Positions 1-53,906 of a stretch of 53,906 nucleotides of DNA are shown in pieces; the stretch's first letter is position 1; every line of letters starts with the position of its first letter. The notes below the pieces were generated by a model, which saw nothing but the letters and a program-made list of their open reading frames with translations, ran no database searches and was not told the DNA's origin. The stretch is from positions 1 through 53,906 of the forward strand of contig NZ_AOJG01000001.1 in the NCBI RefSeq assembly GCF_000337375.1. The letters run 5' to 3'. Origin of the DNA: Halorubrum lipolyticum DSM 21995 (GTDB lineage Archaea > Halobacteriota > Halobacteria > Halobacteriales > Haloferacaceae). The translations under genes were made by a program, and so were the position numbers.

Positions 1-130
1 TGGCCGCCGATGGCGGCCGCTCGCAGGCGCGCCACCGCCGTTCACTTATAAACGATCGTCGCCGTCGCTCACAGTTGTTTAAATACCCTATCGCCGTCAC
101 CGATCTGCAATACCCACTCTCGCCATCGAT
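1..130 (+). repeat. Copy E of the dispersed hairpin element (3' part, cut by window edge)
   Basis: Bases 2-18 form a hairpin (GGCCGCC, loop GAT, GGCGGCC). It is followed by GCTCGCAGGC, a TTATAAACGATCG block and TTTAAATAC near 78-86. The same order of blocks occurs at 23430-23530 (copy C) and, more diverged, at 36570-36655 (copy D). The upstream part of this copy lies outside the window. No convincing gene is present between here and the GNAT stop at 232. Confidence 0.7.
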
Positions 131-231
131 CAGGGGCAGGCTTCAGCGACCGGTTTTCCGCGAGTATCTCCGAACACACGATTACGACGGATCGCTTACG
201 TCTCGAACGAGCGCCGTATACCGTTCCGGAG

Positions 232-732
232 TCACTCGTCGAGCGAGCGCGCCACCATCTCGCCCCACCGCTCGAAGCCGTGGCGGTCGTAGAAGGCCTT
301 CGCGCGCTCGTTTGCGGGGTCGACGTCGAGCACTATCCGGTCGAGCGGGAGGTTCTGATCGGCGGCGAGCGCGACGGCAGCGTCCATCAGGTCGTCTGCG
401 ACGTCGGTACCGCGGTGCGCGGGGGCGACGTAGAGCTCGTTGATCACCGCGGCGTCCCAGATCATCGCGAGGCGCTCGGGGAGAACGAACACGTAGCCGG
501 CGAGGCCCTCATCGTCGACCGCGACCGTCACGCACCGCTCGTCGTCGGCGACGCAGCGGTCCACCCACGCGAGCCACCGTTCGCGGTAGTCGTCGGTGAG
601 CTTCCCCTCGTAGGCGGCCGCCTTCCCCTCGCCGCCGGTCGACGCGCCGAGCCCGCGCTCGAAGGCGGTCTTCAGCTCGCACAGCGCGTCGGCGTCGGTC
701 GCGGGGTCGTACGGTCGGAGGTCGGCAGTCAT
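232..732 (-). CDS. GNAT family N-acetyltransferase
   Basis: This 166-residue protein has the GNAT acetyl-CoA loop at about residues 103-117 (VAPAHRGTDVADDL) and the later NERAKAFYDRHGF segment at about 140-152 that is typical of the fold. It should move an acetyl group from acetyl-CoA to an amine; the substrate is unknown. The ATG is chosen because it overlaps the stop of the upstream gene in an ATGA junction (729-732), which implies one transcript and coupled translation. The reading frame runs on upstream only as an arginine-rich shadow of the neighbour. Confidence 0.88.
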   Translation of the reverse strand: MTADLRPYDPATDADALCELKTAFERGLGASTGGEGKAAAYEGKLTDDYRERWLAWVDRCVADDERCVTVAVDDEGLAGYVFVLPERLAMIWDAAVINELYVAPAHRGTDVADDLMDAAVALAADQNLPLDRIVLDVDPANERAKAFYDRHGFERWGEMVARSLDE

Positions 733-2024
733 TCGTCGCCGGCGTGGGGGTGCCCGCCGTCCGCGCCGACGGCGACGTCTCCGTCTTCCCCCTCCAGCAC
801 GAACTCCGCGAGCGTGGGGACGAACGTCCCGATGTCGGTGACCATCCCGACCGCCTGCGCCGAGCCGCGGTCGAGCAGCTGGGTGACGGTGGCGGGGTTG
901 ATGTCGACGCAGACGGTCTTCGTCGTCGACGGGAGGCAATTCCCGACCGCGACCGAGTGGAGCAGCGTCGCGAGCATGAGCACGATGTCGGCGTCGTGGG
1001 CCTGCTCGCGGATCGCGTTCTGCGCCTCCACCGCGTCGGTGATCGTGTCCGGGAGCGGGCCGTCGTCGCGGATCGAGCCCGCGAGCACGGTGTCCACGTC
1101 GTTTCGCACGCACTGGTACATCACGCCCTCCGTGACGATCCCGTCCTCGACGGCGGCCTCGATCCCGCCCGCGCGGATGATCTCCGAGATGGTCCAGATG
1201 TGGTGTTTGTGTCCCTTCCGGGGGTGTTCGAGCGTCTCCACGTCCATCCCGAGCGAGGTGCCGTACAGCGAGCGCTCCAGGTCGTGGGTGGCGAAGCCGT
1301 TCCCGGCAGAGAGCGCGTCGACGTAGCCCGCCTCGACCAGCTTCGCGAGCGCGTCCCCCGCCCCCGAGTGAACGACCGCGGGGCCGGCGACGACCATCAC
1401 GTTCCCGCCGGCCTCGGTCACCTCCCGGAGCTCTTCGGCGACCTCGCGTATCGTCGACTCGGAGGGGCGCTCGGAGGAGACGCCGCCCTGCATGAAGCCG
1501 AACGCGCCGCCCCCGCTCCGCGGGCGCTCGGGGGGTTTCACGCGGATCCCGGACTGGTCGGTCGCGACGAGGTCGCCCTCCTCGACCGCGTTGAGCACCT
1601 TCGTGTACGCTCGGGGGGCGCCGTTCGGACCTCCGTCCGGATCCACGATCAGCGCGCAGTCCATCTCGATCCGGTCGACCTCGATCCACTCGCCGTCGTA
1701 CAGCACTTCAGTCGGGTGGTTCGTGGTGGAGTAGAAGTCCGGCGGGACGACTTTGTCCGCGGGCGCCGCCACGAGCTCCACGTCGGTCGGGTCCTCGAGC
1801 ACCGCGCCGTTCTGGTGGAGCTCGTGGAGGATCGCCTGGAGGGTCTCCGGGTCGTCGGCCGAGACCGCCATCCGGCAGTACGACTCGGCCTCCTCGTGGG
1901 TCCCCACGTCGAACTGCTCGACGTCGAAGGAGCCGCCGAGATCCATCACCGCGCCGAAACAGCGCTGCATCGTCCCGCTGTCGATGATGTGGCCCTCGAT
2001 CTCGACGGTGCGTGAGTGGCTCAT
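729..2024 (-). CDS. TIGR00300/LOR-SDH domain protein, probable archaeal ornithine cyclodeaminase
   Basis: This 431-residue protein matches in length and sequence the TIGR00300 family, which has an N-terminal LOR/SDH bifunctional-enzyme domain (about 1-110) and a C-terminal Rossmann-like part. Segments such as VVAGPAVVHSG, GHKHHIWTISEIIRAGG and VCVDINPATVTQL are characteristic. From memory, a methanogen member was shown to convert ornithine to proline and ammonia, and cyanobacterial AgrE/ArgZ carries a related C-terminal domain. The activity here is inferred from family. It is the first gene of a two-gene unit with the GNAT protein. Confidence 0.8.
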   Translation of the reverse strand: MSHSRTVEIEGHIIDSGTMQRCFGAVMDLGGSFDVEQFDVGTHEEAESYCRMAVSADDPETLQAILHELHQNGAVLEDPTDVELVAAPADKVVPPDFYSTTNHPTEVLYDGEWIEVDRIEMDCALIVDPDGGPNGAPRAYTKVLNAVEEGDLVATDQSGIRVKPPERPRSGGGAFGFMQGGVSSERPSESTIREVAEELREVTEAGGNVMVVAGPAVVHSGAGDALAKLVEAGYVDALSAGNGFATHDLERSLYGTSLGMDVETLEHPRKGHKHHIWTISEIIRAGGIEAAVEDGIVTEGVMYQCVRNDVDTVLAGSIRDDGPLPDTITDAVEAQNAIREQAHDADIVLMLATLLHSVAVGNCLPSTTKTVCVDINPATVTQLLDRGSAQAVGMVTDIGTFVPTLAEFVLEGEDGDVAVGADGGHPHAGDE

Positions 2025-2106
2025 ACCTCACGGTTTCGCCCCGCGGAGAAACCCGTTTCCCATTCGGCGAACGTCGCGGAGCCGGATCTCAAGGTCCGAA
2101 CCCGAA

Positions 2107-3978
2107 CTAGAGCAGCCCGAGCGCTCCGAGGATCTGGTTGCCGAAGATCATCATGACCAGCCCGGCGAGCATGACGAGCCCGGAGGAGACCGTGATCGTC
2201 CGGACCGCGGCGTGCCGGTCGGAGACCGGGACCCGGCTGACCACCGCCTCGGCGACCATCCGGAGGATGCGGCCGCCGTCGAGCGGGAACGCCGGCAGGC
2301 AGTTGAACAGCGCCAGCTGGATGTTGATCCACCCGGTCCAGAAGAGGAGGTTCGCGAGCAGGAACGTCCCGCCCCCGAGCGCGGCGAACGCGCCCTCGAC
2401 CGCGTAGAAGTTGGTCACCTCGCCGGTGAATCCCGCGAAGTTGAACGGGAGCCCGAACAGGCTGCCGAGCGGGAGGATGAGCGAGGCGAAGACGAGCCCG
2501 AGCGGGGAGTCCGTGAGCCCGCCGATCGCGAGGCCGTCGGACGCCCCCTCGCCGCCGTCGCCGCCGAGCAGCTCGAGGTACGCGCCGGCCGGGTACTCCG
2601 AGACGCCGAAGTCGTCGAGCGCGAGTCCGCTGGACCCGGGGAAGACGCTCACGCCGACGAACCCGCCGTCGCGGTTCGGGTGCGGGTCGAGTTCCACGTC
2701 GTAGCTGACGCGCTCGTCGTCGGGACCGTACGCGACGACCTCGACGGTCGTCCCGGGGTCACGCTCGCCGAGTACCGCCGAGAGCTCGTCGTTGTTCCGG
2801 ACGCGCTCGCCGTCGATCGAGACGATCGTCAGCGGCTCACCGAGGGGCGCGCCTTCGGCGTGAAGCGGCCCGTCCTCCTGCGCGCCGAGCGCGTACGCCC
2901 CGATCGGGATCTCGGCCGTTTCGGCGTCGACCGTGGCGTTGGCCGCGTCGTCGATGTCGACGGTCACCGTCGCGCGCTCGGCGTCGCCGACGGCGTCGAG
3001 GAACTGCCCCTCGGTCGCCACGGGCTCGCCGTTGACCGACGTGATCGCGACCGGCTCCGACTCGATCGTCACGCCGAGCGGGTTCCCGCCGGCGGAGCCG
3101 ATCACCTGGAGCTCTCGGTCCACCTCGGCGGTCCGCTCTCCGTCGCCGTCGTCGGCCGTGACGCTCACGGTCTCGCCGGCGTCGGCGAGCGCGGCCTCGA
3201 ACTCCTCGGCGGTGTCGACGGAGGCGCCGTCCACCGCGACCAGCCGGTCGCCGTGCGCGATGTCGGCCGTCGCGGCCGGCGACTCCGGCGTCACCTCGCC
3301 GACGGCGTAGCCGGGCGCCGGCGCGATCGCGCCGACGACGGGGCCGAACAGCAGCGCGAAGACGAGGACCGTGAGGACCGTGTTCGCGGTGACGCCCGCG
3401 GCGAACATCCGGGCACGGGCGCCGCGGGAGGCCTCCTGTGTCGCCTCCTCGTTCGGCTCGACGAAGGCGCCGACCGGGAGGAGCGTGAAGAAGACGAGCC
3501 CCATCGACTCGATGTCGATCCCCTCGACGCGGCACAGCAGGCCGTGTGCGCCCTCGTGGACGACCATCGCGACCGCGAGTCCGGCGACGATTTCCGGCGC
3601 GACCGACAGGGGGAGGAAGTCGTTCACGCCGGGGATGATGAGGAAGTTCTGCGGCTGCTGGATCGCGGAGGGCTGGGCGGTGCGGATCGCGGAGAGCGCC
3701 GACGAGAGGATGAGGAGGAACGAGCCCACCATCGCGACCAAGGCCCCGCCGAGCCCGAGGTTCGCGACGGCTCGCCAGAGCCGCTTCGGCGCGGCGAGTC
3801 GGTTGAGGAAGACGCGGCCGCGGAGGGTGCGAAGGGTCAATACGGGTCCGGAGACGCGGACGGAGTCGGGGAGGACCCCGCGGTTCCGAAGCCAGATCGC
3901 GGCCGCGGAGTACGCGAGGACCCCCGTGAGGACCCACAACAGCGTGTTCTCGGCGAACAGGTCCGTCAGGGCGTTCAT
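2107..3978 (-). CDS. Site-2 protease family (M50) membrane metalloprotease with PDZ domains
   Basis: The protein has 623 residues and several membrane segments. The zinc site HEGAH lies near residue 145. The second S2P motif (NCLPAFPLDGGR) lies near residue 575. Between them are two PDZ-like regions (about 230-320 and 325-440), which usually position substrates for intramembrane cleavage. It probably cuts a membrane-bound regulator or signal-peptide remnant. I chose the ATG at 3978 because the protein there begins directly with the first membrane segment; a longer frame to 4083 adds an unlikely basic extension. It is divergent from the small membrane protein at 4116. Confidence 0.9.
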   Translation of the reverse strand: MNALTDLFAENTLLWVLTGVLAYSAAAIWLRNRGVLPDSVRVSGPVLTLRTLRGRVFLNRLAAPKRLWRAVANLGLGGALVAMVGSFLLILSSALSAIRTAQPSAIQQPQNFLIIPGVNDFLPLSVAPEIVAGLAVAMVVHEGAHGLLCRVEGIDIESMGLVFFTLLPVGAFVEPNEEATQEASRGARARMFAAGVTANTVLTVLVFALLFGPVVGAIAPAPGYAVGEVTPESPAATADIAHGDRLVAVDGASVDTAEEFEAALADAGETVSVTADDGDGERTAEVDRELQVIGSAGGNPLGVTIESEPVAITSVNGEPVATEGQFLDAVGDAERATVTVDIDDAANATVDAETAEIPIGAYALGAQEDGPLHAEGAPLGEPLTIVSIDGERVRNNDELSAVLGERDPGTTVEVVAYGPDDERVSYDVELDPHPNRDGGFVGVSVFPGSSGLALDDFGVSEYPAGAYLELLGGDGGEGASDGLAIGGLTDSPLGLVFASLILPLGSLFGLPFNFAGFTGEVTNFYAVEGAFAALGGGTFLLANLLFWTGWINIQLALFNCLPAFPLDGGRILRMVAEAVVSRVPVSDRHAAVRTITVSSGLVMLAGLVMMIFGNQILGALGLL

Positions 3979-4115
3979 GACGGACAGGTCCGTGTCGGTC
4001 GGGTGTAAGCCGTTCGGTTGTCGGAACCGCGCTCCGGTCGCGACCGCCTTTTCAGCGCGCCCGAGAGACGGCCGCGAACTCAACGCCCAAGTACCCCCCG
4101 GTCCAACTGCCGGCC

Positions 4116-4355
4116 ATGATCGCGCTCATCGACGTCGTCTCCCGTCTCGTCGGAGACGTGGGACGATTCGTGGACCTGTTCCTGAACGACCTGATCCTCG
4201 GCGCCGGCGACCCGATCTCGGCGCTCCTCGTGGTCATCGGTCAGGTGCTGCTCGTCGGCGCGCTGGCCGCGTTCGGCTACGCGGCGATCGGGGCGCTCCT
4301 CCAGGAGATCGGCGTGACGCTCCCCTCGCTCGGCGGTCGCGGCCCGGCGGAATAG
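4116..4355 (+). CDS. Small membrane protein, function unknown
   Basis: This 79-residue protein has one strong hydrophobic segment (about residues 35-63) after an amphipathic N-terminus. I do not recognise a family. It is divergent from the site-2 protease and convergent with the transducer gene. Its last codons and stop (CCG GCG GAA TAG) are the first unit of a six-copy 18-bp tandem repeat that runs into the intergenic space. Confidence 0.65.
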   Translation: MIALIDVVSRLVGDVGRFVDLFLNDLILGAGDPISALLVVIGQVLLVGALAAFGYAAIGALLQEIGVTLPSLGGRGPAE

Positions 4356-4450
4356 CGCAGCCCGGCGGAATAGCGCAGCCCGGCGGAATAGCGCAGCCCG
4401 GCGGAATAGCGCAGCCCGGCGGAATAGCGCAGCCCGGCAGAATAGCGCAG
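4343..4450 (+). repeat. 18-bp tandem repeat (6 units) that copies a gene's stop codon
   Basis: Six head-to-tail copies of CCCGGCGGAATAGCGCAG start at 4343, 4361, 4379, 4397, 4415 and 4433. Only the last has a substitution (CAGAAT). Unit 1 holds the final PAE codons and stop of the small membrane protein, so every unit carries an in-frame TAG. The array fills the space between convergent genes. Confidence 0.95.
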
Positions 4451-4469
4451 GGCGGCCTCGACTCCGTCC

Positions 4470-6266
4470 TCAGTCGTCGTCCGCGCTCGCGGTCGTCGCT
4501 CCGAGGTGTTCCGCTTCCGAGCGCCCGGTCTCGGCGGCGAGGTCGGCGTCGGCGGCGCTCTCGGCGCTCTCGACGCTCTCGACGCTCTCGACGCTCTCGA
4601 CGTCGCTCCCGGCATCCTCGGGGACCTCGAACTCGTCGAGCGTCGCGAGCAGCTCGTCCGACTGGTCCGAGAGCGCGTGGACCCGGCGGGTGACCTCGGA
4701 GACCGTCGCGGTCTGCTCCTCGGCCGCGGCGGCGGCCGTCTCCGCCTCGGCGGCCGTCTGCCGGCTGACCGAGGCGATGTCGTCGACCATGTCGACGACC
4801 TCCTGGGTCGTCCGCGCCTGGTCGTCGGTCGCCTCGCTGATCTCCTGGACCGTCTCGTCGACGGTCGTCACGTCCTCGACCACCTCCTCGAACTCCCGGA
4901 GCGTCGACTCGATCGTGTCGACGCCGTCCGACACCTGCGACTCCATCGCGTCCACGTCCGCGGCGGTCTCCGCGGACGCCGCCTGCACCTCGTCGATGCG
5001 CCCGGAGATCGCGGCGGCCTCCTCGCGGGTCTCCTCGGCGAGCGCCTTCACCTCGTCGGCGACGACCGCGAAGCCGTCACCGGAGCCGTCGGCCCGCGCC
5101 GCCTCGATGGAGGCGTTCAGCGCGAGCAGGTTCGTCTCCTCGGCGATCCCGTCGATGACGGAGGCGATCTCGTCGATCTCGCCGACCCGGTCGACGAGGT
5201 CCTCGACGGCCGTCGCCGTCTCGGCGATGCTGGCTTCGAGCGCCTCCAGCTCCCCGATCGCCTCGGTCGCCTCCTCGCGGCCGGCCCGTCCGCGTTCCGC
5301 CGCGTTTCGGGCGGTCGCCGCGGCGTCGTCTGCCGACGCCGCGATCTCCTCGACGGTCGCCGAGAGGGTGCTCATCTCGCCGGAGACCGACTCCAGCGCC
5401 TCGGTCTGCTCGGCCGCGCCGTCGCTGATCTCCTGGACCGAACGCGCGACCTCCTCGCTGGCGTCGTCGACCTCGTCCATGCTCGCGCGCACGTCGCCGC
5501 TCGCGTCCGCGACGTCGCCCGTGAACGACGCGACCTCCCCGACCGTCCCGCCGAGCGTGGTCACGAGCCGGTCGTAGTTCTCGACCAGCTCGACGTACCG
5601 GTCCCCGTCGGTCGCCAGCGCGTCGTCGTCGATCGTCGCGGTCAGGTCGCCGTCCCGCGCGCGCCCCGCCGCGTCGCCGAAGGCGTCGACGAGCGACTCG
5701 AGCTCCGTCGTGTGCGCCTCGAGGTTCCCCGCCATCTCGTCGAGCGAGTCGCCGAACGCGCCCGGCACGTCCTCGTCGAGCGCGGGAGCGTCGAACTCCT
5801 GGGCCGCGAGCGCCTCAGCCTGCGCCGAGACGGTCCCGAGGTAGCGCTCGACCTCGACGAACGAGTTCACGAGGCTCCCGATCTCGTCGGGCTGGTCGCT
5901 ACCGGCCAACAGGGGTTCGGAGCCGTCTGCCGCACCGACCGCGTCGATCTCGCCGGCCGCGATCGCGTCGGCGCCGGTCTCTAACCGTGTGAGGGGCGCC
6001 ACGAAGTCTCGGCGCACGATGAGGAGGGTGTTGTAGATCGCGACGACGGCGCCGAGAAAGAGGGCTCCGGTGAGGACGTACGAGAGCGTCCCGGACACCA
6101 GAAACGGCACGAGGAAGATACCGACGGTGACGAGGAACTGAATCCCGACGGCCGTGACGACCTTGCGCCCTATCGATTCGGAGACTCCCAAGCGGTCCAT
6201 CGTTCCCCAGAGGAGGGCCTCGTACCGCCCCCGGAGCCCCGGGCGTCGCTGTCGTGTCGTCGACAT
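4470..6266 (-). CDS. Methyl-accepting chemotaxis-type transducer (haloarchaeal Htr family)
   Basis: The 598-residue protein has two closely spaced membrane segments (about 36-57 and 61-84) with almost no extracellular loop, then HAMP-like segments (about 85-250) and a long coiled-coil signalling domain. The conserved tip [17 protein letters not shown] lies near residue 375. With no outer sensor domain it probably senses a cytoplasmic or membrane signal, or partners another protein, and signals to CheA/CheW. The ATG at 6266 is chosen because TTTCATAAG sits about 28 bases before it; the ATG at 6302 lies upstream of that box. The C-terminal tail has a 12-base repeat coding [15 protein letters not shown]. 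Confidence 0.93.
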
Positions 6267-6359
6267 GCACGGAACTCGACGCAAGCGGCTTATGAAACTC
6301 ACCCCGGAGTTATCAGGCGCGATTCCCGATTTTCGGACGGCGAGAACCTCGCGAGAGAT

Positions 6360-7343
6360 TTAAAACAGCCCGTCCACGGCCTCGGCGGCGAGATCGACCG
6401 CCCGCTCCAGGTCCGGGCCGAGCGGCGAGCCGACCACCAGCCCGTCGGCGTGCTCGGCGACGGCGGCGGCGCGCTCGCGGACGGTCTCGGGGGTGCCCGC
6501 CATGCAGAACGCGTCGATCATCTCGGGCGTCACGCGCTCGAAGGCCGCGGAGAACTCGCCGGCCGAGACGCGGTCGCCGATCTCGCCGGCGGCGGTCGGG
6601 TCGATCCCGTGCCGCTTCAGGACCGGCGGGGCGGCGCCCCCGGCGATGAACGCGACCGGCGGGCGGGCGGCCTCGCGGGCGGCCGCCTCGTCCTCGGCGA
6701 CCGAGACCGCGGCGTAGGCGACCAGGTCGAAGTCACCGCGGTGATCGGGCCGATCCGCGAGCCCGTCGTCGACCTGCTCGCGGGCCCACGCGAGGTCCTT
6801 CGGGTGCGAGCCGTTGTACAGCAGGCCGTCGGCGTGTTTCGCGGCCATCCGACACATGTGCGGCCCCTCGCCGCCGACGTGGACCGGAATTGAGGCGCCC
6901 TGCGGGGGCTCGTAGTTGAGCCCGGCGCCCGCGGCGTCGAAGGTCCCCTCGTGGTCGACGCGCTCGCCGGCCCAGAGCCGCTGGGCGGTCTTGAACGCCT
7001 CCAGCACGGAACGGAGCCCGCGCTCCTCCTCGAGCCCGAGGTTCCGGAGCGTCGAGGGGTCGCCGGGTCCGAGCCCGAAGACGGCGCGGCCTTCGGAGAG
7101 CTCGTCCAGGGTGGCGACTCGCGAGGCGAGCGTCACGGGGTGGGTCTCGTAGGGGTTGGCGACGCCGGGACCGAGGCGGACGGAGTCGGTGGCGGTCGCG
7201 AGCTGCGAGAGGAACGCCCACGGGTCGCGGTTGTTGTAGTGACACGTCGAGTAGACGGCGTCGTAGCCGGCGTCCTCGGCGCGGACGCCGAGGTCGACGA
7301 GGCGGTGCAGGTCGTGTTCGGGGGTGAGTTCGATGCCGAGCAT
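6360..7343 (-). CDS. mer: F420-dependent methylenetetrahydromethanopterin reductase-like enzyme
   Basis: The 327-residue protein is a bacterial-luciferase-fold, F420-dependent oxidoreductase of the Mer type. Supporting segments are AGYDAVYSTCHYNNRDPW near the N-terminus, VRLGPGVANPYETHPV (about 55-70) and VHVGGEGPHMCRMAAKHADG (about 150-170). Mer reduces methylene- to methyl-tetrahydromethanopterin using F420H2. In haloarchaea, which lack methanogenesis, it is thought to act in one-carbon or folate-type metabolism. The start is 2 bases after the cofE stop, so the two F420 genes form one operon. Confidence 0.88.
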   Translation of the reverse strand: MLGIELTPEHDLHRLVDLGVRAEDAGYDAVYSTCHYNNRDPWAFLSQLATATDSVRLGPGVANPYETHPVTLASRVATLDELSEGRAVFGLGPGDPSTLRNLGLEEERGLRSVLEAFKTAQRLWAGERVDHEGTFDAAGAGLNYEPPQGASIPVHVGGEGPHMCRMAAKHADGLLYNGSHPKDLAWAREQVDDGLADRPDHRGDFDLVAYAAVSVAEDEAAAREAARPPVAFIAGGAAPPVLKRHGIDPTAAGEIGDRVSAGEFSAAFERVTPEMIDAFCMAGTPETVRERAAAVAEHADGLVVGSPLGPDLERAVDLAAEAVDGLF

Positions 7344-7345
7344 GG

Positions 7346-8101
7346 TTATCCGTCGAAGGTCCACTGCCGGAGGGCCTGCCGGACGAAGTCGCCCTCCGGC
7401 TCGCGGAAGTGGTTGTCCGAGCCGTCGTGGTCGCCGAACGCCCAGTCGCGGACGACGACGACCGGGGTGCCGCCGTCGCCCTCGCCGGCGACGAGGTTCG
7501 CCGCCGACGCGAGCTCGTCGATCACGTTCTGGACGGTGACGCCCATCTCGCGGCCGTCGCGGTCGCGCTCGCCGCGCCAGTCGCGGCTCGCCGGCATCCC
7601 GGCCCAGCCGATCGCGACCCCGCGCTGGCCGTGTCTGAAGGGCCGACCGCAGGTGTCGCTGACCACGACGCGGTCGGCCCCGAGCCCCTCCCGAATTCGC
7701 TCCGCGCTCTCGGAGGGGCGCTCCGGGAGCAACAGCAGGTCGCCGCCGGGGACGTTCGACCGGTCGATCCCGGCGTTGACGCCGATGTGGCCGAAGCGCG
7801 TCGCGGTGAGGAGGAACGGCGCCTCGGTGATCAGCTCCGTCGACTCCTCGATGACGGCCTGCGCGAAGCGCGGGTCCTTCTCCTCGCCGGCGATCTCGGC
7901 GAGCCGGTCGGCGATCGCCTCCGCGCGCTCGCTCGCCGGGAAGTCGTCGAGGTCGAAGACCCGGCCCTCGGCCTTGGAGACGACGGTGCTGGCGACGACG
8001 ATCACGTCGTCTTCACGGAGGTCGACGCGCTCGTCGATCATGGCCGCCAGATCGTCTCCGTCCCGGATCTCCGGGAGGTCCGGAACGGCGAACAGCTCCA
8101 T
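7346..8101 (-). CDS. cofE: Coenzyme F420-0:L-glutamate ligase
   Basis: CofE adds gamma-linked glutamates to F420-0 to complete coenzyme F420. The 251-residue length matches the family. Visible hallmarks are VVASTVVSKAEGR (about 36-50), GHIGVNAGIDRSNVPGG (about 104-120), VVSDTCGRPFRHGQ (about 145-158) and the C-terminal VRQAL. The ATG at 8101 gives the usual N-terminus MELFAVP, with a T-rich box about 29 bases upstream. It is followed directly by mer, which uses the cofactor. Confidence 0.93.
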   Translation of the reverse strand: MELFAVPDLPEIRDGDDLAAMIDERVDLREDDVIVVASTVVSKAEGRVFDLDDFPASERAEAIADRLAEIAGEEKDPRFAQAVIEESTELITEAPFLLTATRFGHIGVNAGIDRSNVPGGDLLLLPERPSESAERIREGLGADRVVVSDTCGRPFRHGQRGVAIGWAGMPASRDWRGERDRDGREMGVTVQNVIDELASAANLVAGEGDGGTPVVVVRDWAFGDHDGSDNHFREPEGDFVRQALRQWTFDG

Positions 8102-8365
8102 ACGATCCACTGCGCGGCGACGAGGAAAAACCCCGCCGGTACCGGGCCGGTTTGACGGTATTCGGACCGACTCGACGGCGTCCGGACGCGGCGCGGAGCG
8201 ACGGAAGAATCGTCGTCAGACATAACGGTCTGTCGGTCTATTCAGCTATCGCTGTACGATCATATCTAGTTATTCGTATTTAGCAAACATATATTAGGAG
8301 ATCAGCCAGATAATGACTCTATCAGCCGAAACGTTTTATGCGGTGAAACGCGAGCGACGCCCGCG

Positions 8366-8476
8366 ATGAGCGACCCAGCAACCGACGACGAATCGGCCCC
8401 GATCGCGACGCAGACGCGCGTCCCGCCGGAACGAGACGATCCCGAGCCGTTCGCGACGCGGACCCGCGTCGCGTGA
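8366..8476 (+). CDS. Candidate 36-residue micro-protein with internal repeat
   Basis: A short ORF starts at ATG 8366 with TTTTAT centred about 29 bases upstream, the spacing expected for a leaderless haloarchaeal gene. The upstream 100 bases are AT-rich. The product is acidic with arginines and contains two similar halves (IATQTRV and FATRTRV around PERDDPEP). The repeat similarity runs past the TGA (DDDPEHF in the same frame), so the stop may cut a longer ancestral repeat. No function is assigned. Confidence 0.45.
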   Translation: MSDPATDDESAPIATQTRVPPERDDPEPFATRTRVA

Positions 8477-8529
8477 TCGGGCGCGGACGACGACCCCGAG
8501 CATTTTTCCGCTGCGTCCGTCCGCACGGC

Positions 8530-8536
8530 TTATAAA
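8530..8536 (+). promoter_or_regulatory. TATA box of tsr3
   Basis: TTATAAA lies about 25 bases before the GTG at 8558. This spacing supports a leaderless transcript and the GTG start of the Tsr3 gene. Confidence 0.7.
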
Positions 8537-8557
8537 CGGCTCTCGCGAACGCCGGGT

Positions 8558-9061
8558 GTGGACCTGCACGTCCGGTACGAGGGCGACGACGACCCCGACA
8601 AGTGCACGGCCCGGAAGCTCGCGCGGTTCGACCTCGCCGAGCTGCACCGCTCGGACCGCGCCACCCCCTACGGCGTCGTGCTCAATCCCCACGCCGAGCG
8701 CGCGCTCTCGCCGGCCGACGCCGACCTCGCCGCCGAGAACGCCTTGGTCGCGCTCGACTGCTCGTGGGAGTCGGCCGGCGAGAAGATGTTCTCGCTGCCG
8801 GGCGAGCACCGCGCGCTCCCGTACCTCGTCGCCGGCAACCCCGTGAACTTCGGACGGCCGATGCGGCTCACGACCGTCGAGGCGTTCGCGGCCGCGCTCG
8901 CCATCCTCGGCGAGCTCGACCACGCCGAGCGAATCATGGCGAAGTTCACGTGGGGCGAGACGTTCCTCGACCTCAACGAGGAGCCGCTCCGGCGGTACGC
9001 CGACTGCGAGGACTCGTCCGAGATCGTCGCGGTCCAACAGGAGTACCTCGACCGGGAGTAG
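8558..9061 (+). CDS. tsr3: Tsr3/DUF367 rRNA aminocarboxypropyltransferase
   Basis: The 167-residue protein matches the Tsr3 (DUF367) family, which transfers an aminocarboxypropyl group from SAM to a modified uridine of small-subunit rRNA during ribosome maturation. Visible family segments are [10 protein letters not shown] (about 65-75), [17 protein letters not shown] (about 86-102) and [15 protein letters not shown] just after. The start is GTG, fixed by the TATA box about 25 bases upstream. Confidence 0.92.
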
Positions 9062-9153
9062 CCCCTCGGGCGTCCCGAGAACGGGGGAGTCGATACCGGA
9101 ACCGAACGTGAGCGCGACAAGCCTTTTGCGTGACTCGCACGTATCACCGACCG

Positions 9154-9627
9154 ATGGTTTCCACCGGTGACACCGCGCCCGACATTTCGGCAAAGATCGG
9201 TACGAGCGACCACGAACCGTTCGAGCTCGACGACCACCTCGGCGACGGCCCGGTCGTGCTCGCGTTCTTCCCCGGCGCGTTCACGCCGCCGTGCACGAAC
9301 GAGATGGTGGCGTTCCAGGAGCGCGCCGGCGAGTTCGAGGACGCGGGGGCGACGATCTTCGGCGTCAGCGCCGACTCCCCGTTCTCGCAGGGCGCGTTCC
9401 GCGAGGAGCACGGGATCGAGTTCGACCTCGTGAGCGACATGGGCGGCGACGCGATCCGGGCGTACGGGCTGGAGATGGACATCGCCGATCTCGGCCTTTA
9501 CGGGATCGCGAACCGCGCCGTGTTCGTGGTCGACGACGACGGCGAGATCGTCTACGACTGGGTCGCGGACGACCCGACCAACGAGCCCGACTACGACGCC
9601 GTCCTCGACGCGGTCGAAAGCGCGTAG
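9154..9627 (+). CDS. Peroxiredoxin (AhpC/TSA family)
   Basis: The 157-residue thiol peroxidase reduces hydroperoxides. The peroxidatic cysteine lies in FFPGAFTPPCTNE (Cys about 48), with the family's Pro/Thr residues before it. The later arginine region, the ANRAVFVVDDDG strand and the short C-terminus fit a BCP/AhpE-like type. There is no second cysteine, so it is probably 1-Cys and needs an external thiol. The ATG at 9154 is preferred to an ATG-less extension because a CCTTTTGC box lies about 30 bases upstream. Confidence 0.92.
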   Translation: MVSTGDTAPDISAKIGTSDHEPFELDDHLGDGPVVLAFFPGAFTPPCTNEMVAFQERAGEFEDAGATIFGVSADSPFSQGAFREEHGIEFDLVSDMGGDAIRAYGLEMDIADLGLYGIANRAVFVVDDDGEIVYDWVADDPTNEPDYDAVLDAVESA

Positions 9628-9704
9628 GACGTCGCTGATCGAGATTATTTATACGTAGTTGACCGCGGTCCGGTAGTGAACTCCACTGAGACGCTAGCTC
9701 TCCG

Positions 9705-10250
9705 TTTATAAGAATCAGGCAGCGGATCGACAGCGAACACCTCCAAAGCCCCAGCCGCTCGGCTATACGTTGTCGTTGGTGGGGGGGGACGGAAAAGACC
9801 TCCAAAGCCCCAGTCGCGAGGACTCGTGCGCCTTGTTGAGCTCCTCGCTCGTTCGCTTCGCTCACTCGCTGCGGTGCTTACTGCGGCGTGCTTCGCCCTC
9901 GCGACTGCCCCTTTGAGTCCCACCCGCCCGCAACCGCACCGCCGGAAGACGGTCGCCTCGCTCCGCTCGGCGCTGCGACTTCCGTGCTCCCGCTCGCTCC
10001 CTCCGGTCGCTCGCGGGACCGCAGCCTCACACCTCCCCAGCCTCGTCGCCGGCGGCGAAGCCGCCGGCTACCCGTGGCGCTCTGCGCCACGCTGTCACCG
10101 GCGCTACGCGCCGGTTGCAAGCGAGAGCTTCGCTCTCGCCCTGTCGGTGGTCCTCCGCTTCGCTCCGGACCACCGACTCCCTCGCGCGGTGCTGCTCGCG
10201 GGCCACCGGCCCGCTCGCAGGCACGCGCCGACAGCAGGTACACTCTCACG
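9705..10250 (+). ncRNA. Dispersed structured element, copy A (likely RNA gene, long form)
   Basis: TTTATAA (9705-9711) is followed 23 bases later by GAACACCTCCAAAGCCCCAG (9735). A second CTCCAAAGCCC head follows at 9800. CAGTCGCGAGG (9811-9821) pairs perfectly with CCTCGCGACTG (9897-9907), flanked by CCC/CCC and then CTCcAAAG with CTTTGAG (9911-9917). Downstream are hairpins with 3-base loops at 10048-10068, 10073-10091, 10097-10115, 10121-10139 and 10199-10213, and a stem 10146-10153/10167-10174. It fills the gap between the convergent peroxiredoxin and DUF5518 genes. The open frame across it is an artefact of hairpin composition. Confidence 0.75.
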
Positions 10251-10287
10251 GAGTCTCCGATATCCAGATGACCTCAGAAAAACCGAC

Positions 10288-10650
10288 TCAGTCCCCGAGC
10301 ACGCCGCCGATCGCGCCCGCGAGCGCCGAGTCGATGGCGAACAGCAGCGTCAGGAACAGCCCGACGACCAGCACGCCGGCGCCGCCGAGCAGGCTGCCGA
10401 CGGGACCGCCCGCGAGCCCCACGAGGCCACCGAACGCGGCCAGCAGGAGCGTGACGACGATCCCGCTCACGGAGCCGGCGAGCAGGCCGTGCCACGTCCC
10501 CGAGAGCAGCCCGCCGCCGGCGACGTAGCCGGCGACGAACCCCCCGATCAGCCCCGCGCCGATGTGGCCGACGACCGGGACGAACGTCGCGAGGAGCCCG
10601 GCGATCAACATCACGATGAACCCGTAGCCGACGGCGCGCCAATCGGTCAT
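10288..10650 (-). CDS. DUF5518-like small multi-pass membrane protein
   Basis: This 120-residue, glycine-rich protein has about four hydrophobic segments, with motifs such as GLIGGFVAGYVAGGG and GTWHGLLAG that are typical of the haloarchaeal DUF5518 family. Its function is unknown. The ATG at 10650 has TATTTAC about 29 bases upstream on the minus strand. It is convergent with element A. Confidence 0.82.
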   Translation of the reverse strand: MTDWRAVGYGFIVMLIAGLLATFVPVVGHIGAGLIGGFVAGYVAGGGLLSGTWHGLLAGSVSGIVVTLLLAAFGGLVGLAGGPVGSLLGGAGVLVVGLFLTLLFAIDSALAGAIGGVLGD

Positions 10651-10807
10651 ACGCCCTCGTACCCGGTCGGGAGGTAAATACTCGCCGCCGCTTCGATTTA
10701 AAAACCGACTGCCGAGCGCGACGGCGACGGCGCCGCCGGTCGCCGCCGAGCGGCGAGCACGCCCTCGACGACCGGAATTTAAGCCGTTACTGATCCAACA
10801 GCTGTCC

Positions 10808-11827
10808 ATGCCCTCCGAATCCGGCGCGTCGAGCGACGGAGTACAGCCGCAGGCGGATCCGGAGCGTGAGACGGGTCCCGAGGCCGACGCGACCGCGGTT
10901 CCCGACTCCGACCCCGAGATGGCTCCCGTCGAGTGGGGGCCGGTCCGCTTCGAGCGCCTGCGGTCGCTGGCGTTCGGCGCGAGCGCGACCGCCGGCGTGC
11001 TCGTCCTCGCGGCGCTGCTGTTCGTCGCTGCCGGCGTCGTCGCCTCGGTGCTCGGGGGCGGGGCCTCGCCGTTCGAAGGCGGCGGCCCGCCGGCGTCGAC
11101 GTGGGCGTTACTCGTCCTCCTCCTCGTCGGCGGCCCGGTGTCGCTGCTGTACTGGATCGTGGCGTACGATCAGACATCCCCGGAGCGGCGTCGCGAGCTC
11201 CGGTCGCAGTTCGGCGACTACTCGTTCGATCTCTCTGGGCTCCGGCTCGGCTGGACGCTCGCCGGGGCGGGAGCCGTGCTCGCCGTGCTGGCGGCTGCGG
11301 TCGCGTCCGACCCGTTCTCGGCCACGCTGTCGCTGTTCTCCGGGTTCGCCCCGCTGCTCGTCGCGTTCGCCACGCTCTTTCCGGTGCTCGCGGGCTCGCG
11401 CGGGACCGACGTGCGCCTCGACCCGGCCGCCGAGACGGTCGAGCGGACCTCCCGGAGCCACGACCGGACGCGCGCGGACGACCTCGGGTCCGCGATCCGG
11501 ACGCGCCGGATCGACCTCCCGTGGACGACCGTGTTCCTGCTCGCGTACCGCGGGAACGCCTGGTACCGGTCGACGCCGTGGCTGTTCGTCCCGACCGACC
11601 TCGCCGACGAGGTCGAGCGGGGGTTAGACGCGACGCTCGCTCGGAGCGACGGCCCGGACCGGGCCAGCGTCCCGGAGCGCGTCATCCTCGCGATCCTCGG
11701 CTCCGCCTCGCTCGTCGTCGGCCTCGCGATGGCCCTCGCGGCCGGCGAGGCGGCGGCCGGAGCGCTGCTGGCGCTGCTGACGGCGCCGTTCAGCCTCCTC
11801 TTCCTCGCGCTCGCGGCCCGGCTGTGA
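10808..11827 (+). CDS. Haloarchaeal integral membrane protein, function unknown
   Basis: The 339-residue protein has an acidic, disordered N-terminus (about 1-45) followed by roughly six membrane segments (about 55-85, 98-120, 140-165, 170-195 and two near the C-terminus). A soluble region (about 200-285) carries paired arginines and WYRSTPWLFVPTDLADEV, which looks like a PH-like or DUF-type insert. I do not recognise the family. An AATTTAAG box lies about 30 bases before the ATG. Confidence 0.75.
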   Translation: MPSESGASSDGVQPQADPERETGPEADATAVPDSDPEMAPVEWGPVRFERLRSLAFGASATAGVLVLAALLFVAAGVVASVLGGGASPFEGGGPPASTWALLVLLLVGGPVSLLYWIVAYDQTSPERRRELRSQFGDYSFDLSGLRLGWTLAGAGAVLAVLAAAVASDPFSATLSLFSGFAPLLVAFATLFPVLAGSRGTDVRLDPAAETVERTSRSHDRTRADDLGSAIRTRRIDLPWTTVFLLAYRGNAWYRSTPWLFVPTDLADEVERGLDATLARSDGPDRASVPERVILAILGSASLVVGLAMALAAGEAAAGALLALLTAPFSLLFLALAARL

Positions 11828-11921
11828 CCTCCCGCCGAGGCGGGGGCGCGGCGGGCTGTCGACACCGGACGTGCCACCCCCTACCACGCGGCTCATATAC
11901 TTCGGCCTCATAGGTTCGCGC

Positions 11922-12221
11922 ATGGACCGACAGCGTCTGGAGAAGGCCCTGGAGTCGGAGTTCGGCGGGACCGAGGCCGAGCGGCGAGCGGTCGCTCGGG
12001 CGGCTCACGACCTCGCCGACTCGGGGCGGCCCTCCCGCGACCGGGGACACGCCCTCACCGTGCCCGGCGTGCTCGACCACCTCGGGGACGCGCCTGACGG
12101 CTCCTCGCTCGTCGAGCGCTGGAACTGGTGGCTGGGTGCGCTCGACGCCGCCTACGGCGGCTACGACTACTTCACCGTGCGGTACGTCGAGGGCGACGAG
12201 GAGGCGGGGCTCCGACGGTAG
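11922..12221 (+). CDS. Conserved-looking 99-residue soluble protein, function unknown
   Basis: An acidic, mostly helical protein with a tryptophan/tyrosine-rich C-terminal half (WNWWLGALDAAYGGYDYF). The ATG at 11922 is chosen because CATATAC lies about 28 bases before it, which marks a leaderless start; the frame opens earlier at 11871 without support. No catalytic motif is visible. Confidence 0.7.
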   Translation: MDRQRLEKALESEFGGTEAERRAVARAAHDLADSGRPSRDRGHALTVPGVLDHLGDAPDGSSLVERWNWWLGALDAAYGGYDYFTVRYVEGDEEAGLRR

Positions 12222-12335
12222 GCCGCGGCGCCCCTTCATTCCCGATTTCCCGATCTCGCACCGCCGACGCCTCTACTTTCACTTTCACTCCGCGGATGGC
12301 TCGCTTATACGGGCGTTCCGGTCCGAGCCTGCGGT

Positions 12336-12512
12336 ATGAGCGCGACGAGCCGCGATCGACCCCGATACGCGACGCCGACCCGCGTCGACGTCACCGAGTG
12401 CCGGACCGACCGGATCGCCGACCGCGTCCGACTGAACCGCGTCCGCGACAGCGAGGTCCACCTCGAACGTCGCGGCGGGCGCACGTTCCTCGTGACGACC
12501 CCTGCAGAGTGA
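12336..12512 (+). CDS. 58-residue arginine-rich micro-protein, function unknown
   Basis: A short ORF starting MSATSRDRPR and ending VTTPAE. CTTATA sits about 30 bases upstream of the ATG, the normal haloarchaeal spacing. The product has about 15 arginines and would be basic, which is unusual in a halophile and suggests contact with nucleic acid or ribosome. It has regular codon use (G/C at third positions). It is convergent with the GAPDH gene. Confidence 0.55.
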   Translation: MSATSRDRPRYATPTRVDVTECRTDRIADRVRLNRVRDSEVHLERRGGRTFLVTTPAE

Positions 12513-12559
12513 GGCGAGGGAGGGATTTGGCGGGAAACGAGTTCGACCGGTCCCGCGAG

Positions 12560-13624
12560 TCAGTCGTCCGCGGCGACCTGATCGCGGGCGGTCCCGTCAT
12601 CTGACAGCAGGCTGCCGAGTCCGACGCCGAGCGCCTCGTTCGTCCGCGCCAGCGACTCGGCCCGAGAGGTGTCGGTCACAAGCTCCCGGATCGCGTCGAC
12701 GTTCTCCGGGACCACGTCGGCCTCCTGGTGGACGTTCTGGAACAGGTACAAGTCCCGGCCCTCGACGCTTATCGACTCCTCCCAGACGCAGTTCTCCCAG
12801 AGGTCGCTGCGAGGGCGCCCCACGTCGGCCGCGTAGTCCTTCAGAGCGCCCGCGCCGTCGATTCCGGCGCCCTCGGGGATCAGAAACAGCCGCGTCTCCG
12901 CGCGGAGCAGCTCGCGCACCTCCGCCGTGGTCGGCTTCCGCTCAAGCGTGACGTTGACGCTGTGGGTGTGCATGCCGGTGACCGGCGCCTTCAGCGCGGC
13001 CGTGTCCACGTCGACGTCCGGGAGGATCGTGTTCACGTCGGGACCGTGGTGAGAGGGGACCGTCTTCGGGTCCGGGACCACGTCGTTTATCGGGCCGCGG
13101 TCGGTCTCGCTCGGGTCGCCGCCGCGGCGCACGAGCGTCACGCGGGCCTTTTCGACGCCGTACGCCTCGTCGAGCGGGGCGAGGAGCCGCGAGAGCCCGG
13201 TGGTGTTACAGGAGACGACGCGGAGCGAGTCCACGTCACCTATCTCCCCGCTGGCGCGGGCGTTGAAGGAGTCGTCCGCGATCGCGGCGTCCTCGCCGCC
13301 CTGATAGATCGCGGGCGTGTCGTGGGCCTCGTAGGTGGCTCGATTGCGTTCGCCGATCCCTGCGGGCGCGCAGTCGACGATCACGTCGACGGCGTCGAGC
13401 AGGTCGCGGAGGGTCCCCGCGACGCCGAGGCCGGCGTCCTCGAACGCGGCGGCTCGGTCGTCGATCGCGGCGTACAGGTCGTAGCCGTGACGGAGCGCGG
13501 CCTCGGCGCCGTAGTCCGGACTCGTCTTCGTCACGCCGACGAGTTCCATGTCGGGTTGGGCCGCGACCGCGTCCGCGACGCGTTTCCCGATCGTTCCGTA
13601 CCCGTTGACGCCCACGCGTATCAT
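12560..13624 (-). CDS. gap: Type II glyceraldehyde-3-phosphate dehydrogenase
   Basis: The 354-residue protein is the archaeal (type II) GAPDH, which interconverts glyceraldehyde-3-phosphate and 1,3-bisphosphoglycerate with NAD(P). The Rossmann start [17 protein letters not shown], the catalytic cysteine in [11 protein letters not shown] (about residue 141) and the downstream MHTHSVNV are diagnostic. In haloarchaea with two GAPDHs this type is usually linked to gluconeogenesis. TTATAC lies about 30 bases before the ATG on the minus strand. Confidence 0.94.
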
Positions 13625-13802
13625 GGATCCCAGTCGCTCGGCGAACAGTATAATGTTTTCGAGGATTTTGGTGAGAAATTAACTACGCGGAGAGTAATCA
13701 GTCGGTTAATTCGCGCGCCGCGAAGATGAAACTGGATTTCGAAACGGAGTAAATTCGTCGCCGATGAGAAGGACTAACGCCCGGCGTCGCGGATCGGCGA
13801 GT

Positions 13803-14753
13803 ATGTCGAGCGAACTCGCGGAAGCCGCCGAGACCGCCGTCGAGCAGTGCCTGCGCGTCGCGCCCGAGGAGTCCGTGGTCGTCGTCACGGACGATACGCG
13901 CGAACGCATCGGCGAGGCGCTCTACGAGGCCGCGAGCGCCGTCACCGATGACGCGACGATCCTCCGGTACCCGCCGGCCGACCAGCACGGGACCGAGCCG
14001 CCCGCGCCGGTCGCGGCGGCGATGGCCGAGAGCGACGTCTTCCTCGCGCCGACGGCGAAGAGCCTGAGTCACACGCGCGCTCGCGGAGCCGCCTGCGACG
14101 CCGGGGCGCGCGGCGCGACGCTCCCCGGGATCACGCCCGACGTGTTCACCACCGGGCTCGACGCCGACTACGCCGCGATCGACGCCGCCTGCGACGACGT
14201 GCTCGCGCAGGTCGCCGACGCCGACGAGGTCCGGGTGACCTCGCCCGCGGGCACCGACATCGCGTTCGGGATCGGCGACCGCGAGTGGCTCGCCGACACC
14301 GGGATGGTACACGAGCCGGGCGACTTCTCGAACCTCCCCGCCGGCGAGGTGTTCGTCGCGCCCGAGACCGCGACCGGCACCTACGTCGTCGACGGGACGA
14401 TGATGCCTCACGGCCTGCTCGGAAAGGGCAAAGAGCTGGTGTTCGAGGTCGAGGACGGGCTCGTCACGTCGGTCAGCGACGACGCGGTCCGCGCGGAGCT
14501 CGAGACCGCCGCGGAGTCGGTGGGCGACGCCGCCTACAACCTCGCGGAGCTGGGGATCGGGACCAACGTCGGCGTCGACGAGCTGGTCGGCTCCGTCCTC
14601 CTCGACGAGAAGGCGGGCGGCACGGTCCACATCGCGATCGGCGACAACGCCGGGATCGGCGGCGAGACCGACGCTCCGGTCCACCTCGACGGGATCCTCC
14701 GGAACCCCACCGTCTACGCCGACGGCGAAGAGATCGAACTACCGAGCGCGTAG
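13803..14753 (+). CDS. Aminopeptidase (AmpS/M29-related, COG2309-like)
   Basis: The 316-residue protein resembles the short archaeal relatives of M29 thermophilic aminopeptidases. Segments seen are SLSHTRAR (about 82-90), NLPAGEVFVAPE (about 175-186), ELGIGTN (about 255-261) and HIAIGDNAGIGGE (about 280-292), where the family places its metal-binding Glu and His residues. It probably removes N-terminal residues from peptides in the cytoplasm. I prefer the ATG at 13803 to the one at 13764 because the extension is arginine-rich and not family-like. Confidence 0.82.
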   Translation: MSSELAEAAETAVEQCLRVAPEESVVVVTDDTRERIGEALYEAASAVTDDATILRYPPADQHGTEPPAPVAAAMAESDVFLAPTAKSLSHTRARGAACDAGARGATLPGITPDVFTTGLDADYAAIDAACDDVLAQVADADEVRVTSPAGTDIAFGIGDREWLADTGMVHEPGDFSNLPAGEVFVAPETATGTYVVDGTMMPHGLLGKGKELVFEVEDGLVTSVSDDAVRAELETAAESVGDAAYNLAELGIGTNVGVDELVGSVLLDEKAGGTVHIAIGDNAGIGGETDAPVHLDGILRNPTVYADGEEIELPSA

Positions 14754-14776
14754 GGGCGGCCGGAGCGATCGACGAC

Positions 14777-15688
14777 TCATTCAACGACCGCGAGCGCGAC
14801 CCCAGCGACCCCTCGCACGCCGACGACCTGGTGGCGCCAGCCGTCGCCGGCGTCGACGCAGAGCGTGCCGGCGTCGGTGACCGCGACCGACACGCCGGGG
14901 CCGTAGCCGAGCGCGATCGGTTCCTCGTCGACCGGGAGCGCCGAGGGCCGCCACGTCTCCGCGTCCCACCCGTCGCCGTCGCGCTCGTGGACGAACAGCT
15001 CGCCGTCGACGACCGCCATCGCGTGCCCGTCGCCGTCGGCGGCGACCGCGGTCGCGTCGCCCTCCAGCGCCGTCATCCAGCCGTTACCGAGCCAGTAGAC
15101 GCCGGCGGCGGTCGCCGCGAGGGGCATCCCGGACCCCGCTACGTCGCGGGCGTCGTCGAGGCCGACCGCGGTGAGCGCGCGGGTCGCACTCGCACTGTCG
15201 CCCCCGGAAACCTGATAGACTCCGTCCGCGGCGGCGACGAGGGGACCGTCGATCGCGCGCGGGTCCGACGCGGCTCCGATCGAGGACGCCGTCGGATCGG
15301 TATCCCCGTCACTGACCTCGACGCGGTCGATCTCGCCGCCCTCGCGAGCGACGAGGAACGCGCCGTCGTGGACGCCGACCGCGGCGAGCGGCTCCGACCC
15401 GACGGGGGCCGCGTCGACGCGCTCGAACTCGGGATCGTCGCCGACGGGCGCGGCCCGGAGCCCGTCCGGCGTCGCGACCCCGACGAGGTCGGGGGCGTCG
15501 TCGCGGGGGAGGACCGCCGCGTCGCGGGCCGGGTCGCGAGCGACCATGTCGAACGCGCCGACCTTGTCGGCGGAGAGCGCCACCCGGACGACGCCGCTCT
15601 CGGTGGCGACGTACGCGTCGGTGCGGCCCGCCGTCCCGGCGTACACGCGCTTCTCCTCGATCGAGATGTCGTCTTCGGCGGGTGCCAT
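14777..15688 (-). CDS. Beta-propeller-like haloarchaeal protein
   Basis: The 303-residue protein is a string of short beta-rich units, each ending in patterns like GVYWLGNGW, GELFVHERDG or GTLCVDAGDGW, consistent with a six- or seven-bladed propeller. NCBI names such haloarchaeal proteins HVO_0234 family, but I give that from memory. There is no signal peptide or cysteine pattern, so it is probably cytosolic. The function is unknown. The ATG at 15688 gives the acidic MAPAEDD start. Confidence 0.7.
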   Translation of the reverse strand: MAPAEDDISIEEKRVYAGTAGRTDAYVATESGVVRVALSADKVGAFDMVARDPARDAAVLPRDDAPDLVGVATPDGLRAAPVGDDPEFERVDAAPVGSEPLAAVGVHDGAFLVAREGGEIDRVEVSDGDTDPTASSIGAASDPRAIDGPLVAAADGVYQVSGGDSASATRALTAVGLDDARDVAGSGMPLAATAAGVYWLGNGWMTALEGDATAVAADGDGHAMAVVDGELFVHERDGDGWDAETWRPSALPVDEEPIALGYGPGVSVAVTDAGTLCVDAGDGWRHQVVGVRGVAGVALAVVE

Positions 15689-15809
15689 TATCGGGGGTTC
15701 GGCCGGGGGTCTCATAAGCCCCGCGCGGCGCGGCGAGGAGGGCGCGGAGCCCCCCTATCGACTCACCCGTTCCGACGCCCATTAGGTCGCCGACCGCGAA
15801 GGCCCGGTC

Positions 15810-16793
15810 GTGCAATCGGTCGCCGCCGACATCGTGGCGCTGCTCGCCGAGGTGGCCCCCCGGCTCGCGCGCATCGCGGCGTTCATCGCGGCCGGCGTCT
15901 TCGCCGCCAACGTCGCGGTCGCGTTCGGGCTGATCCGGTACGTCGCCGGGCTCGCCGGGTGGCTCACCCGGCCCGCGAACCTCCCCGACGAGGTCGGCAC
16001 CGCGATCCTCACGACCGCGGCGTCGACGACCGCGGGCTACGCCACGCTCGCCGAGTACCGCGAGTCTGGCCTGCTCGACGACCGGGCGACGCTGGTCGCC
16101 GTGACCATCAACACGTTCTTCGGGTTCGTCCAGCACGTGTTCACCTACTACATCCCCGTGTTGATCCCGATCCTCGGGGTGGAGACGGGGGTCGTCTACG
16201 TCTCCGCGCGCGCCGGGATCGCGCTGGCGATCACCGTCACGGGGGTGCTCGCGGGCGGCGTCCTGCTCTCCGAGCGCAACGTGGACCGCTCCGCGCTCGC
16301 GGCGGTCGACGCGAGCGGTCCCGACGCCGACGACCGCACGAGCCGGGAGCGCGTCCGCGAGGCCGGCGAGAAGTCGTGGTCCACGCTCCGCCGGATCGTC
16401 CCGCGCCTCGCGGTCGTCTACACCCTCGTGATCGGGCTCGTCACCAACGTCGACGTGGATGCCCTGACGAGCGTCGCCGAGCCGATCACCGGGATCCTCG
16501 GCCTCCCCGGCGCCGCGGTCCCCGTGATCGCCGTCTACACCCTCGACACGACCGCCGGCGCGGTGACGCTCGCCGGCACGGCCGAGGGGACGTTCACCGT
16601 TCGGACCGCGGTCGCGAGCCTGCTCATCGGCGGCATCCTCTCGTTCGCGGTCTCCACCTTCCGGCGCTCGATCCCCTTCCAGTACGGGATCTGGGGCGCC
16701 GAGTTCGGCACGAAGGTGATCGCCGTCAACACCGCGCTGAAGCTCGTCTTCATCTCGACCACGGTCGCGCTGCTGCTCGCGCCGGCGTGGTGA
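15810..16793 (+). CDS. Nucleoside-recognition (Gate) domain membrane protein
   Basis: The 327-residue protein has two similar halves of membrane helices, each with the Gate-domain pattern (TTAASTTAGYATLAEY near 70-85 and AVYTLDTTAGAVTLAG near 235-250). Such proteins are related to spore-maturation SpmA/B proteins and nucleoside transporters, and probably move or sense a small solute. The start is GTG. It is convergent with katG, with element B between. Confidence 0.8.
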   Translation: MQSVAADIVALLAEVAPRLARIAAFIAAGVFAANVAVAFGLIRYVAGLAGWLTRPANLPDEVGTAILTTAASTTAGYATLAEYRESGLLDDRATLVAVTINTFFGFVQHVFTYYIPVLIPILGVETGVVYVSARAGIALAITVTGVLAGGVLLSERNVDRSALAAVDASGPDADDRTSRERVREAGEKSWSTLRRIVPRLAVVYTLVIGLVTNVDVDALTSVAEPITGILGLPGAAVPVIAVYTLDTTAGAVTLAGTAEGTFTVRTAVASLLIGGILSFAVSTFRRSIPFQYGIWGAEFGTKVIAVNTALKLVFISTTVALLLAPAW

Positions 16794-16842
16794 GGCGGGA
16801 TAGCACGGCAGATACTCGGGATTTTGAGAAGTGATTTATAAA

Positions 16843-17135
16843 CCGGTGTGCGGTCGGCGCGTGCCTCCGAGCGCCCAACGGGCGCGAGGAGCGCCGCGCG
16901 AGGGAGTCGGTCGCCCGGAGCAACGCGAAGGGCGACCGACGAGGCTGGGGAGGCGTGAGGCTGCGGTGCGGTTGGGTGGGACTCAAAGGGGCAGCCGGTG
17001 AGGCGGGCGCAGGCGACGTAAGCACCGCAGCGAAGGAACGTAGTGACTGAGCGAGGAGCGCAGCGAGCGTGCGTCCGCCTCACCGGCTGGGGCTTTGGAG
17101 GTGTTCACGGTCGATCTGTTGAGAACCATTTATAA
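16843..17135 (-). ncRNA. Dispersed structured element, copy B (likely RNA gene)
   Basis: Read on the minus strand, TTTATAA (17135-17129) is followed after 22 bases by GAACACC (17106-17100) and CTCCAAAG. CAGCCGGTGAGGCGG at 17089-17075 pairs with its partner at 17006-16992 over 15 bp, again framed by CCC/CCC and CTTTGAG. A second stem (16940-16930 with 16916-16906, 11 bp) and a 3-base-loop hairpin (16885-16871) follow. A TTTATAAAT ends the copy near 16835-16842. No gene lies in the 440-base gap it occupies. Confidence 0.78.
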
Positions 17136-17233
17136 GGAACCGACGGACGAAAATCGCGATCTAACTGCCCATACCCTCGACAGCCGGCAGCTAACGATTC
17201 AAAAACGCCGCCCGCAAAAACCGCGACCCGCGT

Positions 17234-19788
<2,555 letters not shown>

Positions 19789-20022
19789 ATGCCGAAACTC
19801 GACGTCCGCGAGATCCCCCCGGTGAACCGCCACGACAAGATCCACGAGGAGTTCGACGGGATGGACCCGGGCGAAACGCTCACCATCGTCAACGACCACG
19901 AGCCGAAGCCGCTGTACTACGAGATGGCGGCCGAGGTCCCCGCGTTCGACGAGGAGGCGTACGAGGTGCGACAGAACGCGCCCGACGAGTTCGTCGCAGA
20001 GTTTTCGAAATCGGAGGTTTGA
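19789..20022 (+). CDS. DUF2249 (TusA-like fold) small protein
   Basis: The 77-residue protein has the DUF2249 core: DVREIPPVNRHDKI, FDGMDPGETLTIVNDHEPKP and LYYEMAAEVP. Such proteins share the TusA fold and in haloarchaea are often found beside denitrification or anaerobic genes; the exact role is unknown. The ATG at 19789 starts exactly at the family's N-terminus; the frame back to 19702 crosses the operator. The T-run at 20048-20053 may be its terminator. Confidence 0.85.
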   Translation: MPKLDVREIPPVNRHDKIHEEFDGMDPGETLTIVNDHEPKPLYYEMAAEVPAFDEEAYEVRQNAPDEFVAEFSKSEV

Positions 20023-20126
20023 GGCGGCTTAGAGGCATTATCGGCGTTTTTTCCGGTTTCGAACACGACTCGTCGAGAGACTCTACATCTCGTCGGACCG
20101 GGTCCTGGGTCTCGCCGAGCCGAACG

Positions 20127-20465
20127 CTACGTCTCGTCGAGGTCGTAGAGCCGACGGATCGCTCGTGCTCGCGCTCGTGCCCCCGTCCCTTCCGTCTGGG
20201 CCGCCCGCTCCAGCGCTCGTTCCGGGGCGCCGATCAGTTCCCCGACGAGGGCGGACCCGAGTTCCCGAACGGTCTCGCGCTGCTCCTCGGTGAGGTCGCC
20301 GCGCGCTTCGAGCCTCGTAACGGCCTCTTCAAGCTCGCGTCCTCTTATCTCGGCACTCCGGCGGCGGAGCCGTCTCCGGAGCCGGTCCGGATCGATGGGC
20401 GGTTCGGTCCGGTCGGAGGCCGTCTCGGTCCGGTCGGAGGCCGTCCCGGTTCGATCGGTGCTCAT
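20127..20465 (-). CDS. Stand-alone glutamyl-tRNA reductase dimerisation-like domain protein
   Basis: The 112-residue protein begins with a repeated low-complexity tail (TASDRTE repeats, residues about 7-20) followed by a helical region, LEARGDLTEEQRETVRELGSALVGELIGAPERAL. This strongly resembles the C-terminal dimerisation domain of HemA, without its catalytic or NADPH domains. It might bind HemA and adjust haem or tetrapyrrole synthesis, but that is inference. The start codon is placed downstream of the palindrome at 20499-20518; the open frame to 20753 would run through it. Confidence 0.65.
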   Translation of the reverse strand: MSTDRTGTASDRTETASDRTEPPIDPDRLRRRLRRRSAEIRGRELEEAVTRLEARGDLTEEQRETVRELGSALVGELIGAPERALERAAQTEGTGARARARAIRRLYDLDET

Positions 20466-20765
20466 ACCGTCGCATCGGTCGGCGTCGGGGTGCGTGTTCC
20501 CCCGAACGTATTCGGGGGCTAAGCGGGCGCCGGGGGCTCCCCCGAACCTGTCCTTTCGGAGGGGCTTTCTGTCGGAACGGGGTCGCTCGACGTGATGTCC
20601 GACTCCCGGTCTGTCCACGAATCCATCGGCGGCCGGGAGGCCGTCGAAGCCGTCGTGGTCGGGCAGTAGTGCCTTTGGTCGCCACGTTCGGTATCCGGGA
20701 GTCTCGTGCCCTCGCCGCAGGGACCGGGAGATAATTACTTGTGCCATCGTCACACACTACCGTGT
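20466..20765. other. 300-base divergent intergenic region
   Basis: The left end holds the CGAA-N4-TTCG palindrome of the HemA-domain gene. The right end holds ATAATTAC (about 20732-20739), the TATA box of the HTH gene 30 bases downstream. The minus frame is open across the middle, but its composition is arginine/proline-rich and it has no promoter, so I do not call a gene. Confidence 0.55.
20499..20518 (-). promoter_or_regulatory. CGAA-N4-TTCG palindrome upstream of HemA-domain gene
   Basis: An 8-bp perfect inverted repeat (CCCCCGAA, CGTA, TTCGGGGG) is centred about 44 bases before the ATG at 20465. Its 14-base core is identical to the site before the DUF2249 gene and is at nearly the same distance, so the two promoters are probably co-regulated. 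Confidence 0.55.
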
Positions 20766-21164
20766 ATGGGAGGGTCAGAGGAGGGTCCTGCTCGACAGCA
20801 CCACGCGGCGGCGGGAGATCCACCGCCGCGATTGGCTGACGACCGGTTCTATCGAGCGCTCGCCTCGTCCCACCGCCGACGTCTGCTTTACTATCTGCTC
20901 GACCACGAGGAGACCACCGTCGAGGAGCTCGCGTCCGTACTCAGCGGCTGGGAAGCCACCACCGCGGGTACGATGTACGAGACGGAGGACCGATCGGCGC
21001 TCCGCCTCCGACTGCTGCACAGCCACCTGCCCCAACTCGCCGAGACGGGGCTGATAACGTACGACTCGAACGCGGGCACCGTCCGGCTCGAACCGCTCCA
21101 TCCGCGAGTCACGCACGTCATTCAACAGAGCGTCGAGGCCGAGCGACCCGAAGGACTGGGGTGA
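20766..21164 (+). CDS. Winged-helix/HTH regulator (DUF7344-like)
   Basis: The 132-residue protein contains a haloarchaeal winged-helix domain: LASSHRRRLLYYLLDHEETTVEELASVLSG, then LRLRLLHSHLPQLAETGLITYD (about residues 30-115). This family binds DNA and is often paired with sensory proteins. The ATG at 20766 has ATAATTAC about 30 bases upstream. Its stop overlaps the GTG start of the DICT protein in a GTGA junction, so the two are made together. Confidence 0.8.
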   Translation: MGGSEEGPARQHHAAAGDPPPRLADDRFYRALASSHRRRLLYYLLDHEETTVEELASVLSGWEATTAGTMYETEDRSALRLRLLHSHLPQLAETGLITYDSNAGTVRLEPLHPRVTHVIQQSVEAERPEGLG

Positions 21165-21865
21165 CGCTCGCCTCCCTCCTCGCCGAGTGTCGAGCGCGGC
21201 GACACCGAGTCACGGTCTACAGAAGCGGTGGCCGACTCGACCTCGAACGGTGGCTCGCCGACCGCGGCGTCGCCGTCTCGTCGCGATCGCTTCCGGCGGG
21301 CGGTCCGAGCCCGTTCATCGAGATCGAGACCGACGGTGAGGTCGCCGGCGTCATCGGAGTCGAGGCGGTCGAGGCGCTGCTCGAACCGCCGATCCGTCGA
21401 CCCGGCGACCGAGACGGGTTCTCGGAGGGGTATCGAGCGCTCTTCGAGATCTTCGAGCAAACGGTGTTCTCCGGGATGACTCGCCGGGAGCTCCTCGCGG
21501 TCAGCCGCGAGATCGAAGATCGGGCCTTCCGCGTCGGGGAAGGGACCCTGTGGGTCAGCTTTCAAAGGCTCTCGGCGTTCAGCTCACAGACGGAGGTCTA
21601 CCGGGCTCTCGGCGCCGAGACGGACCTCGATATCCGCGTGTACGGCGTCGAAGACTGGACGCCGCCGCCGATTTCCGGGGTCACCTACCACGCCGACGAG
21701 GCGGCGGCGTTCGAGCCCTACTGGGCACTCGCGTACGACGGTGGGCCCGAGAGGGAGCAGGCCTGCGGCCTGGTCGCCGAAGAGGGGTCGGACGAGTACA
21801 CCGGGTTCTGGACGAACGAGCCGGCGACCGTCGAGGCCATCGCGACGGCGTTCCGGGCGGTCTGA
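21161..21865 (+). CDS. DICT sensory-domain protein
   Basis: The 234-residue protein ends with a DICT domain (about 100-230), seen in segments FQRLSAFSSQTEVYRAL, DIRVYGVEDWTPP and ACGLVAEEG. DICT domains occur beside histidine kinases and regulators and are thought to sense a small or light-related signal. The N-terminal 90 residues are unassigned. The GTG start is coupled to the HTH gene, so the pair probably forms one sensor-regulator unit. It is a candidate regulator of the two operator-bearing genes to the left, but that is inference. Confidence 0.75.
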   Translation: MTLASLLAECRARRHRVTVYRSGGRLDLERWLADRGVAVSSRSLPAGGPSPFIEIETDGEVAGVIGVEAVEALLEPPIRRPGDRDGFSEGYRALFEIFEQTVFSGMTRRELLAVSREIEDRAFRVGEGTLWVSFQRLSAFSSQTEVYRALGAETDLDIRVYGVEDWTPPPISGVTYHADEAAAFEPYWALAYDGGPEREQACGLVAEEGSDEYTGFWTNEPATVEAIATAFRAV

Positions 21866-21959
21866 TTCCGCTCGAGAGTTATCTCGAAGGGGCCGAGTCC
21901 GGCCGTCGGGGATCGCGGCCGGCACGCACACTCAAGTTCCCGCCGCGAGACGTGCCGCC

Positions 21960-23270
21960 ATGGACACCGAGCGCTTCCTGTTCGTCTCCGCGGACGCCGC
22001 GCTGATCACCGACCTCGCGTGGCAAGTCCACCGCGAGGGCCACGACGTGAAGTACTACATCGAGGCCGAGAGCGACCGGGAGATCGGCGACGGCTTCGTC
22101 CCGAAGACCGACGACTGGCGCGCGGAGGTCGACTGGGCCGACGTCATCATTTTCGACGACATCTGGGTCGGGTCGGACATCGGGACCGGGGCGCTCGCGC
22201 AGGAGCTCCGCGAGGAGGGGAAGGCCGTCGTCGGTGGCACGCCGAACACCGATCACCTCGAAGAGGATCGGGGATACGCGATGGAGATCCTCGAAGAGCA
22301 CGGCGTCAACACCGTCGAACACCACATCTTCCACGACTTCGACGCCGGCATCCGGCACGTGCGGGAGAACCCCGCCCCGTACGTCATCAAGCCGCTCGGG
22401 GAAGTTCAGAACGTCAAGCGCCTGCTGTACGTCGGGAACGAGGACGACGGCAGCGACGTTGTAGAGGTCCTTCGCGCCTACAAGAAGGCCTGGGGACACC
22501 GGATGAAGGGGTTCCAACTCCAGCGGAAAGTCGAGGGCGTCGAGATCGCCATCTGCGGGTTCTTCAACGGCAACGAGTTCATCGATCAGGTCAATTTCAA
22601 CTTCGAGCACAAGAAATTATTCCCGGGAAACATCGGTCCGCAGACCGGCGAGATGGGGACGTCGATGTTCTGGGCCAGGCAGAACAAACTGTTCACAGAG
22701 ACGTTCGGGAAGCTCGAAGACTGGCTCGCCGACGAGGGGTACGTCGGGAGCATCGACATCAACTGCATCGTGAACGAGACCGGGATCTACCCGTTGGAGT
22801 TCACGCCGCGGTTCGGGTACCCGACGATCGCGTTGCAGGAGGAGTCCATCGAGTCGTCGACCGGGGAGTTCTTCTCCGACCTCGCACACGGCAACGACCC
22901 CGAGGTCGAGGTGCACAACGGCTACCAGATCGGCGTTCGAGTCGTCCTACCGCCGTTCCCGTTCGACGACGAGAAGACGTACGACGAGAACTCGCGGAAC
23001 GCGGCCGTGGTCTTCGAGACGGAGAGCCGCGAGGGAATCCACCTCGAAGACGCGAAGAACATTGACGGCCAGTGGCGGGCCGCCGGCGACAACGGGATGC
23101 CCATCGTCGTGACCGGCAAAGGCGACACGATGCACGCCGCACGTGAGCAGGCGTACGACCGGATCGACGACATCGTGATGCCCAACATGTACTACCGCGA
23201 CGACATCGGCGAGCGGTGGGTCGACGGCGACGGCGACCGACTGCAGGCGTGGGGCTACCTCGGACCCTGA
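21960..23270 (+). CDS. PurD-like ATP-grasp ligase (phosphoribosylamine-glycine ligase family)
   Basis: The 436-residue protein has a Rossmann-like N-terminus (RFLFVSADAALITDLAWQ) and an ATP-grasp core with YVIKPLGEVQNVKRLLYVG (about 142-160), VEGVEIAICGFFNG (about 190-203), GPQTGEMGT (about 224-232) and YPLEFTPRFGYPT (about 277-289). Haloarchaeal homologues are usually named phosphoribosylamine-glycine ligase. It differs from classical PurD in the N-terminal part, so the substrate is less certain than the ATP-grasp chemistry. The ATG at 21960 is the first plausible start after the DICT gene. Confidence 0.78.
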   Translation: MDTERFLFVSADAALITDLAWQVHREGHDVKYYIEAESDREIGDGFVPKTDDWRAEVDWADVIIFDDIWVGSDIGTGALAQELREEGKAVVGGTPNTDHLEEDRGYAMEILEEHGVNTVEHHIFHDFDAGIRHVRENPAPYVIKPLGEVQNVKRLLYVGNEDDGSDVVEVLRAYKKAWGHRMKGFQLQRKVEGVEIAICGFFNGNEFIDQVNFNFEHKKLFPGNIGPQTGEMGTSMFWARQNKLFTETFGKLEDWLADEGYVGSIDINCIVNETGIYPLEFTPRFGYPTIALQEESIESSTGEFFSDLAHGNDPEVEVHNGYQIGVRVVLPPFPFDDEKTYDENSRNAAVVFETESREGIHLEDAKNIDGQWRAAGDNGMPIVVTGKGDTMHAAREQAYDRIDDIVMPNMYYRDDIGERWVDGDGDRLQAWGYLGP

Positions 23271-23345
23271 TCGATAGCGGGAGTATGTGTCTCAATTCGG
23301 TTGGGTTGGTGTTTATCAGTGATCGAGTGGTGTCGCTGTCGGCTG

Positions 23346-23530
23346 TTTATAAGTGATTAGTGACTTTGCGGTGAACACCTCCAAAGCCCCAGTCGGCGCG
23401 ACGCGCCGGCGACCTCGTGCGGGCTGCTCGCGCCCGATGGGCGCTCGCAGGCGCACGCCACCGCATCGTTCTTTATGAACGATCGTCGCGATCGCTCATG
23501 TGTTTTTAAATACGCTCTTGCCACCATCAA
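23346..23530 (+). ncRNA. Dispersed structured element, copy C (internally deleted)
   Basis: TTTATAA (23346-23352) is followed after 20 bases by GAACACCTCCAAAGCCCCAG (23373). The long-range partner CTGCCCCTTTGAG is missing. The head runs instead into hairpins 23395-23407 (GGCGC/GAC/GCGCC) and 23430-23444 (GCGCCC/GAT/GGGCGC), then into the tail shared with copies D and E (CTCGCAGGC, TTTATGAACGATCG, TTTTTAAATAC). It lies between the PurD-like and MBF1 genes, and the 390-base gap holds no gene. Confidence 0.72.
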
Positions 23531-23659
23531 TCTGCGATACTCATTCTCAAAGTCGATCACGCCATCTAGAGAAACTGTGACACGAGCGATACCGATCGAA
23601 CTCCCGTTCGGCGCGCGCCCTCCACGACCTTTTAACGGTCGGGGTCCACTACTCGCGGT

Positions 23660-24217
23660 ATGGCGAAGTACTCGACGGGCGGTGGCGGCGGCGGCGACGA
23701 CGGCGACGCCTGCGAGCTCTGCGGGCGCGAGACCACGGACCTCCAGCGGGCCACGGTCGCCGGGGCGAAGCTCCTCGTCTGCTCGGACTGTCGTCCCCAC
23801 GACGACGCCGGCAACGCGCCCAGCGGTCACGGCGGTCGCGGCGGGAGTCAGGGCGGCAGCCCCGGCGGCGCCGGCGCCGACTCGACCGAGACCGAACCGG
23901 AAAGCCGGAAGAAGGAACTCGCCCGCAAGCAGGCGAAGATGTACGACTCCGCGACCGGCGACTCAAAGCACTGGGAGGAGGGCGGCACGAACTACGAGTC
24001 CGACCGGCTCCCGTACCTCGTCTCCGGCTACGGCGACGACGTGGCGGCGGCTCGGCAGGACGCCGGGCTCACCGTCGAGGAGCTCGCGGCGGAGCTCGAT
24101 CTCGACGAGGACGACCTGTTCGCGGTCGAGGACGGCCGGGCCGCGACCGCCAACGTGGGCGGCTCCGTCGTCCGCGCGCTCGAAGAGCGGCTCGGCGTCG
24201 AGATCGTCGACGAGTGA
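23660..24217 (+). CDS. Multiprotein bridging factor 1 (MBF1) family protein
   Basis: The 185-residue protein starts with a zinc ribbon (CELCGRET near residue 18, CSDC near 41), then a glycine/serine linker, then a C-terminal Cro/C1-type HTH (about 120-180: DDVAAARQDAGLTVEELAAELDLDE). This is the archaeal MBF1 layout, a transcription- or ribosome-associated factor. CTTTTAAC lies about 30 bases before the ATG, marking a leaderless start. The HD gene begins 12 bases after its stop. Confidence 0.92.
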   Translation: MAKYSTGGGGGGDDGDACELCGRETTDLQRATVAGAKLLVCSDCRPHDDAGNAPSGHGGRGGSQGGSPGGAGADSTETEPESRKKELARKQAKMYDSATGDSKHWEEGGTNYESDRLPYLVSGYGDDVAAARQDAGLTVEELAAELDLDEDDLFAVEDGRAATANVGGSVVRALEERLGVEIVDE

Positions 24218-24229
24218 GCGCGTGAGACG

Positions 24230-25447
24230 ATGAAGGCGATCAAGGACAGCGTCCACGGCCACGTCCGGCTCGGCGACCTCGCGGCCGAGCTGGTCGACAC
24301 GCCCGCCTTCCAGCGGCTGCGCCACATCAAACAGCTGTCCACCGTCCGACTGGTGTATCCCTCCGCGAACCACACCCGCTTCGAGCACTCGCTCGGCGTC
24401 TACCACCTCGCGCGCGGCGCGATAGACGGGCTGGGTCTCGACGACGACACCGCCGCCCACGTCCGCGCCGCAGCGCTCCTCCACGACGTGGGACACGGCC
24501 CTTACGGTCACCAGACCGAGGGGATCATCCGGCGCGCGACGGGCCGCGACCACGACGACATCGCGTGGCTCCTGACCGACGCCGACCGCGAGGCCTGTCG
24601 GGTCCTCGAACGCAACGGGCTCGACCCGGAGCGCGTCGCCTCGCTGATCGCGGGCGAGGGCGGCCTCGGCGCCCTCGTGTCGGGCGAGCTCGACGTGGAC
24701 CGGATGGACTACCTCGTGCGCGACGCCCACCACACCGGCGTCCCGTACGGCACGGTCGACACGGGCCGGCTCGTCAACGAGCTCCGGCTCGCCGGGAACG
24801 GAGCGAGCGACTCCGGTTCGGCCGACCCCGAGGACGCCGCGCTGGTGCTCGCGGAGGGGAACGTCCCGACCGCCGAGAGCCTGCTCGTCGCCCGGTCGCT
24901 GATGAACGCCGTCGTCTACCGCCACCACGTCTCGCGGGTCGCCGGCGCGATGCTGGAGCGCGCCTGCGAGCGCTACCTCGACCGGACCGACACCGACGTG
25001 ACCGCGTTCCGCCGGATGGCCGACCACGACCTCCTCGTCGCGCTCCGCGAGGAGGTCCCCGCGCTCGGCGAGCGCATCGAGCGCCGCGACCTCTACAAGC
25101 GGGCGGTGTGGGTCGGGTTGGCGGACGTGCCGGCGGGCACCGTCGACGCCGGCCACGCCGAGGAGCGCGCGGCCGAACGCGAGATCGCCGAGGCGGTCGG
25201 AATCGACCGCGAGGCGGTCGTCGTCGACGTTCCCTCCCGCCCGGGTTTAAAAGAGTCCGGCTCGACCGTCGTCGTCGACGGCGTCCCCCAGCGGCTGGAG
25301 GACGCCTCCGAGCTGGTGGCGGGGCTGCGAAGCGCCGAGCGCCGCCGCTGGACGCTCGGCGTCTACTGCCCGGCCGAGCACGTCGACGCGGTCGGCGAGG
25401 CGGCGCGCGACGTGCTCGGGCTCCGCGGCGTCGGCGCGCGGACGTAG
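24230..25447 (+). CDS. HD-domain phosphohydrolase (SAMHD1/dGTPase-like), paralogue 1
   Basis: The 405-residue protein has an HD metal site: first His in NHTRFEHSLGVYHLA (about 43-57), HDVGHGPYGH (about 84-93) and Asp in GELDVDRMDYLVRDAHHTG (about 150-168). This arrangement is that of dNTP triphosphohydrolases and relatives, though the nucleotide specificity cannot be read here. It follows MBF1 by 12 bases and probably shares its transcript. It is clearly paralogous to the gene at 26015. Confidence 0.9.
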   Translation: MKAIKDSVHGHVRLGDLAAELVDTPAFQRLRHIKQLSTVRLVYPSANHTRFEHSLGVYHLARGAIDGLGLDDDTAAHVRAAALLHDVGHGPYGHQTEGIIRRATGRDHDDIAWLLTDADREACRVLERNGLDPERVASLIAGEGGLGALVSGELDVDRMDYLVRDAHHTGVPYGTVDTGRLVNELRLAGNGASDSGSADPEDAALVLAEGNVPTAESLLVARSLMNAVVYRHHVSRVAGAMLERACERYLDRTDTDVTAFRRMADHDLLVALREEVPALGERIERRDLYKRAVWVGLADVPAGTVDAGHAEERAAEREIAEAVGIDREAVVVDVPSRPGLKESGSTVVVDGVPQRLEDASELVAGLRSAERRRWTLGVYCPAEHVDAVGEAARDVLGLRGVGART

Positions 25448-25474
25448 CGGCTCAGTCGTCTCGCACTCGGTCGC

Positions 25475-25879
25475 TCACTCGTCTTTCGGCGCCGGCACCG
25501 CGAACACCGGGCGGTCGGTCCCCAGAATCACGTCCTGGGTCACGCTCCCGAAGACGGCCTTCCCGGTCGGGCGCCGCTTTCGACCGGAGACGCAGATCGC
25601 GTCCGCGTCGACGTCGGTCGCGGCCGCGAGCAGCTCGTCGGCGGGGTCGCCGCTCGCCTCGTAGTGGACGCAGTCGATCCCGGCGTCTTCGAGCGTCTCG
25701 CGTGCGCGCCGCACCGCCGAGATCTGGTGGACAGAGGCGCCCTCGGGGTTCTCTTGAAACACGTGACACAGGTGGGCCGTCACCGAGCCGTCCGTCGCCG
25801 GCAGGTCCGCGATCGCCTCCGCCTGCGCGACCGCCCGTCGGTCGTCCGCGTTGTCGATCCCGATGAGTACGTCGTACAT
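25475..25879 (-). CDS. Universal stress protein (UspA family)
   Basis: The 134-residue protein has the UspA fold: the MYDVLIGIDNAD start and a C-terminal ATP-loop region (DAICVSGRKRRPTGKAVFGSVTQDVILGTDRPVFAVP). The loop departs from the usual G-2x-G-9x-G(S/T), so ATP binding is uncertain. It lies on the opposite strand between the two HD paralogues. TTTATAC about 33 bases upstream marks its promoter. Confidence 0.88.
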   Translation of the reverse strand: MYDVLIGIDNADDRRAVAQAEAIADLPATDGSVTAHLCHVFQENPEGASVHQISAVRRARETLEDAGIDCVHYEASGDPADELLAAATDVDADAICVSGRKRRPTGKAVFGSVTQDVILGTDRPVFAVPAPKDE

Positions 25880-26014
25880 GGGTAACCGTTCGAGTACTGG
25901 ACGTATAAATCGTGCCGGCCGTCTCAGCGTCCGGAAACGCGCCGTATTTCGGGTGAGACGGGCCGTCTTCGGCGACGCACGCCGTTTTTATCCCGTGCCG
26001 CCGAACGTCGGCGC

Positions 26015-27259
26015 ATGATCACGGTCAAGGACACCGTCCACGACCACATCGAGATCGACGGTGTCGCCGCGGATCTGGTCGACACCCCCGCAGTCCAGCG
26101 GCTCAGACACGTCAAACAGCTCGGCACGGTCCAGCTCGTCTACCCCTCCGCGAACCACACCCGATTCGAGCACTCGCTCGGCGTCTACCACCTCGCCAGC
26201 CGGGCGCTCGACCACCTCGGGATCGAGGGGAAACGCGCGGACCGGATCGAGGCGGCGGCCATGCTCCACGACGTGGGGCACGGCCCCTTCAGCCACAATC
26301 TAGAGTCGCTCACGCACCGCCGCACGGGGAAGTACCACGACGACGTGGACGAGCTGCTCGCGACCGGCGCGGTGGGCGAGACCCTCCGCGACCACGACCT
26401 CGCGCCCGAGAAGATCGCCGGGCTCGTCGCCGGTGAGGGCCCGTACGGCGGGCTGGTCTCGGGCGAGCTCGACGTGGACCGGATGGACTACCTCGTGCGC
26501 GACGCCTACCACACCGGCGTGCCGTACGGCACCATCGACACCGAGCGGTTCGTCCGGGAGCTGACCTTCGTCGACGACGGCACGGGCGGCGACGCGCTCG
26601 TGCTGGACGAGGGGAACGTCCAGACGGCCGAGAGCCTCCTGCTGGCGCGCGCGCTGATGAACCCGGTCGTCTACACCCACCACGTCGCGCGCATCTCGAA
26701 GGCGATGTTGCGCCGGGCCGCGAGCGACCTGCTCGACGCGACGGCGACCACCGCGGCCGATCTCCGCCGGATGGACGACCACGACTTCCTCGCCGCGGTC
26801 CGGCGCTGCCCGGAGACGGCCGAGCTCTCCCGCCGCTACGACGAGCGCGACCTCTACAAGCTGGCGGTGTGGGCCGAGTACGACGACGTGCCGGAGCGGG
26901 TTCACGAGGCCGACCACGACGCCGAGACCGAACTGGAGCGCGAGATCGCCGAGGAGGCCGGCGTCGCCCGCCAGCACGTGATCCTCGACGTGCCTCCGGA
27001 GCCGTCGATGCGCGAGTCGACCGCCCGCGTCACCGTCAACGGCGAGGTGCGCCGGCTCGAGCGCCAGTCGCCGCTCGTCTCCGCGCTCCGGACCGCCCAG
27101 CGCAACCAGTGGCGCCTCGGCGTCTACGCCCCCCGTCCCGCGACCGACCGCGTCGGGCGCGCCGCCGCGGACGTGCTCGACCTCGACCCCGACGGGCTCG
27201 TCGCGGAGGTGCGCGGCGCGATGCCGACGACGCTCGACGAGTTCCGGGACGGAGCGTGA
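26015..27259 (+). CDS. HD-domain phosphohydrolase (SAMHD1/dGTPase-like), paralogue 2
   Basis: The 414-residue protein repeats the HD site of the gene at 24230 (NHTRFEHSLGVYHLA, HDVGHGPFSH, GELDVDRMDYLVRDAYHTG), as well as RDLYKLAVW and the C-terminal QWRLGVYAP. Long stretches are identical even at the DNA level around the metal site, which suggests recent duplication or gene conversion. It has its own promoter (TTTTTAT, 25984-25990). The function may overlap with paralogue 1, probably nucleotide pool control. Confidence 0.9.
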   Translation: MITVKDTVHDHIEIDGVAADLVDTPAVQRLRHVKQLGTVQLVYPSANHTRFEHSLGVYHLASRALDHLGIEGKRADRIEAAAMLHDVGHGPFSHNLESLTHRRTGKYHDDVDELLATGAVGETLRDHDLAPEKIAGLVAGEGPYGGLVSGELDVDRMDYLVRDAYHTGVPYGTIDTERFVRELTFVDDGTGGDALVLDEGNVQTAESLLLARALMNPVVYTHHVARISKAMLRRAASDLLDATATTAADLRRMDDHDFLAAVRRCPETAELSRRYDERDLYKLAVWAEYDDVPERVHEADHDAETELEREIAEEAGVARQHVILDVPPEPSMRESTARVTVNGEVRRLERQSPLVSALRTAQRNQWRLGVYAPRPATDRVGRAAADVLDLDPDGLVAEVRGAMPTTLDEFRDGA

Positions 27260-27337
27260 TCGGGAGTCGCGGGAGCGTGATCGGCCGGATCGAGCCCCTG
27301 TCGTGACCTTTTACTCCCGCGCCGGCGACCGCCGAGT

Positions 27338-28402
27338 ATGAACCTTGAAGGGACCGTTCTGACCGGTCCGGAGTTCGAGCCGGTCGAAGGACGAGTCGTC
27401 GTCGACGACGGGGAGATCGCCCGGATCGAGGAGGAGCCGGTCGACAGCGACGACGTGATCCTCCCGGCGTTCGTCAACGCCCACACGCACATCGGCGACT
27501 CGATCGCCAAGGAGGCCGGCGAGGGGCTCTCGCTCGACGAGCTGGTCGCGCCGCCGGACGGGCTCAAACACCGGCTCCTGCGCGAGGCGAGCCGCGAGGC
27601 GAAGGTCGCCGCGATGGCGCGCACCCTGCGGTACATGGAGTCGACCGGGACCGGCACGTTCCTCGAGTTCCGCGAGGGGGGCGTCGAGGGCGTCGGCGCG
27701 CTCCGGGACGCGGTCGCGGGCGAGCGGGTCGACTTCGGCGAGCGCGCGATCGAGCCGGTCGTCTTCGGCCGCGACGACCCCGACGTGCTCTCGGTCGCGG
27801 ACGGGTACGGCGCGTCCGGCGCCCGCGACGCCGACTTCGACGCGGTGCGCTCGGAGACCCGCGAGGCCGGCAAGCTGTTCGGGATCCACGCCGGCGAGCG
27901 CGACGCCGACGACATCAACGCCGCGATGGACCTGGACCCCGACTTCCTCGTCCACATGGTCCACGCCGAGGGGATCCACCTCCAACGGCTCGCCGACCGC
28001 GGCACCCCAGTGGTCGTCTGCCCGCGCTCGAACCTCGTGACGAACGTCGGCGTGCCGCCGATCCGCGACCTCGCCGAGCGGACGACGGTCGCGCTCGGCA
28101 CCGACAACGTCATGCTCGACTCACCCTCGATGTTCCGCGAGATGGAGTTCGCCGCGAAGCTCTCCGACCTCCCGGCCGAGGAGATCCTCCGGATGGCGAC
28201 GGCGAACGGCGCGGCGATCGCGGGGCTGAACCGCGGCGTGATCGAGCCCGGCGCGGACGCCGACCTGCTGGTCCTCGACGGCGACTCGGACAACCTCGCC
28301 GGCGCGCACGACCTCGTCCGCGCGATCGTCAGGCGCGCGGGCGCGGCCGACGTGTCTCGGGTCGTGATCGGCGGCGACGCGATCGGCGCGTCCGACGACT
28401 GA
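27338..28402 (+). CDS. Amidohydrolase superfamily enzyme
   Basis: The 354-residue protein has the metal-dependent amidohydrolase layout: LPAFVNAHTHIGDS (HxH metal site, about 45-58), GIHAGE (about 185), VHMVHAEG (about 205), VVVCPRSN and LGTDN (about 250). It resembles the cytosine deaminase/chlorohydrolase branch, but is shorter and the substrate cannot be set. CTTTTACT lies about 30 bases before the ATG. Confidence 0.87.
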   Translation: MNLEGTVLTGPEFEPVEGRVVVDDGEIARIEEEPVDSDDVILPAFVNAHTHIGDSIAKEAGEGLSLDELVAPPDGLKHRLLREASREAKVAAMARTLRYMESTGTGTFLEFREGGVEGVGALRDAVAGERVDFGERAIEPVVFGRDDPDVLSVADGYGASGARDADFDAVRSETREAGKLFGIHAGERDADDINAAMDLDPDFLVHMVHAEGIHLQRLADRGTPVVVCPRSNLVTNVGVPPIRDLAERTTVALGTDNVMLDSPSMFREMEFAAKLSDLPAEEILRMATANGAAIAGLNRGVIEPGADADLLVLDGDSDNLAGAHDLVRAIVRRAGAADVSRVVIGGDAIGASDD

Positions 28403-28497
28403 GGTCGGCGGGGGGGCCAGAGGCCGGCAATCGGGGGGAGACTGAGACCGACAGCCGGTCGAGAGACTGAAGCCGATCGCGGCCGTCCGATCGGTCG

Positions 28498-28953
28498 ATG
28501 GTCACGCTCTCGCTGCTGTCCGGCCTCGTGCTCGGCCCCGTCGTCGGACTGCTCGCGACGCTCGCGATGGACCGCGTGATGCCCCGGCTCTCGGAGGGGA
28601 CGACGGCTCCCCGGGTCGCCGCGGGCGTACTCACCGACATGCCGGTCGGCCGGGCGCCGGAACGGCTGGCGACGTGGGTCCACTACGTCGCCGGCGGCGG
28701 CGCCGGGCTCCTGTTCGTGGGGCTCGTCGCGGCGGTGCAGGCGGCGCTCGGCGTCGGGACCGCCGTCGCGCTGGTGGTCGCGGCCCCCGCGATGGTCGCG
28801 CTGATGGTCGGCTTCTTCGCGCTCGTTCCGTTGCCGCGCGCGAGGGGGCTTCCCCGCCAGCGGCTCTCACGGATCCGACGCGATTGGGCGGTCTGCGCCG
28901 CGACGTACGTCGCCGCCGCGACCCCGCTCGTCGCGGTCGCGGGCGCGGTCTGA
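28498..28953 (+). CDS. Haloarchaeal membrane protein, function unknown
   Basis: The 151-residue protein has about four hydrophobic segments (about 3-25, 60-82, 88-112, 130-150) and a short basic loop near 115-130. I do not recognise the family. It lies between an amidohydrolase and thymidine kinase on the same strand, with gaps too wide to claim an operon. Confidence 0.7.
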   Translation: MVTLSLLSGLVLGPVVGLLATLAMDRVMPRLSEGTTAPRVAAGVLTDMPVGRAPERLATWVHYVAGGGAGLLFVGLVAAVQAALGVGTAVALVVAAPAMVALMVGFFALVPLPRARGLPRQRLSRIRRDWAVCAATYVAAATPLVAVAGAV

Positions 28954-29010
28954 CCCCGGCGGCCGACCGGGAGAGAAACGGTTTAGTCGCTGGCTCCGCC
29001 CCGTCAGAGC

Positions 29011-29637
29011 ATGCACGCGATCACTCGATCCGGCTGGATCGAGGTCATTTCGGGGTCGATGTTCTCGGGGAAGACGGAGGAGTTGCTCCGGCGGCTCCGG
29101 CGCTCGGAGATCGCCGGCCAGTCCGTTGCGGTGTACAAGCCGGCCGTCGACGACCGCTACGGCGAGACGACGATCGGGAGCCACAACGGCCGGCAGTGGG
29201 AGGCGACCGTCGTCGACAACGAGGGCGACGGGCCGCTCGCGATCCTCGACGACGAGCCGTACCCGGAGGTCGTCGCGGTCGACGAGGCGAACTTCTTCTC
29301 GGACGCGCTGGTGGAGGTGTGTAACGCGTTGGCCGACAACGGCGCCCGCGTGATCGTCTCCGGCACGGACCAGACGTTCCGCGGTGAGCCGTTCGAGCCC
29401 CTCCCGGAGCTGATGGCGACCGCCGAGTACGTCGACAAGCTGCAGGCGATCTGCTCGCAGTGCGGCGAGCCCGCCTCCCGGAACCAGCGGCTCATCGAGG
29501 GCGAACCGGCCCACGTCGACGACCCGACCATCCTCGTCGGCGCGGAGGAGTCCTACGAGGCGCGGTGTCGCGACTGCCACGTGTTGCGGACCGGCGAGCG
29601 CTCGGAGGCCGATCGGGCGTACCTGACCGAGAGCTGA
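29011..29637 (+). CDS. tdk: Thymidine kinase (TK1 type)
   Basis: The 208-residue enzyme phosphorylates thymidine in the salvage pathway. It has the P-loop GSMFSGKTEELLRRL (about 15-29), the DEANFFSDAL Walker B region (about 91-100), the lasso segment around FEPLPELMATAEYVDKL, and four zinc cysteines (CSQCGEPAS near 151 and CRDC near 191). GGTTTAGT lies about 28 bases upstream. Confidence 0.96.
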   Translation: MHAITRSGWIEVISGSMFSGKTEELLRRLRRSEIAGQSVAVYKPAVDDRYGETTIGSHNGRQWEATVVDNEGDGPLAILDDEPYPEVVAVDEANFFSDALVEVCNALADNGARVIVSGTDQTFRGEPFEPLPELMATAEYVDKLQAICSQCGEPASRNQRLIEGEPAHVDDPTILVGAEESYEARCRDCHVLRTGERSEADRAYLTES

Positions 29638-29675
29638 CGGGTCTCTCTCCCTCGTACGCGGCCGTCACCCGTTTC

Positions 29676-30857
29676 CTACGGCTCGTTCGTCGCGTCGCGG
29701 TAGGCCCAGAGATGGCCGTATCCGTCCGGGAGGGTGACCGATCGATACGTTCGCAGGAGGACGCGGCCGTCGGCGAGCGCGATCCGCTCGTCGTCGACGG
29801 GCCGTCGCGCGTCGACGATCGCGTCGATCCGGTCGACGAACGACGCGGGGTCCGCGAACAGCTCGCTCATCTCGACGGCGAACCGCGCGCAGTCGCGACC
29901 CGTCGCCGCGGACGGGTCCCCGTCGAGACCGAGGAGGTCGTACAGGTACCGGTTGACGCGGAGGACTCGCCTGTCCGCGTCCTCGGCGAGCACTCCGACC
30001 GGGAGCGCGTCGAGAACCGTCGACAGGACGGCGTTCGTCCGTTCGAGCTCCCGTTTCCGGTTCGTCCGCTCGGTGACGTCCTCGAACTGCGAGAAGACGC
30101 GGATCACCTCACCGTCGCCGTCGGTCACCACCTGGTTGTGCCACGCGCAGCGGATCCGCTCGCCGTCCGCGCACACGTTCTCGTTGACGCTCCGGTAGCC
30201 GCCCTTGTCCGAGAGGAGCTGCCGTTCGACCTCCGCGACGTGGCGGTGGAGCTCCTCTGGGACGAATCGACCCCAGGTCTCGCCGACCAGCTCCGACTCC
30301 GAGTAGCCGAGGATCGCCTCGGCGGCCGGGTTCACCCGGACGATCCGGAACCCCTCGTCGTACTCGATCGTCCCGAGCGGCGACTGCTCGATGAACCGCG
30401 AGAGCCGCTCTTGGCTCGCGGCCAGCGCCGCCCGCGAGCGCGCCTGATCGACCGCGTTCCGGACCCGGTTCGCGAGCACCGTGTACTGGTCGGTCCCGGA
30501 GCGCTTCTGGATGTAGTCGGTGACGCCCGCGGAGATGGCCTCGCTGGCGATCTCCTCGCTCCCCTTCCCGGTAAACAGGACGAACGGCACCTCCGGGTCG
30601 CGCTCGCGGACGCGTTCGAGAAAGCTCAGCCCGTCGGTGCCGGGCATCTCGTAGTCGCTGACGACGCAGTCGATCGGCTCGCTCTCGACGGTCTCGACCG
30701 CGGCGTCCACGTCCGTCTCCGACCGGACCTCGAACGCGTCGTCCATCCCTTCGAGGTACGTCGCCACCAGATCGAGGAACGCCGGCTCGTCGTCGACGTG
30801 CAGCACTCGGACGACCGGTTCGCGCTTCCCGTGCGGAGGAAGGGCCGGATCCGACAT
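29676..30857 (-). CDS. Response regulator with two PAS domains, no kinase core
   Basis: The 393-residue protein starts with a receiver domain (about 15-130; HVDDEPAF, phosphate-accepting Asp in VVSDYEMPGTDG, Lys in LFTGKG). Two PAS domains follow (about 150-265 and 275-390), the first with the C-terminal PAC pattern. There is no H-box or ATPase domain at the C-terminus, so it cannot be a histidine kinase by itself. It probably passes a sensed signal to a partner. Confidence 0.9.
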   Translation of the reverse strand: MSDPALPPHGKREPVVRVLHVDDEPAFLDLVATYLEGMDDAFEVRSETDVDAAVETVESEPIDCVVSDYEMPGTDGLSFLERVRERDPEVPFVLFTGKGSEEIASEAISAGVTDYIQKRSGTDQYTVLANRVRNAVDQARSRAALAASQERLSRFIEQSPLGTIEYDEGFRIVRVNPAAEAILGYSESELVGETWGRFVPEELHRHVAEVERQLLSDKGGYRSVNENVCADGERIRCAWHNQVVTDGDGEVIRVFSQFEDVTERTNRKRELERTNAVLSTVLDALPVGVLAEDADRRVLRVNRYLYDLLGLDGDPSAATGRDCARFAVEMSELFADPASFVDRIDAIVDARRPVDDERIALADGRVLLRTYRSVTLPDGYGHLWAYRDATNEP

Positions 30858-30963
30858 TGCGGGACACTACCACGACACCGTGCAAATACGTTCGGGTGAG
30901 TTCCCACTCCCTCTCGCCGCTCCTCGGTCACGTCGCGGCTCGCGGGGCCGTCGCGAGCGCCGC

Positions 30964-31239
30964 CTACTCGCCGACCGCGTCGATTGCGTCGAGCGCGTCT
31001 TCGGCGCCGTCGCCGACCGACTCGTCGTTCTCGGCCGTCGCGACCCGGTACAGGCCGACGAGCGCGGCGAGCACGACGACCGCGCCCTCGGCGCGCGCGG
31101 CGACGTACACCCAGTTCCGGGGCTCCGCCTCCCCCGCGTTCCGGTACAGCGCCTCCGTCCACACGCGCACGACCGATCGCGGAGCGAGGGTCTCGATCAG
31201 TCCGCCGATCCCGGCGACCAACAGCAGCAGCGCCTTCAT
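30964..31239 (-). CDS. Small two-segment membrane protein
   Basis: The 91-residue protein has a hydrophobic N-terminus (MKALLLLVAGIGGLIE) and a second hydrophobic stretch (about 45-62), then an acidic tail. The ATG at 31239 is chosen because GTTTTTGC lies about 30 bases upstream on the minus strand; the longer frame is a shadow. The function is unknown. Confidence 0.68.
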   Translation of the reverse strand: MKALLLLVAGIGGLIETLAPRSVVRVWTEALYRNAGEAEPRNWVYVAARAEGAVVVLAALVGLYRVATAENDESVGDGAEDALDAIDAVGE

Positions 31240-31280
31240 ACTCCCCCTTCGCGGGGTACGTGCAAAAACGATGCGGCGTT

Positions 31281-31331
31281 CGCTCACGCCGGCTCGGCGG
31301 GAGTTGCCGAGAGCGCTCACGCCGGCTCGGC
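31281..31331 (-). repeat. 18-bp direct repeat copying a gene's 3' end and stop
   Basis: CGCTCACGCCGGCTCGGC occurs at 31281-31298 and 31314-31331. The right copy contains the last codons (AEPA) and TGA of the gene at 31317. The left copy is a downstream duplicate 33 bases away. This repeats the theme seen at 4343-4450, with the same unit length. Confidence 0.85.
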
Positions 31332-31844
31332 CGCCGCGAGGTAGCGCCGACAGGTCGCGGCCGCCCACTCCCTGACCGCCGGCGCGTCCGACCACAGCAG
31401 CGCCGCGAGCCCTCGCTCGTCGAAGAGCCCGACGACGGCCCGGTCGTCGACGAGGAGCACGCCGATCGGGGAGTCGCCGTCGTGGCGGGACGCCTCGACC
31501 CCGCGCTCGGCGAGGACCGACCGGATCACGGCTCCCGACGGCCCGGTAAGCCGGTCCGCCGCCCGCCCGGTGAAGACGAGTCGGACCGTCTCGCCGCCTC
31601 CGCTGTCGTCGTCTCCCCCGACGCCCTCCAGCAGCCGTCGCGCGAGGCCGGGATCGGCGCGAGGCACGACCCCGACGACGGTGTCGCCAGCGCCGACGAG
31701 CGCGGGGAGCCGGGAGGCCGGATCCGGGTCGCCGCCGCGCTCGGCGAGGCCGGCGTCGTCGAGGAGGGCGTCGCCCCCTTCGACGCCGACCGCCTCCGCG
31801 ACCAGTTTTCGAAGCACCGCACCGGGCGAGTCGGCGCTACTCAC
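31317..31844 (-). CDS. Haloarchaeal protein resembling the regulatory half of FilR1-type regulators
   Basis: The 175-residue protein lacks an obvious HTH, but its C-terminal part (SPIGVLLVDDRAVVGLFDERG, then AVREWAAATCRRYLAAAEP) is like the effector region of haloarchaeal FilR1-type transcription regulators. It may therefore be a ligand-binding remnant or partner. The start is GTG, overlapping the stop of the methyltransferase gene in a GTGA junction (31844-31841). Confidence 0.6.
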   Translation of the reverse strand: MSSADSPGAVLRKLVAEAVGVEGGDALLDDAGLAERGGDPDPASRLPALVGAGDTVVGVVPRADPGLARRLLEGVGGDDDSGGGETVRLVFTGRAADRLTGPSGAVIRSVLAERGVEASRHDGDSPIGVLLVDDRAVVGLFDERGLAALLWSDAPAVREWAAATCRRYLAAAEPA

Positions 31845-32500
31845 CGGTCCGCTCCGCGGGTCTTCCTCCCGTCAGTCTCGTCGGTCTCGTCCGTCTCGTC
31901 CGGGCGAGGCGGGTACGTCTGCCGCCCGCCGCTCGACCGACGCGCGAGCAGCCGAGCGGTCGCGCGGCGGTGGTCGTCGGGACGCTCCTCGGTCGTCTCG
32001 TCGTAGTACAACACGGTCAGCCCGAGCCCGGCGCGGAGCAGTTCGTTGGCGGCGAACCGGTAGCGGTCGTCGCTCGGCCCGGAGGGCGTCGCGTCGGCCG
32101 ACCGGAGGTGCCCCTCGACGAACAGGTAGCCGCCGGGCGCGAGCGACTCGGTCAGGTCGGCGAACCGGTCGAGCGCGTGGAAGAAGCTCATCGTGATCAG
32201 CTCGTACGTCTCCGCCGGGAAGCCGTACGTCGAAGCGTCCGCCTGGATCGTCTCGACGCGCTCGGCGACGCCGCGCTCCGCGGCGCGCTCCCGGACGATT
32301 GAGAGCCCCTCGCGGGAGGCGTCGAGGGCGTCGACCGCGTAGCCAGCCCCCGCGAGGTAGACGGCGTTTCGGCCGGTGCCGGCGGCCACGTCGAGCGCGC
32401 GCCCGTCGGGGATCGCGGGCTCGTACGAGCGCAACACGGCGGACGGCTCGGGGGCGCGGGGGTACTCGCCGGACGCGAAGCGGTCGTCCCAGTCGGTCAT
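31841..32500 (-). CDS. SAM-dependent methyltransferase (TehB-like class I)
   Basis: The 219-residue protein has the class I motif ALDVAAGTGRNAVYLA (about 36-51), DALDAS (motif II acidic end) and YELITMSFFHALDR (post-motif). Its WDDRFASGEYP start and GGYLFVEGH are typical of TehB-like or thiol-type methyltransferases. The substrate is unknown. The C-terminus is a DETDETDET tail made by a 9-base DNA repeat. It is co-translated with the next gene. Confidence 0.87.
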   Translation of the reverse strand: MTDWDDRFASGEYPRAPEPSAVLRSYEPAIPDGRALDVAAGTGRNAVYLAGAGYAVDALDASREGLSIVRERAAERGVAERVETIQADASTYGFPAETYELITMSFFHALDRFADLTESLAPGGYLFVEGHLRSADATPSGPSDDRYRFAANELLRAGLGLTVLYYDETTEERPDDHRRATARLLARRSSGGRQTYPPRPDETDETDETDGRKTRGADR

Positions 32501-32559
32501 GGCGGCGCTTGCGTCGCGGCGAGCGTAAACCCCACGGCGGTGGGGGACACAGCGGGGGT

Positions 32560-33132
32560 ATGGACGAGCGCGGGAGCGGAGACGAAACCGGAAGCGGCGG
32601 CGGGATCGGCGGGGGCGACGGGTCGGAGCCGATCGAGGCGACGCTCGGCGCGCTGCTGACCGAGCGCGGGGAGACGCTCGCGACCGCGGAGTCGCTGACC
32701 GGCGGGCTGGTCGGGTCGCGCGTGACCGACGTGCCGGGCGCGAGCGCCTACTTCGACCGCGGGTTCGTGACCTACGCCTACGACGCCAAACGCGAGCTGC
32801 TCGGGGTGTCCCGCGAGTCGCTCGACGCCGACGGCGCCGTCAGCGCGTCGGTCGCCGAGCAGATGGCGGCGGGCGCGCGCGACCGCGCCGACACGACGTG
32901 GGCGGTCGCCGCGACCGGCATCGCGGGACCGGACGGCGGCACGGCGGAGAAGCCGGTGGGACTCGTGTACGTCGGGGTCGCCCACGCCGCGCCGTGGGGG
33001 ACCGAGGAGTCGTTCGTCCGCACGGAGCGGGTCGTCCTCGACGGCGACCGCGCGGCGGTGAAGCGGAAGGCCGTCGACGCCGCGCTCGAGGCGCTCGTCC
33101 GGACGGTCCGCGAGGTCGACGCGGAGGAGTGA
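32560..33132 (+). CDS. CinA C-terminal domain amidase (PncC-like)
   Basis: The 190-residue protein has a glycine-rich N-terminus (about 1-25) and a complete CinA C-terminal domain: TLATAESLTGGLVGSRVTDVPGAS, GFVTYAYDAKRELLGV and ATGIAGPDGGTAEKPVGLVYVG. Members deamidate nicotinamide mononucleotide in NAD recycling. There is no N-terminal molybdopterin-like domain, so it is the stand-alone PncC form. The ATG at 32560 is the only start that excludes the proline/arginine-rich shadow. Confidence 0.9.
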   Translation: MDERGSGDETGSGGGIGGGDGSEPIEATLGALLTERGETLATAESLTGGLVGSRVTDVPGASAYFDRGFVTYAYDAKRELLGVSRESLDADGAVSASVAEQMAAGARDRADTTWAVAATGIAGPDGGTAEKPVGLVYVGVAHAAPWGTEESFVRTERVVLDGDRAAVKRKAVDAALEALVRTVREVDAEE

Positions 33133-33165
33133 GAGACGGGAGCGGTCGGAGATCGAGCGTTCCGC

Positions 33166-33369
33166 TCAGTCGATGTACGCGTGCCCGACGACCGCAGCGA
33201 GCAGCGCGGCGACGACGATCCACGCGAACGGCTCCGCGGCGAGCAACCGGATCGGCCGAGACGCGGACTCGTCGAAGCCGAACAGCGCCCCCGCCGACAG
33301 CGCCCCCGCGAACACGAGCGCGGCGACGACGCCGGAAACGCCGAGGATCACGGTGTCGGTCCGGTCCAT
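33166..33369 (-). CDS. Small two-segment membrane protein
   Basis: The 67-residue protein has two hydrophobic helices (about 7-30 and 44-62) and little else. A TTTATATTC box about 28 bases upstream of ATG 33369 marks a leaderless promoter between this gene and tRNA-Thr. The function is unknown. Confidence 0.7.
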   Translation of the reverse strand: MDRTDTVILGVSGVVAALVFAGALSAGALFGFDESASRPIRLLAAEPFAWIVVAALLAAVVGHAYID

Positions 33370-33441
33370 ACGCCGGATCCGCGACGGGCGAATATAAATG
33401 GATCTCCGCGACTCTTCGACGCCACGTCGTTCCGTCGGAAG

Positions 33442-33515
33442 AGCCAGGGCAGGGATTTGAACCCCGGAAGTCTCGATTACAAGTCGAGTGCATGAACCGC
33501 CCATGCTCCCCTGGC
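33442..33515 (-). tRNA. tRNA-Thr (anticodon UGU)
   Basis: The 74-base sequence folds as a standard tRNA: acceptor GCCAGGG/CCCTGGC, D arm GCAT..ATGC, anticodon stem CTCGA/TCGAG with loop CTTGTAA, and T arm CGGGG-TTCAAAT-CCCTG. The anticodon TGT lies at 33479-33481 (as ACA on the plus strand). No intron is seen, and CCA is not encoded. Confidence 0.95.
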
Positions 33516-33601
33516 GCAGGCGGGCGTACTCGGCCCACCTATGAGTGCGTGTCGCTTTCCGCGAAGGTGACGGCGCGGCCGGTGACGGCGCGGTGCCGCG
33601 G

Positions 33602-34141
33602 TCAGCCCCTCCGGTCGTCGTCTCCGTCTTCACCTCCTCGGTCGTCGCCTCCCTCTCCGCCGGCCGCCGCCAGCGACTTCGTCAGCTCCACGCGGTGCGG
33701 CTCGTACCCCTGTGCCGCGTAGAACTCGCGGGCGCGGTCGTTGGCCGCGAGCGCCTCCAGCGCGACGGTCTCAGCGCCCGTCTCGCGGAGCGCTCGCTCG
33801 GCCCCGTCGAGCAGATCGGCGCCGATTCCCTCGTCGCGGCGCTCGGGGACGACGAACAGGTTGCTCACGACGCCGCGGGTCCGATCGCGCTCGTAGCCGC
33901 CGCGATCGAGCGTGAACCCGACGAACCCGATCGGGTCGTCGTCGCCGTCGCGCGCGACGAGGAGCTCGCCGGTGACCACCGAGCGCGCGACCCACTCGCG
34001 GACCGCGGCGCGGTTCCCCTCGGCGAGCAGCGCCGACCCGTACGCCCGCTGGCCCTCGGCGAGCGCGACCCACAGGTCGGTCACCGGGTCGACGTCGTCG
34101 ACGGTGGCGGGCGTGACGCGCACGCGGTCGCTGTCGGCCAT
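33602..34141 (-). CDS. GNAT family N-acetyltransferase
   Basis: The 179-residue protein has VSNLFVVPERRDEGIGADLLDGAE (about 90-113, the acetyl-CoA loop with R-x-x-G-I-G) and ANDRAREFYAAQGYEPHRVEL (about 132-152). It resembles RimI-like acetyltransferases; the target is unknown. The tail is an acidic, glycine-rich run (GGEDGDDDRRG). Confidence 0.9.
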   Translation of the reverse strand: MADSDRVRVTPATVDDVDPVTDLWVALAEGQRAYGSALLAEGNRAAVREWVARSVVTGELLVARDGDDDPIGFVGFTLDRGGYERDRTRGVVSNLFVVPERRDEGIGADLLDGAERALRETGAETVALEALAANDRAREFYAAQGYEPHRVELTKSLAAAGGEGGDDRGGEDGDDDRRG

Positions 34142-34248
34142 TCGTTCGGCCTTCGGCGCGCCGGCCGTTTGAGCCTACCGGCGGGTCGGCGACGGAGCGG
34201 GTAGCGGAGAGCCCGAGACCGAACGGGGAGAAAGCGAACGCCGCGGCC

Positions 34249-34893
34249 TCACACCTCGCGACACTCGGGACAGACCGCCTGTCCGTTCGCGGTCACGAGG
34301 TCGGGGACGAGCGCTCCGCAGCTCTCGCAGACGCCCTGCGTCGGCGAGCCGGACGCGTCGGTGGAGGACGCCTCCACGGCGGGGTCGACCCCGCCGTCCG
34401 ATCCCAGCGTCGCCGCGTCGCCGCGCCGGGGCTCGCCGGTCGCCTCCTCGTCGGGGAGCGGCTCGCGGGCGCCGTTTCCGGTCCGGGGCGCGCCGGCGGC
34501 GAGCGCGTCGCCGGCGGTGACGACGCCCACCGCCTCGCCGTTCTCGACGGCGACGACGCGGTCGACCCCCTCCGAGACGAGCCGCTCCTCGACGGCGGCC
34601 AGCGCGTCGTCCGGCGCCACCGTCGGGAGCGGCGGACCCATCACCGAGCCGACCGTGAGGCCGCTCTCGCCGTCGGCCGTCGGTCCGTCGCCGGCTCCGA
34701 CTCCGGCGTCGAGGAGCGCGCCGAGGGCGTCCCGACAGCCCAGTCGACCGACGGGCTCGCCGCCGCGGAGGACGACGAGGCAGTTCGTTCCCTCGTCGAC
34801 CAACAGCGCCGCCGCGTCGCGCAACGGGTCCGACTCGCTCACGCCGAGGAACTCGCGGTGCATCACGTCGCGAACCGTGGTGTCTGTTCGCAT
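34249..34893 (-). CDS. CBS-pair protein with C-terminal zinc ribbon
   Basis: The 214-residue protein has two CBS motifs (about 8-60, VRDVMHREFLGVSESDPL, and 80-135, TVGSVMGPPLPTVAPDDAL), which bind adenine nucleotides. After a linker comes a zinc ribbon (CESCGAL..CPEC, about 188-211). It may sense energy state and bind nucleic acid or protein. TTTTAAT lies about 29 bases upstream of the ATG. Confidence 0.88.
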   Translation of the reverse strand: MRTDTTVRDVMHREFLGVSESDPLRDAAALLVDEGTNCLVVLRGGEPVGRLGCRDALGALLDAGVGAGDGPTADGESGLTVGSVMGPPLPTVAPDDALAAVEERLVSEGVDRVVAVENGEAVGVVTAGDALAAGAPRTGNGAREPLPDEEATGEPRRGDAATLGSDGGVDPAVEASSTDASGSPTQGVCESCGALVPDLVTANGQAVCPECREV

Positions 34894-35083
34894 GAGACAG
34901 GATTTCGCCGCGAACGATTAAAAGGTGCCTCCGGTATCGTTATACGCATTCCCGGCGTAGGCTGCCGATCGGCCGAGAAACGGCGGGACGTGGCGAGGCG
35001 CGCTTTGTCGAACGCGGTCGGGACCGCGCGGACGGCGGCGACGAAAAGGAGGCTTCAAACCCTCCGGCGTCCGAGCGGAGGGC

Positions 35084-35779
35084 ATGACCATTCCCTCGTT
35101 CGTGATCGGGATTGCGGGGGGAACCGGCGCGGGGAAGACGACCGTCTCCCGGCTCGTCACCCGCGACCTCGGCGACAGCGTCACCCGCATCCCGCTGGAC
35201 AACTACTACGAGGACCTCTCGCACCTCGACTTCGAAGAGCGCCAGTCCGTCAACTACGACCACCCCTCAGCGTTCGAGTGGGAACTGCTCAGAGAACACC
35301 TCGAAGCCCTGCTGGAGGGGCAGTCCGTCCAGATGCCGCAGTACGACTTCGAGATCCACAACCGGAAAGACGAGCGGATCGAGGTCGAACCCACCGACGT
35401 CATCGTGCTCGAAGGGATCTTGGCGCTGTACGACGAGGAGATCAACGACATGATGGACCTCCGGCTGTTCGTCGAGACCGACGCCGACGTGCGGATCCTC
35501 CGCCGGATCCGACGGGACGTGATCGAGCGCGGCCGCGACCTGGAGGGCGTCATCGACCAGTACCTCTCGACGGTGAAGCCGATGCACGAGCAGTTCATCG
35601 AGCCCTCGAAGAAACACGCCGACGTGATCATCCCGGAGGGCGCCAACAGCGTCGCCGTGAACCTCTTAGAGGAGAAGCTCCGCGCCGAGGTCGAGGGCGA
35701 CGCCGTCCGGAGCTGGGAGCGCGGCAGCTTGGAGGAGGAGCTCGGGGAGAAGCGCTCGCTCGACATGGACGACGACTGA
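35084..35779 (+). CDS. udk: Uridine kinase
   Basis: The 231-residue enzyme phosphorylates uridine or cytidine in salvage. It shows the P-loop GIAGGTGAGKTTVSR (about 9-23), the DNYYEDLSHLDFEER substrate region (about 39-53), NYDHPSAFEWELL and YDFEIHNRKDERIEVEPTDV. A small hairpin (GGAGG..CCTCC, 35048-35067) overlaps its promoter region. Confidence 0.94.
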   Translation: MTIPSFVIGIAGGTGAGKTTVSRLVTRDLGDSVTRIPLDNYYEDLSHLDFEERQSVNYDHPSAFEWELLREHLEALLEGQSVQMPQYDFEIHNRKDERIEVEPTDVIVLEGILALYDEEINDMMDLRLFVETDADVRILRRIRRDVIERGRDLEGVIDQYLSTVKPMHEQFIEPSKKHADVIIPEGANSVAVNLLEEKLRAEVEGDAVRSWERGSLEEELGEKRSLDMDDD

Positions 35780-35825
35780 ACGGTCGTCCTCGTACGCAGT
35801 CGCTCTCCTCACGATACCGACACAG

Positions 35826-36410
35826 CTAGCCTGATTCGACGATAATGAGTCCGATCATACCGACCCCCTGGTGTGGGGCACAGACGTACCGAACCTCTTT
35901 CGGTTCCGCGAATGTCCGAGAATAAGTAAGGCCATCAGTCGAACTTTCGAAGGAGCCGTCTTCAGCAACAACTTTGTGTACGTTGTCTCCAACCCATTTC
36001 CACGAGATGGTTGTGCCGGAGGAAACGCGAATGGCTGGCGGGTCAAACGATAACCCAGCATCTCCAGCGCCAACCTCAATCAGCACTGAACTTTCCCCAG
36101 TCCTGTCTTCGATTCCAGAGTAATTGTTCGCGTTCTCGATCCACGATTTCTCGGTCTCTGTTTCGGTGTTCGTGGTGTTGCTCGTGTTTGTACTGGTGTC
36201 GTCATCGCTGACGTTATCTCCGCTGTCACCGCCGTCTTCACCGTCTCCACCGTCTTCACGGTCTTCACCGTCTCCACTGTCTTCTGTGGGTTCATCGGAG
36301 GGAGTAGTCGACTCCGAGTCGTTCGTTGCGTCGGAGCAACCCGCAAGTGCGAGAGATGCAGTGGTGCCTGTCGTCGCGAGGAACGCGCGCCGTGAATGCG
36401 TATCTGCCAT
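35826..36410 (-). CDS. Halocyanin-like blue copper lipoprotein (Tat-exported)
   Basis: The 194-residue protein has a Tat signal with lipobox (SRRAFLATTGTTASLALAGC), then a long Ser/Thr/Asp/Gly linker (about 25-90), then a plastocyanin-like domain. Copper ligands are His in DNVHKV, Cys in YVCAPHQ with its His, and Met in GVGMIG. It carries electrons at the outer face of the membrane. The DNA is clearly less G+C-rich than its neighbours, which may mean recent transfer. CTTATATG about 28 bases upstream is its TATA box. Confidence 0.93.
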   Translation of the reverse strand: MADTHSRRAFLATTGTTASLALAGCSDATNDSESTTPSDEPTEDSGDGEDREDGGDGEDGGDSGDNVSDDDTSTNTSNTTNTETETEKSWIENANNYSGIEDRTGESSVLIEVGAGDAGLSFDPPAIRVSSGTTISWKWVGDNVHKVVAEDGSFESSTDGLTYSRTFAEPKEVRYVCAPHQGVGMIGLIIVESG

Positions 36411-36463
36411 TGAGTAGTAGACACGTCTATCTCTACATATAAGACATCTGTGAGATGGCCGTT

Positions 36464-36655
36464 GAGTCCCTGACCGCGTCGCCGGACTACGTCCGGCTGC
36501 AAGCGAGGGACCGACGGTCCCTCTGGCGGCCGGCGCACAGCACCGGCGACCTCGCGCGGTGCCGTTCGGGCCTTCGTCCCGCTCACGGGCACGCGCCGCC
36601 ATACCGTTCTTTATAAGCGATCACCGCAGTCGCTCGTGTGTATGTATATATAACA
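36464..36655. repeat. Dispersed hairpin element, copy D (head missing)
   Basis: The copy begins at TTGAGTCCC, the middle of the conserved motif seen in A and B. It contains hairpins 36481-36497 (GCCGGAC/TAC/GTCCGGC) and 36505-36523 (GAGGGACC/GAC/GGTCCCTC) joined by TGCAAGC. It ends with the shared tail (GGGCACGCGCCGCC, TTCTTTATAAGCGATC). It lies between the halocyanin and helicase genes, and the gap holds nothing else. Confidence 0.65.
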
Positions 36656-36671
36656 TTTCGACCGAGTCCGC

Positions 36672-38102
36672 TCACCGCCGCCGGCTCGCCACCCGCTCTT
36701 CCGCGGTCTCCGCGCTGACGACCTCGTAGAGGATCGCTCGCTCGCCGTCCTCCTTGGGTCGGAGCACCCGACCGAGCCGCTGGGTGAACTCCCGCTCGCT
36801 GCCCGAGCCGGAGAGCACGACCGCGACGTTCGCGTCGGGCACGTCGACGCCCTCGTCGAGGACGTTGGCGGCGACGACCCGTCCGTAGGTCCCCTCGCGG
36901 AAGCGCTCCAGGATTTCGCGACGCTCCTTCGCGCCCGTCTCGGCGGTGATCGCGGGCAGCAGGAACCGCTCGGAGAGGCGGTAGACGAGGTCGGTGTGGG
37001 CGGTGAACACGATCACCCGGTCGTCGCGGTGGCGGTCGAGGATCGACTCGAGTCGGTCGACCTTCCGGCGCGCGTTCATCATGATCTCGCGGGCCTCGTT
37101 TTTCGCGAGGAGGGCCTCCCGCGCGGCCGGGTCGTTGCCCGAGCGCTTGACGAGCTCCTGGTAATCGCTTCCGCTCGTGAACGTGATCCCCGCGTCCCGG
37201 ACGTACTCGACGAAGGTGCCCTGCTTCTCGTCGTAGCGCTCGCGTTCGTCCGGCGTCAGCTCGACCTCGATCCGACGGATGTCGTAGGGCGCGAGGTGGT
37301 CGCCCGCCAGGTCGTCGACGTCGAGCGCGTACACGCGGTCGCCGATCAGCTCCGCGACGGTCTCATGGGCGCCGTCGGGGCGCTCGAAGGTGGCGGTGAG
37401 CCCGAGCCGCGCGGGCGCCGCGAGCAGGCGCGCCACGTCTCGGTACCCCTCGCCGCCGAGGTGGTGGACCTCGTCGAAGACGACGAGCTCGAAGGCGTCG
37501 CCGACGCCCTCGGCCTTGAGGTACGCGGAGTCGTACGTCGACACCGTGATCGCCTCCCGGCGCTGCTCGCCGCCGCCGAACCGGCCGATCGGGACGTCGA
37601 ACTCCGTCTCCAGCTCCCGCTGCCACTGATCGAGGAGGTCGACCGTGGGAACGACGACGAGCGTCGGCACGCCCAGTTCCACCATCGCGCGGATCGCGAT
37701 CACGGTCTTGCCGGCCCCGGTCGGGAGCTCGAGCACCCCGCGGTCGCCCGCGTCGCGCCACGCGTCGAGCGCCTCGCGCTGGTACTCCCGGAGGTCGTAG
37801 TCGGTCGAGAGGCCGCCGTCGAGTCCTCCCTCCGCTCCCGCGCGGTCGCTCGCGTCCAGCACGCGGTCCTCGACGTTCACGCCGGCGACCTCCAGCGCCC
37901 GGCGGATCGCGGCGTAGCGGTAGGCCGGCGCACGCCCGGTTCCCGACCGCGGATCGCTCTCGACACCGGGGAGCGGCGGGAGCGACGCGAGCGGATCGGA
38001 CTCGCCGTCGGCGTCGCCGTCGCCGGTACCGCTCGCGCCGTCGCCGGCACCGCGAGGGACGACTCGGATCGTCCCGTCCTCGTAGGTCAGCCGGACGTCC
38101 AT
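36672..38102 (-). CDS. XPB-like superfamily 2 helicase
   Basis: The 476-residue protein has SF2 motifs: LPTGAGKT (I, about 125-132), VVPTVDLLDQW (Ia), VVFDEVHHLGGEGY (II, DEVH), LTATFERPDG (III), TGAKERREILERFREG (about IV-V) and QRLGRVLRPKE (VI). This is the haloarchaeal XPB/Rad25 type, thought to act in repair or transcription. A shared palindromic TATA box lies about 25 bases upstream of its ATG. Confidence 0.9.
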   Translation of the reverse strand: MDVRLTYEDGTIRVVPRGAGDGASGTGDGDADGESDPLASLPPLPGVESDPRSGTGRAPAYRYAAIRRALEVAGVNVEDRVLDASDRAGAEGGLDGGLSTDYDLREYQREALDAWRDAGDRGVLELPTGAGKTVIAIRAMVELGVPTLVVVPTVDLLDQWQRELETEFDVPIGRFGGGEQRREAITVSTYDSAYLKAEGVGDAFELVVFDEVHHLGGEGYRDVARLLAAPARLGLTATFERPDGAHETVAELIGDRVYALDVDDLAGDHLAPYDIRRIEVELTPDERERYDEKQGTFVEYVRDAGITFTSGSDYQELVKRSGNDPAAREALLAKNEAREIMMNARRKVDRLESILDRHRDDRVIVFTAHTDLVYRLSERFLLPAITAETGAKERREILERFREGTYGRVVAANVLDEGVDVPDANVAVVLSGSGSEREFTQRLGRVLRPKEDGERAILYEVVSAETAEERVASRRR

Positions 38103-38121
38103 CGCCGGACGTTGCCGCCCG

Positions 38122-38131
38122 ATTTATAAAT
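38122..38131. promoter_or_regulatory. Palindromic TATA box shared by divergent genes
   Basis: ATTTATAAAT is a perfect palindrome. Its centre (38126.5) is 24.5 bases from the helicase ATG (38102, minus strand) and 25.5 bases from the hydrolase ATG (38152, plus strand). Both distances suit leaderless transcription, and no other TATA-like run exists in the 49-base gap, so one box probably serves both genes. Confidence 0.7.
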
Positions 38132-38151
38132 GGGCTCCGCCTCTCGCCGAC

Positions 38152-39147
38152 ATGCGCGCGGACGAACTCGACCCCGAGATGGCCGCCGTCGTCGACGAGA
38201 TCGCGGCGCTCGGTCTCCCGGAGTGGAACGCCCTCTCCGTCGACGCCGCGAGGCGCGTCGAGGACGAGGTGTTCTCCGGCGAGCCCGAACCCCCCGTCGC
38301 CGACGTTCGCGACCTCGCGTTCGACGGCCCCCACGGCGAGGTGCCGGTGCGGGTGTACCGACCGGAAGCGGCGGTCGACGCGGCGGGCGATGCCGTCGGC
38401 GGCGACGGCAGAGGCGACGCCACCGACGCGGCCGGCGCCCGCATCCTCGTCCACTTCCACGGCGGCGGGTGGACGCTCGGAACCCTCGACTCTATCGACG
38501 GCCCGTGCCGGGAGCTCGCGACCCGCGCGGACGCCGTCGTTGTCTCCGTCGACTACCGGCTCGCGCCCGAGCACCCCTTCCCCGTGGCGGTCGACGAGGC
38601 GGCCGCGGCCGTCGCGTGGGTCGCGGACAACGCGGCGGCGTTCGGCGGCGACTCCGACCGACTCGGCGTCTCGGGCACCAGCGCGGGCGGAACGCTCGCG
38701 CTCGCGGCGAGTCTGTATCAGCGGGAACTCGAGGGCGACCCCGTCGAGATCGGCGGCCAGTTCCTCTGCTACCCGGTCGCGGGCGACGACTTCGAGACCG
38801 ACTCCTACCGCGAGAACGCCGACGGCCCGCTGCTCACCCGCGCCGACATGCGGTGGTTCTTCGAGCGGTACCTCCGGAGCCCGGTCGACGCGCGCAACCC
38901 CTTCGCGGTGCCGCTGCGCGCAGACGACCTCGGCGACCTCCCGCCGGCGACGGTCGTCACCGCGGGCTTCGACCCCCTGAGAGACGACGGCGTGGCGCTC
39001 GCGGAGGGGTTCGACCGCGACGGGACCCCGGTCGAGCACCGTCACTATCCCGCGATGGCGCACGGGTTCTGTAGCCTTGCCGACCGCGTCGGCACCGCGG
39101 AGGCGGCGCTGTCGGCGGTCGCGGGCGACGTGCGGGAGCGGCTGTAG
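38152..39147 (+). CDS. Alpha/beta hydrolase (HSL-like esterase)
   Basis: The 331-residue esterase belongs to the hormone-sensitive-lipase family: oxyanion motif HFHGGGWTLG (about 100-109), SVDYRLAPEHPFP (about 128-140), nucleophile GTSAGG (Ser about 173), Asp in FDPLRDDG (about 275) and His in MAHGF (about 305). It splits short-chain esters. It shares its TATA box with the divergent helicase gene. Confidence 0.9.
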   Translation: MRADELDPEMAAVVDEIAALGLPEWNALSVDAARRVEDEVFSGEPEPPVADVRDLAFDGPHGEVPVRVYRPEAAVDAAGDAVGGDGRGDATDAAGARILVHFHGGGWTLGTLDSIDGPCRELATRADAVVVSVDYRLAPEHPFPVAVDEAAAAVAWVADNAAAFGGDSDRLGVSGTSAGGTLALAASLYQRELEGDPVEIGGQFLCYPVAGDDFETDSYRENADGPLLTRADMRWFFERYLRSPVDARNPFAVPLRADDLGDLPPATVVTAGFDPLRDDGVALAEGFDRDGTPVEHRHYPAMAHGFCSLADRVGTAEAALSAVAGDVRERL

Positions 39148-39216
39148 CGTCCTGCGGGGAGAAGCCTCTCGAGCCGCTGCCGACGACCCCAAGTGTCTCG
39201 CCCCTGAACGAGGGGT

Positions 39217-39588
39217 ATGAGCCTCATCGGATCGGCGGTCACGTTCGCGGTCGGTCTGCTCGTCGGCGGGCTGGCCATCTTCATCGCCGCCGCGGTCGTC
39301 ACCGGCACGCGCGACTACGGCCACGCCGTGTTCACGGCGCTCGTCGGCGCGATCGTCTGGGGGCTCACCGCCTTCTTCCTCTCGTGGGTCCCGCTGATCG
39401 GCGACTTCCTCCCGCTTCTCGCGTGGGTCTGGGTCATTCGGGCGCGCTACGGGGCCTCGTGGGTCCACGCGGGGGTCATCGGGTTCATCGCCTGGGCGTC
39501 TGCGGTGCTGGTCCTAGCGGTGCTCCCGTTCGCGGGGGTCACCGACGCGGTCGGGGTGCCCTTCGTCCGGTCGCTCGGAGGGGTCTGA
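39217..39588 (+). CDS. Small membrane protein, function unknown
   Basis: The 123-residue protein has about four hydrophobic segments (about 5-30, 38-60, 62-78, 85-108). No family is recognised. It lies upstream of the phosphate permease on the same strand, but with its own gap of about 55 bases. Confidence 0.7.
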   Translation: MSLIGSAVTFAVGLLVGGLAIFIAAAVVTGTRDYGHAVFTALVGAIVWGLTAFFLSWVPLIGDFLPLLAWVWVIRARYGASWVHAGVIGFIAWASAVLVLAVLPFAGVTDAVGVPFVRSLGGV

Positions 39589-39613
39589 TCGGTCTCGTCC
39601 GGGACGGGGAACG

Positions 39614-39619
39614 TTTAAT
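39614..39619 (+). promoter_or_regulatory. TATA box upstream of the 10-codon ORF and PiT permease
   Basis: TTTAAT is centred 28.5 bases before the ATG at 39645 and about 57 bases before the permease GTG at 39674. The predicted transcript would begin right at the small ORF, so the permease would not be leaderless. Confidence 0.55.
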
Positions 39620-39644
39620 CAACGTCTCTGTCGAAGTGGGTGAC

Positions 39645-39677
39645 ATGGCTCGAACTCCCGTTCGCGGAGGCCGGTGA
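39645..39677 (+). CDS. Candidate 10-residue leader peptide (MARTPVRGGR)
   Basis: The ORF codes for ten residues, three of them arginine. It starts at the expected transcript start and ends in GTGA, where its TGA overlaps the permease's GTG. Translation of the permease may therefore depend on this ORF. It could also be chance; a comparative check would decide. Confidence 0.4.
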   Translation: MARTPVRGGR

Positions 39678-40885
39678 GCGTGGCCGGAGCCGTCTTCTGG
39701 GCGCTCGTCGTGCTGGCGACGCTCACCAGCCTCGCCACGGCGTGGACGCTCGGCGCGAACAGCAACTCGCCGCCGTTCGCCCCCGCGATCGGTGCCAACG
39801 CCATCTCGACGATGCGGGCGGCCTTCCTCATCGGTATCCTCGCCGCGCTCGGGGCGCTCACCCAGGGCGGCGCGATCTCCGAGACCGTCGGAGCGGGGCT
39901 CATCGACGGCGTCCAGATAACGTCGCTGGCGGCGACGGCGGGGCTGTTGACCGCGACCGGGTTCATGGCCTTCGGCGTCTACACCGGCTATCCGGTGCCG
40001 GCGGCGTTCGCGACGACGGGGGCGATGGTCGGCGTCGGGCTCTCCCTCGGCGGCGACCCGGCCGTCGACACCTACCGCCGGATCGTGCTCTTCTGGCTGC
40101 TCGTTCCCCCGGTCTCGGGCGGGCTCGCGTACCTCACCGCCACCGTCCTGCGACGCGACGACATCCCGGAGACGGTCGGCGTCCCGCTGCTCGCGGCGGT
40201 CGTCGGCGGCATCATCGCCAACGTCCAACTGGGCATCATCCCCTCGCCGCCCGACGCGGCCCAGAGTTCCGTCGCGGGGTTCATCGCGCGACGGGTCGCG
40301 ACACCGACGGTCGCCGGTATCGACCCCGTGGCGGTGCTCGTGACGCTGGCAGCCGCCGCGGCGTGGTTCGTCGCCATTCGCCGACGGACGCAGGCGTCGG
40401 TCGAGGGGGGGATCCGGACGTTCCTCATCGTCCTCGGGAGCGTCGTCGCCTTCTCCGGCGGCGGCAGTCAGGTCGGGCTGGCGACCGGCCCGCTGGAGAA
40501 CCTCTACGGGACCGAGCTCGGCCTGCCGAGCATCGTCCTGCTTGCGCTCGGCGCGGTCGGCATCCTCGCCGGCGCGTGGATGGGTGCGCCGAAACTGCTC
40601 CAAGCGACCTCCCGCGAGTACGCGCAGCTGGGGGTCAGACGCTCCATCGCCGCGCTGGTCCCCGGGTTCATCATCGCGCAGCTGGCCATCGCGCTCGGGA
40701 TCCCCATCTCGTTCAACAACATCATCATCTCCGGCGTCATCGGCGGGGGGCTCGCCGGGGGGTCTGCGGGCGTCTCTCGGCGGAAGATCGGGGTCACGCT
40801 CGTGTTTTGGCTCATCACGCTCGTCGCCTCGATCGGAATCGGATTCGGGCTCTACCGGGTCTTCGCCGCGGTGCTCGGTGGGTGA
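39674..40885 (+). CDS. PiT-family inorganic phosphate transporter
   Basis: The 403-residue permease has about ten membrane segments and the two duplicated PiT motifs: NSPPFAPAIGANAISTMRAA near the N-terminus and SFNNIIISGVIGGGLAGG near the C-terminus, both of the GANDxxN-derived kind. It imports phosphate, usually with a cation. The start is GTG, chosen because it overlaps the small ORF's stop. It is convergent with a UspA gene. Confidence 0.87.
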   Translation: MSVAGAVFWALVVLATLTSLATAWTLGANSNSPPFAPAIGANAISTMRAAFLIGILAALGALTQGGAISETVGAGLIDGVQITSLAATAGLLTATGFMAFGVYTGYPVPAAFATTGAMVGVGLSLGGDPAVDTYRRIVLFWLLVPPVSGGLAYLTATVLRRDDIPETVGVPLLAAVVGGIIANVQLGIIPSPPDAAQSSVAGFIARRVATPTVAGIDPVAVLVTLAAAAAWFVAIRRRTQASVEGGIRTFLIVLGSVVAFSGGGSQVGLATGPLENLYGTELGLPSIVLLALGAVGILAGAWMGAPKLLQATSREYAQLGVRRSIAALVPGFIIAQLAIALGIPISFNNIIISGVIGGGLAGGSAGVSRRKIGVTLVFWLITLVASIGIGFGLYRVFAAVLGG

Positions 40886-40916
40886 GGCGAGACGGGGCGA
40901 GTTAAAAAACGACAGA

Positions 40917-41348
40917 TCAGCGGACGACGGTGACGGTCACGGGGGCCTCGCCGACGACGGTCGTCGCCACGGTTCCGAGCAGTCGCCGGGCCAGGTCCCG
41001 CCCCTCACCGCCGTGCCCGCCCATCACGACGTGGTCGACGTCGTGGGCGTCGACGTACCCGAGGATGGCCTCGGCCGGGTCGCCGGTCTCGACCGCCGTT
41101 TCGATCGGGCGGTCGACCTCGGCCGCCCGCGTCTTCGCTCGTTCGACGACGCGGTCGGCGCGGTCGCGGGCGGCCTCGAGACGCTCCTCGCCGGGCTCGA
41201 GCAGGCCTCCTTCGCTCATCGCCGCGTCGATCGGAGTCACGACGTTCAGCACGGTGATCCGACAGTCGAAGAGCTCGAGCGCCCGTGTGAGCGCCTCGTC
41301 CGCTAGGGGCGATCCGTCGAGCGGGACGAGGACGTGCGATGGCGCCAT
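40917..41348 (-). CDS. Universal stress protein (UspA family)
   Basis: The 143-residue protein has HVLVPLDGSPLADEALTRAL at the N-terminus and the ATP-binding signature HVVMGGHGGEGRDLARRLLGTVATTVVGEAPVTVTVVR at the C-terminus, with the G-2x-G-9x-G(T/S) pattern intact. It should bind ATP and act in stress response. The ATG at 41348 is the family's usual start. It lies next to another UspA gene on the same strand. Confidence 0.92.
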   Translation of the reverse strand: MAPSHVLVPLDGSPLADEALTRALELFDCRITVLNVVTPIDAAMSEGGLLEPGEERLEAARDRADRVVERAKTRAAEVDRPIETAVETGDPAEAILGYVDAHDVDHVVMGGHGGEGRDLARRLLGTVATTVVGEAPVTVTVVR

Positions 41349-41400
41349 ACGCCGTGTTGAACCCCCACACACAAATCGACAGTGATCATCGACCGCGGAC

Positions 41401-41485
41401 GGCGACGGGAGGGCGGGTCGGCGACGGTATGGGGACGAGGCGACGACGGGGCGGCGGGGCGGCGACGGGAGGGCGGGGCGGCGAG
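41401..41485. repeat. 24-base direct repeat, G-rich with possible G-quadruplex
   Basis: GGCGACGGGAGGGCGGG followed by T/G and CGGCGA occurs at 41401 and 41461, exactly 60 bases apart. On the plus strand, five G-runs (41448-41451, 41456-41459, 41467-41469, 41471-41473, 41475-41478) with short loops could form a G-quadruplex. No gene lies in this 176-base gap between two UspA genes. Confidence 0.6.
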
Positions 41486-41524
41486 CGGTCGACACTCGGA
41501 GCGATACCGGTCTCCGGATTCACT

Positions 41525-41974
41525 TCACTCCGAGACGGTCGTCTTCACGATGCTCACGGGCGCGGTCGACTGCCGCGAGACGCGCTCGGTGACGGAGCCG
41601 AGCATCCGGCGGTAATCCCCGGACCGGGTCTTCGAGCCCATCACCGTCAGGTCGATGTCCTCGTCGTCGATGTAGCTGAGGATCGCCTCGTGGGGGACGC
41701 CGTACACCAACTCGGTCACCGCGTCGACGCCGGCGTCCGCGGCGTGCGAGCTCACCTCCTCGAGCGCCTCGCGGCCGCGCTCCTCCAGCGTCTCCGAGGC
41801 GCCCTCCGCGCCGTCGACGAACTCGTCGCCGGAGTACGCGTTGACCACGTCGCTGTCGACGACGTACAGCACGTGGAGGGTCGCGCCGTAGCGCTCGGCG
41901 GCGTCGATCGCGTGGTCGATCGCGCGGTCGACGCCCTCGCTGCCGTCCGTGGGGAGCAGTATCCGGTCGTACAT
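41525..41974 (-). CDS. Universal stress protein (UspA family)
   Basis: The 149-residue protein has the MYDRILLPTDGSEGVDRAID start and the C-terminal loop DLTVMGSKTRSGDYRRMLGSVTERVSRQSTAPVSIVKT, which keeps the ATP-type glycine pattern. It is transcribed in the same direction as the UspA gene to its left, but with a 176-base gap, so it is probably a separate unit. Confidence 0.92.
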   Translation of the reverse strand: MYDRILLPTDGSEGVDRAIDHAIDAAERYGATLHVLYVVDSDVVNAYSGDEFVDGAEGASETLEERGREALEEVSSHAADAGVDAVTELVYGVPHEAILSYIDDEDIDLTVMGSKTRSGDYRRMLGSVTERVSRQSTAPVSIVKTTVSE

Positions 41975-42055
41975 ACGCGAGGGTTCGTCCCGTCACCGAA
42001 TAAATCGGTCGCCGTTTCCCGAACGGTTAACACGCTGCCACCCCCGGAATCGGCC

Positions 42056-43675
42056 ATGACCGACGCCGCGGACCGACTGTTCGTGAACGGGGAGGTACAC
42101 ACGCTCGGAACCCCCGAGGGGACCGGCGGCGCCCCCGGCGAGACTCACGAGGCCGTCGCCGTGCGGGACGGCGCGGTCGTCCGCCTCGGCCGGAGCCGCG
42201 AGGTGCGGTTCCTCGAGGGCGTCGACACCGACGTGGTCGACCTCGGCGGCCGCGTGCTCCTCCCCGGCTTCGTCGACGCGCACACCCACCTGACGACGGT
42301 CGGGCGGTACCTCGTCCACGCCGACCTCTCCGTCGCCGGTTCGCCCGGCGAGGCGGTCGACCTGCTGGCGGAGCGGGCGGCGGCGGTCGGGGACCGCGAC
42401 TCGGCGGCGTCGGACGACGAGTCCGACGACCCCGCGACCGACTGGGTGCTCGGCTACGGCTACGACGAGTCGACGTGGGACGAGGACCGCTACCTGACCC
42501 GGGCAGACCTCGACCGCGTCTCGACCGAGCGCCCGGTCGCCGCCTTCCGCGAGGACATGCACGTCGCCGGGGTCAACGGGGTCGTCCTCGACCGGTTCGC
42601 GGGCGACCTGGCGAGCGTCCCCGACGAGACGGTGCCGGCCGACGACGCCGGCGAGCCGACGGGCGTCCTCTTAGAGAGCGCGATCGACCCGGTCTACGAG
42701 GCGGTCGAACCGGGGCGGGCGGCGACGCGCGAGCTCGTCGGGGCCGCGCTCGACGACTGCGCCGCCAAGGGGATCACGGCCTTTCACGACATGGTGCGGA
42801 ACTCGCACGCCCCGCGCGTCTACCGCGACCTCGACGCCGCCGGGGAGCTGACCGCGCGGGTCCGGATCAACTACTGGAGCGACCACGTCGACGCGCTGCG
42901 GGAGGTCGGCCTGTCGACGAACGCCGGCAGCGACGCGGTCGAGACGGGCGCGATCAAGTCGTACACCGACGGGAGCTTCGGCGGGCGGACCGCGCGGCTC
43001 TCCGAGCCCTACGCGGACGCCCCCGAGGAGACCGGGCAGTGGGTCGTCGACCCGGACGAACTGGCGGCGACGGTCGCGGAGGCGACCGCGGCCGGCTACC
43101 AGTTCACCGCCCACGCCATCGGCGACGAGGCGGTCGACGCCGTCCTCGACGCCTACGAGGAAGACTCTCGAACCGATCCCGACGAGGCGCGACACCGGAT
43201 CGAACACGTCGAGCTCGCCGACGACGCGGCGATCGACCGGCTCGCAGAGGCGGGGGTCGTCGCCAGCGTCCAGCCGAACTTCCTCAAGTGGGCGGGCGAA
43301 GACGGGCTCTACGAGGACCGACTCGGGCCGGAACGCACCGCCGAGACGAACCGCTACCGCGACATGCTCGACGCGGGGGTCCGCCTCGCGTTCGGCTCCG
43401 ACGGGATGCCGATGGACCCCTTACTCGGCGTCCATCACGCCGTCAACGCCCCCGCCGAGGCGCAGCGACTCACGGTGACCGAGGCCCTGCGCGCGTACAC
43501 CCGCGGGGCGGCGTACGCGGGCTTCGACGAGGACCGGCTCGGCACGGTCGAGCCGGGCAAGCGCGCCGACTTCGCCGTCCTCGACGCGTCGCCGTGGGAG
43601 GAGTCGGCGGCGATCCGCGACATCGACGTGGCGATGACGGTCGTCGACGGCGAGGTCGTGTACGGCGGGCGGTGA
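42056..43675 (+). CDS. YtcJ-like metal-dependent amidohydrolase
   Basis: The 539-residue protein matches the amidohydrolase-3 group: FVDAHTHLTTVGRYL (HxH, about 76-90), AFHDMVRNSH (about 243), IKSYTDGSFGGRT (about 301-313), FTAHAIGDEAVDA (about 352-364), RIEHVEL (about 382) and FGSDGMPMDPL (about 445). It hydrolyses an amide or imide whose identity is not known. GGTTAACA lies about 30 bases before the ATG. Confidence 0.9.
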   Translation: MTDAADRLFVNGEVHTLGTPEGTGGAPGETHEAVAVRDGAVVRLGRSREVRFLEGVDTDVVDLGGRVLLPGFVDAHTHLTTVGRYLVHADLSVAGSPGEAVDLLAERAAAVGDRDSAASDDESDDPATDWVLGYGYDESTWDEDRYLTRADLDRVSTERPVAAFREDMHVAGVNGVVLDRFAGDLASVPDETVPADDAGEPTGVLLESAIDPVYEAVEPGRAATRELVGAALDDCAAKGITAFHDMVRNSHAPRVYRDLDAAGELTARVRINYWSDHVDALREVGLSTNAGSDAVETGAIKSYTDGSFGGRTARLSEPYADAPEETGQWVVDPDELAATVAEATAAGYQFTAHAIGDEAVDAVLDAYEEDSRTDPDEARHRIEHVELADDAAIDRLAEAGVVASVQPNFLKWAGEDGLYEDRLGPERTAETNRYRDMLDAGVRLAFGSDGMPMDPLLGVHHAVNAPAEAQRLTVTEALRAYTRGAAYAGFDEDRLGTVEPGKRADFAVLDASPWEESAAIRDIDVAMTVVDGEVVYGGR

Positions 43676-43807
43676 GAGCGTGTGCGACGGGAGGTAGGTC
43701 GCGTACGACGGTCGGTGAGGGCAGATCGCGGCGGCCTCCCGACCGAGAACCTCGCAAGCGCTGCCAGAAGAACGTGTTTATTAATCGTGTAGGATCTATG
43801 TGGGGAT

Positions 43808-44059
43808 ATGGCCGAGATCGCCATCGAGTACGCCGCCGGCAGTCGCCTCCGATCGGAAGCGGAGACGGCTCGACGCCTGATCGACTCCTACCTCGGCGAC
43901 CGCTCCGACGTCGACCGAGTCACTCTCTCGCCCTCCAGCGAGTCCGTGTTCTGCGTCAGCGTCGAGGGCGACCGCATCTGGTGTACGGACCCACGCGAGT
44001 GGATCGACGCCGTGGAAGCGGTGACCGCGGCCCGACGACGGCTCTCGGAGCTGTCCTGA
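43808..44059 (+). CDS. Rdx (SelT/W/H)-like protein lacking the CxxC
   Basis: The 83-residue protein aligns with the thioredoxin-like Rdx family through IAIEYAAGSRLRSEAETARRLIDS and VTLSPSSESVFCVSVEGDRIW. The usual redox motif near the N-terminus (CxxC/U) is replaced by AAGSR; only two cysteines remain, in the C-terminal half. It may therefore bind rather than reduce. TTTATTAA lies about 28 bases before the ATG. Confidence 0.72.
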   Translation: MAEIAIEYAAGSRLRSEAETARRLIDSYLGDRSDVDRVTLSPSSESVFCVSVEGDRIWCTDPREWIDAVEAVTAARRRLSELS

Positions 44060-44097
44060 TCGGAGTCGATCAGCCGTCCCGAGCGAGCGGCCGCGGC

Positions 44098-44928
44098 TCA
44101 CTCGGTCCGGGCCGCCGCGTGCGACCGCACGAACTCCCGGAGGAGCTTGCCGGCCAGCGCCGCCGCCTGCCCGTCGTCGCGGTCGTTCACCTCGACGACG
44201 TCGAACCCGTCGGCGGTGGGCGCGACCGCGCGGACGAGGTCGCGGGCCTCCCGCGGGTCGAGCCCGAACGGCTCTTTCGTCCCGGTTCCCGGCGCGAAGC
44301 CGGGGTCGAGCCCGTCGATGTCGACCGAGCAGTACACCGACTCGTCTTTGAAAGTGTCCGCGTCGATCCCGTCGATCCACGTCCGGGCGTCCTCGGGCGG
44401 GACGACCGTCACGTCGGCGGCGGCGGCGCGCTCCCACTCCTCCTCGGAGCCGGTGCGCGCGCCGACGATCACGGCGCGGTCGACGCCGAGGTCGTCGAGG
44501 GCGCGCCGGGTGACACAGGCGTGGCTCAGCGGGTTCCCGTCGTAGGCGTCGCGCAGGTCGAGGTGGGCGTCGCAGACGACGAGGGCGTCGGGGCCGACCG
44601 CCTCGACGCCGGCGTGCGTGACGGTGTGTTCGCCGCCGAGGGTCAGGGGGACAGCGTCGTCGTAGGTGACGCTCCGCAGCTCGGCGGCGAGGTGATCGAG
44701 GTACGCCTCCACGTCGTCCCACGGGCGCACGTCGCCGGCGTCGCAGACGCCGAGCGCGGAGAAGTCGCTGTCCGTTCTGCGGTCGTAGTCGTCGTAGGTC
44801 TCGGCGAAACGCCGGATCCGGTCCGGTCCGAACCGGGTGCCCGGCTGAAAGGTGGTCGTGGCGTCTAAGGGAGCGCCGACGACCACGTACGAAGCAGCCT
44901 CGCGGTCCGTCGTCGCTCCCGGGAACAT
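44098..44928 (-). CDS. speB: Agmatinase-like ureohydrolase
   Basis: The 276-residue ureohydrolase has all manganese-ligand motifs: GGEHTVTHAG (about 118-127), DAHLDLRDAYDG (about 139-150), and SVDIDGLDPGFAPGTGT (about 211-227). It should release urea from agmatine or an agmatine-modified protein. It starts 9 bases after the eIF5A stop. In a related haloarchaeon this pair is linked to making the modified lysine of eIF5A, so the likely substrate may be the agmatine-derived intermediate. Confidence 0.92.
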   Translation of the reverse strand: MFPGATTDREAASYVVVGAPLDATTTFQPGTRFGPDRIRRFAETYDDYDRRTDSDFSALGVCDAGDVRPWDDVEAYLDHLAAELRSVTYDDAVPLTLGGEHTVTHAGVEAVGPDALVVCDAHLDLRDAYDGNPLSHACVTRRALDDLGVDRAVIVGARTGSEEEWERAAAADVTVVPPEDARTWIDGIDADTFKDESVYCSVDIDGLDPGFAPGTGTKEPFGLDPREARDLVRAVAPTADGFDVVEVNDRDDGQAAALAGKLLREFVRSHAAARTE

Positions 44929-44937
44929 CGGCCTCGA

Positions 44938-45315
44938 CTACCCGACGACCTTGCGCTGGCCCTCGTACTCGAGGTACTCGATGTTGTCGTCGGAGGCGAA
45001 GTCCTCGCCCTCGGGGATGCGCATGGTGAACGTCTCGTAGGTGTCGAGATCCATGACCTGCGCGTCGTTGCCGGAGACGGAGACGACCTGACCCTGCTTC
45101 CGCTCGATAATCGGGACCCAGACCTTCGCGTCGACCGGCTGCGAGAGCGAGCGCTTCTTCTCGTCGAAGACGCCTTTGCCCTCGACGCGCGCCTTGGCGC
45201 TCCCGTGTTTCCCGGGCTTTGCTGTGCTGTAGTGGTTGATCTTGCAGGGCGAGCTGTCCATCATGACGTAGCTACCCTCCTGCAGTTCGCGAACCTGCTT
45301 CTGCTCTCGCGGCAT
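44938..45315 (-). CDS. eif5a: Translation factor aIF5A
   Basis: The 125-residue factor helps ribosomes form difficult peptide bonds. The site of hypusine or deoxyhypusine is the Lys in [11 protein letters not shown] (about residue 36), and the C-terminal OB domain follows. TTTATAC lies about 32 bases before the ATG, the promoter of the eIF5A-agmatinase operon. Confidence 0.97.
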
Positions 45316-45430
45316 GAGCGCTACTTCCGGAGGCGCGGGTATAAACGGTTTGGAACGCCGTCGCGGGGGATCGGCGGGTCGAAATCGGCCGGCGGGAGCC
45401 GTTCCGACCAGCGCCCGATCGGGCGGCCGG

Positions 45431-45715
45431 TCAGGGGTCCAGCTCGTCGACGTACTCCTCGGGCTCGTCCTCGTCGTCCGCGTCGCCGTCCGGCGGGACG
45501 AACTGCCCGGTGAGGAGGTAGCTGGCGACGAAGAGTCCGATGAAGCCGACGCCGACCGCGGCGGTCGTCCGGACCACGAACGGGAAGTCGATCCACCAGA
45601 GCGCTCGGTCGGCGACCATCATCACGATCACCGCGACGAACAGCGCCTTCTGCTCGTCGGTCGGGTCGCGGACGAAGCCGACCACGTCCTCCTTGATGTC
45701 GCTGAAGAATCCCAT
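45431..45715 (-). CDS. Small membrane protein, function unknown
   Basis: The 94-residue protein has two hydrophobic segments (about 24-42 and 48-68), then an acidic tail ([17 protein letters not shown]). It begins 2 bases after the stop of the aminotransferase gene, so the two are probably one operon. The function is not known. Confidence 0.78.
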
Positions 45716-45717
45716 TT

Positions 45718-46917
45718 TCAAACACCTCCCTCCGCGTCGGCCTCGCTCGCGGGCGCTCCCTCGATGACGCGACTCACGCGCCCCAGGCCCTCCTCGAGCT
45801 CCGCGGTCGGGAGCCCGAACCCGATCCGGAAGCGGTCCGGGAACCCGAACAGCCCGCCGGGCGCGAGCACGACGCTCTCCGTCTCGACGACCGTTCGACA
45901 GAACGCCTCGGCGTCGTCGAAGCCGTCGGGGACCGTGACGAACCCGTTGACGCCGACCGGGGCGTACCAGTCGAGGCCGTGGCGGTCGAGCCAGTCGGCG
46001 ACGATCGCGCGGTTCGTCGCCGCCAGCTCGCGGTTCTCGTCCAGGATGCGCGGCTCGCGCCGACCGAGCGCCTGCTTCGCGACGTGTTGCCCGAACAGGC
46101 TCGGCGAGATGGTGGTGTAATCCTTCCAGCGCCACGCCCGCTCGACGACCGCCTCGGGGCCGGCGATCCAGCCGAACCGGAGCCCGGCGAGCCCGTACGC
46201 CTTCGTGAGGCTCGTCGTCGAGATCCCGTGGGACCCGAAGCTCGCGACCGGCGGCTGCGGCTCGTCGGCCAACAGGCGGTACACCTCGTCGCACAGCAGG
46301 TACGCGTCGTTGTCGACGGCGACGTCGTAGACCGCCCGCATCGCCGCCTCGTCGTGGTACCGACCGGTGGGGTTGTTCGGGTTGTTGACGACGATCACGG
46401 CGGTGTCGTCGCGGGCCGCGTCGGCGACCGCGTCCGGGTCGAGTTCCCACTCCGGCGGCTCCAGCTCGACGCGGGTCACCTCGCCGAACGCCTCGGGGAC
46501 CGCGTGGAGCGCCTGATAGGTGGGCGTGACGACCACGGCGTGGCCGCCGGCGCCGACCGTCGGGTCGGCGTCCGACCCGTCGGCATCCCCCGCTTCGCCG
46601 CCCACGCGCCCGTCGCCGCCCTCCGCGTCGTTGCCCACGCCCCCGTCGTCGCCGAGCAGCGAGAGGAACGCGAGGAAGTTCGCCTCCTGTGTCCCGCAGG
46701 TGAACAGCACCTCGTCGGCGCTCCGGCCGTACCGCTCGCCGACCGACGCGCGGAAGTCGGGGTCGCCGTTCGTCGGGATGACGTAATCGATCCGGCCGGG
46801 GTCCAGATCGAACCGGCTCGCGTCCAGCGAGCGGATCCCGCTTTCGGCCAACATGATGTCGGCCTCGTGCTCGTACTCCGCGAACCAGCGCTCGAGGCCG
46901 AACGGGTCGATGCGCAT
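45718..46917 (-). CDS. PLP-dependent class I/II aminotransferase
   Basis: The 399-residue aminotransferase has NNPNNPTGRYH (about 177-187), the LLCDEVYR cofactor region (about 208-215) and the PLP lysine in STTSLTKAYGLAGLRFGW (about 232-249). It is closest to aspartate/alanine-type aminotransferases; the amino acid is not set. A glycine/aspartate-rich insert (about 93-125, GGVGNDAEGGDGRV onward) interrupts a loop near the N-terminal domain. Confidence 0.88.
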   Translation of the reverse strand: MRIDPFGLERWFAEYEHEADIMLAESGIRSLDASRFDLDPGRIDYVIPTNGDPDFRASVGERYGRSADEVLFTCGTQEANFLAFLSLLGDDGGVGNDAEGGDGRVGGEAGDADGSDADPTVGAGGHAVVVTPTYQALHAVPEAFGEVTRVELEPPEWELDPDAVADAARDDTAVIVVNNPNNPTGRYHDEAAMRAVYDVAVDNDAYLLCDEVYRLLADEPQPPVASFGSHGISTTSLTKAYGLAGLRFGWIAGPEAVVERAWRWKDYTTISPSLFGQHVAKQALGRREPRILDENRELAATNRAIVADWLDRHGLDWYAPVGVNGFVTVPDGFDDAEAFCRTVVETESVVLAPGGLFGFPDRFRIGFGLPTAELEEGLGRVSRVIEGAPASEADAEGGV

Positions 46918-47032
46918 ACCTGACGTGAGAGTGGCGCGAGGTTAGATGCTACGGTCCCTCGTGCGGTCTCGAGAGCGACGCGCTCCGCGGACGGCCGCCG
47001 GCGCCGGTCGAACCCCTCCGAGGCGGCGCCAC

Positions 47033-47058
47033 CGCAACGGCTTTCGGCCGCCGTTGCG
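47033..47058 (+). promoter_or_regulatory. 9-bp inverted repeat just before the AI-2E permease gene
   Basis: CGCAACGGC pairs with GCCGTTGCG across an 8-base loop. The repeat ends 10 bases before the ATG at 47069 and so covers the expected transcription start. It could be an operator or a leader hairpin. Confidence 0.4.
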
Positions 47059-47068
47059 ATTCGGTACC

Positions 47069-48088
47069 ATGTTGCTCAACCGACGGCGGCTGCTGAGCGC
47101 GTTGCTCGTCGCGGTGGCCGCGCTCGCGGCGGTCGTGTTGGCGGAGGTGCTGCGGACCGTCGTCTTCGCGGTCACCGTCGCGTACGTCCTGTATCCGGTC
47201 CGCAAGCGGCTCGTCGGGCGGGGGGTGTCCCGCCGGATCGCGTGCGTCGTCACCACCGTCGTCGCCTTCGTCGCGGCCGTCCTCCTCGTGGTACCCCTGC
47301 TCTACGTGCTGTATCGGCGGCGGGCGGCGCTCATCGAGATCCTCGGGCAGATCCCAGACGTGGTCCCGATAAGCGTGGGCGGGTTCGAGCTGGCCATCGA
47401 GCTGGCGCCGTACGTGGCGGCGGCCGAGGTGTGGGTTCGGCAGGTCGCCCTCGCGGTCGCGGCCGCGGCGCCGCGGCTCGTCTTGGAGCTCGTCGTCTTC
47501 ACCTTCCTCGTGTACGGGATCCTCTACCGACCGGGAGCGGTCGGGACCGCCGTCTTCGGCGTGCTCCCCCCGGAGTACCACGACATCGCGACGCGGCTCC
47601 ACGAGCGGACGCGGGAGACCCTGTACTCGATCTACGTCCTGCAGGCGGCGACCGCGGCTGCGACGTTCGTGCTCGCGTTCGCGGTGTTCTGGGCGCTCGG
47701 GTACGGTTCCCCGGTCCTGCTGGCCGTCATCGCGGCCGTCCTCCAGTTCGTCCCCGTCATCGGTCCGAGCGTGCTCGTCGTCTCGCTGGCCGCTGGAGAC
47801 CTCCTCGTCGGGGAGACCGGGCGGGCGATCGCCGCGTTGGCGCTCGGCCTCGTCGTCGTCTCCTTCGTCCCCGACGCGGTGATCCGGACGCAGCTCGCCG
47901 ACTGGACCGGCAGGATCTCCCCGGGGCTGTACTTCGTCGGGTTCGTCGGCGGAATCCTCACCCTCGGCGCCGTCGGGCTCATCGTCGGTCCCCTCGTCGT
48001 GTCGCTGCTGCTCGAAGTGATCGACATGCTCTCGGAACGCGACGACGCGCCGGGCCCGACGGGAGACGCCGGGAGTTCGAGGGAGTGA
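47069..48088 (+). CDS. AI-2E family permease (PerM-like)
   Basis: The 339-residue protein has about seven membrane segments and the family's central soluble loop (about 70-120). The conserved regions FVPVIGPSVLVVSLAAGDL (about 228-246) and LGAVGLIVGPLVVSLLLEV (near the C-terminus) are visible. It probably exports or exchanges a small solute or ion. The ATG at 47069 gives the short basic start MLLNRRRL before the first membrane segment. Confidence 0.88.
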   Translation: MLLNRRRLLSALLVAVAALAAVVLAEVLRTVVFAVTVAYVLYPVRKRLVGRGVSRRIACVVTTVVAFVAAVLLVVPLLYVLYRRRAALIEILGQIPDVVPISVGGFELAIELAPYVAAAEVWVRQVALAVAAAAPRLVLELVVFTFLVYGILYRPGAVGTAVFGVLPPEYHDIATRLHERTRETLYSIYVLQAATAAATFVLAFAVFWALGYGSPVLLAVIAAVLQFVPVIGPSVLVVSLAAGDLLVGETGRAIAALALGLVVVSFVPDAVIRTQLADWTGRISPGLYFVGFVGGILTLGAVGLIVGPLVVSLLLEVIDMLSERDDAPGPTGDAGSSRE

Positions 48089-48186
48089 CCCTCGGGTTCG
48101 ACGGGGTGACCTTCGGCCGCGGCTCCGTCCGCACGTCGGAGCCACCAGCACGGCTTTCCCCCGTCCGACCGTCTGTCCCGTATCAG

Positions 48187-49836
48187 ATGTCCTCGACTGA
48201 CCCCCCCACTGCGCTCGACGACGCTCCGACCCTCGCGGCGCGGCGACTCGACGACCTCGCCGGGCGCGCGGCGGGGCGCTCGGATCCCGCGGACGCCCGC
48301 GGGGAGCCGGCCGCCGGTGACGGCGCGCTCGACGTGTTCGCCCCGGCGACCGGCGAGCGGATCGGCTCGGTGCCCGCCTGCGACGCGAGCGACGTCGACG
48401 CCGCGGTCGAGCGCGCCCGCGAGGCGCAGGCGGAGTGGGCGGCGACGCCCGCCGAAGAGCGCGCGGCGGTCATCGGCCGGTTCGGCGACCTCGCGGTCGA
48501 CCGCCGCGACGAGCTGCTCGATCTCCTCCAGCTGGAGACCGGGAAGTCGCGCCGCACCGCGGTGGAGGAGCTGTTCGACGTGCCGACGGGGTGCGGTTAC
48601 CTCGCGAACGAGGCGCCCGGCGTCCTCGCCGACGAGCGGCGAGCGGGCGTCGCGCCGGGGATCGCGACCGCGACCGTCACCTACGAGCCGGTCGGCGTCG
48701 TGGGCGTGATCTCGCCGTGGAACTACCCGCTCACGCTGTCGATGGCGGACGCGCTCCCCGCGCTCGTCGCGGGCAACGCGGTCGTCTGCAAGCCCGACGA
48801 GAAGACCCCGTACGGCGCGCTCGCGCTCGGCGAGCTGCTGGAGGTCGCCGGCCTCCCGGACGGCCTGTTCCAGGTCGTCACGGGCGAGGGGCCGACGGTC
48901 GGTCCCGCGCTGATCGACGCGGTGGACTACGTCGCGTTCACCGGCAGCACGGAGACCGGTCGGACCGTCGCCGAGCGCGCGGGACGGAACCTGATCGGCT
49001 GCTCGCTGGAGCTCGGCGGCAACAACCCCCTCGTCGTCCTCGACGACGCCGACGTCGACGAGACGGCCCGCGGCGCGGTCCAGGCCTGCTTCTCGAACGC
49101 CGGCCAGCTCTGTCTGTCGGCGGAGCGGATCTACGTCGAGGAGCCCGCCTACGAGCCGTTCCTCGACGCGTTCGTCCGGGAGACGGAGCGGCTCACTCTG
49201 GGGACCGGCTACGACTACGACGCCGACCTCGGTTCGCTGATCGACGCCGCCCAGCTCGACCGCGTGCGGAGCCACGTCGACGACGCGCGGGAGCGCGGCG
49301 CGACCGTGCTGACGGGCGGCCGCGCCCGGTCGGACGTGGCCCCGTACTGCTACGAGCCGACGGTCTTGACCGACGTCGACCCGGACGCGACGGTCGCCTG
49401 CGAGGAGACGTTCGGGCCGGTGGTCTCCGTCGCGTCCGTGCCCGACGCCGAGACCGCGATCAGGGCCGCCAACGACTCGCCGTACGGGCTCAACGCGAGC
49501 GTGTGGACGGGAGACCGCGACCGGGGCGTCGAGGTCGCCCGCCAGGTCGACTGCGGCACCGTCAACGTCAACGACGCCTTCCTCGCGACGTGGGGCGCCG
49601 CCGACGCGCCGATGGGAGGGTTCGGCGACTCCGGGTTGGGTCGGCGCCACGGGCCCGAGGGGATCCGGCGGTACGTCGAGTCGCGGACGATCGGCGTCTC
49701 GCGCGTCGGTCCCCTCACCTTCCCCGACCGGATCCCGACCGACTGGTTCGTCCGCGGCGCGTTCGCGGCGCTCTCGCTCGGACGGCGGGCGAGTCGTGGC
49801 GTTCGGTGGGTGAAACGCCGGTTTCGGCGGCGATAA
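48187..49836 (+). CDS. Aldehyde dehydrogenase (succinate-semialdehyde dehydrogenase type)
   Basis: The 549-residue enzyme oxidises an aldehyde to an acid with NAD(P). It shows GVVGVISPWNYPLTL (about 173-187), the coenzyme-loop FTGSTETGRTVAE (about 253-265), the general base Glu in LELGGNNPLV (about 276) and the catalytic Cys in NAGQLCLSAERIYV (about 309). The succinate semialdehyde substrate is suggested by sequence, not proved. It has an extra 50 N-terminal residues and an unusual basic C-terminal tail (SRGVRWVKRRFRRR). Confidence 0.92.
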   Translation: MSSTDPPTALDDAPTLAARRLDDLAGRAAGRSDPADARGEPAAGDGALDVFAPATGERIGSVPACDASDVDAAVERAREAQAEWAATPAEERAAVIGRFGDLAVDRRDELLDLLQLETGKSRRTAVEELFDVPTGCGYLANEAPGVLADERRAGVAPGIATATVTYEPVGVVGVISPWNYPLTLSMADALPALVAGNAVVCKPDEKTPYGALALGELLEVAGLPDGLFQVVTGEGPTVGPALIDAVDYVAFTGSTETGRTVAERAGRNLIGCSLELGGNNPLVVLDDADVDETARGAVQACFSNAGQLCLSAERIYVEEPAYEPFLDAFVRETERLTLGTGYDYDADLGSLIDAAQLDRVRSHVDDARERGATVLTGGRARSDVAPYCYEPTVLTDVDPDATVACEETFGPVVSVASVPDAETAIRAANDSPYGLNASVWTGDRDRGVEVARQVDCGTVNVNDAFLATWGAADAPMGGFGDSGLGRRHGPEGIRRYVESRTIGVSRVGPLTFPDRIPTDWFVRGAFAALSLGRRASRGVRWVKRRFRRR

Positions 49837-49917
49837 GCGTCGAATCGTCGCGAACGTCGACGACCGCGGTCTCGTCCCGACCTGCGGATTGAAGGTCGTC
49901 GACCGCCACGTGAACGC

Positions 49918-50685
49918 ATGGCAGGACCGGACCCCGCCGAACTCCGGCGAGTCGTCGACGCGTTCCCAGGGACGCCCGACGGCGGTGTCGTCGACCGCGT
50001 CAACGACCTCCTCGACGGGACGTACGGCAGGCTGACGCGGGAGTGGTACCCCGAACTCGTGGGGGTGACCGAGGCGTACCGCGACGGCGACGTCCTCCGC
50101 GAGGACGTGCTCGAACACGTGGAGGCGGTCCCGTCGTTCCGGCTCTCGGACGGCGCGGCGCCGCTCCCGGCGAAACGGCGGGCGCTCTTCGCGGCCGACG
50201 AGGCGGCCGACGAGGTGACCGAGATCGCGGGGTGGTACGCGACCCTCCGGTCGCTCGTCGACGACGATCCGGGCGATCTGACCCGCCTCGAGCGCCTGCT
50301 CCACGGGTTCGGGTACGTCTTCGCACACGGCCTCTTCCTCGGCGCCTCGTCGCCGGAGCGCGTCGTTCGCCGGCTCCGACTGGCGTACCGGTCGGTCGGC
50401 GTCGACAACGACGACGCCGCCACCGAGGCGGGCGCCGAGCGAACGACGTTCACCTGCCCGTACCGGAACGTGGGCGCCCGGATCTACGGCGAGAAGTGGG
50501 TGTGCCACGAGAAGCTCGACCGGGTCGACGACGGCTACGTGACGTACCTCGCGGAGCGGGGGATCGACTACCAGCGGCCGCGGGGCTGCGACGGGAGCGA
50601 ACAGTGTTACTCCACCGTCGCTCGGGACGGCCCGGAGCCGTGGTGGCCGAAGACCGCTCCCGACGAGATCCGCGCTCGCCCGTGA
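49918..50685 (+). CDS. Haloarchaeal protein with conserved-looking cysteines, function unknown
   Basis: The 255-residue protein is mostly acidic and helical, with cysteines gathered in its C-terminal third: FTCPYRN (about 183), WVCHEKL (about 198) and GCDGSEQC (about 227-234). Four Cys and one His in 55 residues could bind a metal or iron-sulfur centre. I do not recognise the family. Its stop overlaps the GTG of the methyltransferase (GTGA), so the two act together. Confidence 0.7.
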   Translation: MAGPDPAELRRVVDAFPGTPDGGVVDRVNDLLDGTYGRLTREWYPELVGVTEAYRDGDVLREDVLEHVEAVPSFRLSDGAAPLPAKRRALFAADEAADEVTEIAGWYATLRSLVDDDPGDLTRLERLLHGFGYVFAHGLFLGASSPERVVRRLRLAYRSVGVDNDDAATEAGAERTTFTCPYRNVGARIYGEKWVCHEKLDRVDDGYVTYLAERGIDYQRPRGCDGSEQCYSTVARDGPEPWWPKTAPDEIRARP

Positions 50686-51440
50686 CCCGAGACCGTCGGC
50701 GGTCGCGACCGCGACCGCGGGGGCGGGCGAGCGAGACGCGCTCGGAGGGCGCGTCGCCCTCGGCGGCCGCCGACGAGCCCGCGGTGCGCCGGATCCAGCG
50801 CGGGTACGCCGCGTGGGCGCGGGTCTACGACTGGTTCGCGCGCGCGACTTCCTCGGTCGGGGGCGTGCGGGCGGGGTGCGTCCGGGCGCTCGACCTCGAT
50901 CCGGGCGACACGGTCGTCGAGTTCGGCTGCGGCCCCGGCGTCAACGTCCCCGCGCTCCGAGAGGCCGTGGGCCCGACCGGCCGCGTCGTCGGCGTCGACG
51001 TCACCGGCGCGATGCTCGACCGGGCGCGGGCGCTGGCCGGGCGAAGGGGGTGGGAGAACGTCGCGTTCGTGCAGGGGGACGCGACCGACCCGCCGATTCG
51101 CTCGGCCGACGCGGTCCTCGCGACGTTCGTCACGTCGCTGTTCGGTGACCCGTACGCGGTCGTGAGCGACTGGTGCGACATAGCCGACAGCGTCGTCGTC
51201 GCGGCGTTCGCGCCGCGGGGGAGCCGGCCCGCCAACGCGGCCCTCTCCGCGTTCGCCCGACTGAACGGTCGGCTGTTCGACCTGACGGGAGGCGATCCGC
51301 TCGACCGGCTCGACGCGCGGACAAGGGCCGCGGGGCGGGCGATCGTCGACAACGCCGCGACGGTGACCGAGGAGCGGTATCTGTTCGGGACGATCACGGT
51401 GTGCGCCGGGCACCGCCTCGGAGACGACGGAGACGGGTGA
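50682..51440 (+). CDS. Class I SAM-dependent methyltransferase
   Basis: The 252-residue protein has the SAM motif VVEFGCGPGVNVPAL (about 79-93), VVGVDVTGAMLDRARAL (motif II, about 101-117) and VQGDATDPPI (about 126-135), a UbiE/COQ5-like pattern. The GTG at 50682 is chosen because it overlaps the previous stop; a shorter GTG at 50784 would remove a basic N-terminal tail and still keep the whole domain. The substrate is unknown. Confidence 0.82.
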   Translation: MTRDRRRSRPRPRGRASETRSEGASPSAAADEPAVRRIQRGYAAWARVYDWFARATSSVGGVRAGCVRALDLDPGDTVVEFGCGPGVNVPALREAVGPTGRVVGVDVTGAMLDRARALAGRRGWENVAFVQGDATDPPIRSADAVLATFVTSLFGDPYAVVSDWCDIADSVVVAAFAPRGSRPANAALSAFARLNGRLFDLTGGDPLDRLDARTRAAGRAIVDNAATVTEERYLFGTITVCAGHRLGDDGDG

Positions 51441-51491
51441 ACAGTGGAGCGAAACAGCAACGTTTAGCGCGCCCCCGGACCCACACAGCCC

Positions 51492-52322
51492 ATGAGCTTC
51501 TTCGAGACGCTCGCGGCCCGGATCGAGTCGACGGACAGCGTCGTCTCGGTCGGCCTCGACCCGGACCCGAGTCGGCTCCCGGACGGAGTCGCCGACGCCG
51601 ACCTGCCGCGGTGGGCGTTCAACCGTCGGATCATCGACGCGACTCACGAACACGCCGCGTGCTACAAGCCGAACGCCGCGTTCTACGAGGACCCCGACGG
51701 CTGGCGCGCGCTGGCGGAGACGATCGCCTACGCCCACGGCAAGGACGTGCCGGTCCTCTTAGACGCCAAGCGCGCCGACATCGGCAACACCACCCGGCGG
51801 TACGCCGCGGCGCTCGACGACGCCGACGCGATCACGGTGAACCCCTATCTCGGCCGCGACTCCCTCCAGCCCTTCCTCGACCGCGAGGAGAAGGGCGTGT
51901 TCGTCCTCTGTCGCACCTCGAACCCGGGCGGGAGCGACCTCCAGGACCTCGAACTCGCCTCCGGCGAGCCCCTCTACGAGCGCGTCGCGGCGCTCGCGGA
52001 CGTGTGGAACGGCAACGGCAACGTCGGCCTCGTGGTCGGCGCGACCGCGCCCGAGGAGCTGGCCGAGGTCCGCGAGATCGTCCCCGAGATCCCCTTCCTC
52101 GTCCCCGGCGTCGGCGCGCAGGGCGGCGACGCGGAGGCCGCGGTCGAGCACGGGCTCGCGGCTCGCCCGGACGCCGCCGTCGACGTGGGGCTCGTCAACT
52201 CCTCGCGCGGGATCATCTTCGCCGGCGAGGAGTCGAGTCGGCCGGGCGACGAGGCGACCTACTTCGGCGCCGCCGGCGACGCGGCGAAGCGACTGAAAAA
52301 GCGGCTGAACCGGTACCGATAG
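51492..52322 (+). CDS. pyrF: Orotidine-5'-phosphate decarboxylase (long, type 2)
   Basis: The 276-residue enzyme makes UMP from OMP. It shows SVGLDPDPSRLP (about 19-30), ACYKPNAAFYEDPDG (about 56-70), catalytic LLDAKRADIGNT (about 91-102) and FLVPGVGAQGGD (about 199-210). Its length and motifs fit the longer type 2 form. AACGTTTAGC lies about 30 bases before the ATG. Confidence 0.95.
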   Translation: MSFFETLAARIESTDSVVSVGLDPDPSRLPDGVADADLPRWAFNRRIIDATHEHAACYKPNAAFYEDPDGWRALAETIAYAHGKDVPVLLDAKRADIGNTTRRYAAALDDADAITVNPYLGRDSLQPFLDREEKGVFVLCRTSNPGGSDLQDLELASGEPLYERVAALADVWNGNGNVGLVVGATAPEELAEVREIVPEIPFLVPGVGAQGGDAEAAVEHGLAARPDAAVDVGLVNSSRGIIFAGEESSRPGDEATYFGAAGDAAKRLKKRLNRYR

Positions 52323-52355
52323 GCGGCTCCTCGAGGCCGGCAGGGGTTCGGGCCC

Positions 52356-52499
52356 CTACTGCTGACGGCCGCCCAGACACGATGTACAGGCGCCCGCGCC
52401 GTCGTTCCAGTGATCGTCGCAGACGGCGTTCCCGCATCGCGGACAGCCATGCCTGGCCTGTGCCGACTCGCACACCTGACAGAGTCCGGCGACGCTCAT
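52356..52499 (-). CDS. Small zinc-finger protein (47 residues)
   Basis: The protein has CQVCES, CPRCGN, CDDH and CTSC, eight ligands in 47 residues, so it should bind two zinc ions, in the manner of small haloarchaeal zinc fingers or HIT-type fingers. The ATG at 52499 lies 52 bases from the divergent trmY start. Partners are unknown. Confidence 0.82.
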   Translation of the reverse strand: MSVAGLCQVCESAQARHGCPRCGNAVCDDHWNDGAGACTSCLGGRQQ

Positions 52500-52550
52500 G
52501 CCTCGCTCTCCGGTCGCGTGCCTTATCAGGGTCCGGGTGGATCCGAACGC

Positions 52551-53168
52551 ATGCGCCAGTTCGTCGTCATCGGCCACGACGCGCCCACCGAACCCGACGC
52601 GATCTCGCTGTCGGACATCCCCGGCGCGGGCCGGCTCGACCTCCTCTGTCGGTGCGTTTCAGCGGGCGTCTTCCTCTCGCACGGGATCCGCGAGTCCGTG
52701 CGCGTCCACCTCGTCGCCGCCGACGAGTTCACGGTCACGTTCGACGCGGACAGCCTCCGGCACCTCCACCCCGACGAGCGCAACGTCGCCGCGCGGATCC
52801 GAGACGCGCTCGACGCGCAGGACGACGCCATCGGACACATGCCCGCCGACGTCTCGCCGGGAGTCGAACTCCGGCGGATGGGGCTCGACGCGACGCTGGA
52901 CCGGCTGCTCGACGGCGGCGCGGGTGCGGCCACAGACCCGACCCTCGTCCAGCTCCACGAGGACGGCGACCCTCTCGTCGAGGCCGCGCCGCCGACCGAT
53001 CCGGTGTTCGTCCTCTCCGACCACAGCGACTTCGCGCCCGCCGAGCGCGACCTGCTCGCCGACCGCGCGGAGCGCCGCGTGCGCGTCGGTCCCGAACTGC
53101 TCCACGCCGACCACACCGTCTCCGTCGTCCACAACTGGCTCGACACCGATGGCTACGCCTCCTACTGA
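52551..53168 (+). CDS. trmY: tRNA (pseudouridine54-N1)-methyltransferase
   Basis: The 205-residue SPOUT enzyme methylates pseudouridine 54 in archaeal tRNAs. It begins MRQFVVIGHDAPT, has LLCRCVSAGVFLSHGIR (about 31-47), and ends with the knot region FVLSDHSDFAPAE and HADHTVSVVHNWLD. The CCTTATC box about 28 bases upstream fixes the start at ATG 52551. The next gene overlaps its 3' end by 20 bases. Confidence 0.93.
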   Translation: MRQFVVIGHDAPTEPDAISLSDIPGAGRLDLLCRCVSAGVFLSHGIRESVRVHLVAADEFTVTFDADSLRHLHPDERNVAARIRDALDAQDDAIGHMPADVSPGVELRRMGLDATLDRLLDGGAGAATDPTLVQLHEDGDPLVEAAPPTDPVFVLSDHSDFAPAERDLLADRAERRVRVGPELLHADHTVSVVHNWLDTDGYASY

Positions 53169-53661
53169 CGACCGGCGCACGACGACCGCGCCCGCGACCG
53201 ACGACCGGTTCGCGGTTCCGCTCCGGGGCGTCGCCGTCGACCCCGAGACGCGGTGTGCCCACTGGGACACCGCCGTCGACGTGGTCGCGCTCCGGCTCAG
53301 CTGCTGTGAGACGTACTACCCGTGCGACGCCTGCCACGACGCCGTGACCGGCCACGCGGCCGAGCCGTGGCCCCGCGACCGGTTCGACGAGCCGGCGGCC
53401 CTGTGCGGGGCCTGCGGCGCGACCCTGTCCGCCCGCGAGTACCTCGACGGGGACAGCGAGGGACCAAGTCCCTCTGACAGCGAGGGACCAAGTCCCTCGG
53501 GCAACCGGGCTTCGCCCGGTGACAGCCGGACGCAGTCCGGCGACAGCGAGGCGCAACGCGCCGCTGGCAGTCGGGCGAAGCCCGACGACGCCTGCCCCCG
53601 GTGTGACGCCGGGTTCAACCCCGGCTGCCGGGCGCACCGCGACCGGTACTTCGAGGTGTGA
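53149..53661 (+). CDS. CHY zinc-finger protein carrying an inserted hairpin array
   Basis: The 170-residue protein has the CHY-type zinc module: RCAHWDTAVDVVALRL (about 35-50), CCETYYPCDACHDAVTGH (about 52-69), WPRDRFDEPAALCGACGA (about 74-91) and CPRCDAGFNPGCRAHRDRYFEV at the end. It binds three zinc ions; the role is probably protein-protein or RNA-linked. Between YLDGD and DDACPRC, where homologues are short, there are about 45 low-complexity residues (DSEGPSPS, SDSEGPSPSG and so on). That insert is encoded by the hairpin array. It overlaps trmY. Confidence 0.9.
   Translation: MATPPTDDRRTTTAPATDDRFAVPLRGVAVDPETRCAHWDTAVDVVALRLSCCETYYPCDACHDAVTGHAAEPWPRDRFDEPAALCGACGATLSAREYLDGDSEGPSPSDSEGPSPSGNRASPGDSRTQSGDSEAQRAAGSRAKPDDACPRCDAGFNPGCRAHRDRYFEV
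53452..53586 (+). repeat. Array of six covarying hairpins inside the CHY gene
   Basis: Six units of 21-24 bases follow one another. The hairpins are 53458-53474 and 53482-53498 (GAGGGAC/CAA/GTCCCTC), 53504-53520 (ACCGGGC/TTC/GCCCGGT), 53525-53541 (GCCGGAC/GCA/GTCCGGC), 53550-53562 (GGCGC/AAC/GCGCC) and 53570-53586 (GTCGGGC/GAA/GCCCGAC). Linkers are GACAGC, GGGCA or TGGCA. The stem sequences differ from unit to unit but always pair, and the array preserves the frame. Similar hairpins and linkers occur in copies A and D. Confidence 0.92.
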
Positions 53662-53754
53662 GGCGGGCGCGTCGGGCGGTCCGTCACGGAGCGGGACCCG
53701 ACCGCCCCCGATTTTCGGAAAGGTTAAAAGAACGAGCGGCCTTCCTGTGAATGC

Positions 53755-53827
53755 GGGCCGGTGGGGTAGCTTGGTATCCTTCGGCCTTCGGGTGGCCGTA
53801 ACCACGATTCAAATTCGTGCCGGCCCA
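53755..53827 (+). tRNA. tRNA-Pro (anticodon CGG)
   Basis: The 73-base sequence folds normally: acceptor GGGCCGG/CCGGCCC with discriminator A, D arm GGGT..ATCC, anticodon stem CGGCC/GGCCG with loop TTCGGGT, variable TAAC, T arm CACGA-TTCAAAT-TCGTG. GGTTAAAAG lies about 30 bases upstream as promoter. No intron is seen, and CCA is not encoded. Confidence 0.95.
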
Positions 53828-53841
53828 TAGGATACATATAC

Positions 53842-53858
53842 CTTTTCCACCTTTTTCT
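53842..53858 (+). terminator. T-rich terminator after tRNA-Pro
   Basis: Two T-runs (CTTTTCC and CTTTTTCTT) lie 15-31 bases after the tRNA, as expected for archaeal termination. The remaining bases to 53906 hold nothing certain; an ATGAGC at 53901 could begin a gene cut by the window edge. Confidence 0.6.
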
Positions 53859-53906
53859 TACACTTAGAGGCACTCTCGCGTCGGTTCACGAGGTGGGGTT
53901 ATGAGC

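Follow-up and report, generated by a model that had tools for sequence, protein, structure and literature searches.

The window described here is the whole stretch of 53,906 nucleotides of Halorubrum lipolyticum DSM 21995 that was analysed (contig NZ_AOJG01000001.1, positions 1 to 53,906). It contains a gene for a PHO4/PiT-family permease and, directly upstream, a very short open reading frame (mini-ORF) that follows a TATA-like box. Haloarchaeal transcripts are mostly leaderless; SD-like motifs nonetheless precede many starts. The features of the locus are as follows.

39614 to 39619, plus strand: TATA-like box TTTAAT, a promoter element predicted from sequence.
39645 to 39677, plus strand: putative leaderless mini-ORF of 10 codons (MARTPVRGGR) with stop TGA, based on frame and shuffle controls and on conserved start and stop columns.
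39666 to 39670, plus strand: SD-like GGAGG within the mini-ORF, ending 9 nt upstream of GTG 39680.
39675 to 39677, plus strand: TGA stop of the mini-ORF, 2 nt upstream of the probable permease start.
39680 to 40885, plus strand: PHO4/PiT-family permease (PF01384, E 7.1e-44), with probable start GTG 39680 and alternative GTG 39674.

The permease passes the PF01384 model with 150.6 bits against a cut-off of 33.7, and its nearest solved structure is PDB 6l85, called a phosphate transporter (E 1.1e-15). Its sole NCBIfam match is the CysP sulfate permease, at 54.5 bits and below the cut-off of 400; phosphate is the likely substrate. Named relatives closest to this genome belong to Halorubrum (93-94% identity). 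Just downstream lies a convergent Usp-family gene (40917-41351, minus strand); in other genera a Usp-family gene is found upstream of the permease, abutting it. A 97-codon ORF that begins at 39384 and reads through the mini-ORF was not taken as a gene because its GC3 is 0.53, against 0.93 for the permease.

The box, the start codon (ATG 39645-39647), the peptide and the TGA all lie exactly where an initial annotation had placed them, with the centre of the box 28.5 nt upstream of the ATG as it said. The distance from TTTAAT to ATG 39645 is 31 nt, and the permease start is 66 nt from the box. Among long GC3-rich ORFs of the window and 80 related loci (L001-L080), an ATG follows TTTAW by 28-31 nt in 30 of the 51 cases within 15-60 nt, with a peak at 30. 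By promoter logic the mini-ORF, with its ATG at 31 nt and the permease at 66 nt, would thus be a leaderless first cistron, and from the box spacing alone we infer that ATG 39645 is at the promoter-determined 5' end. The 3' end of 16S rRNA was sought in the window's genome and none was found, so pairing of GGAGG was assumed from the established haloarchaeal anti-SD.

Orthologous loci were gathered from a first set of relatives, of which 80 of 106 were kept, and from a wider search that matched 195 of 392 genomes, the loci taken being the automatic ones plus 80 further places, not all. This gave 204 loci and the window; two (L136 and L204) are without a start codon where expected, and the other 203 reduce to 157 distinct upstream regions. 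Counts over these regions are not of independent events and are all inflated because the regions are related to each other. A classifier assigned 80 of the 157 to a mini-ORF class, 8 to an upstream gene only, 5 to direct leaderless starts and 64 to neither; a stop within -10 to +9 of the permease start is part of the definition of the mini-ORF class (80/80). A permease tree was built from 104 full-length rows by a quick method that left many open forks, and its label for an upstream gene, UP, is loose (the upstream gene of L100 ends 10 nt away).

In 34 regions of the same layout, the codon equivalent to 39680 is a start codon throughout (GTG 32, ATG 2). The codon equivalent to 39674 is CTG in 14, GTG in 9, TTG in 6, GTA in 3, ATG in 1 and CTA in 1, and so is CTG, GTA or CTA in 18 of the 34. 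ATG or GTG stands at the equivalent of 39680 in 113 of all 157 distinct regions, many of the others starting at a neighbouring codon, and at that of 39674 in 19, with TTG there in a further 6. The permease probably starts at GTG 39680, not at GTG 39674; with GTG 39680 as the start, the stop and start codons do not overlap but are separated by 2 nt (TGA-GC-GTG). The initial annotation had the mini-ORF stop overlapping the GTG of the permease. The TGA does overlap GTG 39674, but the relatives indicate that this codon is probably unused as a start, and the GTGA overlap is not conserved among orthologous upstream regions. Permease starts are GTG in 68 of the 80 mini-ORF regions versus ATG in all 5 directly leaderless ones, a difference that, small as the numbers are, fits initiation by a reinitiating ribosome.

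The mini-ORF architecture is commoner than chance. Defined as a TATA-like 7-mer, a start codon 26-34 nt on and a stop within -10 to +9 of the permease start, it was found in 66 of the 157 distinct regions, against a mean of 7.0 and a maximum of 14 in 100 leader shuffles; the version restricted to ATG was found in 62 (shuffle mean 3.4, maximum 7). A second test was blind to the stop. TTTAW with an ATG 28-32 nt on occurs in 51 of the 157, and the frame of that ATG ends within -10 to +9 of the permease start in 51/51, compared with 0/51 and 3/51 for the two shifted frames. With a broader box the true frame does so in 67/67 and the shifted frames in 1/67 and 3/67. The presence of a small ORF in relatives had been set beforehand as a test of the initial proposal, and the 51/51 frame result bears it out. 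One known exception is L066, where a G run disrupts the mini-ORF frame; this region falls outside the stop-blind selection because its box differs. Among regions in which no mini-ORF was classed, stops are likewise enriched around the permease start (59/77, against a window mean of 16.3 and maximum of 32), partly because threonine as the second permease residue makes RTGA.

Conservation within the 34 same-layout regions is confined to islands at the box, start, SD, stop and permease start. The second T of the box (-64) is invariant (34/34), the mini-ORF start is ATG in 33 and GTG in 1, the stop is TGA in 30, TAA in 3 and TAG in 1, and the SD columns -14, -13, -11 and -10 are G in 31, 32, 34 and 29. 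Interior codon positions 1, 2 and 3 are about equally variable (entropy 1.06, 1.13 and 1.41). Across the 80 classed regions the mini-ORF has 5-40 codons, a few of the longest being weaker assignments, and 10 codons in 36. It stops with TGA in 69, TAG in 6 and TAA in 5, at +2 from the permease start in 37, -4 in 19, +1 in 7 and elsewhere in 17, and the spacing from box to ATG is 29-31 nt in 66. The 43 named loci of this class are spread over 14 named genera. The position of the ATG varies between groups (-35, -62, -82 and others relative to the permease) and tracks the box instead of keeping a constant distance from the permease. A clade assigned to Halosimplex by its named members (support 99) has mini-ORFs of 10, 10, 10, 24, 31, 37 and 38 codons in its seven regions, all uninterrupted and each with its end at the permease. 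In Haloarcula species the mini-ORF has 21 codons and a GTGA. Conservation of the peptide was sought across groups and none was found, length and sequence both differing. Judged by what is constant, it is the architecture of the mini-ORF that is maintained and not its peptide.

About half of the 157 regions are without the feature by the criteria used. By eye, at least 8 of the 64 regions classed as neither carry a mini-ORF (L043, L063, L076, L163, L179, L124, L131 and L123), behind boxes such as TTTTGA that the classifier does not accept, and four have a relay of two ORFs. Some were thus missed, and coupling is not obligatory for the permease family, since 64 of 157 are unclassified and 5 directly leaderless. 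An SD of at least 4 nt is present in 62/80 mini-ORF regions and 39/64 regions of neither class, little difference between classes. At ten loci a longer upstream gene abuts the permease, ending at -4 or -7; the translations are alike, and Pfam assigned the Usp family to the one that was scanned, the others being Usp-like by resemblance. The tree has a starred group of 82 of its 104 rows that contains 56 of the 58 mini-ORF rows. Within it a subgroup of 42 (support 85) has 40 mini-ORF rows plus L123, with the same mini-ORF by eye, and L120. Starred branches require that the mini-ORF label changed at least 5 times.

Two further layouts were seen in these regions. In L120, by eye, GTGA joins the end of the upstream gene, 60 nt before the permease, to a 17-codon ORF, which stops 1 nt before the permease and so is a mini-ORF bridging the gap between genes. 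The Haloarchaeobius group (L041, L044, L148 and L170) has two consecutive mini-ORFs in the last 64-130 nt before the permease, ordered as 14 codons, GTGA, 8 or 30 codons, ATGA and permease, with a TACTTAC/TTACTTC box. Found in 4 of the 5 distinct regions of the group, the relay is suggestive only, because leader shuffles with the permease ATGA held fixed yield it in 15-21% per locus and L158, which has the same genus code, lacks it.

The architecture was also sought beyond the permease. Scanning 479,579 bases (L001-L080) together with the window recovered the arrangement at the permease, in the window itself and in 31 of the 80 loci. Beyond the permease it turned up six rows, which belong to four genes, and one weak candidate elsewhere in the window. 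A single Haloarcula gene, for which a wrong-frame start is suspected, accounts for three of these rows. At L048:4272-4295, a 7-codon ORF (MVYFDNE) has an ATGA junction to a 381-aa gene that resembles methionine synthase models but scores below their cut-offs. On the minus strand of L072 (about 4320-4370 in reverse-complement coordinates), a 16-codon ORF with AGGAGGTCGATC near its end is closed by TAA, directly followed by the ATG of a 329-codon ORF. The probably weak window case (33503-33763) has an ATG 27 nt after its box and 13 codons (MLPWRRRAYSAHL), with TGA directly followed by the GTG of a 219-codon ORF of GC3 0.80. Over the window's genome, three TTTAW geometries gave 75, 4 and 8 matches, against 28, 1 and 2 for backward-pattern controls. 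With 4 nested matches set aside, the first geometry left 71 to parse, of which 7 proved to be in frame: the permease, one before a plausible 49-aa CxxC protein and five before short or weak ORFs. For the second and third, read by eye, the permease alone was in frame. The CxxC case (L253; contig C18, 117150-117196, of the same genome) is a 5-codon ORF, MSDRR, with an ATGA junction; the 49-aa protein has a weak DUF7837 match and relatives in 6 of 52 genomes of the genus, its own included.

The promoter-like box, its spacing and the conserved start, frame and stop can be read directly from the sequences, as can the abutting genes that take the place of the mini-ORF in other genera. We consider it probable that the mini-ORF is a leaderless entry point for ribosomes, handed on to the permease by termination-reinitiation. 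The permease mRNA would start at or beside ATG 39645 and be leaderless for a 10-codon first cistron; ribosomes would enter at this 5'-terminal ATG, translate the mini-ORF, terminate at TGA 39675, be held by the SD-like GGAGG just read and restart 2 nt downstream at GTG 39680. Selection would act on the start, frame, stop position and SD, not on the peptide. The stop lies within coupling distance of the next start (+2 nt), as in known termination-reinitiation pairs. In all 9 Haloferax volcanii pairs tested, translation of the downstream gene was dependent on the upstream one, with no de novo start at the SD; without the SD, coupling dropped by about 20-80% in 6 of 7 pairs and rose in the other (PMC6728339). 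Coupling efficiency fell by 40-60% at 13-14 nt and to near zero at 22-23 nt (PMC10666635). Taken with this published coupling, a leaderless mini-ORF with an internal SD and a stop 2 nt short of the start would be sufficient to load ribosomes. One caveat is that the 35-nt leader might be translated without the mini-ORF, because, according to PMC3986360, the SD of one monocistronic 5'-UTR is not used in Haloferax and a start there without SD is possible. The initial suggestion, that the permease may need ribosomes coming directly from the small ORF for its translation, fits the stop-start geometry, the conservation and the Haloferax coupling; the GTGA overlap attached to it is not conserved, and phosphate control finds no support here.

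The same anatomy could instead act as a brake, in which ribosomes captured at the 5'-terminal ATG mostly leave at the stop and keep permease output low, possibly depending on conditions for reinitiation. Reinitiation is generally not fully efficient, which suits this reading, as do the common stops at +1 to +7, not -4. Against it, both the stop position and the SD-like sequence appear adjusted to reinitiation, and where genera lack the mini-ORF, ribosomes would be supplied by a gene that abuts the permease. Removal of the mini-ORF should lower output if it delivers ribosomes and raise it if it is a brake; sequence decides for neither, and we favour delivery, since the SD and the abutting genes of other genera point to supply. 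The brake we regard as unlikely, though the strongest of the alternatives.

Considerably less probable is a conserved DNA or RNA element that happens to contain an ATG and a TGA with no translated frame. It has a precedent in the haloarchaeal leader of rpa, the replication factor A gene (NF005553 for L074), in which a block about 75 nt upstream is conserved in nucleotides (GTCTCCC ... GAAAAC ... GCGGAGAC, with a possible hairpin that includes the SD) and the upstream codon is ATG in some genomes and ACG in Halorubrum loci. At the permease, in contrast, nucleotides vary while the start and stop remain codons (ATG or GTG; TGA, TAA or TAG), and the ATG is tied to the box and not to the permease. 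Mini-ORFs were seen in 15 of 31 rpa loci (L269-L298 and L074), in a scan that placed many rpa starts a codon too far downstream and so overstated its distances by 3, and some genera have a leaderless 13-codon ORF starting MSP with an ATGA junction to rpa, so that the rpa leader is a contrast to that of the permease and, in some genera, perhaps a second example.

The initial annotation proposed a control of phosphate uptake, and the position ahead of a transporter would suit a sensing leader peptide or attenuator, with the nascent peptide or a codon run stalling ribosomes on a signal such as phosphate. The peptides, however, vary in length and sequence between groups, and ten leaders folded no better than their shuffles (z -1.31 to +1.18). 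No Rfam match was found for the leader, and a scan of 39000-41000 for sigma-70 style promoters and terminators, not suited to archaea, returned nothing, including no terminator-like site. The combination expected of an attenuator, a conserved peptide or codon run with conditional RNA structure, was not found here; we therefore set aside an RNA structure or riboswitch in the leader, and sensing of this kind seems highly improbable, the sequences lending the phosphate proposal no support. A frameshift from the mini-ORF into an N-terminal extension of the permease was ruled out, its frame relative to the permease differing between groups. Least credible of all is chance combined with shared ancestry, an ATG that fell by accident at the transcript start and had a stop nearby: many loci are close relatives, but the shuffle (66 against 7.0) and stop-blind (51/51) tests speak against it, as do the lengths and frames, which differ from one part of the tree to another, and the at least five forced label changes.

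Ribosome delivery by the mini-ORF admits a broader reading, which we offer tentatively and hold to be possible rather than probable: sequence-free leaderless mini-cistrons of haloarchaea may be dedicated ribosome entry sites, the permease start being competent only for just-terminated ribosomes, and lineages may swap a mini-ORF, a chain of two or a full upstream gene while keeping the dependence. If so, some haloarchaeal SD genes that appear leadered would be hidden second cistrons. A leaderless mini-cistron with an internal SD would explain how an SD-preceded start is fed, and delivery can be tested through the frame, stop and SD in a genetically tractable group.

The closest known systems share parts of this arrangement. 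Bacterial leader-peptide attenuators likewise place a short ORF ahead of a transport or biosynthesis gene; unlike them, the permease leader showed neither a conserved peptide or codon run nor a hairpin or terminator. Haloferax volcanii has uORFs (PMC4983044) that, like the arrangement proposed here, share a transcript with the gene they precede. These encode 15-31 aa and were sought only in 5'-UTRs of 150-250 nt, so a 10-codon ORF in a 35-nt leader would have escaped; very short 5' cistrons escape both annotation and uORF searches restricted to long 5'-UTRs. The H. volcanii termination-reinitiation pairs (Huber et al. 2019, 2023; PMC6728339, PMC10666635) also have, in a haloarchaeon, the stop beside the start and the SD inside the upstream frame. 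Both partners there are ordinary genes, whereas here the upstream partner is a mini-ORF without a conserved peptide. That the last 15 nt of the upstream gene suffice for coupling is an E. coli result, not a haloarchaeal one (PMC10666635). In Shell et al. 2015 (PMC4633059), mycobacterial leaderless small ORFs are coupled to the next gene, with ribosome delivery proposed; placement is kept while the peptide diverges, as at the permease start. That work deals with Bacteria, emphasises RTGA overlap and compares two species, while the permease case is in Halobacteria, in 14 named genera, with one gene family, 5-40 codons and mostly a +2 gap, which is also the junction in the window in place of a mycobacterial-style RTGA. 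A review likewise gives ribosome delivery as a possible function of such small ORFs (PMC12548453). A limited literature search found no published account of the permease mini-ORF in haloarchaea. The parts are known; the proposed use of a dedicated, sequence-free and widely kept leaderless mini-ORF to load ribosomes is a new variation on them.

Follow-up and report, generated by a model that had tools for sequence, protein, structure and literature searches.

A 45-bp double-hairpin element of haloarchaea, nested and in frame within protein genes, as a candidate mobile element

Introduction

Among described systems, those that appear closest by analogy to the element reported here are PATEs, REPINs and the Rickettsia RPEs. 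Two short hairpins also make up the mitochondrial double-hairpin elements and the yeast GC clusters, which are mobile, sometimes intragenic and able to nest in each other; these are mitochondrial, and are likened to our element by description only. PATEs, in the parts of two accounts on which we draw, are palindrome-associated transposable elements of Haloquadratum and other haloarchaea (PMC3119063; PMC10544981). For REPs and REPINs, movement in trans by a Y1 transposase (RAYT) is proposed in the sections of two papers used here (PMC3733652; PMC3116915), and palindromic elements inside genes are a known kind, the RPEs (PMC2229807).

Here we analyze a stretch of 53,906 nucleotides of Halorubrum lipolyticum DSM 21995 (contig NZ_AOJG01000001.1, positions 1 to 53,906; hereafter the window), in which a first-pass annotation had noticed small hairpins as an in-frame array within a CHY zinc-finger gene and had suggested a module that spreads or is re-edited at hairpins, perhaps as a single-stranded DNA template or a recombination target.

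Results

The hairpin array in the zf-CHY gene

The array lies C-terminal to the Pfam zf-CHY domain (PF05495, residues 36-94) of its host protein and is flanked by the conserved CxxC pairs C86/C89 and C149/C152. The features of the region are as follows.

52410-53168, + strand: gene just upstream of CHY, with an empty site near 52707-52727
53149-53661, + strand: zf-CHY protein gene, host of the array; 170 residues, ATG at 53149, PF05495 at E 4.2e-11
53455-53589, + strand: complete array, 135 bp (3 x 45-bp elements), in frame; empty-site homologues are without these 45 residues
53455-53478, + strand: left half of the outer element; AGC, hairpin A (GAGGGAC caa GTCCCTC), TGAC
53479-53523, + strand: inner nested 45-bp element; AGC, hairpin A (GAGGGAC caa GTCCCTC), GGGCA, hairpin B (ACCGGGC ttc GCCCGGT), GAC
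53524-53544, + strand: right half of the outer element; A, hairpin B (GCCGGAC gca GTCCGGC), GAC
53545-53589, + strand: third element; AGC, hairpin A (GAGGCGC aac GCGCCGC, one mismatched pair), TGGCA, hairpin B (GTCGGGC gaa GCCCGAC), GAC; model E 3.8e-15

One element is nested between hairpins A and B of another, with the third beside them, and the inner nested copy is the best match in the genome to our covariance model (E 1.8e-16). Five stems with 3-base loops are perfect (53458-53474, 53481-53499, 53504-53520, 53525-53541 and 53570-53586) and a sixth (53548-53564) has a single mismatch. The hairpins annotated at 53452-53586 are present and correctly located, the natural boundaries of the array being 53455-53589; the roughly 45 in-frame residues placed between zinc ligands are likewise real, absent from empty-site homologues and situated between the CxxC pairs. 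The annotated unit, a single 7-bp hairpin, had to be abandoned, as A and B alternate with fixed linkers to a total of 45 bp, and the A-B double hairpin is the real unit. A search pattern built on the GACAG spacer was uninformative.

As single-stranded DNA the array folds at -52.4 kcal/mol, compared with -33.6 kcal/mol for dinucleotide shuffles (z -5.9, 0/200). At the protein level, the AlphaFold (AF2) model gives pLDDT values of about 40 over the array (residues 102-144) and of 83-92 in the adjacent core, which places the array peptide in a predicted disordered stretch.

Anatomy, ends and insertion site

The 45-bp element reads 5'-AGC-(hairpin A, 7 bp/3 nt)-NGGCA-(hairpin B, 7 bp/3 nt)-GAC-3', with hairpin A standing 3 nt from the left end and hairpin B 3 nt from the right end; its termini are AGC and GAC, its two stems are unlike in sequence, and terminal inverted repeats are absent. 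All 42 ungapped copies have GAC at the right end, whereas on the left GAC precedes 37 copies, AGC or GGC 4 and AAC 1, nested copies being preceded by GGC or AGC rather than GAC. Because the right GAC never varies and the left flank does in nested copies, GAC is part of the element and no target is duplicated. At the level of sequence we thus show insertion 3' of RRC, mostly GAC, with sharp ends and no target duplication, as well as placement of the whole unit between genes, within genes and within other copies of the element. A composite is identical, by inspection, over 66 bp in three non-orthologous genes of three species.

Filled and empty sites

Presence and absence were compared at species level, with one genome per species. 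CHY homologues occur in 47 of the 52 Halorubrum genomes, and many carry no array (for example L060, reading CTC GAC GGC GAC GAC GAC GCC TGT), others having a single element (L044, L054), a pair (L042) or three differently arranged (L035, L041); L034, L037, L038, L079, L080 and L082 show the same A(AB)B nesting as the window array. The first-pass annotation had looked to whole-unit length differences in this gene as a sign of mobility, and it is indeed whole 45-bp elements that vary among species, the array not being fixed. Halobellus and Halovenus, which serve as outgroups, have the site empty, so the insertions are derived. Some units of shared arrays have lost pairing (L038, L040, L045), so that pairing is apparently not kept up once an element is in place.

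In H. kocurii and H. persicum an element occupies the gene upstream of CHY, in reverse orientation and in frame, at the site that is empty in the window genome. Two upstream-gene copies (L037 1002-1059 and L045 2272-2329) differ in their B loop, which is GAA in one and the exact inverse, TTC, in the other; such loops at an orthologous site suggest that the hairpin may have been inverted.

Reciprocal empty sites were found in two other reading frames. In PurA, site 1 is filled in H. ezzemoulense, empty in genome G009 and occupied by an altered copy in H. sodomense, and site 2 is filled in G009 and G016 and empty in H. ezzemoulense; both sites are empty in the 28 other genomes checked. In the second frame, 5-formyltetrahydrofolate cyclo-ligase-like by eye and without an NCBIfam match, site 1 is filled in H. 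halophilum and empty in the window genome, and site 2 shows the reverse.

Copy number and taxonomic spread

Searches with the covariance model of the double hairpin returned 95 matches at E<=1 in the window genome, or 83 at E<=0.01 with stricter filters, and between 2 and 92 copies per genome in 52/52 Halorubrum genomes. Class-wide, 256 of 292 haloarchaeal genomes, in 68 of 77 genera, have model matches. Of 197 genomes drawn across the phylum, 33 belong to the order of the window and 29 of these matched; the remaining ~164, non-haloarchaeal, gave one weak match (E 2e-4). A reversed consensus pattern found nothing in 52 genomes in which the forward pattern found dozens of matches, and this control, with the best E value above, bears out the expectation that the same units recur elsewhere in the genome beyond chance. 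The link drawn earlier to two intergenic copies also holds, as the model matches both:

10039-10149, - strand: intergenic copy A, two tandem elements of the longer-stem intergenic type; 10039-10100 at E 6.9e-12, 10102-10149 weak
36472-36535, - strand: intergenic copy D, one element with hairpin A GAGGGACC, linker TTGCA and hairpin B GCCGGAC; E 2.8e-7

With unit presence, number and order differing among Halorubrum species, units dispersed genome-wide and through other genes, and empty sites, the notion of a spreading module is supported.

A longer intergenic repeat (..CCCCTTTGAGTCCC..CACGCCTCCCCAGCCTCGTCG..GACTCCCTCGCGC..) occurs at window positions 10033-10230 and at many loci (for example L091, L099 and L104). 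It often flanks intergenic double hairpins and contains another, variable hairpin.

No curated Rfam model scored above its gathering score over seven copy-bearing loci. Two scans of IMG/VR and a search of phage records, made with viral vehicles in mind, gave no exact pattern match, and no PDB chain contains the element peptide.

Copies within protein genes

Conserved genes with in-frame copies include acetate-CoA ligase-like and nitrite reductase-like genes of the window genome, PurA, LeuC, valine-tRNA ligase (ValS), a formate dehydrogenase-like gene and histidine kinases and, on haloarchaeal plasmids, genes annotated as aconitase, ppsA, merA and CobN. By a codon-position test, which is approximate, 29 of 32 copies called coding share orientation and frame and encode DSEAQRASGSRTQSGD-like peptides, counts that include orthologues and are thus not all independent. 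The other three are oppositely oriented, one of them weak (in the window genome) and two at one site of the gene upstream of CHY (H. kocurii and H. persicum). By the same test 71 of the 77 copies in the window genome are noncoding; the CHY copies, owing to their short flanks, do not pass it.

Coding matches nearly all span 58 model positions, corresponding to the 45-bp element, and noncoding matches in the window genome mostly span 60-64. The B loop GTA, frequent in intergenic copies, would read as a TAG stop in the coding frame and is absent from the 42-row alignment, which consists mostly of coding copies. Since the element measures 15 codons and is stop-free in the frame used, reading frames are kept, and the inserted peptide, of the DSEAQRASGSRTQSGD type, is polar and probably disordered.

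Many histidine kinases carry element arrays following the catalytic N-box (NSVEHG), as at G000:C40:95719-95776 (L090), with further N-box-associated arrays at L301-L305, L314-L330, L138, L139 and L218; one kinase (G015:C1:1571279-1571471, L325) has four tandem elements with an exact 45-bp period. In the kinases the left arm of hairpin A consists of the N-box codons themselves and the right arm complements whichever synonymous codons are used, so that the arms switch together between matched synonymous blocks (GTCGAGC/GCTCGAC and GTGGAAC/GTTCCAC). CobN carries the element at the same position in two haloarchaeal families (L143 in G106, and L289 on plasmid 2 of Natronococcus occultus), which points either to a hot spot for insertion or to a copy of great age.

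Pairing and covariation

Over the 42 ungapped copies 99% of cells are paired, a percentage inflated because the copy-finding model rewards pairing. Two-sided pair changes number 92 in the same copies, against a single one-sided change (a G-U), a scarcity that is harder to attribute to the model; two-sided cells numbered 28 on average in shuffles and at most 7 in slid controls. Covariation reached 0.425, compared with 0.150 when shuffled. Residue pairs track the base pairing (E-S 32, V-T 5, A-A 3). Together with the GAA/TTC loops and the switching kinase arms, the prevalence of two-sided changes lends suggestive support to re-editing at hairpins, as first proposed.

Discussion

We put at about even (a probability near 0.5) the chance that we are dealing with a minimal mobile element, palindromic and non-autonomous, which travels as single-stranded DNA, a reading drawn from sequence comparison. 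Its end hairpins, sharp ends, nesting and lack of both terminal inverted repeats and target duplication match PATEs and REPs, and for this reason mobilization in trans is favored. The two hairpins would serve as left- and right-end recognition structures for an enzyme supplied in trans, a scheme modeled on the proposed working of IS200/IS605, PATE and REP elements, which would account for the sharp ends without terminal repeats or duplication, for nesting and for the dispersal of composite A-A-B-B units. Pairing would be kept by recognition during movement rather than by the host gene, leaving old copies to decay, and coding copies would be the survivors of selection for the right length and frame, a stop-free loop and a tolerant protein loop. 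The CHY array would then go back to a single invasion, with a second element set inside that first copy and a third next to it.

The window genome, despite its 83-95 element copies, has no match to Y1_Tnp (PF01797), across 30 Halorubrum genomes Y1 gene counts and copy numbers show no correlation (Spearman -0.16, P 0.38), and a clear element copy lies within ~1.5 kb at only 1 of 30 Y1 loci. A Y1/RAYT protein as current mobilizer in the window genome was accordingly rejected, its gene being absent there and copy numbers uncorrelated; a past or divergent Y1-type enzyme is possible. No autonomous parent element was found. The coincidence of the kinase hairpin A left arm with the N-box codons of the kinase itself would not be expected from simple transposition.

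The main alternative, which we hold to be unlikely though still a serious competitor, is transposase-free spread by template switching during replication. A nascent strand stalled at GAC, with hairpins causing the stalls, would pair with the GAC end of a distant element, copy it and return through the second GAC, and snap-back synthesis would copy one arm onto the other. Microhomology of this kind is consistent with insertion borders that are mostly GAC on both sides, and a copy-rich genome devoid of Y1 transposase is readily accommodated, as are the almost exclusively two-sided pair changes, the inverted loop in one orthologous pair, the kinase right arms that match whichever synonymous codons form the left arm, and tandem arrays of exact period 45 (G015:C1 1571279-1571414). 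Template switching would, however, be expected to leave partial copies or donor flanks, whereas copy ends are nearly always the same bases, and nested copies are preceded by GGC or AGC, not GAC. A bolder form seems to us rather doubtful: a self-spreading hairpin module without dedicated transposase, which would switch templates at GAC, have its arms rewritten by snap-back, sometimes from host sequence as in the kinase N-boxes, and continually feed 15-residue peptides into haloarchaeal proteins.

Less probable again is homologous recombination or gene conversion between copies, with tandem duplication, after a few original insertions. Tandem arrays do exist, and CHY, the kinases and CobN each have an insertion site common to many species, but the single copies at PurA sites 1 and 2, whose orthologous sites are empty, have PurA flanks and not those of another copy, and the reciprocal empty sites weaken this account. 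A non-mobile origin, in which a low-complexity acidic linker peptide of halophilic proteins is selected and the hairpins are a by-product of codon usage, would suit a polar peptide in a predicted disordered stretch and the common frame and orientation of coding copies, but we consider it refuted and very improbable because most copies in the window genome are noncoding and covariation is nucleotide-level, residues changing in pairs as base pairing dictates and opposite-orientation in-frame copies encoding a different peptide.

Searches of the open-access literature, peptide strings included and with subscription journals and preprints outside their scope, found no account of the element. As far as checked, its range of archaeal hosts, its form of two hairpins in 45 bp and its nesting within itself are new, and by the open-access papers it is apparently the first archaeal case of a tiny class-wide element lodged in core enzymes with frames unbroken, which makes it a natural experiment on the way insertions enter proteins. 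Because arm pairing forces paired amino-acid changes, selection on DNA shape becomes separable from selection on protein, and finding the mobilizer would allow a test of whether 45 bases and two hairpins suffice for transposition.

A non-autonomous IS200/IS605 derivative would need a trans-acting Y1, at odds with the missing PF01797 and the lack of a genus-wide correlation. SMRs of Haloquadratum, at 80-110 bp and with terminal inverted repeats, were rejected as a match. PATEs share with the element palindromes near both ends, the absence of terminal inverted repeats and target duplication, a length too short for a transposase and a haloarchaeal host (Table 4 of PMC3119063). They differ in size (489 bp, the sole figure found, in the consulted part of PMC10544981, against 45 bp) and in being tied to IS605-type transposons, a relation that the single clear copy among 30 Y1 loci and the Y1-free window genome do not bear out for our element; in-frame insertion into conserved genes, which the element has, does not figure in the PATE descriptions within the parts used of PMC3119063 and PMC10544981.

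REPs and REPINs, as portrayed in the sections used of PMC3733652 and PMC3116915, are alike in having short hairpins that bear an unpaired tag, frequently come in pairs and are in some cases intragenic, but paired REPs are mostly oppositely oriented, whereas A and B are fixed in order and direction. The element has neither the GTAG tag nor, in its own genome, a Y1 gene to stand for RAYT. Its reverse strand starts GTC/CGTC, like the CGTC-tagged REPs, which those sections also leave without a known transposase; in these genomes, however, GACG is a common tetramer. RPEs resemble it as palindromic repeats found both between genes and, as in-frame fusions, in conserved protein-coding genes (PMC2229807). 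They are bacterial, 105-146 bp long and built of long stem-loops with terminal inverted repeats (PMC2229807), whereas the element has two separate short hairpins in 45 bp and, unlike RPEs, is spread class-wide in archaea in nested and tandem copies.
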